From contig JAJYEE010000016.1 of NCBI GenBank assembly GCA_021790335.1, forward strand, positions 1 to 59,714: a stretch of DNA of 59,714 nucleotides, given 5' to 3'. This document shows, in pieces, positions 1-59,714 of this stretch. The translations under genes and the position numbers were made by a program. The first letter of the stretch is position 1, and the number at the start of each line of letters is the position of its first letter. The notes below the pieces were generated by a model. It saw only the letters and a program-made list of their open reading frames with translations. It was not told the DNA's origin and made no database searches. This DNA comes from Pseudomonadota bacterium (lineage in GTDB: Bacteria; Pseudomonadota; Gammaproteobacteria; Acidiferrobacterales; UBA6901).

Positions 1-615
1 CGGCACAATCAGGCGCTCATCGCGCTCGCCCGCCGGCGCTGCGATGTGCTTTTCGCGATGTTGCGTGACGGCGCTTTTTATCATGCGGTACCTACAGCCA
101 ATGCTTGACGAAGGACATAGGGGCACCGTTACCAATTTGTCATCGCCTGGGAAAGCGGCAACGCGTTGGCGTTGCGGCTCCTGCTGCTGCGCAATGAGCT
201 GGGTCTGCAGGAGGCCGTGCATTTTATCGGTTTGAGGCAGGATATTTCGGCTTTGTTCAACGGGCTGGACGTGTTCGTGCTCAGCTCGGTCTCGGAGGGA
301 TTTTCGCTTGTTACGGCGCAGGCGATGGCGTGTGGAAATCCGGTCGTGGCGACGCGCAGCGGCAGGCCGGAAGAAATCGTATCCGATGGGTTTAATGGAA
401 TTCTGGTCGATGTGCAGGTCGAATCGCAGCTGGCGCAAGCTATCAGACTCGTTGCGGAGGACATCAGCCTCCGAAAATCACTCGCAGAAAATGCCCTGCA
501 TATGGCGCGGTCGCGATATACGTTCGATACCATGCTAGCCCGTTACGACGCTCTTTACGACGAGCTGATAGGCCGCAGTACAGGCACGGCAGCAGGCGGA
601 CGAGACGACCGATAG
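1..615 (+). pseudogene. Decayed GT4-type glycosyltransferase, partial at window edge
   Basis: The 3' half (about 121-615) encodes the C-terminal Rossmann half of a group 1/GT4 glycosyltransferase. The donor-binding signature DVFVLSSVSEGFSL is followed by AMACGNPVVAT and the closing helices. In the same frame at bases 1-105 lies a short stretch (ALIALARRRCDVLFAMLRDG) that resembles the N-terminal part of such enzymes. The two halves are separated by in-frame stops at 106-108 and 118-120, and the long segment that should lie between them is missing. The simplest reading is an internal deletion followed by decay. The first base is already inside the frame, so the true start lies outside the window. 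An alternative is a short surviving gene from the ATG at 166, which would lack half of the active site. Family assignment is secure; the pseudogene call is inference. Confidence 0.65.
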
Positions 616-1094
616 CGGAAAAATCAGAAACACGGAACAGAAAGGCCAAAGCTGGTTTTGAGAGCAATGCTAAGCCGGGCCGGTCTGAATTATGCCAAGG
701 AATGCTGCTGCCAGGACAACTTGCCCGCAGTAAAATGCGCAAATGCGGCCTGTTTTCAATTTGAGGCGGCCGGCATACCGAATATGCGATCTCGGTATGC
801 GTGTCAACTCGTATAGACGAGCCATGGTGAAATGAAGTTGGATGGTTATCCGGCTTGTCTGAGAAGTGGCTGGATGTTAACGTCTGGCGCCGAATTGTGT
901 CGGGTCCTTGCCGTTGGTCGCCGGTCTGCAGGTCAGGAATGCAGAAGATGATGCCAGTTTCTGTCGGCCCACAATGGCCGTTGTAGGAAACGGGAGGATG
1001 CCGGCAAGTAGGCAGTATTTGAACTCTTGATCATGCTCCCCGCTAGAAGGAACATCGGGCCGCATTTTCTGTCTGCTAGTGAGCACACTATCGA
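616..1094. other. Intergenic, no gene seen; holds two inverted repeats
   Basis: No reading frame here resembles a protein I recognise. The stretch separates the broken glycosyltransferase from the secreted lyase-like gene. Its only clear structure is the hairpin pair at 773-821. Confidence 0.6.
773..821. repeat. Two adjacent short inverted repeats
   Basis: GCATACCGA (773-781) pairs perfectly with TCGGTATGC (792-800) across a 10-base loop. CTCGT (808-812) pairs with ACGAG (817-821) across a 4-base loop. Neither is followed by a run of T. They could be a factor-independent stop for the upstream gene or a mobile-element scar. Confidence 0.5.
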
Positions 1095-1940
1095 ATGAAC
1101 CGCATCCGATTTTACCTTTCAGGTTTACTGATCATTTTGGGATTGGTGATGTCGAGCCCGGTATTGTCCTGGACGATCAATTCGACTTTTGAGTGCGGAA
1201 CTGCAGGGCGGGCGGCCAGAGGGAACTGTGCCTTCAGCGAGCCGTTCAGTAGTACGCAGTTTACTCAAGACGAAGTCTATAGCGGCAAGTTGGCGGCGAA
1301 GACAACCGTCAGTAAAGGGACTGATGGGTGGGGGCAATGGGGCGGATATTATCATTTTCCCAGGAAGCTATATCGAGGCGATCAGGTATGGTTTAGGGCC
1401 TATTTTTATTTTCCCGCGGGGTTCAATTTTTATACTGCGGGCCAAGGGCTGAAGATTCTGCGTATCCACGTTTTAACTTCAACTGGCCACAACGTCGGCT
1501 ATCCAACGCTGTACATCAATGGAAGCTCATGGAACGGGTATTACTTGGAAGTTGTGAATGAGGTTGGGACCACATCCGGGGATCCGGTCTGCGCGTGGAA
1601 ACATTTGGGCACACTCGTTAAAACCGGGAAATGGATGGCGCTGGAAATGTACGTCAAGTTCGAGCCTGACCGATCCGGAATAATCAGGGCATGGCAAAAT
1701 GGGAACCTTGTATTTGACGAGAGCGGTATTTCCACATTGAAAGAATCCACTGACAAGTCGATGGAGAGCCTCATTTTCACCTACTTCAATAATAATTCCC
1801 GTCAGACGCAAAGCGCATATATTGACGACGTCGTGATCACATCGGATCAGCCTTCCGAGCGGGACGCACATGGCAATTATTTCATTGGCTTGTCACCGGC
1901 GCGCATTTCCTCGGAAAAAGCCAATCGCAGCGAACATTGA
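1095..1940 (+). CDS. Secreted polysaccharide-lyase-like (concanavalin A-like fold) protein
   Basis: The 281-residue protein begins with a clear Sec signal peptide (hydrophobic residues 7-25, likely cut after VLS). The mature part is rich in aromatic and beta-strand patterns (GGYYHFPRKLYRGDQVWFRAYFYFP, residues about 85-109, then WMALEMYVKF and YIDDVVITSD near the end). This pattern is typical of jelly-roll polysaccharide-binding or lyase domains related to the heparin/alginate-lyase-like group. It probably acts in the periplasm or outside the cell on the polymer made by the neighbouring genes; lyase or binding genes are common in exopolysaccharide loci. I cannot point to catalytic residues, so it may bind rather than cut. 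The ATG lacks a strong Shine-Dalgarno, but it is the start that gives the signal peptide. Confidence 0.55.
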   Translation: MNRIRFYLSGLLIILGLVMSSPVLSWTINSTFECGTAGRAARGNCAFSEPFSSTQFTQDEVYSGKLAAKTTVSKGTDGWGQWGGYYHFPRKLYRGDQVWFRAYFYFPAGFNFYTAGQGLKILRIHVLTSTGHNVGYPTLYINGSSWNGYYLEVVNEVGTTSGDPVCAWKHLGTLVKTGKWMALEMYVKFEPDRSGIIRAWQNGNLVFDESGISTLKESTDKSMESLIFTYFNNNSRQTQSAYIDDVVITSDQPSERDAHGNYFIGLSPARISSEKANRSEH

Positions 1941-2237
1941 AGAACCGGGGCTGCACATGCGGTCGCGCAGAATAAGCCTGTCTGCGTCTGAGTCATCGCA
2001 ACTGAGAAAGGATTCTTCTGAACGGAAAGATTAAGGAAATGGTTCGTTCGGAACGCAGGCTGGCCGGGAAGATGATGGCCCGAGGCGCTCGAGACATCGA
2101 CTGCAGCCTGCCGGAGGTGCCATCGAGCGCAGAAATACGCTGTTCATTCTCTAGTTGACGGGTTTATCGGTGCCACAATTTGTGCGCTTTTAGGTAGGGT
2201 ACGGTCCGAAACCCCGCCTATTCCTGATCCCTGCTGT

Positions 2238-3443
2238 TCAGGATACCAGTTGGCTCAGGTACTGGCTGATCTCGAAGAAAAAAGGTTTCAGATCGTCGAT
2301 GCGGTTGACTTCGTAGCGCGTCTTTCCGTCAAAAAACCTCAGAAATCTCAGGATTTCCCGTAATCGAGAAGTATCAGCCGCGCCGGTTTGTCGTTTTCGC
2401 AACACCAGATACAGCCGGTCGAGATCTCCGAGGAGCCAGCGGGTACGTATGCCGGCGCGGTAACTTTCGGGTGCCGCCGGGGCATTGCCGAGCGCCAGAT
2501 CGTACAGCATGCTAGGAAAGTCCACGCCTGCGTCAATCGACAGCTGCAGGGAACCCCAGAACCGCGGGTTGATTTCCATCAGGTATGGGGTTCCATCTTC
2601 GGTTCCCCGGAACTCCACCATCGCCACACCGTGCCACCGGGCATGATCAAGCAGACGGGAGGCGTAGGCCTGCAGATCTGCGCGTACCGCTACGCTCTCG
2701 CTGAGTACGCTTACACCGCCGCTCGGGGGTTTTTCCCGGATGCGTTGATGTGCGAAGAAGGTGACGGCCTTGCCATGGTTGTAAAGTGCAAATATCCCCA
2801 AACCGGAACCGGGAACGTGTGCCTGCACAGCAAGCGGGAAATCACGAAGATATTCATGCGCAGCCGTGAGTGTGGCAAGTTCTGACAGAGTGCAGGCCAC
2901 GTGTACCGACGTGGCGGTACATCGGCCGTTATGCCAGACCTTCGAGCGGCAGGGTTTAAGGACAACCGGGAAGCCGATGTGCTCTGCGGCAGCCACGAGC
3001 TCGTCCGTGTTGTCGGGAAAAAGCGTTTCGGGAGCCGGAACCTGAAGTTGGTTTGCCACCTGCAGTAGTCTGCATTTATTGGCGATCAGGTCCCATGTGT
3101 CGGGATCGGGCAGGGGAACAACTGCCGGTGCAAACAGGTCGCGATTTCGGGCAAGAAGGTACGCGGATACTTCAGTCATGGGAAGGATGACGCTCACCGC
3201 ACGTGCGGCGGCATTTCGCTGGACGGCATAAAGAAAGTCATCGGGTCGTGCGGTAGGTGACGGATAGCTGAAGCGGTTTCGGCAGTAGCGCGACGATCCA
3301 GCCAGAGTCCGGTATGTCTCGTCGGCGACGGTGACTGATATGCCACGGCTTCCTAGGGAGCGCGTGGCGGCGAGTGCGCTGCGCTGATTGCCGTCAAGGA
3401 TGAGTACGGCAGGATGCATGATCGACGTCTCTGATGGCTTCAT
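2238..3443 (-). CDS. ATP-grasp ligase, polysaccharide locus
   Basis: A 401-residue soluble protein of the carbamoyl-phosphate-synthase-like ATP-grasp group. An N-terminal Rossmann-like preATP-grasp part (VLILDGNQRSALAATRSL, residues 12-29) is followed by the ATP-grasp fold. That fold holds the ATP-lysine segment FPVVLKPCRSK near residue 158-168 and the metal-binding strand MEINPRFWGSLQ near residue 320. Such enzymes join a carboxylate to an amine through an acyl phosphate. Members in capsule or exopolysaccharide loci are thought to decorate sugars or make small amino-acid conjugates. The substrate here is unknown. It runs on the minus strand downstream of the polymerase gene, with a 486-base gap that contains its own probable promoter. 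A second start at the ninth residue is possible. Confidence 0.8.
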   Translation of the reverse strand: MKPSETSIMHPAVLILDGNQRSALAATRSLGSRGISVTVADETYRTLAGSSRYCRNRFSYPSPTARPDDFLYAVQRNAAARAVSVILPMTEVSAYLLARNRDLFAPAVVPLPDPDTWDLIANKCRLLQVANQLQVPAPETLFPDNTDELVAAAEHIGFPVVLKPCRSKVWHNGRCTATSVHVACTLSELATLTAAHEYLRDFPLAVQAHVPGSGLGIFALYNHGKAVTFFAHQRIREKPPSGGVSVLSESVAVRADLQAYASRLLDHARWHGVAMVEFRGTEDGTPYLMEINPRFWGSLQLSIDAGVDFPSMLYDLALGNAPAAPESYRAGIRTRWLLGDLDRLYLVLRKRQTGAADTSRLREILRFLRFFDGKTRYEVNRIDDLKPFFFEISQYLSQLVS

Positions 3444-3929
3444 GGCCTACTGCGTTCCGGAAAAAGGTGCACTCCCGAATGCTGGTCACGCCTTCAGTCC
3501 AGTGCGCAAGCCAATCCTCCGGGTTGCGTTGGCGCAAGAATGGGAATGATACAGATGACCGTTGAGCCGGCGTCCCGATAATCGAAGAAGAAGCCTGCCC
3601 GGCGCAATCGTATTTTTCGACAAAAGTCGCGACCGCGCCCCGAAAGCGGATGCTCAAGCTGATTATATCGCGCTACCTGAAGGCATGTAACTGCCGTCGA
3701 ACGGATGTTCCGGGAGGTCATAATTCGAGCCATTTTTTTCCGCTGTGGTTCAATATGACTGAATTTTAGGGAGAAGGATATGCCTTCCAGTCTCTGGCCC
3801 GCTTCCCGGAGCAGAGGGGGTGCGGGTCAAAGAATCGAGAAGGGAATGAAGCAAGGACACAGCCGAACCATGCGTATCCTGATTCGAGTATCGGACGGAG
3901 AAAATTTCATGTTGATTGTTTTGCAGAAC
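3444..3929. other. Intergenic, 486 bases; one promoter candidate
   Basis: No convincing gene on either strand. The only supported element is the minus-strand promoter at 3662-3690 for the ATP-grasp gene. Confidence 0.5.
3662..3690 (-). promoter_or_regulatory. Sigma-70-type promoter candidate for ATP-grasp gene
   Basis: On the minus strand a perfect TATAAT (3667-3662) lies 17 bases after TTACAT (3690-3685), which is a weak -35 box. Transcription would start near 3655, leaving a leader of about 210 bases before the ATG at 3443. Confidence 0.4.
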
Positions 3930-5285
3930 TCAAAATGCCGACGGCGTGGATTCGCCCGTGGCGGTAGGGAAAGCTGCCAGAGACGGGGTGTTCAGTGTTG
4001 TATTCTCGGCAACTGTTCTCAGTGCCACGACGTAAGCAAGGTTGATCCAGAAATAGGGATAATACAGCACTGTGATGAACGATCCGCTGACGAGGAATCC
4101 AATCAGCGCGGCGTCCAGGCCGAGGGCAGTGTTGTAGATAAATGGGTTGTTGGCCTTCGGAACCAACATTCGTGTTTTTCGATTGTTTATGAAAGAAGCA
4201 ATGATCAGCATGATGAATGTACCGAGACCAAAATATCCCATTTCAGAGCCGGCTTGAATGAAGATGTTGTGAGGAAGGCCATATCCTCCGGTGACTGTTG
4301 AGTAGTGAAGCGAGTAATACCGGTCCCAGTTGAAGTATCCGATCCCGAAAAAAGGATGTCTGTGGAGCATGTTCAGTCCGTCCTTCCAGCGCACAAGTCT
4401 CTCTTCTGATGTCTTGTCAGTGCCGGCAGCATGAAAACGGGCAAGGGATTGCGGTGGAATGATGATGTAGAGCGTGCCCAGGATTAATGCGCCGATGACA
4501 ATCGCCTTGACACGATGATGGCTCTGAATGGCCATGAACAGGACCGCCGCAGCCAACCCAATTGCCGCGCCCCGCGAAGAAGTTGCGGCAACGGAAGCGA
4601 TCGTTGTAATCGGGAACAGCAGAAAAATGAAACGCTTCGTCCGTCCCCAGTTTTTCCAAAATGTGATGATGAAGTAGTAGCAAAGCGGAAAAAATATGCA
4701 GAGCTCGATACCGAATTCCCCCGAATTCTGGAAGAAGCCGGGCGCTCCTGTAACGCCCCAACTCGCCCATGCAAAGTCACGGCCTGCCCAGCTCCGGAAT
4801 CCGTGCAGGGACATCTTGAAATTGTAGATCAGAAACGCGAGAAAAAATATGAAGAACCTTACCGGTGTCGTGACGATCCGGGTAATGAGAAAGTAGATTA
4901 CCAGCCAATCGGTGAATTCGGATAGATGGGAAAATGATTCATGCGGATACGTTGCCAGAGCGGATGAGGCGAGGACAGCAATGAGAAACAGCATCATCAG
5001 TTTGTCTGCACCGTTCTTTACCCGCATGGAGTGTCGATCTGCCAGAAGCGCGACGAGCGCGATGACCAACGCAACTTTGTCCCAGGGAAGGATGTTGATC
5101 GCAGGATAAGCCGTCTGCGGACGGACATACTCCAGGAGCAGGTACAGATTGATGGCCCAGAATGACAGCGGTTCGCGCCGCACTGCGGCAACAATGGACC
5201 TTAGCTTGACCGAGTAAAGGTCCTGCATTGCAATGGTTGTGTCAGCGTTTGCGGAATCGGCCGGGTCCGGCGTGAAACTGGCCAT
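3930..5285 (-). CDS. O-antigen ligase/Wzy-type polymerase membrane protein
   Basis: A polytopic inner-membrane protein of about 451 residues with some ten hydrophobic segments. It has the long periplasmic loop typical of the Wzy_C/O-antigen-ligase superfamily. In that loop are the charged run SEERLVRWKDGLNML, then HPFFGIGYFN and GLPHNIFIQAGSEMGYFGLG, the conserved core. It would polymerise undecaprenyl-linked repeat units or ligate the finished glycan. Exosortase-type loci carry ligase-like members of this family, which fits the export genes at 13535-19157. I prefer the ATG at 5285 because a GAGGGA sequence precedes it; an in-frame ATG at 5342 would add 19 basic residues. Confidence 0.8.
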   Translation of the reverse strand: MASFTPDPADSANADTTIAMQDLYSVKLRSIVAAVRREPLSFWAINLYLLLEYVRPQTAYPAINILPWDKVALVIALVALLADRHSMRVKNGADKLMMLFLIAVLASSALATYPHESFSHLSEFTDWLVIYFLITRIVTTPVRFFIFFLAFLIYNFKMSLHGFRSWAGRDFAWASWGVTGAPGFFQNSGEFGIELCIFFPLCYYFIITFWKNWGRTKRFIFLLFPITTIASVAATSSRGAAIGLAAAVLFMAIQSHHRVKAIVIGALILGTLYIIIPPQSLARFHAAGTDKTSEERLVRWKDGLNMLHRHPFFGIGYFNWDRYYSLHYSTVTGGYGLPHNIFIQAGSEMGYFGLGTFIMLIIASFINNRKTRMLVPKANNPFIYNTALGLDAALIGFLVSGSFITVLYYPYFWINLAYVVALRTVAENTTLNTPSLAAFPTATGESTPSAF

Positions 5286-5735
5286 AGTCCCTCGTCCTCG
5301 GGTTGTGTAGCGGAGCCACGGTCTCCTGGAGGCAGGGGTCATGCCGCGTGCGCACAGAGTTTGTATGGCAACCGTCCATCTGATTTTATATCATTGCGAA
5401 CGTCAACGGCCACTTTCCTGTGGTCTGATGAAGATTGTGGGGAATCTCTGGCGGTGCATACCGGCCCATCCGCATTGCGGGGAATGCAGGCATGGCGCGC
5501 AGGTGTTGATGTCTTGCGCAGAGACACCACGGACATCAATCCTGCCAAGGTCCTGAAAAAGGCTGCCACAGAACCAGGCTGCCGGGTAATATCTGTTGTA
5601 GCAGATGCAACTTCTCGTGTCTTGCGCAAACAAGGAATCGCGGTAGCGAGCGGATCATCCGTGCACTCGTGCCTTTTTCAGGTTTGTCTACGCGCCGACA
5701 AAGACCATACTTACAACAGTTGAAGGAAGGAAGTG
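5286..5735. other. Intergenic between polymerase and YdcF-like gene
   Basis: About 450 bases between two divergent genes. I see no conserved frame. For the plus-strand gene a weak promoter is possible: TTGTCT at 5684-5689 and CATACT at 5706-5711, spacer 16. Confidence 0.5.
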
Positions 5736-6509
5736 ATGCCGTCAATCCGAGAATATGCAGAAGTGCTTTTTGTACCCCTGTTTTACGTCTTGGTAGTGGT
5801 TGTCGCAATGGCGGTCGTTGCATTTTGGTCCAGAACATCCGGCCTGCGCCGCTGGCGCTATGTCTTGGTTTTGGTGGCAATGGTAACCTACGTCATCAGC
5901 ACGCCTTTTTTACCGAACCTTCTGTTGCGCCAGCTGGAGGATTATTATTCGCAGCCAGCTTTGGGCGGTGCGATTCATGGTAAAAACCTGATCGTTGTTC
6001 TGGCTTCCGGCGGTTGGTTGCGGGTGACGCGCGATGGCTGGACTCCCGAGCTCGGTGAGGCCGGATGGGTGAGCACCGAGACCGGAGTGCAGCTATGGGG
6101 TCGGATCGGCGGTACTATTTTGTTTTCCGGAGCTCCGACCCCGGACAGTACGGATTCGGATGCCGCTCGAATGGCGCGTATCGCCGAACGAATGGGAGTT
6201 CCTGCAGACGATATCCGCATTGAACCGGATTCCCTCGACACACATCAGAACATACAGTTTTCTCGGCAACGGATTCGCCGCTTCCATGGGCCGGTATGGC
6301 TTGTGACGACTGCGTCCCACATGATGCGGTCGGAGGCTGTAGCGCGGAAGTTCGGTTTGCACATGATCCCCTATCCCTGTTTTTACCGCAGTGACCAGCA
6401 TGCGACGGTATACTCTTGGATACCCAGCAACAATTCTCCTCTGGTGCTGGAGAGAGTTCTGCACGAGTGGATCGGGCTTTGGTATTACCGGTTGCGAGGC
6501 TGGGCGTAA
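5736..6509 (+). CDS. YdcF/ElyC-SanA family (DUF218) membrane protein
   Basis: A 257-residue protein with two N-terminal membrane helices (about residues 10-30 and 40-55) and a DUF218 domain. The domain opens with NLIVVLASGG, which matches the IVVLGGG core of the family. DADDIRIEPDSLDTHQN and WLVTTASHMMRSEAVARKFG give the conserved acidic/Thr and S-H-M-x-R-A elements. ElyC/SanA/YdcF proteins are linked to envelope carbon-lipid metabolism and peptidoglycan integrity; the reaction is not settled. Placement inside a polysaccharide locus suggests a role in lipid-carrier handling, which is inference. The ATG at 5736 is chosen because AAGGAAGG stands 5 bases before it; a GTG directly upstream is also possible. 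Confidence 0.75.
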   Translation: MPSIREYAEVLFVPLFYVLVVVVAMAVVAFWSRTSGLRRWRYVLVLVAMVTYVISTPFLPNLLLRQLEDYYSQPALGGAIHGKNLIVVLASGGWLRVTRDGWTPELGEAGWVSTETGVQLWGRIGGTILFSGAPTPDSTDSDAARMARIAERMGVPADDIRIEPDSLDTHQNIQFSRQRIRRFHGPVWLVTTASHMMRSEAVARKFGLHMIPYPCFYRSDQHATVYSWIPSNNSPLVLERVLHEWIGLWYYRLRGWA

Positions 6510-6911
6510 GTGCGATCCAGACCGGCAATCAAGAGAGCTTTGCGTAGAGAGGGTATCTGTTCCCGTAGGACCGGGTCGCATGTCCAGCCAGGAAATTGTT
6601 AAGTGTTTGCCACGCATGCACAGCTCGCGAAGTGATGAGCCTGGCAGAGGTGTAACCTGACCCCGGACAACCAACGCGGTTGCGTAGGCATGATGGATTG
6701 AACCGCTCAGCGCAGGAGTGCCGGCCAGCGACCGACCGACGAGAAATTCTCGCACAGCGGCACAATGATTCCTCAAAATTCGGACCCTATGCCTCCCGCG
6801 GACTACTCGCCTCGGCGCTTCGCGCCTTCCCTAGCTCGCAGCGGGTGTCCGTCACCTGTTTGAACGAGCGCGAATTATCGCATATCGGGACATGCTAAGT
6901 CCGACAGGCTG
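6510..6911. other. Convergent intergenic region, weak hairpin only
   Basis: About 400 bases between two genes that end toward each other. A compact hairpin, GGCGC-TTC-GCGCC at 6814-6826 followed by TT, may stop transcription from either side. No coding sequence is recognised. Confidence 0.45.
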
Positions 6912-8072
6912 CTAGCGCCCGGCGCCGGCCCGCTTGTGGTCCAAAGCCGCTTTATAAGAAGCCATGGTCTTTGCAGCGATGGTATCCCAGCCAAACAGCG
7001 ACTCAGCGCGTGTTCGGCCGCTGGCGACGAGTTCCTGTCGGGCACGTTCGTCTGTCAGCAACCGCAGGATGGCTTCAGCCAGTGATTGCGAATCGTTCTC
7101 CGGGATCCACACTGCCGCCTCACCCAAGTGTTCGGGCAAGCCGGCGCGACGTGTGGCGATGACGGCAGTTCCGTAAGTCAGGGCGTTGACAGCCGGCCAG
7201 CCAGCAAAGCTGCCAGTGTACGGCAGTACACAGAGCAGTGCCTTACCGTACGCCTCGGCAGTTTCCTGCGTATCGATCTGATTTCGCCATTGCACGAGTT
7301 CGGCGATGCCGGTTTCTTCTGCGAGCTGCAGGCCGTATTCCGGCGTCACATTCCCATAGTGACCGTGAATCACGAGTGTGGGCATGTTTTCTCTCAATCG
7401 CGCTTTCAGCTGTGCCATGGCCTGGAACAGGGTATCGACCCCCTTGCCGCGATGCAGCGTATGTCCGCCGTAAAAGATGATTCCCTGTCTAGGACCATTG
7501 GGCAGGGGACCGATATCAATCCCGTGTTCCACAAGATCGATACGCCCGCTGTCCACGCCCAGGTCCACCAGTTTTTTGCGCAGGTCCGAGGTATGGACGA
7601 AAACGCGGTCGGCCCTGTTGTAGATCAGGTTGCTTTCGGGAAGATCCAGTTGATGTGGATCCAGTTCATGAACGGTGATGACCCGTGCCGCCCGCGCGGG
7701 AAGACTGAGCCAGCCGAATGCTGCCGCAGATCCGAAGGCATTGAGCACTTGCTGAAAGTGCAGAACATCAGCATCGCCTGCAAGACGCAGATAACGCCTT
7801 GCCCTTTCCTGGTACATCAGGTGACTTGCCTTTGTCCTCAGCCAGTATTTCACCGGATTGGCAGATTTGTAGTAGTAGATATGCGGGAATCCAAGGAACT
7901 CGCAGCGCTGATTCTGGAATACCCCCTTGATTTCCGCTGGATCTCCACAGCCGCAGTTGGAAGTAATGACGCCGACTTCTGAACTGAACTTCCTCTCTAG
8001 GGCGCTGCGCAAGCCGTCCGTGTATTCTCCGTACGAAGTGCGATACCAGCAGGAGACAAACTTGATTTTCAT
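6912..8072 (-). CDS. Glycosyltransferase, GT4 type
   Basis: A 386-residue soluble GT-B fold enzyme. The N-terminal acceptor domain includes DVLHFQQVLNAFGS and the strand VITVHELDPHQ. The C-terminal donor domain starts near LVEHGIDIGPLP and continues with IIFYGGHTLHRGKGVDTLFQ. It then has VLPYTGSFAGWPAVNALTYG in the place of the usual E-x7-E nucleotide-sugar site; the first Glu of that motif is not obvious, so the catalytic motif looks modified. It would add a sugar to a lipid-linked intermediate on the cytoplasmic face. It lies 12 bases downstream of the acyltransferase gene on the same strand, so the two are probably co-transcribed. Confidence 0.82.
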   Translation of the reverse strand: MKIKFVSCWYRTSYGEYTDGLRSALERKFSSEVGVITSNCGCGDPAEIKGVFQNQRCEFLGFPHIYYYKSANPVKYWLRTKASHLMYQERARRYLRLAGDADVLHFQQVLNAFGSAAAFGWLSLPARAARVITVHELDPHQLDLPESNLIYNRADRVFVHTSDLRKKLVDLGVDSGRIDLVEHGIDIGPLPNGPRQGIIFYGGHTLHRGKGVDTLFQAMAQLKARLRENMPTLVIHGHYGNVTPEYGLQLAEETGIAELVQWRNQIDTQETAEAYGKALLCVLPYTGSFAGWPAVNALTYGTAVIATRRAGLPEHLGEAAVWIPENDSQSLAEAILRLLTDERARQELVASGRTRAESLFGWDTIAAKTMASYKAALDHKRAGAGR

Positions 8073-8084
8073 TTTCAGCCTCGT

Positions 8085-9179
8085 TTATCGCAGGATTGCC
8101 TTGGCGAGATTGCGTAGCAGGCGGGAAGAAGTGCACAGGCACGACTGGAGGTTCCGTTGCCCCACCTGAAGGGTCAAGGAAGCCTTTGCAGAATTCGACC
8201 ATTCGAACTTGTATTCTTCGCCGCCCTTCAGGAAATCATAACACGCGACCTTCGACTCGATCGCTCTGTCTATGCACTTACCGATGAGAGCGTTGCCGAG
8301 ACTGAGGCGTCGATCAAAAGATTTGTCGCTCGCTTGCGCCAGAAGGTGAAGCGTATTCCCGTAAACAAGATGAAGAAGCGCGGCAATGTCGAGCTCCTTC
8401 GCAACGAGGAAGTCGACCTGGAGCGATACGGTAGTGCCTTTGCCGGACAACACCTGCAGGAAACGATTGAGGGTGCTGCTGTCATGTTTGCTTTGAGCGG
8501 CATGCAGCGCAAAGAACCGTGGCAGGCTTTCAGCCGTGCTCTGACCTTGATAGGTGATATGGCGCGCTCCGTGTTCTTCGAGGCGTCGCCAGTCCTTGCG
8601 ATAGCGGGTGCGGCGTTTTGAGGACAGCCCTTCAAAATAGCTCTCGGTTGTTGCCGGCAACGTCGTGCGTGGTATATAGGCGTTGCGGCGGAGTTCCGAG
8701 AACTTCCCGGCCTCATCAAGCCGATTCATGAAGTGAAACAGGAACTGGGACTCCGCGGCTAGATCGCTGAGGGAGAGCTGGTCCCAATGCCGGCTTCCGG
8801 CTCCAAACAGGTAATCATAGATAGCATTGGCGGCATCCTGTTCGTAGCCATGCCGTGCTATGACATCAAGATAGTCCGAACCGGTTTCCGGTGTTCCGAG
8901 AAAGCGGATTTCCCGAGAACGCAGGCCGGCGCAGCGGCCCGTCTCCAGGTACCAAGGTGCGATTGCGACAGGCCCATCACTATCTCGCACGACGAGAACA
9001 AAAAGACCGCGCTTGTCCCCCATGAAGCAGTGTATCCAGCTTTCCATCCAGTCACGGGTGAGAAACAACGAATCAGAGTCCGACTCTGAGAGAAGCGCGC
9101 TCCACTGGTGTGAAAGCGTCGCCCAGCCTTCCGTCGTATTGACCAGATCAATTTCGTAGTTGTTTTCCATTCCGGACAC
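8085..9179 (-). CDS. BioF2-like/FemAB-type acyltransferase (GNAT fold)
   Basis: A 364-residue protein of the GNAT-related BioF2-like family (also called CelD-like). The N-terminal half has LFLTRDWMESWIHCF and the C-terminal GNAT core has the conserved run about residues 180-330. That run includes SSKRRTRYRKDWRRLEE and a C-terminal YDFLKGGEEYKFEW, the family's best-kept motif. Such proteins accompany exopolysaccharide and exosortase loci and are thought to transfer acyl or aminoacyl groups to sugars. The first ATG directly abuts the stop codon of an IS630-type transposase remnant. The fourth codon is also ATG and may be the older start. Its native upstream region therefore seems to have been replaced by insertion-sequence DNA. 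Confidence 0.75.
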   Translation of the reverse strand: MSGMENNYEIDLVNTTEGWATLSHQWSALLSESDSDSLFLTRDWMESWIHCFMGDKRGLFVLVVRDSDGPVAIAPWYLETGRCAGLRSREIRFLGTPETGSDYLDVIARHGYEQDAANAIYDYLFGAGSRHWDQLSLSDLAAESQFLFHFMNRLDEAGKFSELRRNAYIPRTTLPATTESYFEGLSSKRRTRYRKDWRRLEEHGARHITYQGQSTAESLPRFFALHAAQSKHDSSTLNRFLQVLSGKGTTVSLQVDFLVAKELDIAALLHLVYGNTLHLLAQASDKSFDRRLSLGNALIGKCIDRAIESKVACYDFLKGGEEYKFEWSNSAKASLTLQVGQRNLQSCLCTSSRLLRNLAKAILR

Positions 9180-9344
9180 CTAGCGCAGTGCTTCTATCTG
9201 TTTGGAGCCTGACCGGCAATTGGCGCGAATGACCTTCTGCAGGATGTCATGGGCCCTGGCGGTCCAGATGAAGGATCCATGATTCTGATTATGCAAGGCG
9301 ATGTACTCTTGGATGGCAGTGGTCAATTCAGTGACGCTGCCAAA
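9180..9344 (-). pseudogene. IS630-family transposase, C-terminal remnant
   Basis: Read on the minus strand, the frame that ends at the TAG 9182-9180 gives GSVTELTTAIQEYIALHNQN, then SFIWTARAHDILQKV. This is the C-terminal signature of IS630-family transposases: an A-I-x-x-F/Y-I-x-x-H-N core, then F-x-W-T and D-I-L-x-K. An in-frame stop a few codons upstream and the absence of the DDE core show that only about 54 codons survive. The element's terminal repeat should lie beyond the stop, inside the first codons of the acyltransferase gene. Confidence 0.75.
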
Positions 9345-9437
9345 TAGGATTTAGGGTCTGTCGCAGCGAGACTGCCGGAGTTATCGTGAAGGGGTTCACG
9401 CGCACACATGACACGCGCACCTGCTTCCGCATAATCT

Positions 9438-9445
9438 CGGCTAAA
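9438..9445. repeat. Target-site duplication, left copy (ISL3-type)
   Basis: CGGCTAAA directly borders the left end of the ISL3-type element and recurs at 10782-10789. Eight bases is the size known for ISL3-family insertions. Confidence 0.85.
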
Positions 9446-10781
9446 GGTTCTGTTGAATTTCATGTGGGTTGATTCCCGGTATGCGGATTGATTCTCGAGA
9501 AGCCCGGTTTTCCGGCGATCAGGAAGATCACCGTGCAAATGGTCGAGAATCGGCCATAGCCCCGCGCTTTCCGTTTAGCTGCCTGGGAAGAGACCATTCA
9601 GGGCCTCCAGGAAGCTGTTAGTGGCCCGCGTCTGCGCCCAGGTGAAATGCCCTCGAGGTGGGAGCGAATGAGACGCGCCACCGCCTTCATGGGTTCGACC
9701 TTGGAGCAGCAGACATTCGTGCACCATTGCTGGAGCATCGTGCGTACGACGCTGACCTGCTTGCGGTTCAGGATCTCCCGCCGCTGTTCCCGATACATCC
9801 AGGCCCGGGTAGTGCGTTGGGTCGTGATCTCGCCGATCAGCGAGTCGAGATCGGTGAGTGCGGCGGTGTTGAGGCGGCGGGAATCCTTGAGGAGCGTCCA
9901 GCGCATCCCCTTCAAGGCGGGATCGCGCTTCTGCTCTGCGCGCCGTGTGAGATCGAGTGCATGGGAAGCATGCTGGATGACGTGGAATTTGACGAAGGTG
10001 ACCCGCGCATGGGGGGGATGGTGGGCTACCCCCCCCCTTGATGAAGGCGCTCGACATGTCGAGCGACACCGACCCGATGGCCTCGGGGTCGCCCCCATGG
10101 GCCTTGAGTGCCTGGGCCAGATGTCCGATGGCGCCCGCATCGCGCTCCTCGGTCACCGCGATGACCGCGTGCCGGGCCGTGTCGGCGGCAAGTGTGACAT
10201 AGTCATGTCTCCAGGCCCGGGAGGTCTCATCGATGGTAAGACTCCGCACTTCAGAAAGATCCTGCTGGCCGATGGCAAGCTCCACGTAGCGCTCGCACAG
10301 GCCCTGACACGATGCACGCTCTCACGCCCGTGAGGCGCGCCAAGGCGCGGAAGGGCATCTCCCGACAGAAGGCGAGGATCAAGACCTCGAAGAGCAGCGT
10401 GAAGCCGGCGAGTCTTCCACCCCAGGTGGGTTCGATCTGGCGCGTACTCCCATCGGACAGTTTCACGCGCGGAACGCGCACCTCGAGGAAACACTCATGC
10501 TGAAAGAAGTTGAGGTGGCGGTAGCGCTTCGCCACTGTGACATGGGCCGGGTGTTCTCCCGCTACTTCGGGATGCCCAAACCGGCTGCCGGGGATGAAGT
10601 CCACGGCAATCGTGAGCGTCCGGGCCTTGGCATCGAAGGCCGCCTCCCGCACGAACCAGGGCGCTTCAATGCCCAAGGTTGCCTCGAACAGTCTTGTTTC
10701 CGCCATCGTCAGGACTCCTCATCCAGTTGCCTGGCGGTATTCTATCTAATGATCGGTACTCGCTCGGAATCCAACAGAGGC
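9446..10781 (-). mobile_element. ISL3-family insertion sequence, defective but with intact ends
   Basis: The element is 1336 bp, the usual ISL3 size. Its left end reads GGTTCTGTTGAATTTC (9446-9461). The reverse complement of its right end reads GCCTCTGTTGGATTCC (10781-10766), agreeing at 12 of 16 positions. Both ends are flanked by the same 8-bp CGGCTAAA. The single gene inside is a transposase read on the minus strand and broken by several frameshifts, so the copy could move only with a helper transposase. Confidence 0.88.
9460..10706 (-). pseudogene. ISL3-family transposase, multiply frameshifted
   Basis: Pieces in three frames add up to a near full-length ISL3 transposase. The N-terminal part (from ATG 10706) carries the zinc-binding-like region and the PTWGGRLAGFTLLFEV segment. 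The middle has VRSLTIDETSRAWRHDYVTL and VSLDMSSAFIKG, the first DDE residues. The next part has FVKFHVIQHASHALDLTRR, and the end reads NSFLEALNGLF, then ARGYGRFSTICTVIFLIAGK, in a third frame ending at 9460. Frame jumps occur near 10290, at the C-run 10029-10037, near 9645, and near 9585 where one extra C is enough to explain the shift. At least four lesions make it non-functional. Confidence 0.88.
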
Positions 10782-10789
10782 CGGCTAAA
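10782..10789. repeat. Target-site duplication, right copy (ISL3-type)
   Basis: CGGCTAAA, identical to 9438-9445, directly follows the right terminal repeat. Confidence 0.85.
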
Positions 10790-10927
10790 TGTCTGGGTGT
10801 CTTTGCAGGATGTCGGCACCGCCTAGTCCCCCTTCCAGGGCATAGGCATACGGCGATCACCCGGATTCGCGCAAACAGTATAAAGCCGCATCGGGAAAAC
10901 CATCAAGGCCGCGCCGCGGCAGTTGCA

Positions 10928-10932
10928 ATGAT
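10928..10932. repeat. Target-site duplication, left copy (IS1380/IS4-type)
   Basis: ATGAT borders the left inverted repeat and recurs at 12166-12170. Confidence 0.75.
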
Positions 10933-12165
10933 CCTAAATTCCTCAGCTACCCTGTCGCCAAGGCGATCAATCCGAGGTTTGGTTTAGGTCCGAAGGCCAA
11001 TATTCGCTCGACGATATAGCGTGCCAGCGCGAACCAGCGTTGGGGTTTGGTCAACTGCGGCGCGGTCTCCTGAATCCAGCGTATCCCATGGCGAACATTT
11101 GTGACGAGTGCCTTGATCTGGCGCGCGGATTCATGCGTGATGGTCAGCACGATTTTGTTCTGACCGGCATGGCTCGTCATGCGTCCGAGGGCACTGAGTA
11201 GTTTGGGGCGGCTGGTGATAGCTTCCAGCCGGGTCTTCGGATGCGCCAGCCGCACGTACCAGCTCCACCAGTTATAAACCAGCGCCACAGCTCGCGCACT
11301 GAGCGCGCAACGTTCGATGTCGTGCGTGCTGTAACCGCCCCACGCCCCACTGGTTCTTGATCTCGTCGAAGCTGTTCTCGCCGTCGGCACGGTCGCGGTA
11401 CAGCTGGCCGATGTTTTCCAATCCGTAGTGCGTGTTGCACACCAGCACCGCGTACCCCCAACTCTTGACCGGCGCGTTCTCGTCGATGAAGTGCAGCTCG
11501 GCCTGTGCCTGTTCTTTGTCTTTTCGTTCGGGGCGCCTGGCCTCGACCCCCAGGTCGATCTTGCGCACGCGGCGCATCACGATGACGCGGCGGCGCTGTG
11601 TCCAGTCGGTGAGTAGCAACTCGTCTTCGCACGCCTCCCAGCCCTGGTCCACCGCGCCCCAATCGCGGCGCTGCCACTGGCGCTGCACGAGCTTCTTGAC
11701 GCTGGCGCTCTGGCGCAGCTTGAACAGGAAAGGCTGACCGATACCCTCCAGTGCGCTCACATGGGCGTAGCGGCAATGTCCGCCCAGAATCGACAACACC
11801 CACGTCCCCAGCACATCGACCCGGTCGGGCGCGTTGGGGCTCGTGTAGTTCAGGAGGCAGCTCTTGAGCCATCGCTCGAACAGGCCGGTAGCTCCAGGTA
11901 CTCGGCGAAGAATGCCAGTTGACCCAACGCCGTGGCGCTGCCACGCTCGTCCCAGCGCACCGTGAATATGCCTCCCGGCGTCTGCACCCGCATCGCTTCG
12001 TCCGGCGCTTCGACCATCGCCTTGACTGCTTCCTGACACGCCGTCGCCACCGCCTTCACCGCCGGCAACTTGTGCTCACCCATCGGGGCCTCCTCGTATC
12101 AACCCCAAACCCGCGTCCAGCCTACGTTTGCGTCACATTGGCACAGATCAACTGAGGAAAATAGG
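10933..12165 (-). mobile_element. IS1380/IS4-type insertion sequence with internal deletion
   Basis: Left end CCTAAATTCCTCAG (10933-10946) and right end CTGAGGAAAATAGG (12152-12165) are inverted repeats matching at 12 of 14 positions, and both are bordered by ATGAT. Terminal repeats that begin with CC and a 4-5 bp duplication fit the IS1380 family. The element is 1233 bp, several hundred bases shorter than a normal IS1380 member. That agrees with the missing block in its transposase. Confidence 0.82.
10947..12083 (-). pseudogene. IS4-superfamily (IS1380-like) transposase, deleted and frameshifted
   Basis: The N-terminal part starts at 12083 (PGGIFTVRWDERGSATALGQ), jumps frame near 11895 into TGLFERWLKSCLLNY and VLGTWVLSILGGH, and then changes abruptly from SALEGIG to QPFLFKLRQSASVKK. 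The first catalytic Asp region normally lies between these, so a block is deleted. The signature YRDRADGENSFDEIKNQWG follows exactly the Y-x2-R-x3-E-x6-K pattern of IS4-superfamily transposases. A second frame change near 11350 leads into the C-terminal helical part, which ends at 10947 just inside the terminal repeat. Confidence 0.85.
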
Positions 12166-12170
12166 ATGAT
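12166..12170. repeat. Target-site duplication, right copy (IS1380/IS4-type)
   Basis: ATGAT, identical to 10928-10932, directly follows the right terminal repeat. Confidence 0.75.
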
Positions 12171-12194
12171 GTGGTTCCCGGAATACGGTGCAGG

Positions 12195-13127
12195 TCAGGG
12201 TGCGCTCATGGCCACATTGAGCGGCGAAAAAGGCGAATTGTACCATCCAGTAACGCGGCCGTCGGCGAAGTAGACCTTGGATACGCCATAGTCCCATTCG
12301 TGAGCCGTTTCCAGCAGAGGTCTTCCCTGAATCGATCTGACCAGGGCTTTGGGGGATCCAACGGAAAAAGTCGTAGGTCGATGGTGGGTTCGCGGTATAT
12401 CGAAGGCAACCCTGAGGGGGTCCGATGGATCGTTAACCCAGCGCAGCACCGTGCCGTCCACAAAATAGACCCTGGATTTTCCGTAATACCAAACACCATT
12501 GCGGATGCTGTCCGGTATTCCCTGCACAGCTTGCACTTCGTCTTGTGTCGAACCGACCGTGAAAAATTCGTTGTTGCCCGTCGGGTTGTTCATGCCGGTA
12601 GACGCAGGTCTGGCCTGCGAAGGCTGGCTGCCGCTGGTGAATGGACGCCCGTACTTCGGAACGGGAAGCGGGGCCGGAGCCTGCCCCTGTGGCCACAACA
12701 GCGCGTAAATCGCCCATGCGGTCAGCCCGATCAGTACCAGACGAAGCAGGTTGGAGGATTTCGCGGCTGGACGTGCCAGGGGGAAGGTCGACCATTCGGG
12801 GTCCGTCAGCGCCGCGGATGGCGCCCATGGTCGTCGGGGCTCCTCTGCCGGGCATCTATCCCCTGTTCCGTCCAGGGAGTGACGCTCGCGCCCGGGACTG
12901 GCCCCCGGGAGGTTGCCGTGGCGGTCACAATAGCCCGAAAGCACCTGGTAGGCCTGGTTGATTTCCTTGATTTTCTCCTCGGCCAGGGCTTGCCGTTCGG
13001 GCTGCTGATGGAAGCGGTCAGGATGCCAGGCACGCACAAGCCGAAGGTAAGACCTGCGCAGCTGTGTCCGGTCACATCCTGGCTCGACTTCCAAGGCAAG
13101 GTAACAGGCAAGATAGTCTTTGTTCAT
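12195..13127 (-). CDS. J-domain membrane protein with two BamE/SmpA-like repeats
   Basis: A 310-residue protein in three parts. Residues 1-68 form a J domain with the HPD tripeptide at 35-37, needed to stimulate an Hsp70 ATPase. After a loose linker, residues about 126-144 form one membrane helix. The rest holds two tandem copies of a roughly 50-residue unit (about 188-240 and 253-305) with the pattern FxVGS-x-VxxxQG-P ... W-YG-S-VYF-DG-V-W. That pattern resembles BamE/SmpA-like repeats. By topology the J domain is cytoplasmic and the repeats periplasmic, so it may couple DnaK to an envelope process. I know of no named family with this exact arrangement. The gene has its own promoter candidate at 13239-13267. 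Confidence 0.7.
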   Translation of the reverse strand: MNKDYLACYLALEVEPGCDRTQLRRSYLRLVRAWHPDRFHQQPERQALAEEKIKEINQAYQVLSGYCDRHGNLPGASPGRERHSLDGTGDRCPAEEPRRPWAPSAALTDPEWSTFPLARPAAKSSNLLRLVLIGLTAWAIYALLWPQGQAPAPLPVPKYGRPFTSGSQPSQARPASTGMNNPTGNNEFFTVGSTQDEVQAVQGIPDSIRNGVWYYGKSRVYFVDGTVLRWVNDPSDPLRVAFDIPRTHHRPTTFSVGSPKALVRSIQGRPLLETAHEWDYGVSKVYFADGRVTGWYNSPFSPLNVAMSAP

Positions 13128-13238
13128 CGATCAGGCCTGTTGCATCGAATTCCGCCCGCAGGGAAGTGTTCCCGCAACAACAATCGGTGTGTCGCTGCCA
13201 GCAGGCAGTATCGACAGTGCTGTAGTGGGTGTGCGGCA

Positions 13239-13267
13239 ATTATAAGATTTTTCCGGGCACATGTGGA
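13239..13267 (-). promoter_or_regulatory. Sigma-70-type promoter candidate for J-domain gene
   Basis: On the minus strand TCCACA (13267-13262, four of six consensus bases) is followed after 17 bases by a perfect TATAAT (13244-13239), about 110 bases before the start codon. Confidence 0.45.
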
Positions 13268-13521
13268 TCTGGTGACGATTTCCCGGTTTTGCGATCAAAC
13301 AGGCCGGTCCGCGTAGGTCCAATTTTTCAGGAACGGACTCAGCAGGTCTCGACTTAAGTTTTAGAAGGCCCCGCTTTGGGCTCCGGCATTACCGACCGTT
13401 CGTCCCGTGCGCACTATCGCCCGTCGTTTAGACAGGGTAAAATTGTTGGCCATGCGAATTCAAGTCATTCCTGTGGAAAACGCAGGTTTTCAATAATATG
13501 CTTTGTTAAAGACTGAATTGA

Positions 13522-13530
13522 GGGGGGGGG
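13522..13530 (+). repeat. Nine-G homopolymer overlapping the ribosome-binding site
   Basis: A run of nine G occupies -13 to -5 relative to the GTG at 13535, where the Shine-Dalgarno should be. An in-frame stop at 13514-13516 and no other usable start mean translation of the export lipoprotein must begin just after this run. Confidence 0.8.
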
Positions 13531-13534
13531 AAAG

Positions 13535-14164
13535 GTGGGGGTTTTCCGTTCTTTGACCATATTGAGCTTTCTGCTGATGCTCGCTGCCTGCGCCAGCGGA
13601 CCGCAGGTTGTCGAGCCTTCCGCCCTTGCCGGCGCGGACAAGGCATTCACTCATACCGGTGAATACAAGATCGGGGTGGCCGACCGTATTGAAGTCTCGG
13701 TCTGGCGAAATCCGGACCTGTCGGTTACCGTTCCGGTCCGTCCGGATGGCAAGATATCTGTTCCGCTGATCGGCGACGTGCGCGCCAGCGGTTTGACGGC
13801 CGAACAGGTCGCTGCCGTGATCAAAGAGAAGCTGTCCTATTACATCCGTGATCCGAATGTCACAGTGATCGTCGTGGGGCTCGAAAGCCACGAATATCTC
13901 TCACGTGTCCGTATTACGGGCGCCGTGCTGAAACCGGAGTCGATACCGTGGCGGGAAGGTATGACGGTGTTGGACGCTATCCTGGAGGCAGGCGGACCGA
14001 ATCAGTTCGCCGCAGCCGACAGCACCAAGGTTTACCGCCAGGTGGGCAAAAAGACCATCGTCATTCCCATCAATCTCGGCGCGATTTTGAACGATGGCGA
14101 TCTGGCAACGAACATCCAACTCGAACCGGGAGACGTGATCACCGTTCCGCAAAGACTTTTCTAA
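13535..14164 (+). CDS. Polysaccharide export lipoprotein, Wza-like (XrtA-associated type)
   Basis: A 209-residue outer-membrane export protein. It starts with a lipoprotein signal (hydrophobic residues 7-17, lipobox LAAC with Cys at 19). The Poly_export domain follows (EYKIGVADRIEVSVWRNPDL to about residue 110), then a SLBB domain (VRITGAVLKPESIPWREGMT, residues about 125-200). It forms the secretin-like ring through which polymer leaves the periplasm. Length and order of the four following genes match the small export protein of exosortase/PEP-CTERM polysaccharide loci. It is the first gene of an operon running to 19157. The start is GTG, forced by an upstream stop codon, with a G-run in place of a normal ribosome-binding site. 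Confidence 0.88.
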   Translation: MGVFRSLTILSFLLMLAACASGPQVVEPSALAGADKAFTHTGEYKIGVADRIEVSVWRNPDLSVTVPVRPDGKISVPLIGDVRASGLTAEQVAAVIKEKLSYYIRDPNVTVIVVGLESHEYLSRVRITGAVLKPESIPWREGMTVLDAILEAGGPNQFAAADSTKVYRQVGKKTIVIPINLGAILNDGDLATNIQLEPGDVITVPQRLF

Positions 14165-14195
14165 TCTTCACGGATTCAGGGCTATCGATCAGGAA

Positions 14196-15752
14196 TTGGA
14201 CATGGATTTGCCTTCCGAACAATTATTCCAAGCGCTGGCACGCGAGGCGTTCGTACATCGAAAGACGATCGTGGCACTGTTTGTCGTCATCAGTTTGTGC
14301 ACGGCGATAGTGGGCCTGTTTTGGCCGCAGCGCTATACTTCCTCCACGACGATTCTTGTCCAGAGCAAAAACATAATCCAGCCGTTGATGCATGGAACGG
14401 CTGTCGATACCGGCGAAACCAGCCGGGCGAGCGTCGCGCGTGCGATGATCTACGGCCATCACATCATGGCTCAGTTAGCCCGTGACACCGGCTGGATTAA
14501 CAGCAAAACTACCCCGAAGCAGGAATCCAACATTATCCACGGGATACTCATCCCGCACACCAGCGTTACCCACGTCGGCGACAACAGGAATCTGATCAGA
14601 ATCCAGTACACCGATTCCAACCCCCAGCGCGCCTATCTCGCTGCCAAGGACTTGACCAATCTGTTTATTGCGGCGACGCTTGCGGCCAAGGCTAAGGAAA
14701 GCCAGGATGCGTTCAACTTCATTAATCAGCAGGTGCTTCAGTACCGGGCGAAGCTCACGGATGTCGAGAACGCGCTGAAGAAATTCCAGACCGCCAACCT
14801 GACGACAAGGCCTGGTAGCGAAGGGCAGATCGGAAAAAGGCTGAGCAATCTCCAGGACAACATCGACAAGACCAGCGAGGAACTCAAGGAGACCGAGATC
14901 AAGCAGAACTCGCTGACCAAGCAGCTCAACGGGGAGGCGCAGGCAACGGCTGAGTATGTGCTTGAGGGTCAGTACGAAGCGCGCATCGCCAAACTTCAGG
15001 GACAGCTGGCCACGCTGCGGCTCAACTACCGCGATACCTATCCGGACATTGTGCAGATCAAGCACGAGATTGCGGACCTGAGGCGCGACATCGAGATGAG
15101 TCGCAAGAAGGCGCAGGAGGGCAGGACCGCCGGCAGTCACCCGGCTTTCAACGAAAGCATGGTTCTCAATCCCCTGTACCAGCATCTGCGCCAGGAATTG
15201 TCCCTGACGCGGACGCGGATCGCGACGCTGAGTGTACGCCTGTCCGATTACCGCAAGCTCATGGCCGAGGAGCTCAAGCGCGGGCGTGAAGTCCACAGCG
15301 GTGAGGCGACCCTGGCCGAACTGACGCGAGACTATACGGTCAACCGCGACATCTACCAGGATCTGCTCAGGCGCCGGGAGATTGCACGCGTTACCATGAA
15401 CCTGGATAAGCAGAAGGAGGGTCTCACCTTCCAGATCCAGAGTCATGCAGAATTGCCTCACGAGCCGGAAGGTCTGCGATTCGCTGACTTTATCTTCGGC
15501 GGATTCTTCCTGGGATTGGCACTGCCCATCGGACTTCTGTATGCCAAGCTGCAGTTCGATCCACGTGTCTGCACGGGATCGGTTATTGCCGAGAAGATGA
15601 AGCTGCCTCTGATGGCGGTTGTACCGCATCTGTTTACTCCCACGGAGAACGAGGCAACGATGCGGAACCTGAGCCGGCTCGGCATGGTGATGGTGGCGGA
15701 CGTGATGGTGCTTGCGGGACTCTCTGTCTTGAAAGTGACTGGGGTGATCTGA
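14196..15752 (+). CDS. Chain-length determinant protein (PCP, XrtA-associated)
   Basis: A 518-residue inner-membrane polysaccharide co-polymerase. The first Wzz-like membrane helix is at about residues 27-47, followed by the periplasmic WPQRYTSSTTILVQ strand. A long coiled-coil region runs through residues 170-400 (with repeated L-x-E/K heptads), and a proline-containing segment LPHEPEGLRFADFIFGGFFLGL enters the second membrane helix. An extra C-terminal helix closes the chain. It sets polymer length and bridges the polymerase to the outer-membrane exporter. It has no fused kinase domain; the kinase-like protein is the next gene, beginning 2 bases after this stop codon. The 31-base gap to the lipoprotein gene supports one transcript. 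Confidence 0.88.
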   Translation: MDMDLPSEQLFQALAREAFVHRKTIVALFVVISLCTAIVGLFWPQRYTSSTTILVQSKNIIQPLMHGTAVDTGETSRASVARAMIYGHHIMAQLARDTGWINSKTTPKQESNIIHGILIPHTSVTHVGDNRNLIRIQYTDSNPQRAYLAAKDLTNLFIAATLAAKAKESQDAFNFINQQVLQYRAKLTDVENALKKFQTANLTTRPGSEGQIGKRLSNLQDNIDKTSEELKETEIKQNSLTKQLNGEAQATAEYVLEGQYEARIAKLQGQLATLRLNYRDTYPDIVQIKHEIADLRRDIEMSRKKAQEGRTAGSHPAFNESMVLNPLYQHLRQELSLTRTRIATLSVRLSDYRKLMAEELKRGREVHSGEATLAELTRDYTVNRDIYQDLLRRREIARVTMNLDKQKEGLTFQIQSHAELPHEPEGLRFADFIFGGFFLGLALPIGLLYAKLQFDPRVCTGSVIAEKMKLPLMAVVPHLFTPTENEATMRNLSRLGMVMVADVMVLAGLSVLKVTGVI

Positions 15753-15754
15753 GC

Positions 15755-16675
15755 ATGAGCAAAATCGAAGAAGCGCTCAGACAGGCCCAGAGCATGAGAC
15801 GCTCGCAGGGGTCGCGGCCGGAATCGGCGACCGGGCGGGCGCTCGTGCGCGCGCCTGGTTCGGAAGTCGCGGAACTCGAAAAGCGCGGCCATGCCCGTGA
15901 TGAGATCGCGCGCATGGCCGATACCGACCGCATCAGCGGGCAGGAACTCGCAGAAGGCAGGATCATCTATCCGGACATGCGCGACGACCGCACTGTCGAT
16001 GCGTTCCGGGAGTTGCGGACCAAATTGATCCAGAAAGGCGGTTCCGAAAACATGGTGCTGATGGTCACATCGGTTACTGCCGGCGACGGGGCGACGTTTG
16101 TGGCACGCAATCTTGCGGTGTCGTTTGCGTTCGACGAAGGCAAGACGGCGCTGCTGATCGACTGTAACCTGCGCAATCCCGGGCTCATGAAAAAAAGCGG
16201 AACGGAAATTCAGCGCGGTCTGACGGATTATCTGGAAGCCGCAGACTTGCCGGTAGAGGAAATAATCTATCAGGTGGGGATACCGCGACTGCGGCTGATT
16301 CCCTCTGGCGCGCGCCGCGAGATTTCAAGCGAATATTTCACCTCAGTCAAGATGCGGCGGCTGCTGGAAGCACTGAAGGCACGATACGCGGAACGCTACG
16401 TGGTTCTCGATGCACCGGCCGTAATGGAGTCGGCAGACAGCCGGATTCTCGCTGAGCTTGTCGATTACGTTCTGCTCGTGGTCCCGTATGGCAAGGTGAA
16501 TGAAGCCCAGATCCTGGCAGCCGCCAGGGCCATCGGGGCACAAAAGCTCGTGGGGATCGTATTCAACAACGAACCCCGAACATTGAACCCATTTCGTGAT
16601 CTGTGGCCATGGGCCGGTTCGCTGCCGGGAATTTCTTGGCTGGTAGGGTTGTTGCGGCATCGGGCTGGGGCGTGA
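15755..16675 (+). CDS. BY-kinase-like protein with degenerate Walker A (XrtA-associated)
   Basis: A 306-residue cytoplasmic member of the CpsD/CapB tyrosine-autokinase family. The family start MSKIEEALRQA, the strand NMVLMVTSVTAG and the later VVLDAPAVMESADSRILAEL (Walker B-like) are all recognisable. The P-loop reads AGDGATF (109-115), where an active enzyme has G-E-G-K-T/S: the ATP-binding lysine is Ala113. The Walker A' motif reads LLIDCNLR instead of LLIDxDxR, and no tyrosine cluster is present at the C-terminus. It is therefore probably a non-catalytic relative that acts structurally on the chain-length protein. It sits between intact genes of the same operon, so loss of the kinase activity rather than of the gene appears to be tolerated. 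Confidence 0.85.
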   Translation: MSKIEEALRQAQSMRRSQGSRPESATGRALVRAPGSEVAELEKRGHARDEIARMADTDRISGQELAEGRIIYPDMRDDRTVDAFRELRTKLIQKGGSENMVLMVTSVTAGDGATFVARNLAVSFAFDEGKTALLIDCNLRNPGLMKKSGTEIQRGLTDYLEAADLPVEEIIYQVGIPRLRLIPSGARREISSEYFTSVKMRRLLEALKARYAERYVVLDAPAVMESADSRILAELVDYVLLVVPYGKVNEAQILAAARAIGAQKLVGIVFNNEPRTLNPFRDLWPWAGSLPGISWLVGLLRHRAGA

Positions 16676-16678
16676 CGC

Positions 16679-18058
16679 GTGGGGGGCGCGGGCAAGGGGG
16701 AATATTGCAGAACGTGGTGGCCGACTGCCCTCGGACTGATTTTTTTTTCCATCCCCACGCTGGCGGCGGCAACCGAGCTGGGATATGGACTGGGCTACAG
16801 CGCAGTGCACAGCAACAACATGGCACTTTCCAGCACTGATCCACGTGCCGACTGGCTCAATATCGCCAAGGGAAAACTGGCGCTGCAGGAGAACGACCTG
16901 CAGAATTTCAGCGCACGCGTCTATTCGCAGCTGGAGTATGACGATTACCAGCATCAGGTTTTCAGCAACCAGACCCTGTTCACGCTGAATTCGGCCGCGA
17001 CGTGGATGATCAAGCCCCAGAGCCTGAGCTGGACCGCAGAGGACTACTACGGGCAGGTCCCGATAATTCCGTTTGCAACCGTTACGCCCAACAATATCCA
17101 GAACGTCAATGTGTTCACAACGGGCCCGAACATGGTGGTGCGCATGGACCCACTGAACACGCTGGCATTCGGGGCACGTTACGATAACTTCCATGCCGGT
17201 GTCGCCAATAACAATTCAAACCGCGTCGGCGGCTTTGTCGGATGGCTTTACCAGTACTCCCCGGTCACGGTTTTCTCGCTCAATTACCATGGCACGCACG
17301 CCAAGTACACCCAGAACGTCGCGGCGTCCGGCTATAACCGGCAGGATCTGTTCCTGCGCATGAACACGCACCTGCAGGAGACCGCATGGGTCGCGGATCT
17401 CGGCGGTACCTGGCTGACCCAGACCGGTCCGGGAAGCGTGAATGGCGTCTATGCGAGGCTGTTGGCTTCCCACCGGCTGACGGAAAGTTCGACGGTCGGC
17501 GTGACAGCCATGTCTACGATCACCGATACCGAGGACGCGATTCTGTCAGCCGAAACCGTGGGAGGGATCTCCGGCGGCACTAGCGTAGGTACCGATATCT
17601 ATCGCCAGGACAGCGTGAGCACGACATATACGTACAGCGCGGGCTATAGTACGGATTCGATCAGTCTTTTCGACCAGAAACTCAAGTACTACACGGCTCC
17701 GCTCGATCAGCTGCAGACGGGTGCGGGTGTCCAGATGGGTTACCAGTTTTCCGGCACGCTTCTCGGAAGCATTTTCGGCAGCTACGCCAGGTCGAAGTTT
17801 TACGAGAGCTCGGTCATCAACCGCATCGGGCAGGGAGGCGCACGATTGACGTATGAGGCGCGTCCCAACATCTTTCTGGCACTGGAAGGCCAGGTGACAC
17901 GCCAGCAAAGCAATGCCGCTGCGAACTCATACTCGGAAAAGCGCATCGTCCTGAGCATTTCGTACTACAGCAACTTCGCGTTCGTGAATGCGGGCAACGT
18001 GGCTCCATCGCTGATGGAACAGGACAACATTGCAAGGGACATCATGTACAGCCGGTAA
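16679..18058 (+). CDS. Outer-membrane beta-barrel protein of exosortase-type polysaccharide locus
   Basis: A 459-residue protein with a signal peptide (hydrophobic stretch ALGLIFFSIPTLAAA). The rest alternates short amphipathic strands and turns with many Tyr, Asn, Ser and Gly, and ends in a beta-rich tail (IVLSISYYSNFAFV then the last few residues). This matches the PEP-CTERM-associated outer-membrane protein family found at this position. It may form the outer-membrane channel or a polymer-guiding porin beside the Wza-like protein. The GTG start lies 3 bases after the kinase-like stop codon. ATG starts further in would cut into the signal peptide. Confidence 0.8.
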   Translation: MGGAGKGEYCRTWWPTALGLIFFSIPTLAAATELGYGLGYSAVHSNNMALSSTDPRADWLNIAKGKLALQENDLQNFSARVYSQLEYDDYQHQVFSNQTLFTLNSAATWMIKPQSLSWTAEDYYGQVPIIPFATVTPNNIQNVNVFTTGPNMVVRMDPLNTLAFGARYDNFHAGVANNNSNRVGGFVGWLYQYSPVTVFSLNYHGTHAKYTQNVAASGYNRQDLFLRMNTHLQETAWVADLGGTWLTQTGPGSVNGVYARLLASHRLTESSTVGVTAMSTITDTEDAILSAETVGGISGGTSVGTDIYRQDSVSTTYTYSAGYSTDSISLFDQKLKYYTAPLDQLQTGAGVQMGYQFSGTLLGSIFGSYARSKFYESSVINRIGQGGARLTYEARPNIFLALEGQVTRQQSNAAANSYSEKRIVLSISYYSNFAFVNAGNVAPSLMEQDNIARDIMYSR

Positions 18059-18065
18059 TACGATC

Positions 18066-19157
18066 ATGTACCTCGAATTCTACAAGCTGCACGAGCATCC
18101 ATTCCAGCTCACACCGGATTCGGACTTTTTGTACATGAGCGAGTCGCACGCGCGCGCCAAAGCCTATATGGATTATACGATCTGGAACCGGGACGGCTTT
18201 GTGGTCGTCACCGGTGAGATCGGTGCCGGCAAGACAACGCTTCTTCAGAAGCTGCTTTCCGAGTTCGATGACACCGCCGCGGTTGCCAAGATCTATCAGA
18301 CACAGCTCGACGAAATTCAGTTTCTGCAGGCGGTGCTCGTGGAATTCGGGCTCAGTCCATTCAATGCCTCGAAAGTCGAGCTCATGGACATGTTGAGCAC
18401 CTTTTTGATAGACAGCTTTCTTCAGTCCAAGCAGCTGGTCCTTATCGTGGACGAGGCCCAGAACCTCAGCCCCAAGGTTCTCGAAGAGATCCGCATGCTT
18501 TCGGGTCTGGAAACGCAGAAGGAAAAGATTCTGCACGTGATCCTCGTCGGGCAGCCCGAGCTCAATGACATACTGGACTCCCCTGAAATGGAGCAGTTGC
18601 TCCAGAGAGTGCGTCTGCGCTGCCATATCTCGGCACTGTCGGACAGGGAGACAAGGGACTATGTCTACCACCGGCTGCGGGTCGCCGGGGCGGGAGATCG
18701 GCTATTATTCGATCCGGACGCACTGCCGATGGTCTATGAATACACCGGAGGCATTCCTCGGCTTATCAATGTCCTGTGCGATATGGCTTTGACCTGCGCC
18801 TTTACCGACAGGTCTCCGACGGTAACCGTTGCCAGCCTGAAGACCGCCATAGGGGAGCTGCGGTGGAAGCCCTATTCGGAGAGGGTCAAGGCGCGGGTCC
18901 GGCTCCAGAAAGCGTCCGGGAAAAACCGTGAACTGCGGCATCTTATCGAGGAAAATTCCAAACGGCTGTCGGAACTGACCGAACGCCTTGGCAGAATCAA
19001 TGAAATCACGCCGCTGCTTTCGGATATCGCCAGCGGCATTTCGGCCATCGAGCGGGCCCTCGGGCGCGTTGCCGTGTCCCAGGACCAGGACCCGGCGATG
19101 AAGCAGAAGGCGGCGGGACCGGGATCGCAGAAAAAGGGATCACAGAAGCCGTTTTGA
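18066..19157 (+). CDS. ExeA/GspA-type AAA ATPase, XrtA-associated
   Basis: A 363-residue AAA ATPase. The N-terminus MYLEFYKLHEHPFQLTPD is the family hallmark. Walker A GEIGAGKTTL spans residues 50-59, Walker B LVLIVDEAQNL about 121-131, and arginine-containing sensor segments follow. The C-terminus is charged and coiled, without a peptidoglycan-binding domain. In exosortase polysaccharide loci this ATPase always accompanies the kinase and barrel genes; its exact job (assembly of the export machine or control) is unknown. Unlike the kinase-like protein, all its catalytic motifs are intact. I place the start at the ATG 18066, which matches the family; a start at 18030 would overlap the barrel gene. 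Confidence 0.87.
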   Translation: MYLEFYKLHEHPFQLTPDSDFLYMSESHARAKAYMDYTIWNRDGFVVVTGEIGAGKTTLLQKLLSEFDDTAAVAKIYQTQLDEIQFLQAVLVEFGLSPFNASKVELMDMLSTFLIDSFLQSKQLVLIVDEAQNLSPKVLEEIRMLSGLETQKEKILHVILVGQPELNDILDSPEMEQLLQRVRLRCHISALSDRETRDYVYHRLRVAGAGDRLLFDPDALPMVYEYTGGIPRLINVLCDMALTCAFTDRSPTVTVASLKTAIGELRWKPYSERVKARVRLQKASGKNRELRHLIEENSKRLSELTERLGRINEITPLLSDIASGISAIERALGRVAVSQDQDPAMKQKAAGPGSQKKGSQKPF

Positions 19158-19165
19158 ACCCTGTA

Positions 19166-19190
19166 CGGGCAGGGACACTAGCCCTGCCCG
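19166..19190. terminator. Bidirectional hairpin between convergent operons
   Basis: CGGGCAGGG (19166-19174) pairs perfectly with CCCTGCCCG (19182-19190) across a 7-base loop. It lies between the end of the export operon and the end of the opposing epimerase gene. There is no T-run, so strength is uncertain. Confidence 0.5.
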
Positions 19191-19216
19191 CCAGACTGCA
19201 TGTCGATGATGCTGCG

Positions 19217-20224
19217 TCACACCGTATAGTACTCCCTGTACCATTTTACGAAGCGCGAGATTCCCACTTCCACCGGAGTGGAGGGCTTGAAGCCGACCGC
19301 GGCATCCAGTTCGCGTACGTCGGCGACGGTGGCTGGCACGTCGCCGTCCTGCATCGGCAGCAGATCCAGGATGGCTTTTCTGCCGAGCTCTTTTTCCAGA
19401 ACGCGGATGTAGTGCATCAGCTCGACCGGAGAGCTGTTGCCTATGTTGAAGATGCGGTAGGGTGCGCGGCTGCTTGCCGGGTCGGGCCGATCGCCCGACC
19501 AGGCCGGGTCGGGTCTGGCCGGATGATCGATGACCCGGACCACTCCCTCCACGATATCGTCAATGTAGGTGAAATCGCGCACCATCTGCCCGCGGTTGAA
19601 AACCGGGATCGGCCTGCCCTCCAGTATGCCCTTTGTGAACAGGAACAGGGCCATGTCGGGGCGGCCCCATGGTCCATAAACCGTGAAGAAGCGCAATCCC
19701 GTGCAGGACAGCCCGAAAAGATGGGCGTAACTGTGGGCCATAAGTTCGTTAGACTTTTTGGTGGCTGCATAAAGCGAGACCGGATGGTCCACGTTGTCGT
19801 GTTCCGAGAACGGCTGCTTGCTGTTGGCGCCGTAGACCGAGCTCGACGAAGCGAACACGAAGTGGCCGACCTTGGAATGGCGGCAGCCTTCCAGGATATT
19901 CACGAAACCAACGAGATTGGCGTCCACATAGGCATGTGGATTCTCGAGCGAGTAGCGTACGCCCGCTTGGGCTGCCAGGTTCATCACGGAATCGAAGTGG
20001 TTTTTCCGGAACAGACGTGCGACGGCATCCCGGTCCGATATATCCAGTTTATGGAAGCTGAAGTTCGGATGGTCGACAAAGTGCGACAGACGGGATTCTT
20101 TCAGGGCTACCGAATAATAGTCATTCAGGCTGTCGATGCCGTGTACGGTGTCGCCGCGCTGCAACAGCCGCATGGCCAGAGTCGAGCCGATGAACCCGGC
20201 AACGCCTGTAATCAAGATACGCAT
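19217..20224 (-). CDS. UDP-uronate 4-epimerase-like SDR (extended)
   Basis: A 335-residue extended short-chain dehydrogenase. The NAD site GVAGFIG is at residues 7-13, the catalytic Ser is in FASSSSVYG, and Tyr152/Lys156 form the YxxxK pair. Sequence features such as [16 protein letters not shown] and the [17 protein letters not shown] segment are those of UDP-glucuronate 4-epimerases and related CapI/WbpP-type enzymes. It would supply UDP-galacturonate or the N-acetyl equivalent to the polymer. It is 76 bases downstream of the nucleotide-sugar dehydrogenase on the same strand, so oxidation at C6 followed by C4 epimerisation is a likely two-step route. Confidence 0.82.
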
Positions 20225-20300
20225 GTTCTTTTCCTTCCCGTGGTGTCGGATGCCACCGTCGGTGCCGGCGACAATTCAGCGAATAAACCGGGTTGCAGCG

Positions 20301-21581
20301 CTACAGGCGCCAGGAGGCAATGCCTGCGGCTTGCAGGGTCTGGGGGTCGAACTGGGATTTCACGTCGATGAAGCAGCCCCTTCCATTGAGTTTGGCTTTG
20401 TAATCGGACAGCGCACGCCCCAGGAATTGCCTGTGTGCGACGGCCAGGATGATTGCGTCGGCCACGGGCAGTGTGTCGAAGTCGACCAGATCAATGCCGT
20501 ATTCGTGCTTTGCCTCGATAGGCTGCGGAACAGGGTCATGCACATAGACATCTGCGCCATACGAGCGCAGTTCGTCGATTACGTCGATGACCCGCGAATT
20601 GCGCAGATCCGGACAGTTTTCCTTGAACGTGAGGCCAAGCACGACGACTTTGGCGCCCTTGACCGGATTACCCAGTTTGATCATCTGCTTGATGGTCTGT
20701 TCGGCGATGAACTTGCCCATGTGGTCGTTTATACGCCTGCCGGCAAGGATCACTTCGGGGTGGTAGCCGATCATTTCTGCCTTGTGAGTGAGGTAATACG
20801 GGTCGACGCCGATGCAGTGACCGCCCACCAGACCGGGTCGGAACGGAAGGAAGTTCCATTTCGTTCCGGCGGCACGCAGAACATCAAGGGTGTCGATGCC
20901 GAGCTTGTCAAAGATGATGGCCAGCTCGTTCATAAGGGCGATGTTGAGGTCCCGCTGGGTGTTCTCAATGACCTTTGCGGCTTCCGCAACCTTGATGCTG
21001 GAGGCGCGATGCACGCCGGCAGTTACGACGGATCCGTAGAGTTTTGCGACGGCCTCAAGCGTGGTGGCGTCATCCGCGGAGACCACCTTCACGATGGTGG
21101 ACAATGTGTGCTCGTGGTCGCCAGGGTTGATACGCTCTGGCGAATAGGCGACGTGGAAGTCCTGCTTCCATTTCATTCCGGAGACGTTTTCGAGCACCGG
21201 TACGCAGATCTCTTCGGTCGCGCCCGGATAGACCGTGGACTCATAGACGACGATTGCCCCGCGCTTGAGATGCTGTCCGACCGAATGGCTGGCACTCACC
21301 AGGGGCGAGAAGTCCGGCTGGCGTGCTTTGTCGATGGGGGTAGGCACGGCGACGATGATAAAGTCCGCCGCAGCAAGCTCATGGGGATCTGTGGTCGGAA
21401 AAAGCTTGTCGGCCGCACGTAGTTCGGCACTGGACATTTCGCCGGTGGGATCAATGAACCGCCGGTAACTCTCCACTTTGGCGGCGCTCAGATCGAATCC
21501 GATGGTGCGGAATCTCTTTCCGAACTCGACGGCGAGCGGCAACCCGACGTATCCGAGACCGACGACTGCGACAACGCTCAT
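20301..21581 (-). CDS. tviB: UDP-N-acetylglucosamine 6-dehydrogenase, TviB/WbpA type
   Basis: A 426-residue nucleotide-sugar dehydrogenase. The N-terminal NAD domain has GLGYVGLPLAVEFG (residues 8-21), the central domain holds NPGDHEH and the KVAEAAKVIENTQRD helix, and the catalytic cysteine is C256 in GGHCIGVDPYYL. The C-terminal UDP-binding domain has GLTFKENCPDLRNSRV. The segments VYESTVYPGATEEICVP and SPERINPGD match the Vi-antigen TviB group, which oxidises UDP-GlcNAc to UDP-GlcNAc-uronate with two NAD+. With the epimerase just downstream it would yield UDP-GalNAcA or a related acid sugar, so the polymer is probably acidic. A plain UDP-glucose dehydrogenase is less likely from these motifs. 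Confidence 0.85.
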   Translation of the reverse strand: MSVVAVVGLGYVGLPLAVEFGKRFRTIGFDLSAAKVESYRRFIDPTGEMSSAELRAADKLFPTTDPHELAAADFIIVAVPTPIDKARQPDFSPLVSASHSVGQHLKRGAIVVYESTVYPGATEEICVPVLENVSGMKWKQDFHVAYSPERINPGDHEHTLSTIVKVVSADDATTLEAVAKLYGSVVTAGVHRASSIKVAEAAKVIENTQRDLNIALMNELAIIFDKLGIDTLDVLRAAGTKWNFLPFRPGLVGGHCIGVDPYYLTHKAEMIGYHPEVILAGRRINDHMGKFIAEQTIKQMIKLGNPVKGAKVVVLGLTFKENCPDLRNSRVIDVIDELRSYGADVYVHDPVPQPIEAKHEYGIDLVDFDTLPVADAIILAVAHRQFLGRALSDYKAKLNGRGCFIDVKSQFDPQTLQAAGIASWRL

Positions 21582-21973
21582 GGTGTTCCTCTCTGTATCT
21601 GTTTAAATAGTCAGCGCCACTAGGCCAGAGTCCGAAAACGCAGGATCATGAGATACGGCAGATGTTAGCGTCTGCTAGGAATGTCCCGAAGCAGCGGGCA
21701 GCCACGCAGCGACGACTGCACTCTCAATCTCGTCTGAAGGGCTAGGGCGCCCCTCTGTTTGTTATCCCGACCGGAAGCTATAATCGCACAAAGGCGGCTC
21801 GTGTTTCCACGAGGATCATTGCCTCAGTCTGGGGCGGGATCGTGCTGTATCGACGGGTTCGCTGCACGGGACTCGGATCGACGGGCGGATCGGATTGCAC
21901 GGAGGCGTCGCGCGCGCTAATGGCTTTGTCGGATCGCGGCGAGCAAGAATAATGAAATAAATAAGGAGCTTGC
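21582..21973. other. Divergent intergenic region before epimerase gene
   Basis: Nearly 400 bases between the dehydrogenase (minus) and epimerase (plus) genes. One plus-strand promoter candidate is present; otherwise I see nothing. Confidence 0.5.
21756..21784 (+). promoter_or_regulatory. Promoter candidate for the epimerase gene
   Basis: A perfect TATAAT at 21779-21784 follows a poor T-rich -35 region (TGTTTG about 17 bases upstream). Transcription would begin about 185 bases before the ATG at 21974. Confidence 0.35.
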
Positions 21974-22900
21974 ATGAAGGTGTTGATCACAGGAGGGGCT
22001 GGTTTTATCGGATCGCACCTTACCGACCGACTGCTCGCCGCCGGAAATGAAGTCGTCGTGCTTGACAATCTTTCTACCGGGAAGCGGGAGAATCTTCCGG
22101 CCTCTGCGCCAGGGTTTGAGTTCCTCGCAGACGACATCCGCAGCCTGGATGCGGCCCGCAGGGGCACGCGCGGCGTCGATGCCGTGGTGCATCTTGCGGC
22201 GGTTGCGTCGGTCCAGGCCAGCATCGATGATCCGATTGCCACTCATCAGACGAACTTCGACGGAACACTGAATCTGCTGGAGGCGGCTCGCGAGCAGGGC
22301 GTGAGGCGCTTTCTCTACGCCAGTTCGGCAGCAGTCTACGGTGACACGGCCCGGTTGCCGGTTTCCGAGATGAGCAGTCTGCAGCCGCTGTCTCCCTATG
22401 CCGCAGACAAGTTAGCCGGAGAGCATTATCTCCATTATTATTTCAGGAAGCATGGGCTGGCAACCACGGCATTCCGCTTCTTCAACATTTACGGGCCGCG
22501 TCAGGATCCGTCGTCTCCCTATTCCGGCGTGATCAGCATCTTCGTCGATCGTGTCATGGCCGGCAGTCCGATTACGGTTTTCGGGGACGGGCGGCAAACG
22601 CGCGACTTCGTCTACGTGGGGGATCTGGTGGCGCTGCTCTCAGGAGCTTTGGGGAGAGAGAGTCTGGCCGGAATGACGGTCAACGTCGGCACGGGTGTCG
22701 AATGTTCGTTGCTGCAGCTGATCGATGCTCTGGAGGGCCTGGTGGGCAGGCCGATCCCGAGGAGTCATCGGGACGCACGCGTTGGCGACATCCTCAAGTC
22801 ATGTGCGGACGTCGAGCGGCTCAGGGATTGCTTCGGATCGGTTCCCTCTACGCCGATCCGCGAAGGGTTGCGCGCGCTGGTTGCACCGCCCGCTGGCTAG
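21974..22900 (+). CDS. NAD-dependent UDP-sugar epimerase (GalE/WbpP-like SDR)
   Basis: A 308-residue extended SDR. GGAGFIG (residues 7-13) binds NAD, DNLSTGKREN is the family loop, the catalytic Ser lies in YASSAAVYG, and Tyr142/Lys146 are the catalytic pair. RFFNIYGPRQDPSSPYSGVISIF is typical of UDP-glucose/UDP-GlcNAc 4-epimerases. It likely interconverts UDP-glucose and UDP-galactose or the N-acetyl forms for the polysaccharide. AAGGAGCT about 7 bases before the ATG supports the start. The next gene, sdhC, begins 78 bases later and is functionally unrelated. Confidence 0.82.
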   Translation: MKVLITGGAGFIGSHLTDRLLAAGNEVVVLDNLSTGKRENLPASAPGFEFLADDIRSLDAARRGTRGVDAVVHLAAVASVQASIDDPIATHQTNFDGTLNLLEAAREQGVRRFLYASSAAVYGDTARLPVSEMSSLQPLSPYAADKLAGEHYLHYYFRKHGLATTAFRFFNIYGPRQDPSSPYSGVISIFVDRVMAGSPITVFGDGRQTRDFVYVGDLVALLSGALGRESLAGMTVNVGTGVECSLLQLIDALEGLVGRPIPRSHRDARVGDILKSCADVERLRDCFGSVPSTPIREGLRALVAPPAG

Positions 22901-22978
22901 CGCAAACGCTGTCGGCCCAGGTACCCGGCGCAAAATGATCCCTGACGGAAGCGGTGGTTGACATCACGGGACTGACTC

Positions 22979-23359
22979 ATGGAACAGAACAGAAAGCGTC
23001 CGGTATATCTCAATCTGCTGAAAATCCGGCTGCCCGTGGGCGGTGTGGTATCCATCGTTCACCGGATAAGCGGCGTGCTGCTGGTGGCGATGCTTCCGGT
23101 TTCGGTCTATCTGCTGCAGCGCACGCTCGAGAGCCGGACGGCTTTCGAACATATGGCATCGCTCATGGTCAGGCCATTTGCCAGGGTCGGCCTGCTGATC
23201 GTGCTATGGCTTTTCGGCCAGCATTTCTTCGCGGGTATCCGCCATCTGTTGATGGATATGGACATCGGGACGAGCAGGCAGGCGGGACGCATCGGAGCAT
23301 GGCTGGTGTTTGCCGCCAGCGCGGCGGTGGTCGTGTACGCTGGAGCGAGGCTCCTATGA
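22979..23359 (+). CDS. sdhC: Succinate dehydrogenase cytochrome b556 subunit
   Basis: A 126-residue inner-membrane subunit with three helices. The quinone/haem signature [12 protein letters not shown] is at about residues 24-35, and [14 protein letters not shown] contains the haem-ligand histidine. With SdhD it anchors the catalytic SdhAB pair and passes electrons to ubiquinone. It is the first gene of a tightly overlapping operon: its TGA shares bases with the ATG of sdhD. The order C-D-A-B-E is the proteobacterial norm. Confidence 0.93.
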
Positions 23360-23712
23360 TTCATATCCGCCCTGCGGGAAGCGCCCATCGCGGTCTTGGG
23401 GAATGGACGCTGCAACGGCTCACCGCCATCTACATGGCCGGTTACGCCATCGTTCTGCCCCTGCGCTGGCTCGCCATGCCGGGTCTCAGCTACGAGGCAT
23501 GGAGACATTGGACAGGCAGCGTTTCCGTGCGCGTGTCTGCCACGCTGTTCTTCGTCAGCGCCATCATCCACGCATGGATCGGGTTGCGCAGCGTGTACAT
23601 GGATTATCTGCAGATACTGTGGCTGCGGCTTGCGGTAGTTATTCTCACGGCAGCCATGCTGGCAGCAGTGCTCGTGTGGGCCGTGGGCGTGCTATGGGGG
23701 GGTGCGGGATGA
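23356..23712 (+). CDS. sdhD: Succinate dehydrogenase membrane anchor subunit
   Basis: A 118-residue, three-helix anchor. The motif [13 protein letters not shown] near residue 76 corresponds to the His-x-Trp-x-Gly ... Asp-Tyr signature of SdhD, which supplies the second haem ligand and part of the ubiquinone site. Both ends overlap neighbours by four bases (ATGA), so translation is coupled to sdhC and sdhA. The short length is normal. Confidence 0.92.
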
Positions 23713-25472
23713 ATATCGCCCGGCGGCGTTTTGACTGTCTGGTGATCGGCGCGGGCGGCGGCGGGTTGCGGGCTGCATTGCAGCTGGCGCAGGCCGAGGC
23801 GCATGTTGCGGTGGTGTCCAAGGTGTTCCCGACACGCTCCCACACCGTTGCCGCGCAGGGAGGCATGAATGCCGCGCTCGGAAACGTGCTTCCGGACAAC
23901 TGGCTGTGGCACATGTACGATACTGTCAAGGGAGGAGACTACCTTGGCGACCAGGACGCCATCGAGTATATGTGTCAGGCCGCGCCACGCCTGGTCATCG
24001 AACTCGAACATTATGGAGTTCCGTTCACCCGATTGCCCAATGGACATATCTACCAGCGCAAATTCGGAGGACAGAGTCAGAATTTCGGGGGCGAGCAGGC
24101 GGCACGCACCTGCGCGGCCGCCGACCGGACCGGACATGCGATTTTGCATGCGCTTTACCAGCAGAACATCCGGGCACGTACCCATTTTTTCGATGAGTAT
24201 TACGCAGTGGATCTGCTGCGCGATCAGGACGGGTATGTGTTGGGTGCGCTGGTTCTGGAGATCGAGACCGGTGAGCTGCTGATCATCGAAGCGCGCACCA
24301 CGTTGATTGCCACCGGTGGAGCCGGACGCATTTATCGCACCGGTACGAACGCCTTGATCAATACCGGCGACGGTATGGCGATGGCCCTGCGGACAGGCAT
24401 CCCGCTCGAAGACATGGAGTTCATCCAGTTTCATCCGACGGGCATAGCCGGGTTCGGCATGCTGATCACTGAAGGTGCCCGCGGCGAAGGCGGGTACCTC
24501 GTCAACGCCGATGGCGAACGTTTCATGGAGCGGTACGCCCCGCACGCGAAGGACCTGGCCAGCCGCGACGTTGTCAGCCGTGCGATAGCGATCGAGTTGC
24601 GCGAGGGGCGCGGCTGCGGGCCGCGCAAGGATCACGTGCTGCTCAAGCTCGATCATTTGCCTGCAGATATCATAAAGAACCGACTGCCGGGAATTCGGGA
24701 AACCGCCATACGTTTCGCCCATGTCGACCCGGTCGAGAAGCCGATTCCGGTCGCTCCGTCGCTGCATTACATGATGGGCGGCATACCCACCAACCGTTTC
24801 GGGCAGGTCGTGGTGCCTGAGCGCCATGGCCCGGAGGAGCCGGTTCCCGGACTTTATGCCGCGGGTGAATGCGCATGCGTGTCGATACACGGCGCCAATC
24901 GTCTCGGTGGAAACTCGCTTCTGGACATCGTGGTATTCGGCCGGGCGGCGGGCGAGCACATGGTGCAGTACCTTTCGGAAAACCCGTATCACCGGCCGCT
25001 CGATGCAGAGAGCGTGGATCGGGTGATGCAGCGTCTGACACGCTGGGACCGCAAGGGCGAGGGCGAGTCGGTCGATGCCCTGGGCGATGAGTTGCGTCGT
25101 ACGATGGAAGAATACTGCGGTGTGTTCCGGACCCAGGAAGTTCTGGACGAAGGCGTGCACAGAATCGTCGCCATCGGACAGCGCCTGTCGGATGTGCGCC
25201 TCAAGGACCACAGCAAGGTGTTCAACACTGCGCGGATTGAGGCGCTGGAACTCGAGAACCTGGTGGATGTGGCACTGGCGACGGTGGTGTCTGCGGCAGC
25301 GCGTACCGAGAGCCGGGGTGCCCACAGCCGCGAAGATTATCCGCAGCGCGATGACCTCAAGTGGCTCAGGCACAGCCTGTTCTACAGAGCGGAGAGGCGC
25401 ATGGATTACAAGCCGGTGCGGATGAAGCCACTTACCGTGGATAGCTTTCCGCCGAAGCAGCGGGTCTATTGA
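23709..25472 (+). CDS. sdhA: Succinate dehydrogenase flavoprotein subunit
   Basis: A 587-residue flavoprotein that oxidises succinate to fumarate. GAGGGGLRA (14-22) binds FAD, His45 in [11 protein letters not shown] is the covalent flavin attachment site, and the substrate region includes [23 protein letters not shown]. The later HHSR-type region reads [21 protein letters not shown], and the capping C-terminus has the usual EDYPQRDD. The start ATG overlaps the sdhD stop by four bases; longer forms would run back through sdhD. Length and motifs are all standard. Confidence 0.96.
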
Positions 25473-25515
25473 TGAGCGGCCATGACCCAGATGTCTGCGG
25501 GAAGGGGCTCGAGCG

Positions 25516-26211
25516 ATGAAATTCTCGATCTACCGATATAACCCGCAGACAGATGCCAAGCCGTACCTGCGGGACTATGAACTCGACGATGACCACGGTG
25601 CGGTGATGCTGCTCGATGCATTGCTGTTGCTGAAGGTGCAGGACGACAGTCTTAGCTTTCGCCGTTCGTGCCGCGAGGGGGTGTGCGGGTCCGACGCGAT
25701 GAATATCAATGGCCGCAATGGACTCGCTTGCATTACGCCTCTGCACACGCTGGCAGAGCCGGTGGTGCTTCGTCCGCTGCCGGGTATGCCGGTAATCCGG
25801 GATCTGGTCGTCGATCTCAGCCAGTTCTACCGGCAGTATCGCGAGGTAAAGCCTTGGCTCGTCAATCACGATCCGGAACCCGAGATCGAGCGGCTGCAGA
25901 CGCCGGAGGAGCGCGCGCAACTCGATGGGCTCTACGAGTGCATCCTGTGTGCATGCTGTTCGACCGCCTGCCCGTCGTTTTGGTGGAACCCGGATCGTTT
26001 TCTCGGACCGGCGGCGCTCCTGCAGTCGTGGCGATTCCTGGCCGACAGCCGCGACCAGGCGACCGGGCAGCGTCTGGACGATCTGGAGGATCCGTATCGA
26101 CTATTTCGCTGTCACACGATCATGAACTGCACGGATATCTGCCCCAAGGGACTGAATCCGAGCCGTGCGATCGGCAATATCAGGCAGATGCTGCTGAAGC
26201 GCAGCCTGTGA
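25516..26211 (+). CDS. sdhB: Succinate dehydrogenase iron-sulfur subunit
   Basis: A 231-residue subunit that carries electrons from FAD to quinone. The [2Fe-2S] cysteines are in SCREGVCGSDAMNINGRNG and the following LAC. The [4Fe-4S] motif is CILCACCSTACPSFWWNP, and the [3Fe-4S] ligands lie there and in CHTIMNCTDICPKGLNP. GAGCG sits just before the ATG, 43 bases after sdhA. It is translationally coupled to sdhE: the GTG of sdhE overlaps its TGA. Confidence 0.96.
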   Translation: MKFSIYRYNPQTDAKPYLRDYELDDDHGAVMLLDALLLLKVQDDSLSFRRSCREGVCGSDAMNINGRNGLACITPLHTLAEPVVLRPLPGMPVIRDLVVDLSQFYRQYREVKPWLVNHDPEPEIERLQTPEERAQLDGLYECILCACCSTACPSFWWNPDRFLGPAALLQSWRFLADSRDQATGQRLDDLEDPYRLFRCHTIMNCTDICPKGLNPSRAIGNIRQMLLKRSL

Positions 26212-26441
26212 CAGGCGACCCTGACCTCAACCGCGTGCGCTGGCGCTGCCGCAGGGGATCCCTGGAGCTGGACCTGATCCTGAGCGGGTTTCTCACCAGC
26301 CGTTACGCCGGCCTTTCGGAGACGGAGCGGGGTGATTTCGAGCGCCTGCTGGTGCACCCCGATCATTTGCTGAGCGAGTGGCTGTGGCAAAAGGCTCCAC
26401 CGCCGGATGACCTGCGGGATATCGTGGACAAGATACTGTAG
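26208..26441 (+). CDS. sdhE: FAD assembly factor SdhE
   Basis: A 77-residue protein of the SdhE/YgfY/Sdh5 family that promotes covalent flavin attachment to SdhA. It carries the diagnostic RRGSLELD (family R-G-x-x-E-x-D) at residues about 16-23 and the helical tail typical of the five-helix bundle. The GTG start (MTGDPDLNRVRW) overlaps the last bases of sdhB, an arrangement that favours linked synthesis. It ends 37 bases before the opposing nadB gene. Confidence 0.9.
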   Translation: MTGDPDLNRVRWRCRRGSLELDLILSGFLTSRYAGLSETERGDFERLLVHPDHLLSEWLWQKAPPPDDLRDIVDKIL

Positions 26442-26478
26442 ATACCGAAGCGCAAAGGCAGTCCGGCCGCAGCGGTGC

Positions 26479-28116
26479 TCAGACGTCGGTGTATTGCTCG
26501 GGCACGAGCACGGTATCGCGCGCCGGACCGCTATCCAGACCGGGGTAATCGCGGGTGTAGTGCAGCCCGCGGCTTTCGTGGCGGGCGAGCGCCGAGCGGA
26601 TGATGAGCTCGGCGACCACCGCCAAATTGCGCAGCTCCACCAGATCGGAGTGGATGCGAAAGTTGCTGTAATATTCGCGGATCTCCTCCTGAAGCAAGGA
26701 GGCGCGATGGCGTGCGCGTTCCAGGCGTTTGGTGGTGCGCACGATTCCAACATAGTCCCACATGAAATGCCTAAGTTCATCCCAGTTGTGCGATACCACG
26801 ACCAGCTCATCGGGGTCCGAAACGCGGCTCTCGTCCCAGGGAGGCAGATTCACCGGCGGGGGCGGGGTGGTATCGAGTTGTGCAGCGATGTCGGCTGCCG
26901 CCGCGGCTGCAAATACCACGCACTCGAGGAGCGAGTTGCTGGCAAGCCTGTTGGCGCCATGCAGGCCGGTGAATGCGCACTCTCCGACTGCATAAAGTCC
27001 GTTGATGTCGGTTCTCGCTTTCAGGTCTGTCATGACGCCACCGCAGGTGTAGTGGGCGGCGGGAACCACAGGAATCGGCTGGCGGGTCATGTCGAACCCG
27101 AGCTCAAGGCAGCGCTGGTAGATGTTGGGAAAGTGGCTCCTGATGAAATCAGCCGGCTTGTGGCTGATGTCGAGGTAGACGCAATCCAGGCCGCCGCGCT
27201 TCATCTCGAAATCGATGGCGCGTGCCACGATGTCGCGTGGCGCAAGTTCGGCGCGGTCATCGTGCCGTGGCATGAAACGAGTGCCGTCGGGCAGCACGAG
27301 CACGCCGCCTTCGCCACGCACCGCCTCCGAGATCAGGAAGGACTTGGCCCGGGGATGGTAAAGACAGGTCGGATGAAACTGTACGAACTCCATGTTCGCC
27401 ACGCGGCAGCCTGCGCGCCATGCCATGGCGATGCCGTCGCCGGTCGAAGTATCGGGGTTGCTCGTATAGAGATAAACCTTGCATGCGCCGCCGGTCGCGA
27501 GTATGACGAAGCGCGCACGGAATACACAGGTTTCACCAGCGCCCATGTCCAGAACGTAAGCACCCAGGCAGCGATTGGGGCCGGGGCGACCCAGTTTGCG
27601 GCTGGTGATCAAATCGACCGCAATGTGATGTTCAAAAAGCCGGATATTCGGATGGTTGCGGGCATGCGACTCGAGGGTTGTCTCCATGGCCCGGCCGGTA
27701 GCATCGGCGGCGTGGATCACGCGCCGGTGGCTGTGCCCTCCCTCCCGGGTCAGATGATACGGGGTGTCCGCCTGTCCCGATTCCCGGGTGAAATCCACCC
27801 CCTGATCGACCAGCCAGTTTATGGCCTTGGGTCCGTTCCGGACCACGAATTCTACGGTGTCGGCATGGCACAGCCCGGCACCGGCCCGCAAAGTATCGTC
27901 GATATGTGCGGCGTAGGAATCGCCCTCATTGAGCACTGCGGCGACCCCTCCTTGGGCATATAGGCTTGAACCCTGGGTGAGGTCGGCCTTGGCGACTACC
28001 GCAACCTGTGCCCGCGGGGCAATTCGAAGCGCAATGCCCAGTCCGGCCATTCCCGCTCCCAGGACCAGGACATCTGCCGTGATTTCCCGGGATTTTGCAG
28101 CGATTTCATCGAGCAT
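26479..28116 (-). CDS. nadB: L-aspartate oxidase
   Basis: A 545-residue FAD enzyme that oxidises L-aspartate to iminoaspartate, the first step of NAD synthesis. The dinucleotide fold [11 protein letters not shown] is at 20-30, the family segment [12 protein letters not shown] follows, and the active-site region contains [10 protein letters not shown] and [11 protein letters not shown]. The C-terminal helical domain has [12 protein letters not shown]. It differs from SdhA in lacking the covalent-flavin His motif. Divergent placement against rpoE is common in gammaproteobacteria. The shared 221-base region carries the sigma-E promoter for rpoE. Confidence 0.94.
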
Positions 28117-28262
28117 AGGGGCGTTTGATGTCGGCTGGAGTCACGGGGAAGGCGCTAATCGCGGTTTTGAGATATCATTCTGCGCAACTTTCAGGTCCGC
28201 GGGTAATTCCCGCAGCCGCTGGTTTACAAAGACAACTATAACCATGATTGGCGTGGCAACGC

Positions 28263-28289
28263 GAACTTTATTTTGTACTTATGGTCTTT
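28263..28289 (+). promoter_or_regulatory. Sigma-E-type promoter upstream of rpoE
   Basis: GAACTT (28263-28268), a 15-base AT-rich spacer and GTCTTT (28284-28289) closely match the sigma-E consensus (GGAACTT, 15-17 bases, GTCTAA). It is about 50 bases before the rpoE ATG and points toward it, so rpoE most likely controls itself, as in other gammaproteobacteria. Confidence 0.7.
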
Positions 28290-28337
28290 AGAAGTGACGC
28301 GCTGCGTTTGCCTTCACGGTAAAGGGGATGTTCTGGC

Positions 28338-28916
28338 ATGGTCGAGCGCAGTGTCGATCAAGAATTGGTGGTGCGGGTACAAAAGGGAGACAAGGCCGCC
28401 TTTGACCTGCTGGTGAGGAAATACCAGCACCGGATCGCCAAACTCGTGTCTCGATACGTGTCGGACCGGTCTGAGGTGGAGGATGTTACCCAGGAGGCCT
28501 TTATCAAGGCCTACCGTGCCATCGGCGGATTTCGCGGCGAAAGCGCGTTCTATACTTGGTTGTATAGGATCGCTATCAACACCGCAAAGAACTATCTTGT
28601 TTCCCAGGGACGGCGTCCGCCAGCGTCGGACATGGAGACCGAAGAGGCGGAATTGATCGAGGCGGGGGCGAGCCTGCGCGATGTGATGACGCCGGAACGG
28701 CATCTGTTGGCGGACGAGATAGCGCGGACGGTTGAACGGGCGATCTCGTCTTTGCCGGAAGATCTGCGTACCGCCATCACGCTGCGCGAGATCGACGGGT
28801 TGAGCTACGATGAAATTGCGGCGGTAATGGATTGTCCGATCGGAACGGTACGTTCGCGCATATTCCGGGCGCGCGAAGCGATTGATTCGGAGTTGCGGCC
28901 GTTGCTTGAAGGCTGA
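28338..28916 (+). CDS. rpoE: RNA polymerase sigma-E (RpoE/AlgU)
   Basis: A 192-residue ECF sigma factor. Region 2 (AFDLLVRKYQHRIAKLVSRYV and EDVTQEAFIKAYRAI) binds core polymerase and the -10 element. Region 4 (LREIDGLSYDEIAAVMDCPIGTVRSRIFRAREAI) reads the -35 element. It directs the response to misfolded envelope proteins. The anti-sigma factor and its periplasmic partner follow in the same operon, and a matching promoter precedes the gene. Confidence 0.95.
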   Translation: MVERSVDQELVVRVQKGDKAAFDLLVRKYQHRIAKLVSRYVSDRSEVEDVTQEAFIKAYRAIGGFRGESAFYTWLYRIAINTAKNYLVSQGRRPPASDMETEEAELIEAGASLRDVMTPERHLLADEIARTVERAISSLPEDLRTAITLREIDGLSYDEIAAVMDCPIGTVRSRIFRAREAIDSELRPLLEG

Positions 28917-28987
28917 TTCAGGACCATCGGAATAGGGGTGTTTTCCGTGAACATGGCAGGGCAGATTCGGAAATGTCTGGAGTACCG

Positions 28988-29551
28988 ATGAAGCAGAAAA
29001 TCTCGGAGTTGTTGGACGAAGAGCTTCCCGAAGGCGATTCCCGCAGGGTGTTGCAGGGAATTGTGGAAGATCGGGAATTGCGTGGGGTCTGGGAGCGTTA
29101 CCATTTGATCCGTTCCGCGATGCGGCGGGAGCTGGACGTGGTCGCGCGCCCCGTGATCGCAGACCGTATCGCTGCCGCAATCGAATCGGAAAACGTCGTG
29201 CCGATGCGGCGCAGATCCAGCGGACTGGTAACGCCGCGGATAGCCAAGCTCGCGGCAGGATTGGCCATTGCAGCGTCCGTGGCGACAGTGGCGATCGTCA
29301 GCCTGCAGCCGGCGAAGAATGGAGTTCAGGCCCAGGCCCAAGCGGTCAAGACCGCGGATAGCCGAGTGGCAGCCGCATCCCTGGCGTCCGCTGTGCCGCC
29401 GGCGGTGGCACCGACCGAACGCGCCGCCTATCAGGATGCCCTCAATGCATTTCTGGTGGAGCATGGGGAGGTGACGCCCCCCGCCGGGATGAACAGCATG
29501 ATGTCCTTTGTGCGCGTTGTCGGGTACCGTAACGAAAATTCTCATCGATGA
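28988..29551 (+). CDS. rseA: Anti-sigma-E factor RseA/MucA
   Basis: A single-pass inner-membrane protein of 187 residues. The cytoplasmic N-terminus (KISELLDEEL ... VWERYHLIRSAMR) is the sigma-binding RseA_N domain. A membrane helix spans about residues 86-106, and a short Ala-rich periplasmic part follows. It holds RpoE inactive until regulated proteolysis. I choose the ATG at 28988 because GGAG precedes it by about 6 bases and it matches family starts; an ATG five codons earlier is also in frame. It overlaps rseB by four bases. Confidence 0.87.
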   Translation: MKQKISELLDEELPEGDSRRVLQGIVEDRELRGVWERYHLIRSAMRRELDVVARPVIADRIAAAIESENVVPMRRRSSGLVTPRIAKLAAGLAIAASVATVAIVSLQPAKNGVQAQAQAVKTADSRVAAASLASAVPPAVAPTERAAYQDALNAFLVEHGEVTPPAGMNSMMSFVRVVGYRNENSHR

Positions 29552-30540
29552 GCATCCGATCGCTGTCCCTGCGCTGGGCGCCGTTCGTTCTGCTCCTGGT
29601 CGTTCGCACTGCCAGTGCCAGTGCCAACGTCGGGGAGAGTGCCGAAAAGCTGCTCTTGAAGATGAGCGAGGCAGCGCATACCCTCAATTACGAAGGTACG
29701 TTCGTCTACCAGTATGGTGACCAGCTCGACACCATGCGCATATTTCACAAGGTGGAAAACGGCAAAACGCGCGAGCGCCTTGTTTCGCTGAATGGGGCTG
29801 CCCGCGAGGTAATTCGCAACCACAGAGAGGTGGAATGCTATTTGCCGGACGAAAAGTCCGTGCTGGTCGAGCACCGCAGCCTGAGCATGCGCAACTTTCC
29901 AGCCGTCGTCCCTCAGTCGCTGCATCGGCTGGAGAAGCATTACATCATCGAGCCGGCCAGCGGCGGAAGGGTGGCGGGGCACGAGGTCAGGGCCGTACTC
30001 ATTAGGCCCCGGGATTCCTACCGGTACGGCTACCAGCTGTGGGCCGACCGCAAGTCCAATCTTCTTCTGAAGTCCACTTTGTTTGACAACCGCAACCACG
30101 TCGTCGAACGGTTCATGTTCACGAACGTCGAAATCGGGGGGGCCATACCGGATGGTGTGCTCAGGCCGCAAAAGCCGAAAAAAGGCACGGTATGGTACCG
30201 GGAGGGCAGCGGTGTCGTAGAGCCTATCAGTGGCAATTTTGGCTGGAAAGTGGAACAGTTGCCACCGGGATTCGTGCTGTCGCTGCGAATGGTCCGCACA
30301 TCCGCCAAACGCAAGACCCGGGTCGAGCACCTGGTTTACTCGGATGGCCTTGCGGTCGTTTCAGTGTTCGTGCAGAGAGTTGGCACAGGATCGCCTCCGG
30401 ACCGGATCAAGGGGCTGACGCACGTAGGCGCAGTTCACGTTTTCGGAAAGGTCGTCGGGGATCATCAGATTACTGTGGTGGGCGAGGTACCGGCGAAGAC
30501 GGTCGACATGATCGGCACGTCGGTGGTGCCCGTTCAATAG
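29548..30540 (+). CDS. rseB: Sigma-E regulatory protein RseB/MucB
   Basis: A 330-residue periplasmic protein with a signal peptide (hydrophobic residues 12-22, cut near ASA). The N-terminal large domain (LNYEGTFVYQYGDQLDTMRIFHKV) has the LolA/LppX-like fold used for lipid or LPS sensing. The C-terminal small domain has KRKTRVEHLVYSDGLAVVSVF. It shields RseA from the site-1 protease. It is coupled to rseA by an ATGA overlap. The hairpin at 30855 may end the operon. Confidence 0.9.
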   Translation: MSIRSLSLRWAPFVLLLVVRTASASANVGESAEKLLLKMSEAAHTLNYEGTFVYQYGDQLDTMRIFHKVENGKTRERLVSLNGAAREVIRNHREVECYLPDEKSVLVEHRSLSMRNFPAVVPQSLHRLEKHYIIEPASGGRVAGHEVRAVLIRPRDSYRYGYQLWADRKSNLLLKSTLFDNRNHVVERFMFTNVEIGGAIPDGVLRPQKPKKGTVWYREGSGVVEPISGNFGWKVEQLPPGFVLSLRMVRTSAKRKTRVEHLVYSDGLAVVSVFVQRVGTGSPPDRIKGLTHVGAVHVFGKVVGDHQITVVGEVPAKTVDMIGTSVVPVQ

Positions 30541-30931
30541 ACTGGCCGGACAGCGCGCTCCCACCGCGCTTGATCGCCATGGCATGAACCTCCCGGGGCC
30601 GGACCTAAATTGCCGGCGGGTGGGCCGGCGCATGATTCCGGGCGGCGAGGCCAGGCGGCCGGAACCGGTTGAATCGAAGTGCAGGGTGTCGATAGCCCGC
30701 GCAACCGGTTTTCCCTGGATGGAGCCCCGGTTTCCGTGCCCATGCAGGTGCGGGCGTGCCTTGTGCCTTTCATGTGTTCGTGGAAAAAGGGTATTATCTG
30801 GCAAATGAATCGCCCGGAACAGCATCCGGCGCAATCAATTGGAGTCATGCGACAGGGCGCCGGCGGCGCCCTTTTGCTGCTGGTTCCGGAAATGGGTACG
30901 GACGGACTGTGCGTAGGCAAGAGAATACCTG
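30541..30931. other. Intergenic rseB-lepA, leader with terminator
   Basis: Almost 400 bases without a recognisable gene. It contains a possible -10 (TATTAT, 30792-30797) and a hairpin with a T-run at 30855-30875, between rseB and lepA. Confidence 0.5.
30855..30875 (+). terminator. Intrinsic terminator or lepA attenuator
   Basis: GGGCGCC (30855-30861), loop GGC, GGCGCCC (30865-30871) and TTTT (30872-30875). The stem is perfect and GC-only, the T-run short. It stands 56 bases before lepA, so it either ends the rpoE operon or acts as a leader stop for lepA. Confidence 0.6.
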
Positions 30932-32740
30932 ATGACTGCATGGGACCGGCAGCTGATCCGGAATTTTTCGATCATTGCTCATATCGATCATGGCAAATCC
31001 ACGCTGGCAGACCGTTTTATCCAGAAATGTGGCGGACTCGAGGCGCGCGAGATGGAAGACCAAGTCCTCGATTCCATGGATCTTGAGCGCGAACGCGGCA
31101 TAACGATCAAATCGCAGACCGTCGCCCTCAACTATCTTGCGCGAGACGGCAAAACCTACCGGATGAACCTGATCGACACCCCGGGCCATGTAGACTTTTC
31201 GTATGAGGTGTCGCGTTCTCTTACGGCGTGCGAAGGTGCACTTCTCGTGGTGGACGCAGCGCAGGGCGTACAGGCCCAGACTGTGGCGAACTGCTATACG
31301 GCGGCCGAACTCGATCTGGTGATCCTGCCGGTGCTCAACAAGATCGATCTGCCCCAGGCGGACCCCGAGCGGGTGATCAGGGAGATCGCTGACATAATAG
31401 GAATCGACGCGTCTGGTGCAGTCCGGGCCAGCGCCAAGACCGGCGAGGGGATCGTCGATATTCTGGAAGCGGTGATAAGCCAGATTCCGGCACCGAAGGG
31501 TGATCCGAGCGCCCCGCTGCAGGCGCTGATCATCGATTCCTGGTTCGATAATTTTCTGGGGACGGTCTCACTCGCGCGGGTCAAGCAGGGCACGCTCAAA
31601 TCCGGGCAGAAGATCCGTCTGATGGCCAGCGGGCGAGAGTACCATGTCGAGCAGACCGGGATTTTCACGCCCAAGCGCAAGGCTACCTCGGAGCTCGGGG
31701 TGGGCGAGGTGGGCTATATTATAGCCGGCATCAAGGATGTGCGCGGCGCGCGCGTCGGCGATACGATCACCCATGCCGATCGTCCGGCGGCCTCTGCGCT
31801 GCCGGGTTTTAAGGAGATCAAGCCCAGAGTGTTTGCGGGACTGTATCCGGTCGATGCCGCTGACTACGACGCCTTCCGTACGGCGCTGGAGAAGCTGAGT
31901 CTCAATGATGCCTCGTTGCATTACGAGCCGGAAACTTCGCAGGCGCTGGGATTCGGTTTCCGATGCGGGTTTCTCGGCATGTTGCACATGGAGATCATCC
32001 AGGAACGCCTGGAGCGCGAATACAGTCTGAACCTGATTACCACCGCACCGACTGTCGTGTACGAGGTGTTGACGACCAGGAACGAGATCGTCGCGGTGGA
32101 GAACCCTGCCAGGCTGCCGGACCCGGGACAGATCGAGGAGATCCGGGAGCCGATCATACGGGCCAGCATCCTGGTGCCGCAGGAGTACGTGGGGCCGGTC
32201 ATGGGGCTGTGCATGGAGAAGCGCGGAATCCAGAAAAACATGCAGTATGTTGGCCGCCAGGTGATGCTTACCTACGAGCTGCCTCTCAACGAAGTCGTGC
32301 TCGATTTCTTCGACAGGCTGAAATCCATCAGTCGCGGGTATGCATCGCTCGACTATGATTTCCTTGAGTTCCGTACGTCAAATCTGGTCCGGCTGGACGT
32401 GCTCATCAACGGCGAAAAAGTCGACGCCCTGTCAGTCATCGTTCACCAGGACCAGAGCCAATACCGGGGACAGGATCTGGTGCGCCGGATGAAAGAACTG
32501 ATACCGCGCCAGATGTTCGATGTGGCGATTCAGGCCGCTATCGGTGCGCGCATTCTTGCGCGCGAGACGGTAAAGGCGCTGCGCAAGAATGTCACCGCGA
32601 AATGCTATGGCGGGGATATCTCCCGAAAACGCAAACTACTCGAAAAGCAAAAGGCAGGAAAGAAACGTATGAAGCAGCTTGGGTCGGTTGAAATTCCGCA
32701 GGAGGCTTTCCTGGCGGTTCTGCGTGTAAGCGAGAAATAG
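30932..32740 (+). CDS. lepA: Elongation factor 4 (LepA)
   Basis: A 602-residue translational GTPase. AHIDHGKST (residues 16-24) is the P-loop, DTPGHVDF is G3 and NKIDLP is G4. Domains II to V follow, and the LepA-specific C-terminal domain carries the basic run [20 protein letters not shown]. It acts on stalled or mistranslocated ribosomes. It heads the operon lepA-lepB-DUF4845-rnc-era-recO-pdxJ-acpS, whose genes are separated by at most about a dozen bases or overlap. Confidence 0.96.
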
Positions 32741-32743
32741 CAC

Positions 32744-33562
32744 ATGCCATTCGCTCTCATCTTGTTCATTGCGCTTATGGTCACCGGCCTGATCTGGGCA
32801 TTCGATCGTGCCTTGCTGGCGCCCACGCGGCGCAGGGCGGTGTTGTCACTGGAGCAGGCCGGAGCGGCCACGGAAGCGGTGGAACAGGCGCGCAAAGAGT
32901 CGGCGGTGGTCGAGTATTCGCGTGCTTTCTTTCCAGTCATTCTCGTGGTATTCCTGGTGCGTGCCTTTGTGGTCGAGCCGTTTCGCATTCCCTCGGGCTC
33001 CATGGAGCCGACATTGCGCATCGGCGATTTCATTCTCGTTAACAAGTTCGACTACGGCCTGCGTCTGCCCATTCTGAACAAGAAGATCGTGTCGATCGGA
33101 GAACCCAAGCGGGGTGATGTGATGGTTTTCCGCTATCCGGGGAACCCTTCGGTGGACTACATCAAGCGGGTAATCGGCCTGCCCGGCGACCACATTGTCT
33201 ACGGCGACAAGAAACTGTACATCAACGGAAAGCTTATGCCGCAAACCCCGGATGGACAGTTCGTGTACAGCGAGGGGCAGCAGCATGGCATCGTGTCCCG
33301 CAAGGTAAAGGAAAATCTGGATGGCGTGGTGCACGATCTGCTGCTCAGCAACAGACCGGACCCGACGCCCATGGAATTCACGGTTCCGCCGGGGCAGTAT
33401 TTTGTCATGGGGGACAACCGGGACCGCAGTTGGGACAGCCGCTATTGGGGGACGGTGCCGGAGAAGAACATAGTCGGCAAGGCGTTCCTGATCTGGTTTA
33501 GCTGGGACTTCAGCAGTGACGGCGGAGTCCGGTGGAACAGAATCGGACGCCGAATTCACTGA
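32744..33562 (+). CDS. lepB: Signal peptidase I
   Basis: A 272-residue inner-membrane serine protease that removes Sec signal peptides. Membrane helices lie at about residues 3-20 and 62-78. The catalytic Ser86 is in IPSGSMEPTL and Lys141 in DYIKRVIGLPGD. The closing box GDNRDRSWDSRYWG is also present. It begins 3 bases after lepA, the usual partner, and precedes the small DUF4845 gene. Confidence 0.95.
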   Translation: MPFALILFIALMVTGLIWAFDRALLAPTRRRAVLSLEQAGAATEAVEQARKESAVVEYSRAFFPVILVVFLVRAFVVEPFRIPSGSMEPTLRIGDFILVNKFDYGLRLPILNKKIVSIGEPKRGDVMVFRYPGNPSVDYIKRVIGLPGDHIVYGDKKLYINGKLMPQTPDGQFVYSEGQQHGIVSRKVKENLDGVVHDLLLSNRPDPTPMEFTVPPGQYFVMGDNRDRSWDSRYWGTVPEKNIVGKAFLIWFSWDFSSDGGVRWNRIGRRIH

Positions 33563-33574
33563 TAGAAGCGGGCA

Positions 33575-33985
33575 ATGCTAATGGTACGGAGAATGATGAC
33601 AATGCGCAGCGGTGACAGACAGACAGGTATTACCATCTGGGGTCTGATGGTCGTGTCGGCGGTAGGCATTTTTTTCCTGCTTCTGTTCTTCAAGCTGCTG
33701 CCGCCATATATCAACAATGCCAAGGTCAAGACGGACCTGGCCAATATGGCGAGCCAGCCCGGGGCTGCCACGATGACGCGGCAAAATATCGACAATGCGC
33801 TTTATCGACGCTTTGAGATCGATGATGTCTCCTACGTCCATCTCAAGACCGACCTGCATGTGACGCGGCCAAATCCGGACGGTCCCCTGGTCGTGCAGAT
33901 AGCCTATCAAGTGCGCGTGCCGATGGCGTACAACATTACGGCGCTGCTGGATTTCAACGACACAGCACAGCTGGGAGCGAAGTGA
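33575..33985 (+). CDS. DUF4845 single-pass membrane protein
   Basis: A protein of about 130 residues with a basic N-terminus, one membrane helix (GLMVVSAVGIFFLLLFFKLLPPY) and a small periplasmic domain. This matches DUF4845, which lies between lepB and rnc in many gamma- and betaproteobacteria. Its function is not known; position hints at a link to protein export or envelope quality control. Several ATG codons compete. The GGAG at 33588-33591 favours starting at 33596 or 33602 rather than at 33575. Confidence 0.82.
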   Translation: MLMVRRMMTMRSGDRQTGITIWGLMVVSAVGIFFLLLFFKLLPPYINNAKVKTDLANMASQPGAATMTRQNIDNALYRRFEIDDVSYVHLKTDLHVTRPNPDGPLVVQIAYQVRVPMAYNITALLDFNDTAQLGAK

Positions 33986-34677
33986 CCGGACGGTACGCGC
34001 GGCTGCTCGCGCGGCTGGGTTATGCATTTTCCGATTCGGGACTGCTCGGACGTGCGCTCACCCACCGCAGCAGGGGCGGCGAAAACTATGAGCGGCTGGA
34101 ATTTTTAGGTGACAGTGTCCTCGGTCTGGTCATTGCGGATGCAATCTACCGTCGGTTTCCCGGGCTTTCCGAGGGCGAGCTGACCCGAGTGCGGGCGGGA
34201 CTGGTGCGGCGTGAGTCACTGGCCAGGCTGGCGCGGGACATTGAAATCGGCGACTATCTGCAGTTGGGCGAGGGTGAGCTGAAAAGCGGTGGGTACGACC
34301 GCGACTCGATCCTGGCCGATGCGCTGGAGGCGGTGTTCGGCGCGGTCTTTGTCGACGGCGGGTTTGAGAAGGCCCGCGAAATGATAGAACGGCTTTATAG
34401 CGCATCCCTGGCCTCCATCGATCCGACTGCGGTGATCAAGGATCCGAAAACGCGCCTGCAGGAATATCTTCAGAAGCAGTCCCTCGGCGTCCCGACTTAC
34501 AGTATGCTCGAGATCACGGGCGATCCCCATCAGCAGCATTTCGTGGTGGAATGCGTGGTGTCGGGCCTGACGCAGCCGGTGCGCGGCGAGGGCGGCAGCC
34601 GTCGCGCCGCTGAACAGGAGGCGGCGGCCAAGGCCTATGCGAGCCTGACGGAGCAGACGGGCGATGACCGCGGCTGA
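33982..34677 (+). CDS. rnc: Ribonuclease III
   Basis: A 231-residue double-strand-specific endoribonuclease. The signature YERLEFLGDSVLG holds metal ligands E40 and D44, and D113/E116 are in ADALEAVFGAVF. The C-terminal dsRBD starts near DPKTRLQEYLQK and ends in SRRAAEQEAAAKAY. It matures rRNA and cuts structured mRNAs. The GTG start overlaps the DUF4845 stop, and its end overlaps era by 14 bases, so expression is coupled. Confidence 0.95.
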   Translation: MTGRYARLLARLGYAFSDSGLLGRALTHRSRGGENYERLEFLGDSVLGLVIADAIYRRFPGLSEGELTRVRAGLVRRESLARLARDIEIGDYLQLGEGELKSGGYDRDSILADALEAVFGAVFVDGGFEKAREMIERLYSASLASIDPTAVIKDPKTRLQEYLQKQSLGVPTYSMLEITGDPHQQHFVVECVVSGLTQPVRGEGGSRRAAEQEAAAKAYASLTEQTGDDRG

Positions 34678-35566
34678 TTTTCGCAGTGGCTTCATTGCGG
34701 TCTGTGGACGCCCCAACGTGGGAAAGTCCACTTTGGTGAACCGGCTGGTCGGGCAAAAGGTCAGCATTACCTCTCGCCGTCCGCAGACCACCCGCCATCG
34801 TATTCTGGGTATCAAGACCACGACGGAGTCGCAGCTGGTCTACGTGGATGCACCCGGGGTACACCAAGGCGGGGGTGGCAGCATGAATCAATACCTGAAC
34901 CGTGCTGCGACCGGCAGCGTCGAAGGCGTGGACTGTGTGCTGCTGGTCATCAGCGCGTCGGGATGGACCGACGAAGACGAGCCCGCCTTGGAACTGGCAC
35001 GTCGTCAAGCCTGCCCGGTCGTGCTGATCATCAATAAGATCGATCGGCTCACGGACCGCTCAAGGCTTCTGCCCCTCATGCAGGGGTCGCGCGACAGGAT
35101 GGCGTTTGCGGAGATCGTTCCGGTGTCGGCGCGTACCGGCGAGAACACCCCTGCGCTGGAGGCGGCGGTGATGAGGCACATTCCCCGGAACCCGGCGCAA
35201 TTTCCCGCTGATCAGGTTAGCGACCGCAGCGATCGGTTCATGGCGGGCGAACTGGTGCGCGAACAGATTTTCCGCAGCTTCGGCCAGGAAATTCCCTATG
35301 CGGTGAGCGTCATGATTGACAGCTTCCGCCGCGAGCCGCGACTCATCCGAATTGAGGCGACCATCCTCGTGGAAAAGGAGGGACAGAAGGCGATACTCAT
35401 CGGTGCTGACGGGGCGCGTCTGAAGGAGACGGGCCGGCGCGCGCGCCTGGAGATGCAGAAGCTTTTTGGCAGCAAGGTCTATCTGGGGTTGTGGATCAAG
35501 GTGCGGGAGGGCTGGTCAGACGACGCCCGCGTTCTGCGTAGCCTCGGCTACGGGGATGATGTCTGA
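34664..35566 (+). CDS. era: GTPase Era
   Basis: A 300-residue GTPase for 16S rRNA maturation and 30S assembly. GRPNVGKS (15-22) is the P-loop, VDAPGVHQ is G3 and NKID is G4. The C-terminal KH domain (GQKAILIGADGARLKETGRR, then LFGSKVYLGLWIKV) binds the 3' end of 16S rRNA. It overlaps rnc and is followed after 2 bases by recO, the classic rnc-era-recO arrangement. Confidence 0.95.
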   Translation: MTAADFRSGFIAVCGRPNVGKSTLVNRLVGQKVSITSRRPQTTRHRILGIKTTTESQLVYVDAPGVHQGGGGSMNQYLNRAATGSVEGVDCVLLVISASGWTDEDEPALELARRQACPVVLIINKIDRLTDRSRLLPLMQGSRDRMAFAEIVPVSARTGENTPALEAAVMRHIPRNPAQFPADQVSDRSDRFMAGELVREQIFRSFGQEIPYAVSVMIDSFRREPRLIRIEATILVEKEGQKAILIGADGARLKETGRRARLEMQKLFGSKVYLGLWIKVREGWSDDARVLRSLGYGDDV

Positions 35567-35568
35567 TC

Positions 35569-36306
35569 ATGCGCGTGCGGCAGCAGATGGCGTTCATTCT
35601 GCACCACAGTCATTACGGCGAGAGCAGTCTGCTAGTGGAGGTGTTTGCGCGCGATCACGGGCGGCTGGGCCTGATCGCCAAGGGGGCACGCCGGCCGCGT
35701 TCGTCGTTGCGCGCGCTGCTTGTGCCATTCCAGCCGCTTTTGATCGACTGGGTCGGCAGAGGCGATCTTGGCACTCTGGCAGGCGCAGAGCCGGCGGGCG
35801 GGGCGATCGAACTGTCCGGCGGACAGACTTACTGCGGCCTGTATCTGAACGAACTGCTGGTGCGCCTGCTCCACCGCCATGATCCCCATGAGGACCTTTT
35901 CGACATTTATTGCCTGTCGCTCGCACGGCTACGGGATCCCGATGTGACCGAAGTCGCCCTGCGCCTGTTCGAAAAGCACTTGCTGCAGGATCTGGGCTAC
36001 GGCCTGGTGCTTGACCGCGAGGTGTCGGGAAATTCGCCGATAGCCGCCGATGTTGATTATGATTACGTCCTGGATCGCGGCCCGGTGCCGGCTCCCGCCG
36101 CCGATGGCGGCATACGCGTCAGGGGGGCCAGTCTGCTGGCGCTGGCGCTCGGACAATTTCCCGACGCTGCAGCGCTGCGCGAAAGCAAGGCACTGACGCG
36201 CGCCTGCCTCGCGCGGCACCTGGGCGACCGGCCGCTGCACAGCCGCTCGCTGTTCCGCATCGAGCGCTCCCCGGGCAGACCTGCCCGGAAAGGACAGATT
36301 GCATGA
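35569..36306 (+). CDS. recO: DNA repair protein RecO
   Basis: A 245-residue recombination mediator. The N-terminal OB fold begins [22 protein letters not shown], and the helical part has [22 protein letters not shown]. RecO helps RecR load RecA on SSB-coated single-stranded DNA. No four-cysteine zinc finger is seen, as in other proteobacterial RecO. It overlaps pdxJ by four bases. Confidence 0.92.
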
Positions 36307-37028
36307 TCAGGCTAGGTGTCAACATCGACCATGTGGCAACGCTGCGCCAGGCGCGCGGCACGCGCTACCCCGACCCGCTTCAGGCGGCGATCGAAGCCGA
36401 GCAGGCTGGTGCCGATGCGGTGACCCTGCATCTGCGTGAGGACCGGCGCCACATCCAGGAGCGAGATGTCGAACTGCTCAAGGGCGTACTTCAGACGCGC
36501 ATGAATCTGGAAATGGCGGTGACCCCGGAGATGGTTGAATTTGCCGTGCGTCTGCGTCCGCAGGAGTGCTGTCTCGTGCCGGAGCGCCGGGCGGAGCTCA
36601 CCACTGAGGGCGGACTTGATGTGGCAGGGCACCGCGAGCGCGTCGCGCAGGCCTGCGCGCGTTTGGCAGGCGCCGGAGTGCACGTGTCGCTGTTCATTGA
36701 TCCCGAAGTGGCACAGATCGAAGCGGCTGCCGCGGCTGGCGCACCGGTCATCGAGATCCACACGGGCCATTATGCCGACGCGCTGACCGACCAGGAGCGC
36801 AACGACGAGTTCGGACGCATAGCGATTGCTGTCGACCGCGGGCGGGAGCTGGGTCTGCAGGTGAATGCCGGACACGGGCTTAACTACCACAACGTGCAGC
36901 CCATCGCCGCAATCCCGGAGATCGTGGAACTCAACATCGGTCATGCGATCGTCGCGCGCGCATTGTTTGTCGGCTTGCAGGACGCAGTGCGGGAAATGAA
37001 GCGCCTGATGCTCGAGGCACGCCGATGA
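36303..37028 (+). CDS. pdxJ: Pyridoxine 5'-phosphate synthase
   Basis: A 241-residue TIM-barrel enzyme that condenses 1-deoxyxylulose 5-phosphate with aminoacetone phosphate in vitamin B6 synthesis. The start [20 protein letters not shown] and the histidine-containing [10 protein letters not shown] are family signatures. So are [11 protein letters not shown] and [11 protein letters not shown]. It overlaps both recO and acpS by four bases. Confidence 0.95.
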
Positions 37029-37405
37029 TATTCGGGATTGGCACCGACATCGTCCGCGTGGCGCGGATGCAGAAGAATATCGAGCGTTACGGGGACAGGT
37101 TTGCACAGCGGATCCTGACGGACGCCGAAATGGACGATTACCGCAGGGAGGTGCGCAAGGCGCATTTCCTGGCGAAGCGCTTCGCGGCCAAAGAAGCGGC
37201 GGCCAAAGCTATGGGTACCGGCTTCAGTGGCGGGCTGGGCTACCACGATATCGGAGTGTCGCACGACCGGGCCGGCAGACCGGCGCTTGAATTCAGCGGA
37301 ACTGCCGCGGAATTCGTTCGCACCCGCGGAATCAACAGTGCCCATGTGAGCCTCGCGGACGAAGAGGACCACGCTGTCGCGTTCGTTACCCTGGCGCGGG
37401 ACTGA
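37025..37405 (+). CDS. acpS: Holo-ACP synthase
   Basis: A 126-residue phosphopantetheinyl transferase that activates acyl carrier protein. [12 protein letters not shown] carries the metal-binding Asp, and [18 protein letters not shown] is the second signature. The length is standard. It is the last gene of the lepA operon, and the opposing yggX gene ends 10 bases away. Confidence 0.94.
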
Positions 37406-37415
37406 GCGGGCAGCG

Positions 37416-37700
37416 TTACTTCTTCGCGCCCGGTGGCCGAAAGCCGGGCGGCAAGCGGCCGGAATCGCCCTCGCCGAACAGGAAGCCCAGCATGTGTTTC
37501 TCGATCACCGCAATGCTTTCGGGATCGGCGGTGCTGAGGTGGTTCTCATTGATGATGATCGCCAGGCGCTGGAGCCATTTGTTCCAGCCCTCGCGGGACA
37601 CGTTCTGGAATATGCGTTGGCCGAGCATGCCGGGGTGTGGTGCCCGGTCCAGCCCTTCTGCTTCCCGCTTGAGTACTTGACAATAGACCATTTTTGGCAT
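37416..37700 (-). CDS. yggX: YggX family Fe(2+)-trafficking/Fe-S protection protein
   Basis: A protein of about 94 residues. VYCQVLKREAEGLDRAPHPG with its single conserved Cys, then GQRIFQNVSREGWNKWLQ and IEKHMLGFLFGEG, match YggX throughout. It protects labile Fe-S clusters against oxidative damage or moves iron to them. The start at 37700 (MPKMVYC) fits the family; an ATG six codons upstream is in frame and neither has a strong Shine-Dalgarno. An Fe-S carrier-like gene lies divergently next to it. Confidence 0.9.
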   Translation of the reverse strand: MPKMVYCQVLKREAEGLDRAPHPGMLGQRIFQNVSREGWNKWLQRLAIIINENHLSTADPESIAVIEKHMLGFLFGEGDSGRLPPGFRPPGAKK

Positions 37701-37855
37701 GGATTGTGAGACCGTCATGTTTGCAACCAGAGCGCATTATAAGCCCTGTGGGGGCCATTGTATTCCCCGACGGGTCGCGGCCTGCCAGCCGAGTCGCGGA
37801 TGGTGGCCGGATTGAGTTAAACTATGTCCAATCGCGCAACTTTTTGGGGGGTTTT

Positions 37856-38239
37856 ATGGGGATACCCGTGAATGTAGATTATCAGCAGCAGATCGGTGAA
37901 GAGGACATGCGTCTGACAGCGACCGCCCAGGTCAAGCTGGCGGAGTTGCAGAGCGAGGCCGAGGGCGATATTGCAGCAATCCGCGTGTTTGTGAGCGGCG
38001 GAGGATGCGGGGGGATGACGTACGGGATGACTTATACCGACCGCATTACTCCCTATGACAGCGTCGTAAGCGGACCCGGCTTTACGCTTGCCGTCGACAC
38101 CGTCGCGCTCAACTACCTGCGCGGCTGCGAGATCGATTTCAGCAGCGACACGCTCAATCCGAGTTTCGTGTTCAACAACGTTTTTAAGAGCGTAGGCGGT
38201 TCCGGTACCTGTGGCGGTTGCGGCGGCGGCGGGTTCTAG
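37856..38239 (+). CDS. A-type Fe-S carrier-like (HesB/IscA family) with Cys-x2-Cys tail
   Basis: A 127-residue HesB/IscA-family protein. The first ligand C51 is in SGGGCGGMTYGM, and there is an additional C91. The C-terminal pair is C119 and C122 in GTCGGCGGGGF. Standard IscA/ErpA proteins end with Cys-Gly-Cys, so the extra glycine between the last ligands is unusual, as is the Gly-rich end. It may carry Fe-S clusters or iron to a dedicated target. It is divergent from yggX, and the following ATP-grasp gene overlaps it by 29 bases. The GGGGGG run 6 bases before the ATG is the ribosome-binding site. Confidence 0.8.
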   Translation: MGIPVNVDYQQQIGEEDMRLTATAQVKLAELQSEAEGDIAAIRVFVSGGGCGGMTYGMTYTDRITPYDSVVSGPGFTLAVDTVALNYLRGCEIDFSSDTLNPSFVFNNVFKSVGGSGTCGGCGGGGF

Positions 38240-39596
38240 CGCAGCAGCAGCCGGACGGCTGCTGCTGATCGCGCCGCACGGCAGTTACCGCACTGTGCCG
38301 TTCATGGAGGCTGCCGCAGCGCGCGGCGCCGAGGTGTTGATCGCCTCGGAGAGCAGGCATTCGCTGGTCAGTGCCTATGTGCGCGGGCTGCACGTAGATT
38401 TTGCAGATCCGGATGGCGCGCTGAAGGCGCTGGTGGAGGAGGCCCGGGCCCGGCCCTTCACGACGGTTATCGGCACCGACGACGCCAGCACCGAACTCGC
38501 CTCCCGGGCGAGCGCCGCGTTGGCCTTGCGTCACAATCCGGTGGAAGCCGTGCGCCTGGCGCGACGCAAGGATCTGGCGCGAGCGCGCCTGGCGGAGCGC
38601 GGTGTTCCGGTGCCCTGGCACCGGCGGCTCGATCTCGATCGTCCGCTCGCCGCCCAGATCGGCGATATCCCCTATCCTTGTGTCCTCAAGCCAGTCAGCC
38701 TGGCAGCCAGCCGTGGCGTGATCCGTGCCGATGATCCCCACGCGCTGCAGACAGCCGTTGCACGGATCAGCAGAATTCTTTCCGGAGTCCGGGATGCTGA
38801 AGAGCGGCGCTACATTCTCGTCGAACAGTTCATTCCCGGCTTCGAAGTGGCGGTCGAAGGCCTGTTGACGGACGGGCAGCTGCGGGTGCTTGCGATTTTC
38901 GACAAGCCAGACCCGCTCGATGGCCCATTTTTCGAAGAGACCTGCTATATAACGCCCAGCCGCCTCGGTGGGGATTCGCAGCTCCTGCTGCGGCATACAC
39001 TGGACAGCGCCTGCCGTGCATACGGGCTGCGCGAAGGACCGATCCATGCGGAGTGCCGCATCAACGAGCATGGTGTCTGGATCCTCGAGGTGGCAGCGCG
39101 CACCATCGGTGGACTTTGCGGGCGGCTGCTTCGGTTCGGCACCGGCCACAGCCTGGAACAGATTGTGCTGGCGCACGCACTGGGCGATGTCGTGGAGGCC
39201 CGGACGCAGGAAGGAGGCGCTGGGGTGCTGATGATTCCGATTCCGCGCGCCGGAATCCTGCGGCGCGTCGAGGGCGTGCTGGCGGCGAGTCGCGTGCCCG
39301 GCATTGAAGATGTGGTGATCGATGTGCGTGAAGGCTACGAACTCGTCCCGCTTCCGGAGGGCTCGAGCTATCTCGGCTTCATCTTCGCGCGCGCTCCGGG
39401 TCCGGCAGAGGCTGAAGCGGCATTGCGTGCTGCCCATGCCTGCCTCAACATCGTCGTGGCGCCGTTATGGAAAGGCGCCACCGCCGGGCTCGTCGCCGGC
39501 CAAAGCCGCAGGTGCGTGCAGCGGCCGCTGCACGAGTATCCGCACGATTTTTACGATTTTTTAACATCCGCCCCCGCAATCTCCACGGATTTTTGA
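38211..39596 (+). CDS. ATP-grasp ligase overlapping the Fe-S carrier-like gene
   Basis: A 461-residue ATP-grasp enzyme of the BacD/L-amino-acid-ligase-like group. LLLIAPHGSYRTVPFMEAA opens the preATP-grasp domain, CVLKPVSLAASRGV (about 157-170) supplies the ATP lysine, and EQFIPGFEVAVEG forms the lid. HAECRINEHGVWILEVAARTIGG (about 279-301) carries the Mg-binding Glu and the arginine of the active site, and a C-terminal LAL-type domain follows. The substrate is unknown. The GTG start lies 29 bases inside the preceding gene in another frame, so the two are coupled; whether they share a pathway is inference. Its last codons also hold the putative KdpE operator. Confidence 0.82.
   Translation: MAVAAAAGSSAAAAGRLLLIAPHGSYRTVPFMEAAAARGAEVLIASESRHSLVSAYVRGLHVDFADPDGALKALVEEARARPFTTVIGTDDASTELASRASAALALRHNPVEAVRLARRKDLARARLAERGVPVPWHRRLDLDRPLAAQIGDIPYPCVLKPVSLAASRGVIRADDPHALQTAVARISRILSGVRDAEERRYILVEQFIPGFEVAVEGLLTDGQLRVLAIFDKPDPLDGPFFEETCYITPSRLGGDSQLLLRHTLDSACRAYGLREGPIHAECRINEHGVWILEVAARTIGGLCGRLLRFGTGHSLEQIVLAHALGDVVEARTQEGGAGVLMIPIPRAGILRRVEGVLAASRVPGIEDVVIDVREGYELVPLPEGSSYLGFIFARAPGPAEAEAALRAAHACLNIVVAPLWKGATAGLVAGQSRRCVQRPLHEYPHDFYDFLTSAPAISTDF
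39547..39576 (+). promoter_or_regulatory. Putative KdpE operator/kdp promoter region
   Basis: The stretch ATTTTTACGATTTTTTAACA followed by TCCGCCCCCG closely resembles, from memory, the E. coli KdpE site ATTTTTATACTTTTTTTACA followed by CCCCGCCCG. It lies about 75-105 bases before the first kdp-operon codon, where an activator should bind, even though it still encodes the end of the ATP-grasp protein. Confidence 0.55.
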
Positions 39597-39650
39597 TTCC
39601 GTCCAGCCTATAGTCGCCATCGGGTCAGTTCCTTTGGGGGAGTTCGGCCG

Positions 39651-39749
39651 ATGCCAGACATGGTCTATATCGCGCTCATCATCGGGTTTTTCGTGGCTAC
39701 CATCGGGCTCGTCTATGCGCTCGACCGGCTTCTGAGGAGGGACTCATGA
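39651..39749 (+). CDS. 32-residue membrane peptide at the head of the kdp operon
   Basis: A small frame starting MPDMVYIALIIGFFVATIGL and ending in DRLLRRDS: one membrane helix (about residues 5-22) with a basic C-terminus. GGGGAG lies about 10 bases upstream, and its TGA overlaps the kdpF ATG, which is strong evidence of translation. Short hydrophobic peptides occur in front of kdpF in other bacteria, without a settled function. It could be an extra KdpF-like subunit or a translational enhancer for kdpF. Confidence 0.7.
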   Translation: MPDMVYIALIIGFFVATIGLVYALDRLLRRDS

Positions 39750-39835
39750 ACTGGACCTATCTGCTCAGCCTGATTCTGGTCATCGCGGTGTTCATCTATC
39801 TTGTCGTCGCACTGCTCTTTCCGGAGAAATTCTGA
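39746..39835 (+). CDS. kdpF: Potassium-transporting ATPase small subunit KdpF
   Basis: A 29-residue single-helix peptide, MNWTYLLSLILVIAVFIYLV and then VALLFPEKF, the KdpF pattern including the FPEKF tail. It stabilises the KdpABC complex in the membrane. Both ends overlap neighbours (ATGA upstream, TGATG into kdpA). Confidence 0.9.
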   Translation: MNWTYLLSLILVIAVFIYLVVALLFPEKF

Positions 39836-41643
39836 TGACCGAGAACGGCTATCTGCAGATCGCGCTCTTCCTGGGCGCGGTGCTCCTGCTGGTAAAGCCC
39901 CTGGGCGCCTACATGGCGAACGTGTACGAAGGCCGTGTGGCGTTCGTGAACCGCTTCCTGGCTCCTGGCGAAAACCTGCTCTACCGCCTGTGCGGGGTGG
40001 AGCCGGCGCAGGAGATGCGCTGGACGCAGTATTCGGTGGCCGTGCTCGTGTTCAACCTGTTCGGGACGCTGGCCGTATATGCGCTGCAGCGCCTGCAGCC
40101 CCATCTGCCGCTCAATCCGCAGGGGCTTGCGGCGGTCAGCCCTGACTCGTCGTTCAATACCGCGGTGAGCTTCGCCACCAACACCAACTGGCAAGGATAC
40201 AGCGGCGAAACGACCATGAGCTACCTGACACAGATGGCGGCTCTCACCGTGCAGAATTTCGTGTCGGCGGCGAGCGGCATGGCGGTATTGATTGCGCTTA
40301 TCCGCGGATTCGCGCGCCAGTCGGTCGAGACCCTCGGCAATTTCTGGGTCGATCTCACGCGCGGGACCCTGTATATCCTGCTGCCGCTGTCGCTCGTGTT
40401 TGCTCTGCTGCTCGTGGGGCAGGGGGTGGTGCAGACTTTTTCGGCCTACAAGACCGTGCCGCTCCTGCAATCACTGAGCTACGATACGCCCAGGCTCGAT
40501 GCTGCCGGTCAGCCGGCCAAAAACGCCAGTGGCAAACCGGTGATGGAAAAGGCAATCCGGAAGGATCAGTCGATCGCCGTGGGTCCGGCCGCCTCGCAGA
40601 TTGCGATCAAGGAGCTTGGAACCAACGGCGGCGGGTTCTTCAATGCCAATTCCGCCCATCCATTCGAGAATCCGACGCCGTTTTCCAATTTCCTGGAGAT
40701 GCTCGCCCTTGTCCTGATTCCGGCCGCGCTGTGCTACACGTTCGGGCACATGATCGACGACCGGCGCCAGGGCTGGGCAATTTTCGTCGCGATGGCCATC
40801 ATGCTCGTGACGCTGCTCGTGCCGGTCGAGCATTACGAGCAGGCCGGCAATCCACTCCTGGCCAGGCTCGGTGTCGACCAGGCGGCGAGCGCGCTGCAGT
40901 CCGGCGGCAACATGGAGGGCAAGGAGACGCGCTTCGGCGTCGTCAACTCCGCGCTTTGGGCCACAGTGACCACCGCCACCTCCAACGGGTCGGTGAACTC
41001 GATGCACGATTCCTTCACGCCACTCGGCGGCATGGCGCCGATGTGGGAGATGCAGCTCGGTGAGATCGTATTCGGCGGGGTCGGTTCGGGACTCTATGGC
41101 ATGCTCGTATTCGTGCTCATCGCGGTGTTCGTGGCCGGACTCATGATCGGACGCACGCCGGAGTACCTCGGCAAGAAGATTCAGGCGTTCGAGATGAAGA
41201 TGGCGGCGATCGTGATCCTCATCCCGCCGCTGCTCGTGCTGGTGGGAACCGCAATAGCCGTGATGACCGCGGCCGGTCGGTCCGGAGCCTCAAACCCCGG
41301 TGCGCACGGCTTCTCGGAGATCCTGTATGCGTTTTCCTCGGCGGCCGCCAACAACGGCAGTGCTTTCGCCGGAATTTCGGCCAACACGCCGTTCTACAAC
41401 ACGGCACTCGGTGTGGTCATGCTTTTCGGCCGCTACTGGCTGATCGTGCCGGTGCTCGCGATCGCCGGGGCTCTGGCCGCAAAGAGAAAGATCCCGGTAA
41501 GCGCCGGCACGCTTCCCACACACACGCCGCTGTTCGTCGCTCTGCTGATCGGGACCGTGGTGATCGTGGGCGCACTCGCCTTCTTCCCGGTGCTTGCGCT
41601 CGGACCGATCGCCGAGTATTTGTCGATGATCGCCGGCCATTAG
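39835..41643 (+). CDS. kdpA: Potassium-transporting ATPase subunit A
   Basis: A 602-residue, ten-helix K+-selective channel-like subunit of the superfamily of K+ transporters. Selectivity-filter repeats include [47 protein letters not shown] and [11 protein letters not shown]. It takes up K+ at micromolar levels, and ions pass through to KdpB. Length is slightly above the usual 560 because of the periplasmic segment near residues 200-250. Confidence 0.96.
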
Positions 41644-41677
41644 GGCGGCATCAGGTGAATGTCAGGAGATTTCCAAT

Positions 41678-43765
41678 ATGAGCACGCATGCCACGGCGAG
41701 TACTTCGCAGCGCCGGCCGCTGGTGACAGGGGACATATTCCGGCAGGCCATGATAGATGCCGTCAGGAAGCTGCTGCCGCAGTTTCAGTGGAGAAACCCG
41801 GTGATGTTCGTCGTTTACCTCGGAAGCATCCTGACGACCATGCTGTGGGTGCAGGCCCTGGTTGGCCGTGGTGAGGCGCCGACCGGGTTCATTCTGGCGA
41901 TTTCGTTGTGGCTGTGGTTCACGGTGCTGTTCGCGAATTTCGCGGAAGCCGTCGCTGAGGGCCGCAGCAAGGCCCAGGCCGCAGCGCTACGCGGCGTCAA
42001 ACGCGACGTCATGGCCAAAAAGCTGGCCGAGCCCCGACACGGGGCGGTAGCCACGCCGGTCAGCTCGGTGCAGCTTCGCAAAGGCGACGTCTTTCTGGTC
42101 GAGGCCGGGGACATGATTCCCGCCGACGGAGAGGTTGTGGAAGGAGTGGCTTCGGTGAACGAAAGCGCGATCACGGGCGAATCGGCGCCGGTGATCCGCG
42201 AGTCTGGCGGCGACTTCTCTTCGGTGACCGGAGGCACGCAGGTGCTGTCCGACTGGCTGGTGGTGCGTGTCACGTCGGATCCCGGGCACGCCTTTCTCGA
42301 TCGCATGATCGCGATGGTCGAGAATGCGCGGCGCCAGAAGACGCCGAACGAGATCGCGCTGCTGATCCTGCTTGTCGGCTTCACGCTCATCTTTCTCAAG
42401 ACCACCGCGACGCTTCTGCCATTTTCACTCTACAGCGTAGAGGTGGCGAAGGCCGGCAGTCCGGTCACCATAACCGTGCTCGTAGCGCTGCTCGTCTGCC
42501 TGATTCCGACGACGATAGGGGGACTGCTCTCGGCCATCGGTCTGGCCGGCATAGGGCGAATGCTGCGTGCGAACGTGATTGCCACCTCGGGGCGGGCGGT
42601 TGAGGCGGCCGGGGATGTGGATACGCTGCTGCTCGACAAGACCGGCACGATCACTCTCGGGAATCGCCAGGCGACCGCATTTCTTCCGTGCGGCGGCGTG
42701 GCCGAGCGCGACCTGGCGGACGCCGCACAGCTGGCCTCGCTGACCGACGAAACCCCGGAGGGGCGGAGCATCGTCGTGCTGGCCAAAAACAGGTTCGGCT
42801 TGCGCGAGCGGGATGTGCGCGGGCTGGGCGCCACGTTCGTGCATTTCAGCGCCAAGACGCGCATGAGCGGGGTGGACCTCAATGGTCGCCAGATCCGCAA
42901 AGGTGCTGCCGACGCCATGCGCACCTGGGTGGAAGAGAGAGGAGGGAGCTACCCGGCTGATGTCGGTACGCGGGTGGACGACGTGGCGCGCCGCGGGAGC
43001 ACCCCTCTCGTGGTTGCCAGCAACAGCGAAATTCTGGGCGTCATCGAACTCAAGGACATCGTCAAGGGCGGAATCAAAGAGCGCTTTGCGGAGCTGCGGC
43101 GCATGGGCATCAAGACGGTGATGATCACCGGCGACAACAAGCTCACCGCCGCGGCCATAGCCGCCGAGGCGGGGGTGGATGACTTCCTGGCCGAAGCCAC
43201 GCCGGAAGCCAAGCTCAGACTCATCCGCGAGCACCAGACCCAGGGGCGGCTCGTTGCCATGACCGGGGACGGCACCAACGACGCGCCGGCCCTCGCACAG
43301 GCAGACGTCGCGGTCGCCATGAACACGGGCACGCAGGCCGCCAAGGAAGCGGGAAACATGGTGGATCTCGATTCCAACCCGACCAAACTCATCGAGATCG
43401 TGGAGACCGGCAAGCAGCTGCTCATCACGCGCGGTGCCCTGACGACGTTTTCGATCGCCAACGACGTGTCGAAATATTTCGCGATCATCCCGGCGGCGTT
43501 CGCGACGACCTATCCACAGCTCAATGCGCTCAACATCATGCATCTGGCAACTCCCCGCAGCGCGATCCTTTCCGCGGTGATTTTCAATGCGCTGATCATT
43601 ATCGCACTGATTCCGCTGGCGCTGCGGGGGGTGCGCTATCGCCCCGTTGGCGCTGCCCGCCTGCTGCGCAGCAACCTGCTGATCTATGGTGTCGGTGGAG
43701 TCATCGCCCCGTTCATCGGTATCAAGCTGATCGACATGATCCTGGTCCATCTTGGGCTCGCATAA
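41678..43765 (+). CDS. kdpB: Potassium-transporting ATPase ATP-binding subunit
   Basis: A 695-residue P-type ATPase that powers K+ import. The phosphorylated Asp320 is in [15 protein letters not shown] (166-169) is the dephosphorylation loop, and [11 protein letters not shown] is the hinge motif. Membrane helices flank them in standard order. AGGAG precedes the ATG by several bases. It follows kdpA by 34 bases in the conserved kdpFABC order. Confidence 0.97.
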
Positions 43766-43780
43766 GGGAGGAGAGCGTCG

Positions 43781-44353
43781 ATGTGGAATCATATGAAATC
43801 CGCAATTGCCATGCTCGTATTCTTCACCATGGTTACCGGGCTGGCCTATCCGGTCCTGGTTACCGGCCTGGCGCAGGCGTTTTTTCCGCAGCAGGCCAAC
43901 GGCAGCCTGATCCTCAGGGAAGGGAAGCCGGTGGGATCGAGGCTGATCGGCCAGCCATTCAGTAGCCCGAAATACTTCTGGGGCAGACTGTCGGCGACCG
44001 CACCCTATCCCTATAACGCAGCTAACTCGTCTGGATCGAACCTGGGGCCGACAAATCCGGCACTCTTTGCAGAGGTTGAGGGGCGCATCAAGGCATTGCG
44101 TGCGGCGGATCCGGGCAACTCCGCTCCGGTGCCCGTCGATCTGGCGACCTCCTCGGGAAGTGGACTCGACCCGGACATCAGTCCCGCTGCGGCTTATTAT
44201 CAGGCATCCCGTGTGGCGCGGGCGCGGCATCTGAGCCTGAAGCGTGTCCGCAGGCTGATTTCCCGGCATATCACCGGCCGGCAATTCGGGGTCCTCGGCG
44301 AACCACGGGTGAACGTCCTGGAACTGAATCTGGCGCTGGATGCATTGCATTGA
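43781..44353 (+). CDS. kdpC: Potassium-transporting ATPase subunit C
   Basis: A 190-residue subunit with one N-terminal membrane helix (about 7-26) and a periplasmic domain. [25 protein letters not shown] and [18 protein letters not shown] are the diagnostic KdpC motifs. It stabilises the pump and raises nucleotide affinity of KdpB. The gene starts 15 bases after kdpB with GGGAGGAG in the gap. Confidence 0.96.
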
Positions 44354-44815
44354 GCAGCCGGCGGGCCGCGCACTCTGCGGTCGATGGCCGGCTAGGCGGG
44401 ATTTTTCGGATTTTCCGGCGTAGATTTAATGCACTGGGAATCGGTGTATCACAGACCGTGCCGAGCATGCCCGGTGGGGGGATGCTGCGGACGGCGCCGC
44501 GACGAGGAAGACGGTTGATTGAGTCTCGAATGACCGGGTCACCACTGACCGGAACCGATATTGCCGCTGCGCGCCAGCAGGAGACGGCCCGGTCCGCCCT
44601 GCCCTGGGCTGTTGGCGGTCGATGCCGGATCCGCGCCCGGATCACCGCGTCACAGATCGTTTTTCGCCGCCGGCCTCTGCCCGGCGAAGCAGGCAGAACC
44701 CGTCGCTGTGGGGGATTGCCTAACGATCGCATCCGCTGTCGATTCACGTTTTCAGGCCGCAGCTCCTGCATGCCTACACGCCATCGAACGCCGGATACCG
44801 GCAACGGACATTCCC
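44354..44815. other. Unusually long kdpC-kdpD gap, no clear gene
   Basis: In most bacteria kdpD follows kdpC almost directly. Here 462 bases intervene. Open frames cross it on both strands, but they are arginine-rich, end ragged and match nothing I know. It may carry a separate kdpDE promoter or a decayed gene. Confidence 0.5.
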
Positions 44816-47560
44816 ATGAATGAGCAACGTCCCGATCCCGATCGCCTGCTCGATCGTGTGCAGCGGGAGGAAGCGCAGAAGGCGCGCGGCCGGCTTAAGA
44901 TCTTTTTTGGCGCCTGCGCAGGCGTAGGCAAGACCTATGCAATGCTGTCCGCGGCTCACGCCCTCAGAACGCAGGGCATGGATCTGGTGATCGGCCTTGT
45001 TGAAACGCACGGGCGGGCGGAAACTGCGGAACTCCTGCGGGATATCGAAATTCTGCCGCCGCAAATGCTGAAGTACCGCGGTCGGGAGCACGCGGAATTC
45101 GACCTGGACGGGGCACTGGCGCGTAAGCCCGCCATTGTCATCGTTGACGAGCTTGCCCATTCGAACATCCCCGGCAGCCGTCATGCCAAACGCTGGCAGG
45201 ACGTAGAGGAGCTTCTTGCCGCGGGTATCGATGTCTACACGACGCTCAATGTTCAGCACCTTGAGACGCTGAACGATGTCGTCGGCCAGATCACCGGGGT
45301 GCGCGTGTGGGAAACGATTCCTGACAGCGTGTTTGACCGCGCCGACGAGGTGACAGTCGTTGATCTGCCTCCGGATGAGCTCCTGCAGCGTCTCAGGGAC
45401 GGAAAAGTCTATGTTCCGGATCAGGTGGAACAGGCGATACGGAACTTCTTCCGAAAGGGTAACCTCATCGCCTTGCGCGAGCTGGCGCTGCGTCGCACTG
45501 CCGACCGGGTGGACGCGCAGATGCGCGAGTACCGCGAGGACAAGTCGATCCGCAGCGTGTGGCAGGCGAAAGAGCGCCTGCTGGTGTGCATCGGTCCGGG
45601 AGCCGACGGTGAGAAACTGGTGCGCAGAGCGGCGCGGCTTGCCGGGAATCTGCGTGCCGACTGGATTGCCATCTACGTCGAGACACCGCGCCTGCAGCGC
45701 CTCCCGGGCGCGGCGCGCGACCGCATTCTCAAGACCCTCAGTCTGGCGCGCGAACTCGGAGCCGAGACGACCACCATGGGGGGCGCGGACGTCGCCGCCA
45801 CGCTGCTTAGCTACGCCCGCAGCCGCAATGTTTCCAAGCTGGTTATCGGCAGGACATCGCGGCCGGCGTGGCTGCGGCGCCTGTCGATTCCTCTCGCGGA
45901 GCGGCTGTCGCTGATGGCGCGCGATGCCGACGTCTATGTCGTCGGCTACGAACGGGATGGCGAGACGCCTCCTGCCGAAGACGGATATTCGGACGCGTAC
46001 AGCCTCGTTGCGGGAGGAAAGAAGCGCCGGAAGAACCGCGGCTACATTGCGGCCGTCGCCGCCTGTGTGGTCACGACCGTTGTGGCGATGCCGCTGGCGC
46101 AGCACCTGTCCCTCACGAACGTCGCCATGCTCTATCTGCTGACCGTGATGCTGGTTGCGTTCCGTTTTGGGCGGGGACCGGCGATCCTGAGTGCGGTGCT
46201 GTCGGTGCTGAGCTTCGATTTCTTCCTGGTTCCGCCGAGATTGTCCTTTTCGGTTTCGGACGCACAGTACCTGGTCACTTTCGTGGTCATGCTGGCCAGC
46301 GCGCTTGTCATTAGCAGTCTGACCCATAACCTGCGCTATCAGGCACGCGTCGCGACGCTGCGCGAGCGGCGTGCCCGGTCGTTGTACGAGGCAGCGCGCG
46401 AGCTGAGCGGAGCGGTCCAGACCGAGCAGATCGTGGAGATCGCCAACCGCAATCTGCACGGCGTATTCCAGGCCGAGACGGCGGTGCTGCTCCCGGACCT
46501 GTCCGAGCGGATCGTCCTGCCGCCGGTGAGCGCAGATACGGAGCAGAAGATGCCTGCTCTGGACACCGCGATCGCGCAATGGGTCTTTGATCACCAGCAG
46601 CCCGCGGGCTATGGCACCAGCACCCTGTCGGCAAGCCCGGTCTATTACCTTCCGCTTAAAGCACCGATCCGTCCGCGCGGCGTTCTGGTGCTCGCACCCA
46701 GAAATCCGCGTCTGGTGTTTGTTCCCGAGCAGCACCGGCTGCTGGAGACGTTCGCGTCGCAGATCGCACTTTCCCTTGAACGCGTGCACTTCGTGCACGT
46801 GGCCCAGGAGGCGTTGATGAAGATCGAGTCGGAGCGACTGCGCAATTCGCTGCTCAGCGCAATTTCGCACGATCTGCGCACCCCGCTCACAGCCCTCGTG
46901 GGACTGGCGAGCATGCTGGCTACCGGACCGGATCTGCCTGAAAAAAGCCGCCGGGAGCTGGCGCAGGCGGCTGCAGACGAGGCAATGCGGATGAGCAGTC
47001 TGGTGAACAACTTGCTCGATATGGCGCGGCTTCAGGCGGAAGGTGTACACCTCAACCGCCAGTGGCACGTTCTCGAGGAGATCGTGGGCGGTGCATTGCG
47101 CATTCTCGGGAAGGCCATTGCCGGACATGATGTCCAGGTGTCCCTGGATGCATCACTTCCGCTGATTTTCGTCGACAGTGTGCTGATCGAACGGGTGCTT
47201 TACAATCTTGTCGAAAATGCCGTGAAGTACACACCCTCGGGCAGTATGATCGGCATCACTGCGCAGATCCGGGATGGTGAGATTGCGATTTCGGTCGCGG
47301 ACAATGGGCCTGGTCTTCCAGTAGGCATGCTGGAGATCATTTTCGACAAGTTCACCCGCGGGGAGCGGGAATCGTCCACGGCGGGTGTTGGTCTGGGGCT
47401 GGCGCTCTGCAGGGCGATTGTTCAGGCGCACCACGGCCGGATTTGGGCCGAAAACGTACGGGAGGGTGGTGCGCGGTTCACTTTCACGTTGCCTCTGCTC
47501 GAGCCACCTGTAATACCCGAGCAACTCGAAGTCAGCGCCGAAAGACCGGGACAGGAATGA
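44816..47560 (+). CDS. kdpD: Osmosensitive K+ channel sensor kinase
   Basis: A 914-residue sensor histidine kinase. The N-terminal KdpD domain has P-loop GACAGVGKTYAML (32-44), and a USP-like domain follows (about 250-370). The four-helix DUF4118 membrane block starts near residue 410 and a GAF-like segment near 520. The HisKA box is ISHDLRTPLTALVGLASML, and the ATPase has NLVENAVKYTPSG and GVGLGLALC. It senses low K+ or turgor and phosphorylates KdpE. The ATG at 44816 gives the family start MNEQRPDPDRLL. It overlaps kdpE by four bases. Confidence 0.95.
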   Translation: MNEQRPDPDRLLDRVQREEAQKARGRLKIFFGACAGVGKTYAMLSAAHALRTQGMDLVIGLVETHGRAETAELLRDIEILPPQMLKYRGREHAEFDLDGALARKPAIVIVDELAHSNIPGSRHAKRWQDVEELLAAGIDVYTTLNVQHLETLNDVVGQITGVRVWETIPDSVFDRADEVTVVDLPPDELLQRLRDGKVYVPDQVEQAIRNFFRKGNLIALRELALRRTADRVDAQMREYREDKSIRSVWQAKERLLVCIGPGADGEKLVRRAARLAGNLRADWIAIYVETPRLQRLPGAARDRILKTLSLARELGAETTTMGGADVAATLLSYARSRNVSKLVIGRTSRPAWLRRLSIPLAERLSLMARDADVYVVGYERDGETPPAEDGYSDAYSLVAGGKKRRKNRGYIAAVAACVVTTVVAMPLAQHLSLTNVAMLYLLTVMLVAFRFGRGPAILSAVLSVLSFDFFLVPPRLSFSVSDAQYLVTFVVMLASALVISSLTHNLRYQARVATLRERRARSLYEAARELSGAVQTEQIVEIANRNLHGVFQAETAVLLPDLSERIVLPPVSADTEQKMPALDTAIAQWVFDHQQPAGYGTSTLSASPVYYLPLKAPIRPRGVLVLAPRNPRLVFVPEQHRLLETFASQIALSLERVHFVHVAQEALMKIESERLRNSLLSAISHDLRTPLTALVGLASMLATGPDLPEKSRRELAQAAADEAMRMSSLVNNLLDMARLQAEGVHLNRQWHVLEEIVGGALRILGKAIAGHDVQVSLDASLPLIFVDSVLIERVLYNLVENAVKYTPSGSMIGITAQIRDGEIAISVADNGPGLPVGMLEIIFDKFTRGERESSTAGVGLGLALCRAIVQAHHGRIWAENVREGGARFTFTLPLLEPPVIPEQLEVSAERPGQE

Positions 47561-48252
47561 CAGCCAGCCAGCGCGTAGCAATCGTCGTCGAGGACGAAAG
47601 GCAGATACGGAGGTTTTTGCGCACATCGCTCGAAGCCGAGGGATTCGTGGTCTATGAGGCGGACAACGGTCGGCAGGCGCTGGTCGAGGTCGCCACGCGC
47701 AAGCCCGATCTGCTGATTCTTGATCTCGGCCTGCCCGACATGGACGGTGTCGACGTGATACGCGATCTGCGCAACTGGACAGAGTTGCCGATTGTCGTGC
47801 TTTCCGCGCGGACCGGGGAGGCAGGAAAGATCGACGCACTGGACGCCGGGGCGGATGATTATCTCACCAAGCCGTTCGGAGTCGGCGAACTACTGGCGCG
47901 CATACGTGTGGTGTTGCGCAGGTATGCCGCCGTGCCCGGCGCGACCGAGAATTCTGAATTCCGCTTCGGGGAGGTGAGGGTCGATCTGAAAATGCGCCAG
48001 GTGTTCCGTGCCGGTGTGGAGGTTCATCTGACTTCCACGGAATACCGGCTTCTGGGCGTCCTCATTCGCAATGCCGGAAAGGTGCTTACGCATCGGCAGC
48101 TGCTCCGGGAAGTCTGGGGCCCGGCGCACGTGGACAACAGCCATTATCTGCGGACCTACATGGCTCATCTGCGGCAGAAGCTCGAATCCGACCCGGCCCA
48201 GCCGCAACATCTGATCACCGAGACGGGAGTGGGTTATCGGCTGGTTGAATGA
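47557..48252 (+). CDS. kdpE: Kdp response regulator
   Basis: A 231-residue OmpR-type regulator. The receiver domain has VEDERQIRRFL, the phosphorylatable Asp in LLILDLGLPDMDGVD and the conserved Lys in YLTKPFG. The C-terminal winged helix has HLTSTEYRLLGVLIRNAGKV and the HYLRTYMAHLRQKLE recognition region. It activates kdpFABC, plausibly through the site at 39547-39576. The ATG overlaps the kdpD stop codon. Confidence 0.95.
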   Translation: MTASQRVAIVVEDERQIRRFLRTSLEAEGFVVYEADNGRQALVEVATRKPDLLILDLGLPDMDGVDVIRDLRNWTELPIVVLSARTGEAGKIDALDAGADDYLTKPFGVGELLARIRVVLRRYAAVPGATENSEFRFGEVRVDLKMRQVFRAGVEVHLTSTEYRLLGVLIRNAGKVLTHRQLLREVWGPAHVDNSHYLRTYMAHLRQKLESDPAQPQHLITETGVGYRLVE

Positions 48253-48407
48253 TCGCCGGAGAGGAATACGGGACCGGCAACGGGTCATTTTTTCTTGTAT
48301 CATCGGGATGCCAGATCCGGTTATTGTTTGCCTCCGTCACCGACGCTGGCATGGTTTGATGGGTCTGCGGCCGGCCATTTCGTCAATCAGGATCGGGTAT
48401 CGTCTCG

Positions 48408-48920
48408 ATGCGGGAAACATCACCACTCTGGAAGCGGGTGCTTCGAAGCCCCGTGTTGTTTCTGGCTACCGGGTTCGGTGCCGGGCTTTCGCCTATTGCA
48501 CCGGGCACTGCAGGCAGCCTGATGGGGTGGTTGACCTATGACGTGCTGGTAAGACGCCTGTCTTTTCCGCTGCGTGGCACCATGATCGGCGTCGGGTTTG
48601 CAGCCGGAATCTGGGCCTGCGAGAGAGGTGCGCGCGAACTGCGGTTGCCGGATCCTCCGCAGTTGGCGCTCGACGAAGTCATCGCCATGTGGCTGGTGTT
48701 GTGCGTTGTGGACGGAGTTTTTCCGCAGCGGGCGGGTTGGCTCACTCAGGCCATTGCGTTCGGCATGTTCCGTTTGTTCGACATCGTCAAGCACGGCCCG
48801 GTCGGGTGGGCGGATCGTCACATAAAGGGCGGGTTCGGGATCATGTTCGACGACGTGGTAGCTGCGGTGCTGACTCTTGCCGGTCTTTTTGTCATTCTGA
48901 CCCTGGTGCCCGCAGCCTGA
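48408..48920 (+). CDS. pgpA: Phosphatidylglycerophosphatase A
   Basis: A 170-residue membrane phosphatase that makes phosphatidylglycerol from its phosphate. GFGAGLSPIAPGTAGSLMG is the signature at about residues 22-40, and LALDEVIAMWLVLC and FDIVKHGPVGWADRHIKGGFGIMFDDVVA are the catalytic and C-terminal motifs. Three to four hydrophobic helices are present. It has no visible tie to kdp; a gap of 155 bases separates it from kdpE. Confidence 0.9.
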   Translation: MRETSPLWKRVLRSPVLFLATGFGAGLSPIAPGTAGSLMGWLTYDVLVRRLSFPLRGTMIGVGFAAGIWACERGARELRLPDPPQLALDEVIAMWLVLCVVDGVFPQRAGWLTQAIAFGMFRLFDIVKHGPVGWADRHIKGGFGIMFDDVVAAVLTLAGLFVILTLVPAA

Positions 48921-49225
48921 CCGTGTTGCCGCATGACGCGAAGTCCACCCGGCTGTCATCGATTTTCACTTGGCTGCCCGTGACATCTGATTTTTCGGCA
49001 GCGCCAAAAGGGGGCAGCGCTTCGAAAATGAAGCACCCTGACCGCCGGAAATGCCGGTATCGCAGGACCCTCCGCGCCTGGAGGTGTCCCAATAATCTGC
49101 GCACCCAATAGGGGCGCGGGATCGTGGTGTGAGGTCTAGGCGGAGACGCCCTGCCAGACTGCAGGTACCGGCACTTTTTGCGACCGATGCCGTGGCGTAG
49201 TCGGGCGTCTTAGCTGCCGTCGGTC

Positions 49226-49255
49226 TTACCGATCCATATTTAATTTAATTATACG
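49226..49255 (+). promoter_or_regulatory. AT-rich promoter candidate for opgHG
   Basis: TTACCG (49226-49231), an 18-base spacer that is nearly all A/T, and TATACG (49250-49255). The boxes are weak, but the AT-richness is exceptional for this GC-rich sequence. Confidence 0.35.
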
Positions 49256-49626
49256 ACTTTGGCGATTTGCGCCGCCTTTGCCTGACCGTGCCGAATATCC
49301 ACGGAAACCTGCCTTTCGTCATCCGAATTTCGGCGGCTAGCCCGTGTGCGGGAGGGCTGTGTCGTCACGGTCAGCGGGTGTCTGAAACCATATGCTCCGG
49401 GTGCGATCTACTCCGGCATGGGAGTTTTTTCGTGGTGCTGCGGGTGAAATCGATTCGTGTTCGCACAGGTAATGCACAGGCTGGCAAAAAACCGGACTGT
49501 GGCAACGATGCTGCCTGTGAGTGCCTTTCCCCGCATGCGCCCGCGGATCATTGTGCGGTCGCGCGCGGTGTCCTTAATCAGGATCGGGCTTACTCCGAGG
49601 CACGTTTCGGTTCTCGAACTTTTTAT

Positions 49627-49649
49627 GATGCCGGTAGTGACCCGGCATC
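49627..49649 (+). repeat. Perfect 8-bp stem hairpin in opgH leader
   Basis: GATGCCGG (49627-49634) pairs with CCGGCATC (49642-49649) across a 7-base loop; one wobble and one A-T pair extend it outward. Confidence 0.7.
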
Positions 49650-49691
49650 GTCGATCCTGTGCGAAGTCCGGTCCGGATCAGTGCAGGAATA

Positions 49692-49725
49692 CCCACACAT
49701 GTCCCGATTGCAGGACATGTGTGGG
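49692..49725 (+). repeat. Perfect 13-bp stem hairpin in opgH leader
   Basis: CCCACACATGTCC (49692-49704) is exactly complementary to GGACATGTGTGGG (49713-49725) with an 8-base loop CGATTGCA. No T-run follows, so it is not an ordinary terminator. It may be an RNA structure in the leader or a dimer-binding DNA site. Confidence 0.8.
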
Positions 49726-49948
49726 GGTGGTGTTCGCCCATGAAAAATCGGATAATTCGCGTGGTCATCGTGCCGCGGCTTGCCGACCCGCCTGGTAGGC
49801 GAGTCCACGGATCTCCAGTGACACTCTCCGGATGCCATAGTCCGATCAGCGGCTGGTGGGACGGGATCAAAGTTGAAGCAACACAAAACACTACTGGTGC
49901 GGTTGTCGATGCAGAATGTGCGTCAACTCTCACCGGGTAGGGAAGGCC

Positions 49949-52480
49949 GTGATACCCAACAAAATAATGCATGATCTCGCAGGTGAATCGCTGCTTCATG
50001 ACGAAGAACGCCAAGTGATCAAGATGCGGTTGCGGTCCTATCTGGAAACGCTCGGAGTTCCGGAGTGCCTGCTTGTGTCATGGGTCGGCGAGGCGAGCGA
50101 GTGTGCAGGCAACGCCGACGAGGCGTTTGTGCGCCTTGAAGGCCTCATGGCCCGCCGGCAGGCAGTTCCAGAGTCGGAGGCCCCGGGCCGGGTTGCCGAT
50201 GCGGCGCGTTTCCGGGTTCATGCCTGGCTTGACGGAGCCGATAGCGAAGCTCATGTCGACATCACCGCCAGGCCCCCGCTGGTGCGCCGGTCCATGGCAT
50301 CGGAGCGATGGCGGTCGGCGGGGAAGACGGGTCCATTCATGCCCTGGCGCGGCGCGCTGCTGGCGGTACTCGTGCTGATCCCGAGTTATATTGCGAGCCA
50401 GTTCCTGCTGGGAGTCCTGCCTCATCCGGGCCTGGACTGGCTGAACGACAGCCTGGCGGTCGTGTTCGGGCTTCTGTTCGGCTGGATCTCCATAGGTCTG
50501 TGGATATCCGTTGCGGGTGCCGTTGCGCTGCTTTTCTGGCGGAGACCGGGGCTGCGCAGGGAGCAGGACATGGCAGCGGCCGATATGCCTGGAACTGCCG
50601 TGGTGATGCCCGTATTCCGCGAAGATCCCGCGCGTGTATGCGCCGGTCTCGAAGCCGTGTATCGATCGCTCGAACAGACCGGCCGTGCGGCGCAATTCGA
50701 TTTTTTCATTCTGAGCGACAGCGACGATGCCGATGCCTGGGTGGAAGAGGAGCGGGCATGGGCGGATCTGCGCCACAGGCTCGGTCCGCAAGCGCGGATG
50801 TTCTATCGGCGCCGGCGCAACAACATCAAGCGCAAGAGTGGCAACATCGCGGATTTCTGCCGCCGCTTCGGTGCCCATTACCGCTACATGGTCGTGCTTG
50901 ATGCCGACAGCCTGATGAGTGGTGCTGCGCTCCTGCAGCTGGTCGAGACCATGGAAGCGAATCCCCGGGTCGGTCTGATCCAGACGCTGCCCGCGGCCGT
51001 TCACCAGCGCACTCTCTTCGGCCGGATACAGCAGTTCTCAAACCGCCTCTACGGCCCGGTCTTTGCCGCCGGGCTGCATTTCTGGCACATGGGCGAGGGT
51101 CACTACTGGGGACATAACGCCATCATCCGGATCGAACCGTTCATGCGCCATTGTGCGTTGCCGCGTTTGCCCGGGAACAGCGCCCTCGGTGGCGAAATCA
51201 TGAGCCACGACTTCGTCGAGGCGGCTCTATTGCGCCGGGCGGGCTGGGCTGTGTGGCTTGAGCCAGGACTGGAGGGAAGTTACGAGGAGGTGCCTCCGAC
51301 GCTTCTCGACGAGCTCAAGCGCGACCGGCGCTGGGCGCAGGGAAATCTCCAGCATACACGGATGATATTCACGCGCGGCATTGCGTTTCCCCACCGGGCC
51401 GTCTTCCTGAACGGCATCATGTCCTACGTTTCATCGCTGCTGTGGCTGGCACTTCTGGTGCTGTCGAGCGTAGAGGTGGTATCGCATCGCATCGTGACAC
51501 CTCGCTATTTTCCCAGGCCCCACATGCTGTTCCCGGTCTGGCCGGTGTGGCATCCGCATTGGGCGCTGGCGCTGTTCTGGTTCACGATGCTGATTCTGTT
51601 TCTGCCAAAGCTGCTGGCGCTTCTGCTGGTCGTCGTGCGCCGGCGCACGCGCCTGTTCGGCGGCCTGAGGCCGCTTGTTGCCAGCATTGCCCTGGAAAGC
51701 CTGGTATCGGCGCTGCTTGCGCCTGTGCGCATGCTGTTTCATACCATGTTCGTCGTATCGATCCTGGCTGGTCGCAAGATCAGCTGGGGCCCGCAGGTGC
51801 GGGGCGACGGGGGCACGTCGTGGCGTGAGGCTTTGCGCCATCATGGGCCTGGCACGGTTCTGGCCGTTGTCTGGGGCAGCATCATTTACTTGCTGAGCCC
51901 GAGCTACTTCTGGTGGCTAATGCCCATCGTCGCCGCTTGGCTCGTCGCGATCCCGACGTCGGTATGGTTGAGCCGCACAGGGCCAGGTCTGACTGCCCGC
52001 AGACTGGGATTGTTCATGACTCCGGAGGAGATTTACAGGCCGCCGCTGCTTCGCATCTTCGAGCAGGTTCGCGCCCGGCCGGCGGCGCGGCGGTGCACAC
52101 CGACGCGGGGCTTTCGTGCAGCCGTCGTTGATCCCGGCGTGAACGCGCTGCATTGCGCGCTGTTGGGGATTTCGGGCAGACCCGGCGAAGCCGTGGTGCT
52201 GCATCGCCGGCTTGTCATGGCGCGTGCCATCAGGAGCGGGCCGGGCGCCCTTGATGCGCGTGACAGACTGTGTCTGCTGAGCGATCGAGAGACACTGGCG
52301 GCGCTGCATCGGCGGATCTGGGCGCTTCAGGAGTCCGACGCGCATCGCTGGTTGCACGACGTTCGGGCCGATGGGGAAGCCGCGCGCAGCGCGATGCACC
52401 CTTGCGGTGCGTTGCAGGGTGCGCTGCCCCGGACCGGCGATGATCCTCGCGGACTTCCAATAGAGAGACGTTATCAATGA
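49949..52480 (+). CDS. opgH: Glucans biosynthesis glucosyltransferase H
   Basis: An inner-membrane glucosyltransferase of about 843 residues that makes and exports the linear beta-1,2 glucan backbone of osmoregulated periplasmic glucans. The GT2 domain has TAVVMPVFREDPARVCAGLEA, the metal-binding Asp in VVLDADSLMSG and the terminal DRRWAQGNLQH. Several membrane helices precede and follow it. Several starts are possible: ATG 49916, GTG 49949 (AGGGA 5 bases before it) or ATG 49967; I list 49949. It comes before opgG, with a four-base overlap, whereas the usual order is opgG-opgH. Confidence 0.93.
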   Translation: MIPNKIMHDLAGESLLHDEERQVIKMRLRSYLETLGVPECLLVSWVGEASECAGNADEAFVRLEGLMARRQAVPESEAPGRVADAARFRVHAWLDGADSEAHVDITARPPLVRRSMASERWRSAGKTGPFMPWRGALLAVLVLIPSYIASQFLLGVLPHPGLDWLNDSLAVVFGLLFGWISIGLWISVAGAVALLFWRRPGLRREQDMAAADMPGTAVVMPVFREDPARVCAGLEAVYRSLEQTGRAAQFDFFILSDSDDADAWVEEERAWADLRHRLGPQARMFYRRRRNNIKRKSGNIADFCRRFGAHYRYMVVLDADSLMSGAALLQLVETMEANPRVGLIQTLPAAVHQRTLFGRIQQFSNRLYGPVFAAGLHFWHMGEGHYWGHNAIIRIEPFMRHCALPRLPGNSALGGEIMSHDFVEAALLRRAGWAVWLEPGLEGSYEEVPPTLLDELKRDRRWAQGNLQHTRMIFTRGIAFPHRAVFLNGIMSYVSSLLWLALLVLSSVEVVSHRIVTPRYFPRPHMLFPVWPVWHPHWALALFWFTMLILFLPKLLALLLVVVRRRTRLFGGLRPLVASIALESLVSALLAPVRMLFHTMFVVSILAGRKISWGPQVRGDGGTSWREALRHHGPGTVLAVVWGSIIYLLSPSYFWWLMPIVAAWLVAIPTSVWLSRTGPGLTARRLGLFMTPEEIYRPPLLRIFEQVRARPAARRCTPTRGFRAAVVDPGVNALHCALLGISGRPGEAVVLHRRLVMARAIRSGPGALDARDRLCLLSDRETLAALHRRIWALQESDAHRWLHDVRADGEAARSAMHPCGALQGALPRTGDDPRGLPIERRYQ

Positions 52481-54210
52481 ATGCAGCCAGGCGGGCCGTG
52501 GTGGCCACGATGGCGGTGGCAGCCGCCGCCTTGACCGGCTGTGCGCTGCCGATGACGGCGAGGAATGCCGACATGCGCTCACAGCAGGCTCTCAGGCAAA
52601 GTGATCGGGCGTTGGCCGAGACCCGCGCAGAGGCCGCCCGCAGGCGGGACACCGTAACGGAGATGCAGACCGAAATGGCGAAACTGGCGGCGCACGAGGC
52701 GGAGCTGACGCGGGAGCTGCAGGCTGAGCACCACGCCGGTGGCCCGACAGCGCTGCCGGCGGTCTGGGGCCAGACCAAGGCACGGACCGAGAGCGTCTTC
52801 GAGATGGTGACGACCCAGGCCGCTGCCCTGGCAGCGGCCCGCTACCAGGCGCCGGCCCAGATTCCATCTGTCTTGAAGTCGCTGAGCTATGTCGATTACG
52901 GCAAGATCGCCTTTCGCGGACGTCTGCCGGGGTGGCCCAAGGACAGCCCCTTTCATGTCAGCCTCTATCCGGCCGGCTATCTTTTTACGTGGCCGGTGGA
53001 GATCCATGTGGTCACCAGCCACACCACCCTGCTCGCGCAGCTGCCGGCGGTCGCGAGCAGTGATCCGCAGCTGGCACGACGGCTTCCCGCAACGGTGCCG
53101 ACTGCGGGATTTAGCGTCTACAGCCACGCCGCCAACACCCCATTGGTCAACGAGTTTCTGTCATTTCTCGGCGCCAGCTATCTCCGGGGGGTCGGCCTGG
53201 GCGAGGCCTGGGGGTCGTCGGCGCGCGGGGTTGCGGTGGACACGGCGCTTCCGCACCGTGCCGAGGAGTTTCCCTATTTTCGGGCGTTTTGGATCGTTGC
53301 GCCGGGCCGCAACGCCCGGCACCTGGGGTTCTGCGCCTTGCTCGACAGTCCCTCGCTTACCGGTGCTTACCGGTTCATCGTACAGCCCGGGACGAGCACC
53401 GTAGTCGATGTTAAGGCGGTTCTGTTCCAGCGCCGCAAGGTGCGCAGGCTCGGTATCGCGCCGCTCACGAGCATGTTCCTGCAGGGCCGCTTTAGCGACC
53501 ATCGCTATGACCGGCTTATCCGCAGCGCCCATGACTCCGATGGACTGTTGATCGATACCGGCAATGGGCCGCGGGTATGGAGGCCGCTGCGCAATCCGCA
53601 CAGGCTCGCCGTTTTCCGTTTCCCGCTCAAGAATCCGCGCGGCTTCGGTCTCATCCAGCGTCCGCGCCGGGCGCAGGACTACCGTGCCCTCGGTATGAAT
53701 TACGAGAATCGGCCGAGCGTCTGGGTCAGGCCCGAAGGCAAGTGGGGCAGCGGGCACCTGCTGCTCGTCGAACTGCCGACGGATCAGCAGACGAATGACA
53801 ACATCACCGTGTTTTGGGTACCGGACAGCCAGGGGTCTCCCGGGCGGGCGCTCGCATTTCACTACCGGGTTGTCTGGACTGGCGGGACGCCGCAAGGTGC
53901 GAAATTCGGATACGTCTCTGCCACCCGCTATAGCTACAGCGCCAAGCGACACAGCGAAACCTACGTCGTGGATTTTCGCGGCAAACGCCTTGCGGATCCG
54001 GCGCTGTCCACGGTCCAGCCCGAGGTTTGGGTCCACGGCGCAGGGCGGGTGACGAACGCCTGGGTGGCCCGCAACGGCGCCGCGGGGCACTGGCGGCTGC
54101 AGTTTGTCGTGGTGCGTACCGGTCCGGGTCCCGTGCGTGTGCAGGCGGCACTTGCCGACGGGAAGAAGCAGCTCACTGAAACTTGGACGGACGTCTTTCC
54201 GCTGCGCTAG
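52477..54210 (+). CDS. opgG: Glucans biosynthesis protein G, lipoprotein-type with coiled coil
   Basis: A 577-residue OpgG/OpgD-family protein for branching of periplasmic glucans. The MdoG domain starts near FEMVTTQAAALAAARYQAP and includes YFRAFWIVAPGRN, MNYENRPSVWVRPEGKWG, VELPTDQQTNDNI and a C-terminal Ig-like part. The N-terminus is atypical. The signal peptide ends in a lipobox (ALTGC, Cys22), and residues about 30-85 form a charged coiled coil absent from typical OpgG. The protein is therefore probably tethered to a membrane instead of being free in the periplasm. It overlaps opgH by four bases, so both are made from one transcript. Confidence 0.9.
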   Translation: MNAARRAVVATMAVAAAALTGCALPMTARNADMRSQQALRQSDRALAETRAEAARRRDTVTEMQTEMAKLAAHEAELTRELQAEHHAGGPTALPAVWGQTKARTESVFEMVTTQAAALAAARYQAPAQIPSVLKSLSYVDYGKIAFRGRLPGWPKDSPFHVSLYPAGYLFTWPVEIHVVTSHTTLLAQLPAVASSDPQLARRLPATVPTAGFSVYSHAANTPLVNEFLSFLGASYLRGVGLGEAWGSSARGVAVDTALPHRAEEFPYFRAFWIVAPGRNARHLGFCALLDSPSLTGAYRFIVQPGTSTVVDVKAVLFQRRKVRRLGIAPLTSMFLQGRFSDHRYDRLIRSAHDSDGLLIDTGNGPRVWRPLRNPHRLAVFRFPLKNPRGFGLIQRPRRAQDYRALGMNYENRPSVWVRPEGKWGSGHLLLVELPTDQQTNDNITVFWVPDSQGSPGRALAFHYRVVWTGGTPQGAKFGYVSATRYSYSAKRHSETYVVDFRGKRLADPALSTVQPEVWVHGAGRVTNAWVARNGAAGHWRLQFVVVRTGPGPVRVQAALADGKKQLTETWTDVFPLR

Positions 54211-54232
54211 CGGGATTAGCTGCAAACCCGTC

Positions 54233-54251
54233 CTCGCTCGCAGCGAGCGAG
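54233..54251. terminator. Hairpin after opgG (bidirectional)
   Basis: CTCGCTCG (54233-54240), loop CAG, CGAGCGAG (54244-54251): a perfect 8-bp stem 23 bases after the opgG stop, in a convergent gap, without a T-run. Confidence 0.5.
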
Positions 54252-54389
54252 CAAATCGCGGTCGTCCGAGATCCTGACTCCGGCCCTACGACGTGCGCCA
54301 CGCGACTTCGGCACAAGCCGCTGCCGGGCGGGTCCGCGTCCCGGTGTTCCGGGCCGGCGCGATGCGCAGAGCTTCCGCAGCGTGCATCC

Positions 54390-54430
54390 GACGTGCAGGC
54401 CGCCGCCCGATACGGGGCCGCCTGCACGTC
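54390..54430. terminator. Long hairpin between opgG and DUF3604 gene
   Basis: GACGTGCAGGC (54390-54400) pairs perfectly with GCCTGCACGTC (54420-54430), and the inner part can pair CCC with GGG. It lies 14 bases beyond the end of the opposing gene, so it most likely ends that operon's transcript. Confidence 0.55.
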
Positions 54431-54443
54431 TGCGCAGCGATCC

Positions 54444-56831
54444 CTACTTGAACTCGATGAACAGAGCCGAGGTCCATACCTTCGCATCGTCCACCTGGCG
54501 CGCCAGCAGATACACCGGGCGGTGGCCGTGCGGACCGTTTTTCGGCTCGATTTCGATATGCCCCGACACTTCGCGCGGCGTGGGCATTTCGCTCATGCGC
54601 TCGAAAGCCAGAAACATCTCGATGCCCGGCAGATCCCGGCGCAGCCGCGCTTGCTCGATGAGCTCCTTTCCGCTGATTTCCCAGGAGAATGTGGGACAGT
54701 GCACGAACGGGTTGCCCTTGAGGGGATCGCCAACCTTGACGTAGCCGTCGATACTGCCTTCCACCTTCAGAATGGACCCGGAAAGATTGGAGATGTCGAT
54801 TTCGATTGCATCCATGTCACCATAGGTGTCGCTCTTAAAGCCGATCTGGGTCGCGCTTTCGCGCCAGCAGGTTTCTTCTATATGCTCGAAGCCCCGGGCG
54901 CTGAAGTCGTTGATCACGGCGTTGGTGATGGTGATCTTTCCCTTCCACGCCGCCACGCGGTAGCGGTCCTTGACGCGCGCTCCGCCCCAGCGCAGGCGGA
55001 TCTTGCGCTTCGAGTAACCGAGCTCCTGCTGCAGGTCGCGGCGCCAGATCGCGCCGCTCTGGTCGTAGGCCACGATTTCATCCCAACCGGCATCCCCCAG
55101 AAAGCGGTATTCAAGCTTCGCTTTTCCCGTATGCGTGAACTCGTCGCCCATGATGTGTTTGCCGCAGCGCACTAGTCCGTAGCTGCGTTCGCCGGTGGAG
55201 GCGAAAGTGTGCCGCGCACGCAGGGCCTGTGCTATCTCCTTGCGTGTAAGGCCGCTGGCGATCACGCCGGAGATGCCGCCTTTGGTGCCGAATACCGCCG
55301 TTCCCGGCACGCCGCCTCCGCAGCGCCCGCGGTGTTCGTCGCCGGCCATGGAGGCGCCGATCTTGTAGCCACGCTCCATCGCTTCCTGGTACAACCAGCC
55401 GAAATGTCCCCAAGAAGATCCGATCTCGATCAGCCGCTCGAGCGCCGGGTAATGCCAGTCGAGGATGCAGCGCCGACCGCCGACATGCGGAATCAGTAAA
55501 TGCCCCTCGGGATCCTTGGCATATGCGGCCCAAAGCTCTTCCAGTGGCCAGGCACCGGGTTCGACGTCGACTTTGGCACTCATATCTTCGTTCCATTCGA
55601 ACGAACGAACGTGTTCACCGCTTTTGAGATATGGGAACTCGGGCGTACCGCCGTGCAGGAACACCACATTGTGATCACCGCCGGCACAAGAGCTGCCACA
55701 CCATTCAGTGCCGGGAAAGGCGACGAAACTGCCGTCTTTGTTGATCTCGTGGATAAGCTCCACGGTGCGATCCCACTTGTCCTTGGTGATGTTGAAGTCA
55801 TTGTGGGCGAACGCCAGAACGTCGATCCCCGAGACATCGCGACCGTAAGTGAGATTGTAGGTTGTGCTGTTGGTGCCGATGGTGTCTTCCGAATGCACGT
55901 GCAGATCGCAGTAGTAGATGCGCGGTGTCTCCGCGTCCTTGTCGATGGTCGCATGGAAGATTTTGGGCTGCACGTGCGGATGATCGACCAGACGGGCTGT
56001 GACGGAGAGTTCCCCGGGCTGGTCGGTCGGCAGGTCATCAAGCAGCAGCACCGCCCAGCCCTGGACGGAGAGTGTCGCGCGCTTCTCGTAGACAGATTTT
56101 CCATTGAGGGTTGCGGTAATTAGGACTTTTTCCGGTTGTTGCCAGCAGGTATTTCCCCATTCGTCCTCGGCACACACACGCAGCGGAAGCTTCTCCCCGG
56201 CACGCACCAGTCGTGAGGCGTTCATGACGAGTTGCGCCGGGACCCCGGGAACGATCTGGATGACGATGTCTCCGGGCACCGTGGCGGCCCGTGAAGTGCC
56301 GAGCGGGTCGACATAGCAACGGAAGCGGAAGTTCTGTTCGACGAAGGTCTGCACACGTGTGCCCGGACCTCCGAAGCGCCGGTCTCCGAGCCGGATGACA
56401 ATGTGGTCGCCGGCCTTCAGGTATCCGTCCACCGTGTCCACGATGACTGCCTTCTGGAACGGGCGCTCATGGCCTTTCTGGTCGAAGCGCACCTTCAGCG
56501 ACTGGACCGTTGCCGGCGACTGGCCTGCCACCAGAGCGCCGGCGTGATATTCCGCGGAGATGTAATTCGCGCTTTTTGGGTCGGAGGTCTGGAACAGTTC
56601 CCAGTCGGAGTAGAATCGGAAGGTTGCCTTGAACCACGACCCATCGGCCATTCCGGAGGCACCGAGTTCGTAGTCGAGAACGATCTCCTGCCATGAACCC
56701 GCAACGATTTTGCGTACGTTGCAAGTCACTTTTCCCAGGAACGAAAGGTCCTTGGTCTTGGCGTACAGCCCCTGTGGGGCGACATAGTGACCCAGGCGCT
56801 TTTCGAGTTCGGACTCCGTCATCTTCTTCAT
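54444..56831 (-). CDS. DUF3604 PHP-like putative metallohydrolase
   Basis: A 795-residue protein of the DUF3604 family without a signal peptide, so probably cytoplasmic. Residues 1-300 are beta-rich accessory domains. The catalytic part begins with DLHVHSEDTIGT (309-320), the metal-binding H-x-H of PHP-type phosphoesterases. It continues with TEWCGSSCAGGDHNVVF (H387), LLIPHVGG (H449), SMAGDEHRGRCGGG (D498, H500) and RARHTFASTGERSYG (H541), an array that can bind a metal cluster. The C-terminal part is another beta domain. The reaction is not known. It is the second gene of an operon with a DASS-type transporter 50 bases upstream, so it may process the imported compound. GGAG precedes the ATG. 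Confidence 0.8.
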   Translation of the reverse strand: MKKMTESELEKRLGHYVAPQGLYAKTKDLSFLGKVTCNVRKIVAGSWQEIVLDYELGASGMADGSWFKATFRFYSDWELFQTSDPKSANYISAEYHAGALVAGQSPATVQSLKVRFDQKGHERPFQKAVIVDTVDGYLKAGDHIVIRLGDRRFGGPGTRVQTFVEQNFRFRCYVDPLGTSRAATVPGDIVIQIVPGVPAQLVMNASRLVRAGEKLPLRVCAEDEWGNTCWQQPEKVLITATLNGKSVYEKRATLSVQGWAVLLLDDLPTDQPGELSVTARLVDHPHVQPKIFHATIDKDAETPRIYYCDLHVHSEDTIGTNSTTYNLTYGRDVSGIDVLAFAHNDFNITKDKWDRTVELIHEINKDGSFVAFPGTEWCGSSCAGGDHNVVFLHGGTPEFPYLKSGEHVRSFEWNEDMSAKVDVEPGAWPLEELWAAYAKDPEGHLLIPHVGGRRCILDWHYPALERLIEIGSSWGHFGWLYQEAMERGYKIGASMAGDEHRGRCGGGVPGTAVFGTKGGISGVIASGLTRKEIAQALRARHTFASTGERSYGLVRCGKHIMGDEFTHTGKAKLEYRFLGDAGWDEIVAYDQSGAIWRRDLQQELGYSKRKIRLRWGGARVKDRYRVAAWKGKITITNAVINDFSARGFEHIEETCWRESATQIGFKSDTYGDMDAIEIDISNLSGSILKVEGSIDGYVKVGDPLKGNPFVHCPTFSWEISGKELIEQARLRRDLPGIEMFLAFERMSEMPTPREVSGHIEIEPKNGPHGHRPVYLLARQVDDAKVWTSALFIEFK

Positions 56832-56881
56832 CAGGCATCTCCTGCATCAATTCTGTTGAGAATTTAAGTATCTGCCGCACG

Positions 56882-58345
56882 CTATAGCGGAAATCCGATC
56901 ATCTTCAGCCATATCGGCTGCACAAGAAGAACGTAGACATTGGCGATGATCGTCAGGGGTGTGCCGAATTTGACTGCGTCCCAACCGGAAGTTCCTGATG
57001 CACTCCATGCGATCAAAAACGCTGTAATGGAAATCGGCAGGAAGAATGCATATTGCATGCAATTGATGATTATCAGAGAAAATGGCAGTACGTGTACGTG
57101 CAGCACCTTGGCCAGTCCGACGGCCAGCGGTACGAATGCTGCGCCCGCGGCTACGGCGCTGACGATTCCGGCGCGGGGGATGTGGAAACTGAATACCAGC
57201 AGAAACAGCACCGCCAGGATCGGCAGGCCGGTGTCTTTGAAAGGGCTGACTACTCCGTGCGCCAGCCAGGTGACAGTTCCTGCAGCATAAAGCGCCGTGC
57301 CGAGGGAAATCGCACCGCCCAGCAGCATGAGCACATCCCAGAGCATGTACTTGCCGATGTTGTCGTATTTGATGCCGCTCCATGGCACGAACATCAGCGA
57401 TGCGGCCAGCAGAGCCGTCATTCCGGGTTTAAGCCAGCCTGTGATCCACAGGGTCATTCCGATGGCGAGACAAATCAATGTCCACATTTCGGGCCACGTG
57501 ATGATGCCGAGCTCCTTCTTCATGGTTGCCATTCCCGCCTCAAGGCCGGGTATGTCCAGGTGTTGCAGCTTGAAGTAGCGGATCACATAGATGTACAGGA
57601 TTGGCAGCAAGCCCCACAATGGAAGATTAAGCCAGAACCAGTGAGCCCACGAAATGTTTATATGCTGCGTGGTCCTGAGATATGCGGCCAGTATCAGATT
57701 GGGAAACGCGCTCGTCAGCATCAGTGGACCGATGAACAGAGGGACAAGACCCGCTATCAGATACAGCACTGCGGTGTTTATCCTCTTCACCTCGGGTAGG
57801 TGCTCCTTTCCTTCCGTGAAGGACGAAATGCCCTTGCACATGGGCAGGAACAGGGCGCTTTCATTGACGACCGGCAGAAAGGGCTGCGTGGCCACTTCGG
57901 CGAGCATGAGCCCGAGCAGAACCCGGGTCACCCGGTTCGATCTCATCGTGGACGCCACCGTGCAGGTGACCCTTCTGCCAAGCGGAGTGCCCATCATGAC
58001 CGCGGCTATGGTGAAGGCGCCGGCGGCGAGAAAAAAAATGTCCGTGTTGAAGGCCTTGAAAGCGACGGGAACCTTGGTGTGGGCGAACACCACCAGCAAC
58101 AGGGGAGAGGCCAGGCCGACGACTGCTTTCGGCAGGGCACTGGTGACCATGCATACGATGAACCACAGAAACACACCGAGCACTGTCTGACCTTCAGGAT
58201 TCAGGCCGGGTATCCTTGGTCCGAGATGCAGTCCGAACAGGACCGCGAAGGCGATGACCAGCCCCGCGATCTGTCTTGTCCTGGTGCTGGATGCGGCGGC
58301 GGCCTCGGCCGCCGGTGGCGTGATATTGGCTGATGCAGTTTCCAT
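56882..58345 (-). CDS. DASS/SLC13-type anion transporter
   Basis: A 487-residue inner-membrane protein with about 11-12 helices in two similar halves. TDIFFLAAGAFTIAAVMMGTPLGRRV and DVLMLLGGAISLGTALYAAGTVTWLA are the paired re-entrant segments of the divalent anion:Na+ symporter family (2-oxoglutarate/malate translocator-like). At the place of the canonical Ser-Asn-Thr substrate motif I read VVNESALFLP (159-168), and the second copy is not obvious, so the substrate may not be a usual dicarboxylate. It precedes the DUF3604 gene in the same operon. A Crp-type inverted repeat lies about 106 bases upstream of its start. Confidence 0.78.
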   Translation of the reverse strand: METASANITPPAAEAAAASSTRTRQIAGLVIAFAVLFGLHLGPRIPGLNPEGQTVLGVFLWFIVCMVTSALPKAVVGLASPLLLVVFAHTKVPVAFKAFNTDIFFLAAGAFTIAAVMMGTPLGRRVTCTVASTMRSNRVTRVLLGLMLAEVATQPFLPVVNESALFLPMCKGISSFTEGKEHLPEVKRINTAVLYLIAGLVPLFIGPLMLTSAFPNLILAAYLRTTQHINISWAHWFWLNLPLWGLLPILYIYVIRYFKLQHLDIPGLEAGMATMKKELGIITWPEMWTLICLAIGMTLWITGWLKPGMTALLAASLMFVPWSGIKYDNIGKYMLWDVLMLLGGAISLGTALYAAGTVTWLAHGVVSPFKDTGLPILAVLFLLVFSFHIPRAGIVSAVAAGAAFVPLAVGLAKVLHVHVLPFSLIIINCMQYAFFLPISITAFLIAWSASGTSGWDAVKFGTPLTIIANVYVLLVQPIWLKMIGFPL

Positions 58346-58450
58346 TCCAGGCTCCCGTATAGAGTGTGATATCGATGGATTGCGCCGAACGACCTATCCT
58401 ATACCCACATCAGGATCTCGAATGAGAATACATAAAGGTTGGAACATGGT

Positions 58451-58468
58451 ATGTCAGGGGCGTGACAT
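58451..58468. promoter_or_regulatory. Crp/Fnr-family operator candidate
   Basis: ATGTCA-GGGGCG-TGACAT is a perfect inverted repeat with a 6-base centre, the geometry of Crp/Fnr-family sites, and close to the CooA site TGTCA-N6-CGACA. If the -10 at 58403-58398 is real, the site is centred about 69 bases before the transporter transcript start, a normal activator position. Confidence 0.6.
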
Positions 58469-58710
58469 CAAATCATTTTTGTTGACTGAGTCCTGTGGTG
58501 CCTGGGCCTTTGTGCAGCCCCGTATCGCATCAGAGGTGAAAGAGGGCGGAGCGATCCGCAACGCCGACTGGCATGGTCCACAGTCCGGTGGCTGAGGTCG
58601 CGTCCGGCGGGGTGCGGCGACGGAGGGGGCGTGGTACCGTCCGGCCAATTTTAATGAATGTGAATATTTTGCTATTGCGGCCATTGATGTTGTATCGCAG
58701 ACGGGTAGCT

Positions 58711-58722
58711 ATGTCGCGACAT
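58711..58722. promoter_or_regulatory. 12-bp perfect palindrome, possible second operator
   Basis: ATGTCGCGACAT is fully self-complementary and shares the half-site ATGTC/GACAT with 58451-58468, but with a shorter centre. It lies about 275 bases before the regulator gene. Confidence 0.4.
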
Positions 58723-58996
58723 CGCGAAAGATACCCAATGCGTGATCATAACTGCCTGATTCCATGGAGCGCCAGTTCGAGCCTTGCGGGGAGGATCGCG
58801 GATGGCGGGAGCTGTCTGCAATGCTGCGCCGCATGGCGATGTGGGCAGTAGATCCGCAAAACTTAGGGACAATTGCGATGCGGGATATATATGGTATCAG
58901 ACGAGTGGTGCCGCTGCCGAATGTCACGCAGGCGACATTTTTTGTAGAATGGCTGGTCAATACTGAACCGGATGCAGTACCGGAAGAGGTGCCACA

Positions 58997-59713
58997 ATGC
59001 TCGAAGGCTTTGATTCGCCATGCGCGACCACCGATCCCGTATTTACGGCGCCGTCCGATATCTTTTCCAAGTTCAGTCCGAACGAGTTCTCCGACCTGCT
59101 GGCCATCGGTACGGTACGCAATTATGAGAAGGGCGAGTTCATCTACCATGCAGGTGATCCGGGCATGAATGTCCATTTTCTGCGCAGCGGAAGAGTCAAG
59201 ATCTATCAGAATTCGACGCTGGGCAGAGAAGTGATTCTGTGGTTCTGCTTCCCTGGGGAGATTTTCGGGCTGACCGAGGTCGTTCATAGCGCGGGCCGGG
59301 CCGTGAACGCGCAGACCTGTGAGCGGGCCGAAGTCCTGTGCATCGCGCGCTCACAATTCAAGGATTATCTCGCGACCCACAGCGGAGCGTCCTTCGTCAT
59401 TATGCAGGCACTTGCGTGCCGCATGCGCGTGCTGGGCGACATGCTGGTGAACCTGATCGATGACGATGTAAATAGCCGAATCGTCAAGCTGATGCTGCGG
59501 CTCAGCGCTTGTCACGGAACCCGAGTTGGCAATGAAGTTCACCTCAATATCCGCATGACCCATCAGGAGATTGCCGACATGGTCGGCACTGCCCGCCAGA
59601 CGGTCACTAAGGTACTGAGCGAGCTGAAGCTCCGTGGTCTGCTCAGCATTGAGAATCACCGCATCCGCATCCGCAGCCAGGAACTGCTGAACGAGCATTC
59701 ACGCAGCTCTTGA
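58997..59713 (+). CDS. Crp/Fnr-family transcriptional regulator
   Basis: A 238-residue regulator. The N-terminal cyclic-nucleotide-binding-like beta barrel has YEKGEFIYHAGDPGMNVHFL and FCFPGEIFGLTEVV. The long dimer helix follows near 140-160, and the winged HTH is at about 187-211 (MTHQEIADMVGTARQTVTKVL). The recognition helix resembles that of Crp more than Fnr, and no N-terminal cluster of four cysteines is seen, so it is not a classical oxygen-sensing Fnr. The effector is unknown. It is divergent from the transporter/DUF3604 operon and is the best candidate to bind the dyads between them. GAGG lies about 10 bases before the ATG; the stop codon ends one base before the window end. Confidence 0.88.
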   Translation: MLEGFDSPCATTDPVFTAPSDIFSKFSPNEFSDLLAIGTVRNYEKGEFIYHAGDPGMNVHFLRSGRVKIYQNSTLGREVILWFCFPGEIFGLTEVVHSAGRAVNAQTCERAEVLCIARSQFKDYLATHSGASFVIMQALACRMRVLGDMLVNLIDDDVNSRIVKLMLRLSACHGTRVGNEVHLNIRMTHQEIADMVGTARQTVTKVLSELKLRGLLSIENHRIRIRSQELLNEHSRSS

Positions 59714-59714
59714 A

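Follow-up and report, generated by a model that had tools for sequence, protein, structure and literature searches.

According to the current model, PCP-2 proteins depend on repeated rounds of tyrosine phosphorylation to control the length of their polymer. Octamers of Wzc are driven apart by tyrosine phosphorylation, and the K540M variant, the structures of which contain MgADP, gives stable unphosphorylated octamers (PMC11986026). A phosphorylation-free alternative is already suggested by HfsB of Caulobacter crescentus and by EcpK (MXAN_7447) of Myxococcus xanthus, a BY pseudokinase that binds its polysaccharide co-polymerase (PCP), is needed for EPS and was proposed by its authors to act as a scaffold; further pairs of pseudokinase and PCP were listed in the same study (PMC12004946). 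The combination of a short OPX protein with a beta-barrel, for its part, has been described as a composite translocon (PMC9601211).

Here we consider a gammaproteobacterial protein of 306 residues that lacks the Walker A lysine and is encoded directly behind a PCP gene. It lies in a window of 59,714 nucleotides, by which we mean the whole stretch of DNA analysed (contig JAJYEE010000016.1 of assembly GCA_021790335.1). The features referred to below are as follows:

13535..14164, + strand: short OPX export protein (TIGR03027, 202.5 bits, cut-off 180)
14196..15752, + strand: PCP (Wzz/TIGR03007, 324.7 bits, cut-off 278.85)
15558..15632, + strand: DPRVCTGSVIAEKMKLPLMAVVPHL, residues 455-479 of the PCP, a cytoplasmic segment and candidate for a docking element, conserved among the PCPs of lysine-less loci
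15755..16675, + strand: lysine-less BY-kinase-like protein, 306 residues (ORF with ATG start, TIGR03018 match below cut-off, predicted fold)
16079..16099, + strand: degenerate Walker A, AGDGATF, residues 109-115 (from the sequence)
16151..16180, + strand: Walker A', LLIDCNLRNP (from the sequence)
16400..16420, + strand: Walker B, VVLDAPA, with Asp219 retained (from the sequence)
16568..16672, + strand: C-terminal tail of 35 residues, net charge +2, modelled as short helices at low confidence
16679..18058, + strand: outer-membrane beta-barrel (BBP2_2; Pfam PF10082, 28.2 bits, cut-off 23.7)
18030..19157, + strand: AAA ATPase resembling TIGR03015 (311.3 bits, under its cut-off of 324.5; PF13401, 91.4 bits, cut-off 27), the P-loop being intact

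The 306-residue protein scores 189.7 bits against TIGR03018 (XrtA-associated tyrosine autokinase), below the curated cut-off of 230.65, and a Pfam search with it returned no match at E <= 0.1. Its predicted structure (AlphaFold2, mean pLDDT 76.4, pTM 0.71) nevertheless has the fold of a BY-kinase, since it aligns to the solved structures of CapAB, Wzc, Etk, VpsO and BceF with Z between 22.9 and 26.2, well above the next match, MinD, at 17.0. The catalytic motifs are another matter. Neither the expected Walker A sequence, GxGK[ST], nor the test pattern GxxxxGK[ST] is present, and the position of the lysine is taken by Ala113 (codon GCG, 16091-16093); the DxDxR of Walker A' reads DCNLR, with Asn138 replacing the second Asp; and the last 35 residues, where a Tyr-rich tail would be expected, contain no tyrosine at all. 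Walker B, in contrast, conforms to the pattern hydrophobic-D-x-P. The sequence-only reading of this gene had pointed out these three losses, together with a retained fold and operon position, and each of these observations holds. As judged from sequence and model, the protein thus combines a BY-kinase fold with the absence of the key catalytic residues and of the tyrosines that are phosphorylated, as is expected of a pseudokinase.

A missing lysine could also reflect a decaying gene, or an error of sequencing or assembly, and a sequencing error restoring Lys113 had been named beforehand as an observation that would overturn the pseudokinase reading. Nothing was found in favour of this explanation, and the data refute it. 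The protein of a sister assembly, 94% identical, has Ala at the same position, and a relative at 74% identity has Ser; since a change from GCG to AAG takes two base substitutions and the sister assemblies lack the lysine as well, Ala113 is no sequencing error. The gene, itself intact, is under purifying selection, as follows from dN/dS values of 0.09 and 0.12 against the two nearest relatives (Nei-Gojobori), and, as shown next, the absence of the lysine is common to a whole clade.

Loci were pooled from relatives, from a genome collection and from the class and phylum of the window, giving 113 distinct family sequences, of which 66 lack the Walker A lysine; 62 of these 66 have A, S, G, T or C at position 113. 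In a tree of 116 rows, calculated by a quick method from an alignment without the Walker A and A' columns and rooted at the midpoint, one branch with an SH-aLRT of 100 separates all 54 lysine-less rows from all 62 lysine-bearing ones, position 113 being K in 62/62 of the latter and in 0/54 of the former. Because the method was a quick one, we use the tree solely for this split and not for the branching within the two groups. The number of sequences concerned and their confinement to one side of the branch argue that the absence of the lysine is not due to chance, and the question whether the Ala is shared by a clade can be answered in a broader form: the loss of Lys is clade-wide, mostly with one of the residues listed above in its place. 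That we speak of loss rather than gain is based on the conservation of the lysine in active BY-kinases and not on the midpoint-rooted tree. A profile of the clade found matches at E <= 1e-50 in 30 of 370 genomes of the window's class; in four of the 30 the best match retains Lys (L115-L118), leaving the lysine-less clade in 26 of the 370 sampled genomes, and in a survey of the phylum all 11 matches fell in the same class. One carrier that can be cultured is Alkalilimnicola ehrlichii, with locus L042. Plasmids yielded only matches below 60% identity, the best of which is annotated as an XrtA-associated tyrosine autokinase. Two distant BY-kinase-like proteins, L145 and L146, carry GEGRS, so that the Walker A lysine is replaced by Arg, whilst their Walker A' has an intact DAD.

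The surroundings of the gene are conserved as well. The order OPX, PCP, kinase-like protein, barrel and ATPase recurs in 10/10 lysine-less loci of the genome collection, the first four genes of this order in 20/20 further lysine-less loci, and the PCP gene adjoins the kinase-like gene in all 30 lysine-less loci checked. The TIGR03007 match spans residues 17-511 of the 518 residues of the PCP, which has no kinase domain of its own, so that the lysine-less protein is encoded with just the type of PCP expected to accompany a stand-alone pseudokinase, and the adjoining PCP is likely to be its partner. Among solved structures, this PCP is matched best by PslE, a biofilm formation protein (E 5.3e-08), with which the cytoplasmic segment DPRVCTGSVIAEKMKLPLMAVVPHL aligns; by analogy with EcpK/EpsV and CapAB (PMC12004946), this segment may be the docking element for the lysine-less protein. 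Just upstream of the export operon, two stretches (9441-10782 and 10931-12166) are missing from the sister locus L036, and both contain broken ORFs that resemble transposase remnants, as recognised by eye.

Could the protein instead act in trans with a different BY-kinase, as its substrate or its regulator, for instance in a heteromer with an active kinase? Several genomes of the clade do carry a second, lysine-bearing kinase, and given how many lysine-less genomes have lysine-bearing kinases, effects in trans are possible in those genomes. Statements about whole genomes rest here on profile searches, and the assembly of the window is 97.6% complete; within it, the TIGR03018 search gave four further matches, and no other BY-kinase was detected among them. 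The two stronger ones were considered as candidates for a second BY-kinase but look like FlhG and Mrp; for the two weakest, at 22.5 and 22.3 bits, the stretch inspected showed no ORF with a standard P-loop. In all, seven genomes, that of the window included, combine the lysine-less protein with a single TIGR03018 match at E <= 1e-25. For the six others (G088, G108, G132, G228, G235, G292) this sole match sits at the lysine-less protein in five, and we infer the same for G235. With no second match at this threshold in these seven genomes, and no tyrosine tail on the lysine-less protein, a role in trans is highly improbable. A search for low-molecular-weight phosphatases in the window's genome gave four matches, three of them over the cut-off, which we do not use as evidence because such proteins have other roles.

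The sequence-only reading had suggested a comparison with the XrtA-associated autokinases, a label that turns out to be misleading. Between 13535 and 19157 of the window, the XrtA-named export models TIGR03027 and TIGR03007 do score over their cut-offs, and TIGR03015 below, but the kinase-like protein itself falls below that of TIGR03018, and an exosortase search (TIGR02602) of the window's genome (G000) gave no match. The same search found a match in 12 of 20 further genomes, and in eight of these 12 (G002, G003, G004, G012, G017, G021, G175, G353) the exosortase lies approximately 15-36 kb from a lysine-bearing kinase on the same contig; the distance from the lysine-less gene to the exosortase is approximately 154 kb in G012 and 130 kb in G017. 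The exosortase-neighbouring kinases of these eight genomes belong to a lysine-bearing group that mostly lacks a Tyr tail, a separate group consisting of L030, L115, L117, L128-L139, L143 and L144. Since the exosortase is found near this different kinase, the lysine-less locus is best understood as related to the XrtA export locus but distinct from it and independent of exosortase, and 'XrtA-associated tyrosine autokinase' is an unsafe name for the lysine-less proteins. Our literature search returned no paper joining XrtA with a tyrosine autokinase, and the passages of the 2006 PEP-CTERM paper that were searched do not deal with this kinase.

The lysine was not lost on its own. In the column of the second Walker A' Asp, the lysine-less clade has N in 78%, R in 10%, D in 10% and H in 2% of its members, compared to D in 100% of the tailed kinases, and at least two tail tyrosines are found in 45/45 tailed kinases versus 1/54 lysine-less proteins. 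These figures bear on the idea of an active but unorthodox kinase, in which another basic residue would substitute for the lysine and the target tyrosines would lie elsewhere. The clade does conserve basic residues (K130, R85, R88, R210 and R214), and only 2/17 members of the separate lysine-bearing group, several of which lie near an exosortase, have at least two tail tyrosines, so that kinases presumed to be active do not always have a Tyr tail. R214, however, is conserved in the lysine-bearing groups too and is therefore no special replacement for the lysine, and with the second Walker A' Asp also gone in 90% of the clade and the tyrosine tail missing, we find it highly improbable that these proteins are active in this way.

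Other parts of the active site have been kept. Walker B Asp219 is D in 96% of the clade (100% in the lysine-bearing groups), the first Walker A' Asp, Asp136, is kept at 89%, and Gly112 is conserved at 83%; the clade also shows motifs of its own, such as LVVPYG. Given that the two Asp residues are retained, which is not the case in EcpK, selection may still act on the binding of some ligand, and since Wzc K540M holds MgADP, nucleotide binding need not be lost along with the Walker A lysine. One could thus imagine a pseudokinase without phosphotransfer that senses nucleotide: ATP or ADP-Mg would be bound by the two Asp residues together with what is left of the P-loop backbone, and this binding would switch the grip on the PCP. 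Against this, some P-loops of the clade have few or no glycines (SGEEQPPYF, APGNDSSVT, NSSETSGLI), and the conserved Asps may be structural, and we consider such a sensor a tentative though real possibility. A wider form of the idea, in which a long-lived lineage descending from a single loss has retained nucleotide binding to serve as a switch, in a whole type of exopolysaccharide export operon that works without tyrosine phosphorylation or exosortase, strikes us as rather unlikely; if it were true, Wzc-type systems could dispense with the phosphorylation cycle that is regarded as essential to them, and binding of nucleotide or partner would drive the cycle of the PCP.

Taken together, the protein is probably a BY pseudokinase that has lost phosphotransfer and been retained as a structural partner of the adjoining PCP. 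The pseudokinase assignment, already suggested from the sequence alone, is well supported, in that the clade as a whole has lost Lys113 along with the second Asp and the Tyr tail, with fold and operon kept and no other BY-kinase detected in the window's genome. Since this loss is common to a large family of related bacteria, the protein probably serves as a structural partner, and not as an enzyme, in the assembly of the export machine. In the simplest case, an ancestor of the gammaproteobacterial clade would have lost phosphotransfer a single time, and the stand-alone kinase-like domain would have persisted for its structural role beside the neighbouring PCP. By analogy with EcpK/EpsV, CapAB and Wzc, it would dock on the cytoplasmic segment of the PCP and steady the PCP ring, in the manner of the unphosphorylated Wzc K540M octamer, and the polymer would then be made, and exported through the short OPX protein and the beta-barrel, without a cycle of tyrosine phosphorylation. 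PCP binding, scaffolding of the oligomer and an effect on chain length are all suggested by these related systems, and the proposal that chain length is controlled without phosphorylation, put forward in the sequence-only reading, would likewise draw on the neighbouring PCP and on EcpK. No biochemistry or genetics on the lysine-less clade was found in the literature. With a pseudokinase beside its PCP in genomes where no other BY-kinase was detected, the phosphorylation-free model becomes directly testable.

Among known systems, the best family match is TIGR03018, with which the protein shares its position beside TIGR03027 and TIGR03007 genes and its N-terminus, MSKIEEAL, found in many members; unlike those kinases, it scores below the cut-off, has neither Lys, DxD nor Tyr tail, and comes from a genome without an exosortase match. 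CapB of Staphylococcus aureus and Wzc of Escherichia coli have the same fold, with Z reaching 26.2 and 25.9, but in these active enzymes the Walker A Lys, the DxD motif and a Tyr tail are all present; CapAB K55M and Wzc K540M can be considered engineered counterparts of the natural lysine-less state. HfsB is, as our protein probably is too, a BY pseudokinase paired with a PCP (HfsA) (PMC12004946), although, compared by description, it belongs to a holdfast pathway and to another bacterial class. EcpK resembles the lysine-less protein in being a stand-alone BY-kinase fold without key catalytic residues and Tyr tail, and in having a PCP without kinase domain in a pathway with short OPX protein and beta-barrel (PMC9601211). 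It differs, again by description, in that all three of its Walker motifs are lost and its gene lies apart from the PCP gene, whereas in the lysine-less clade Walker B and the first Asp of Walker A' are retained and the gene follows the PCP gene directly. In literature largely outside subscription journals, we found no description of the clade, of its grouping on one branch, of an active site that is kept in part, or of its exosortase-free operon. PCP-paired BY pseudokinases have thus been described before, in EcpK and HfsB, and the gammaproteobacterial clade is new to this kind, adding a lineage in which the pseudokinase lies directly beside its PCP, in some genomes with no other BY-kinase detected.
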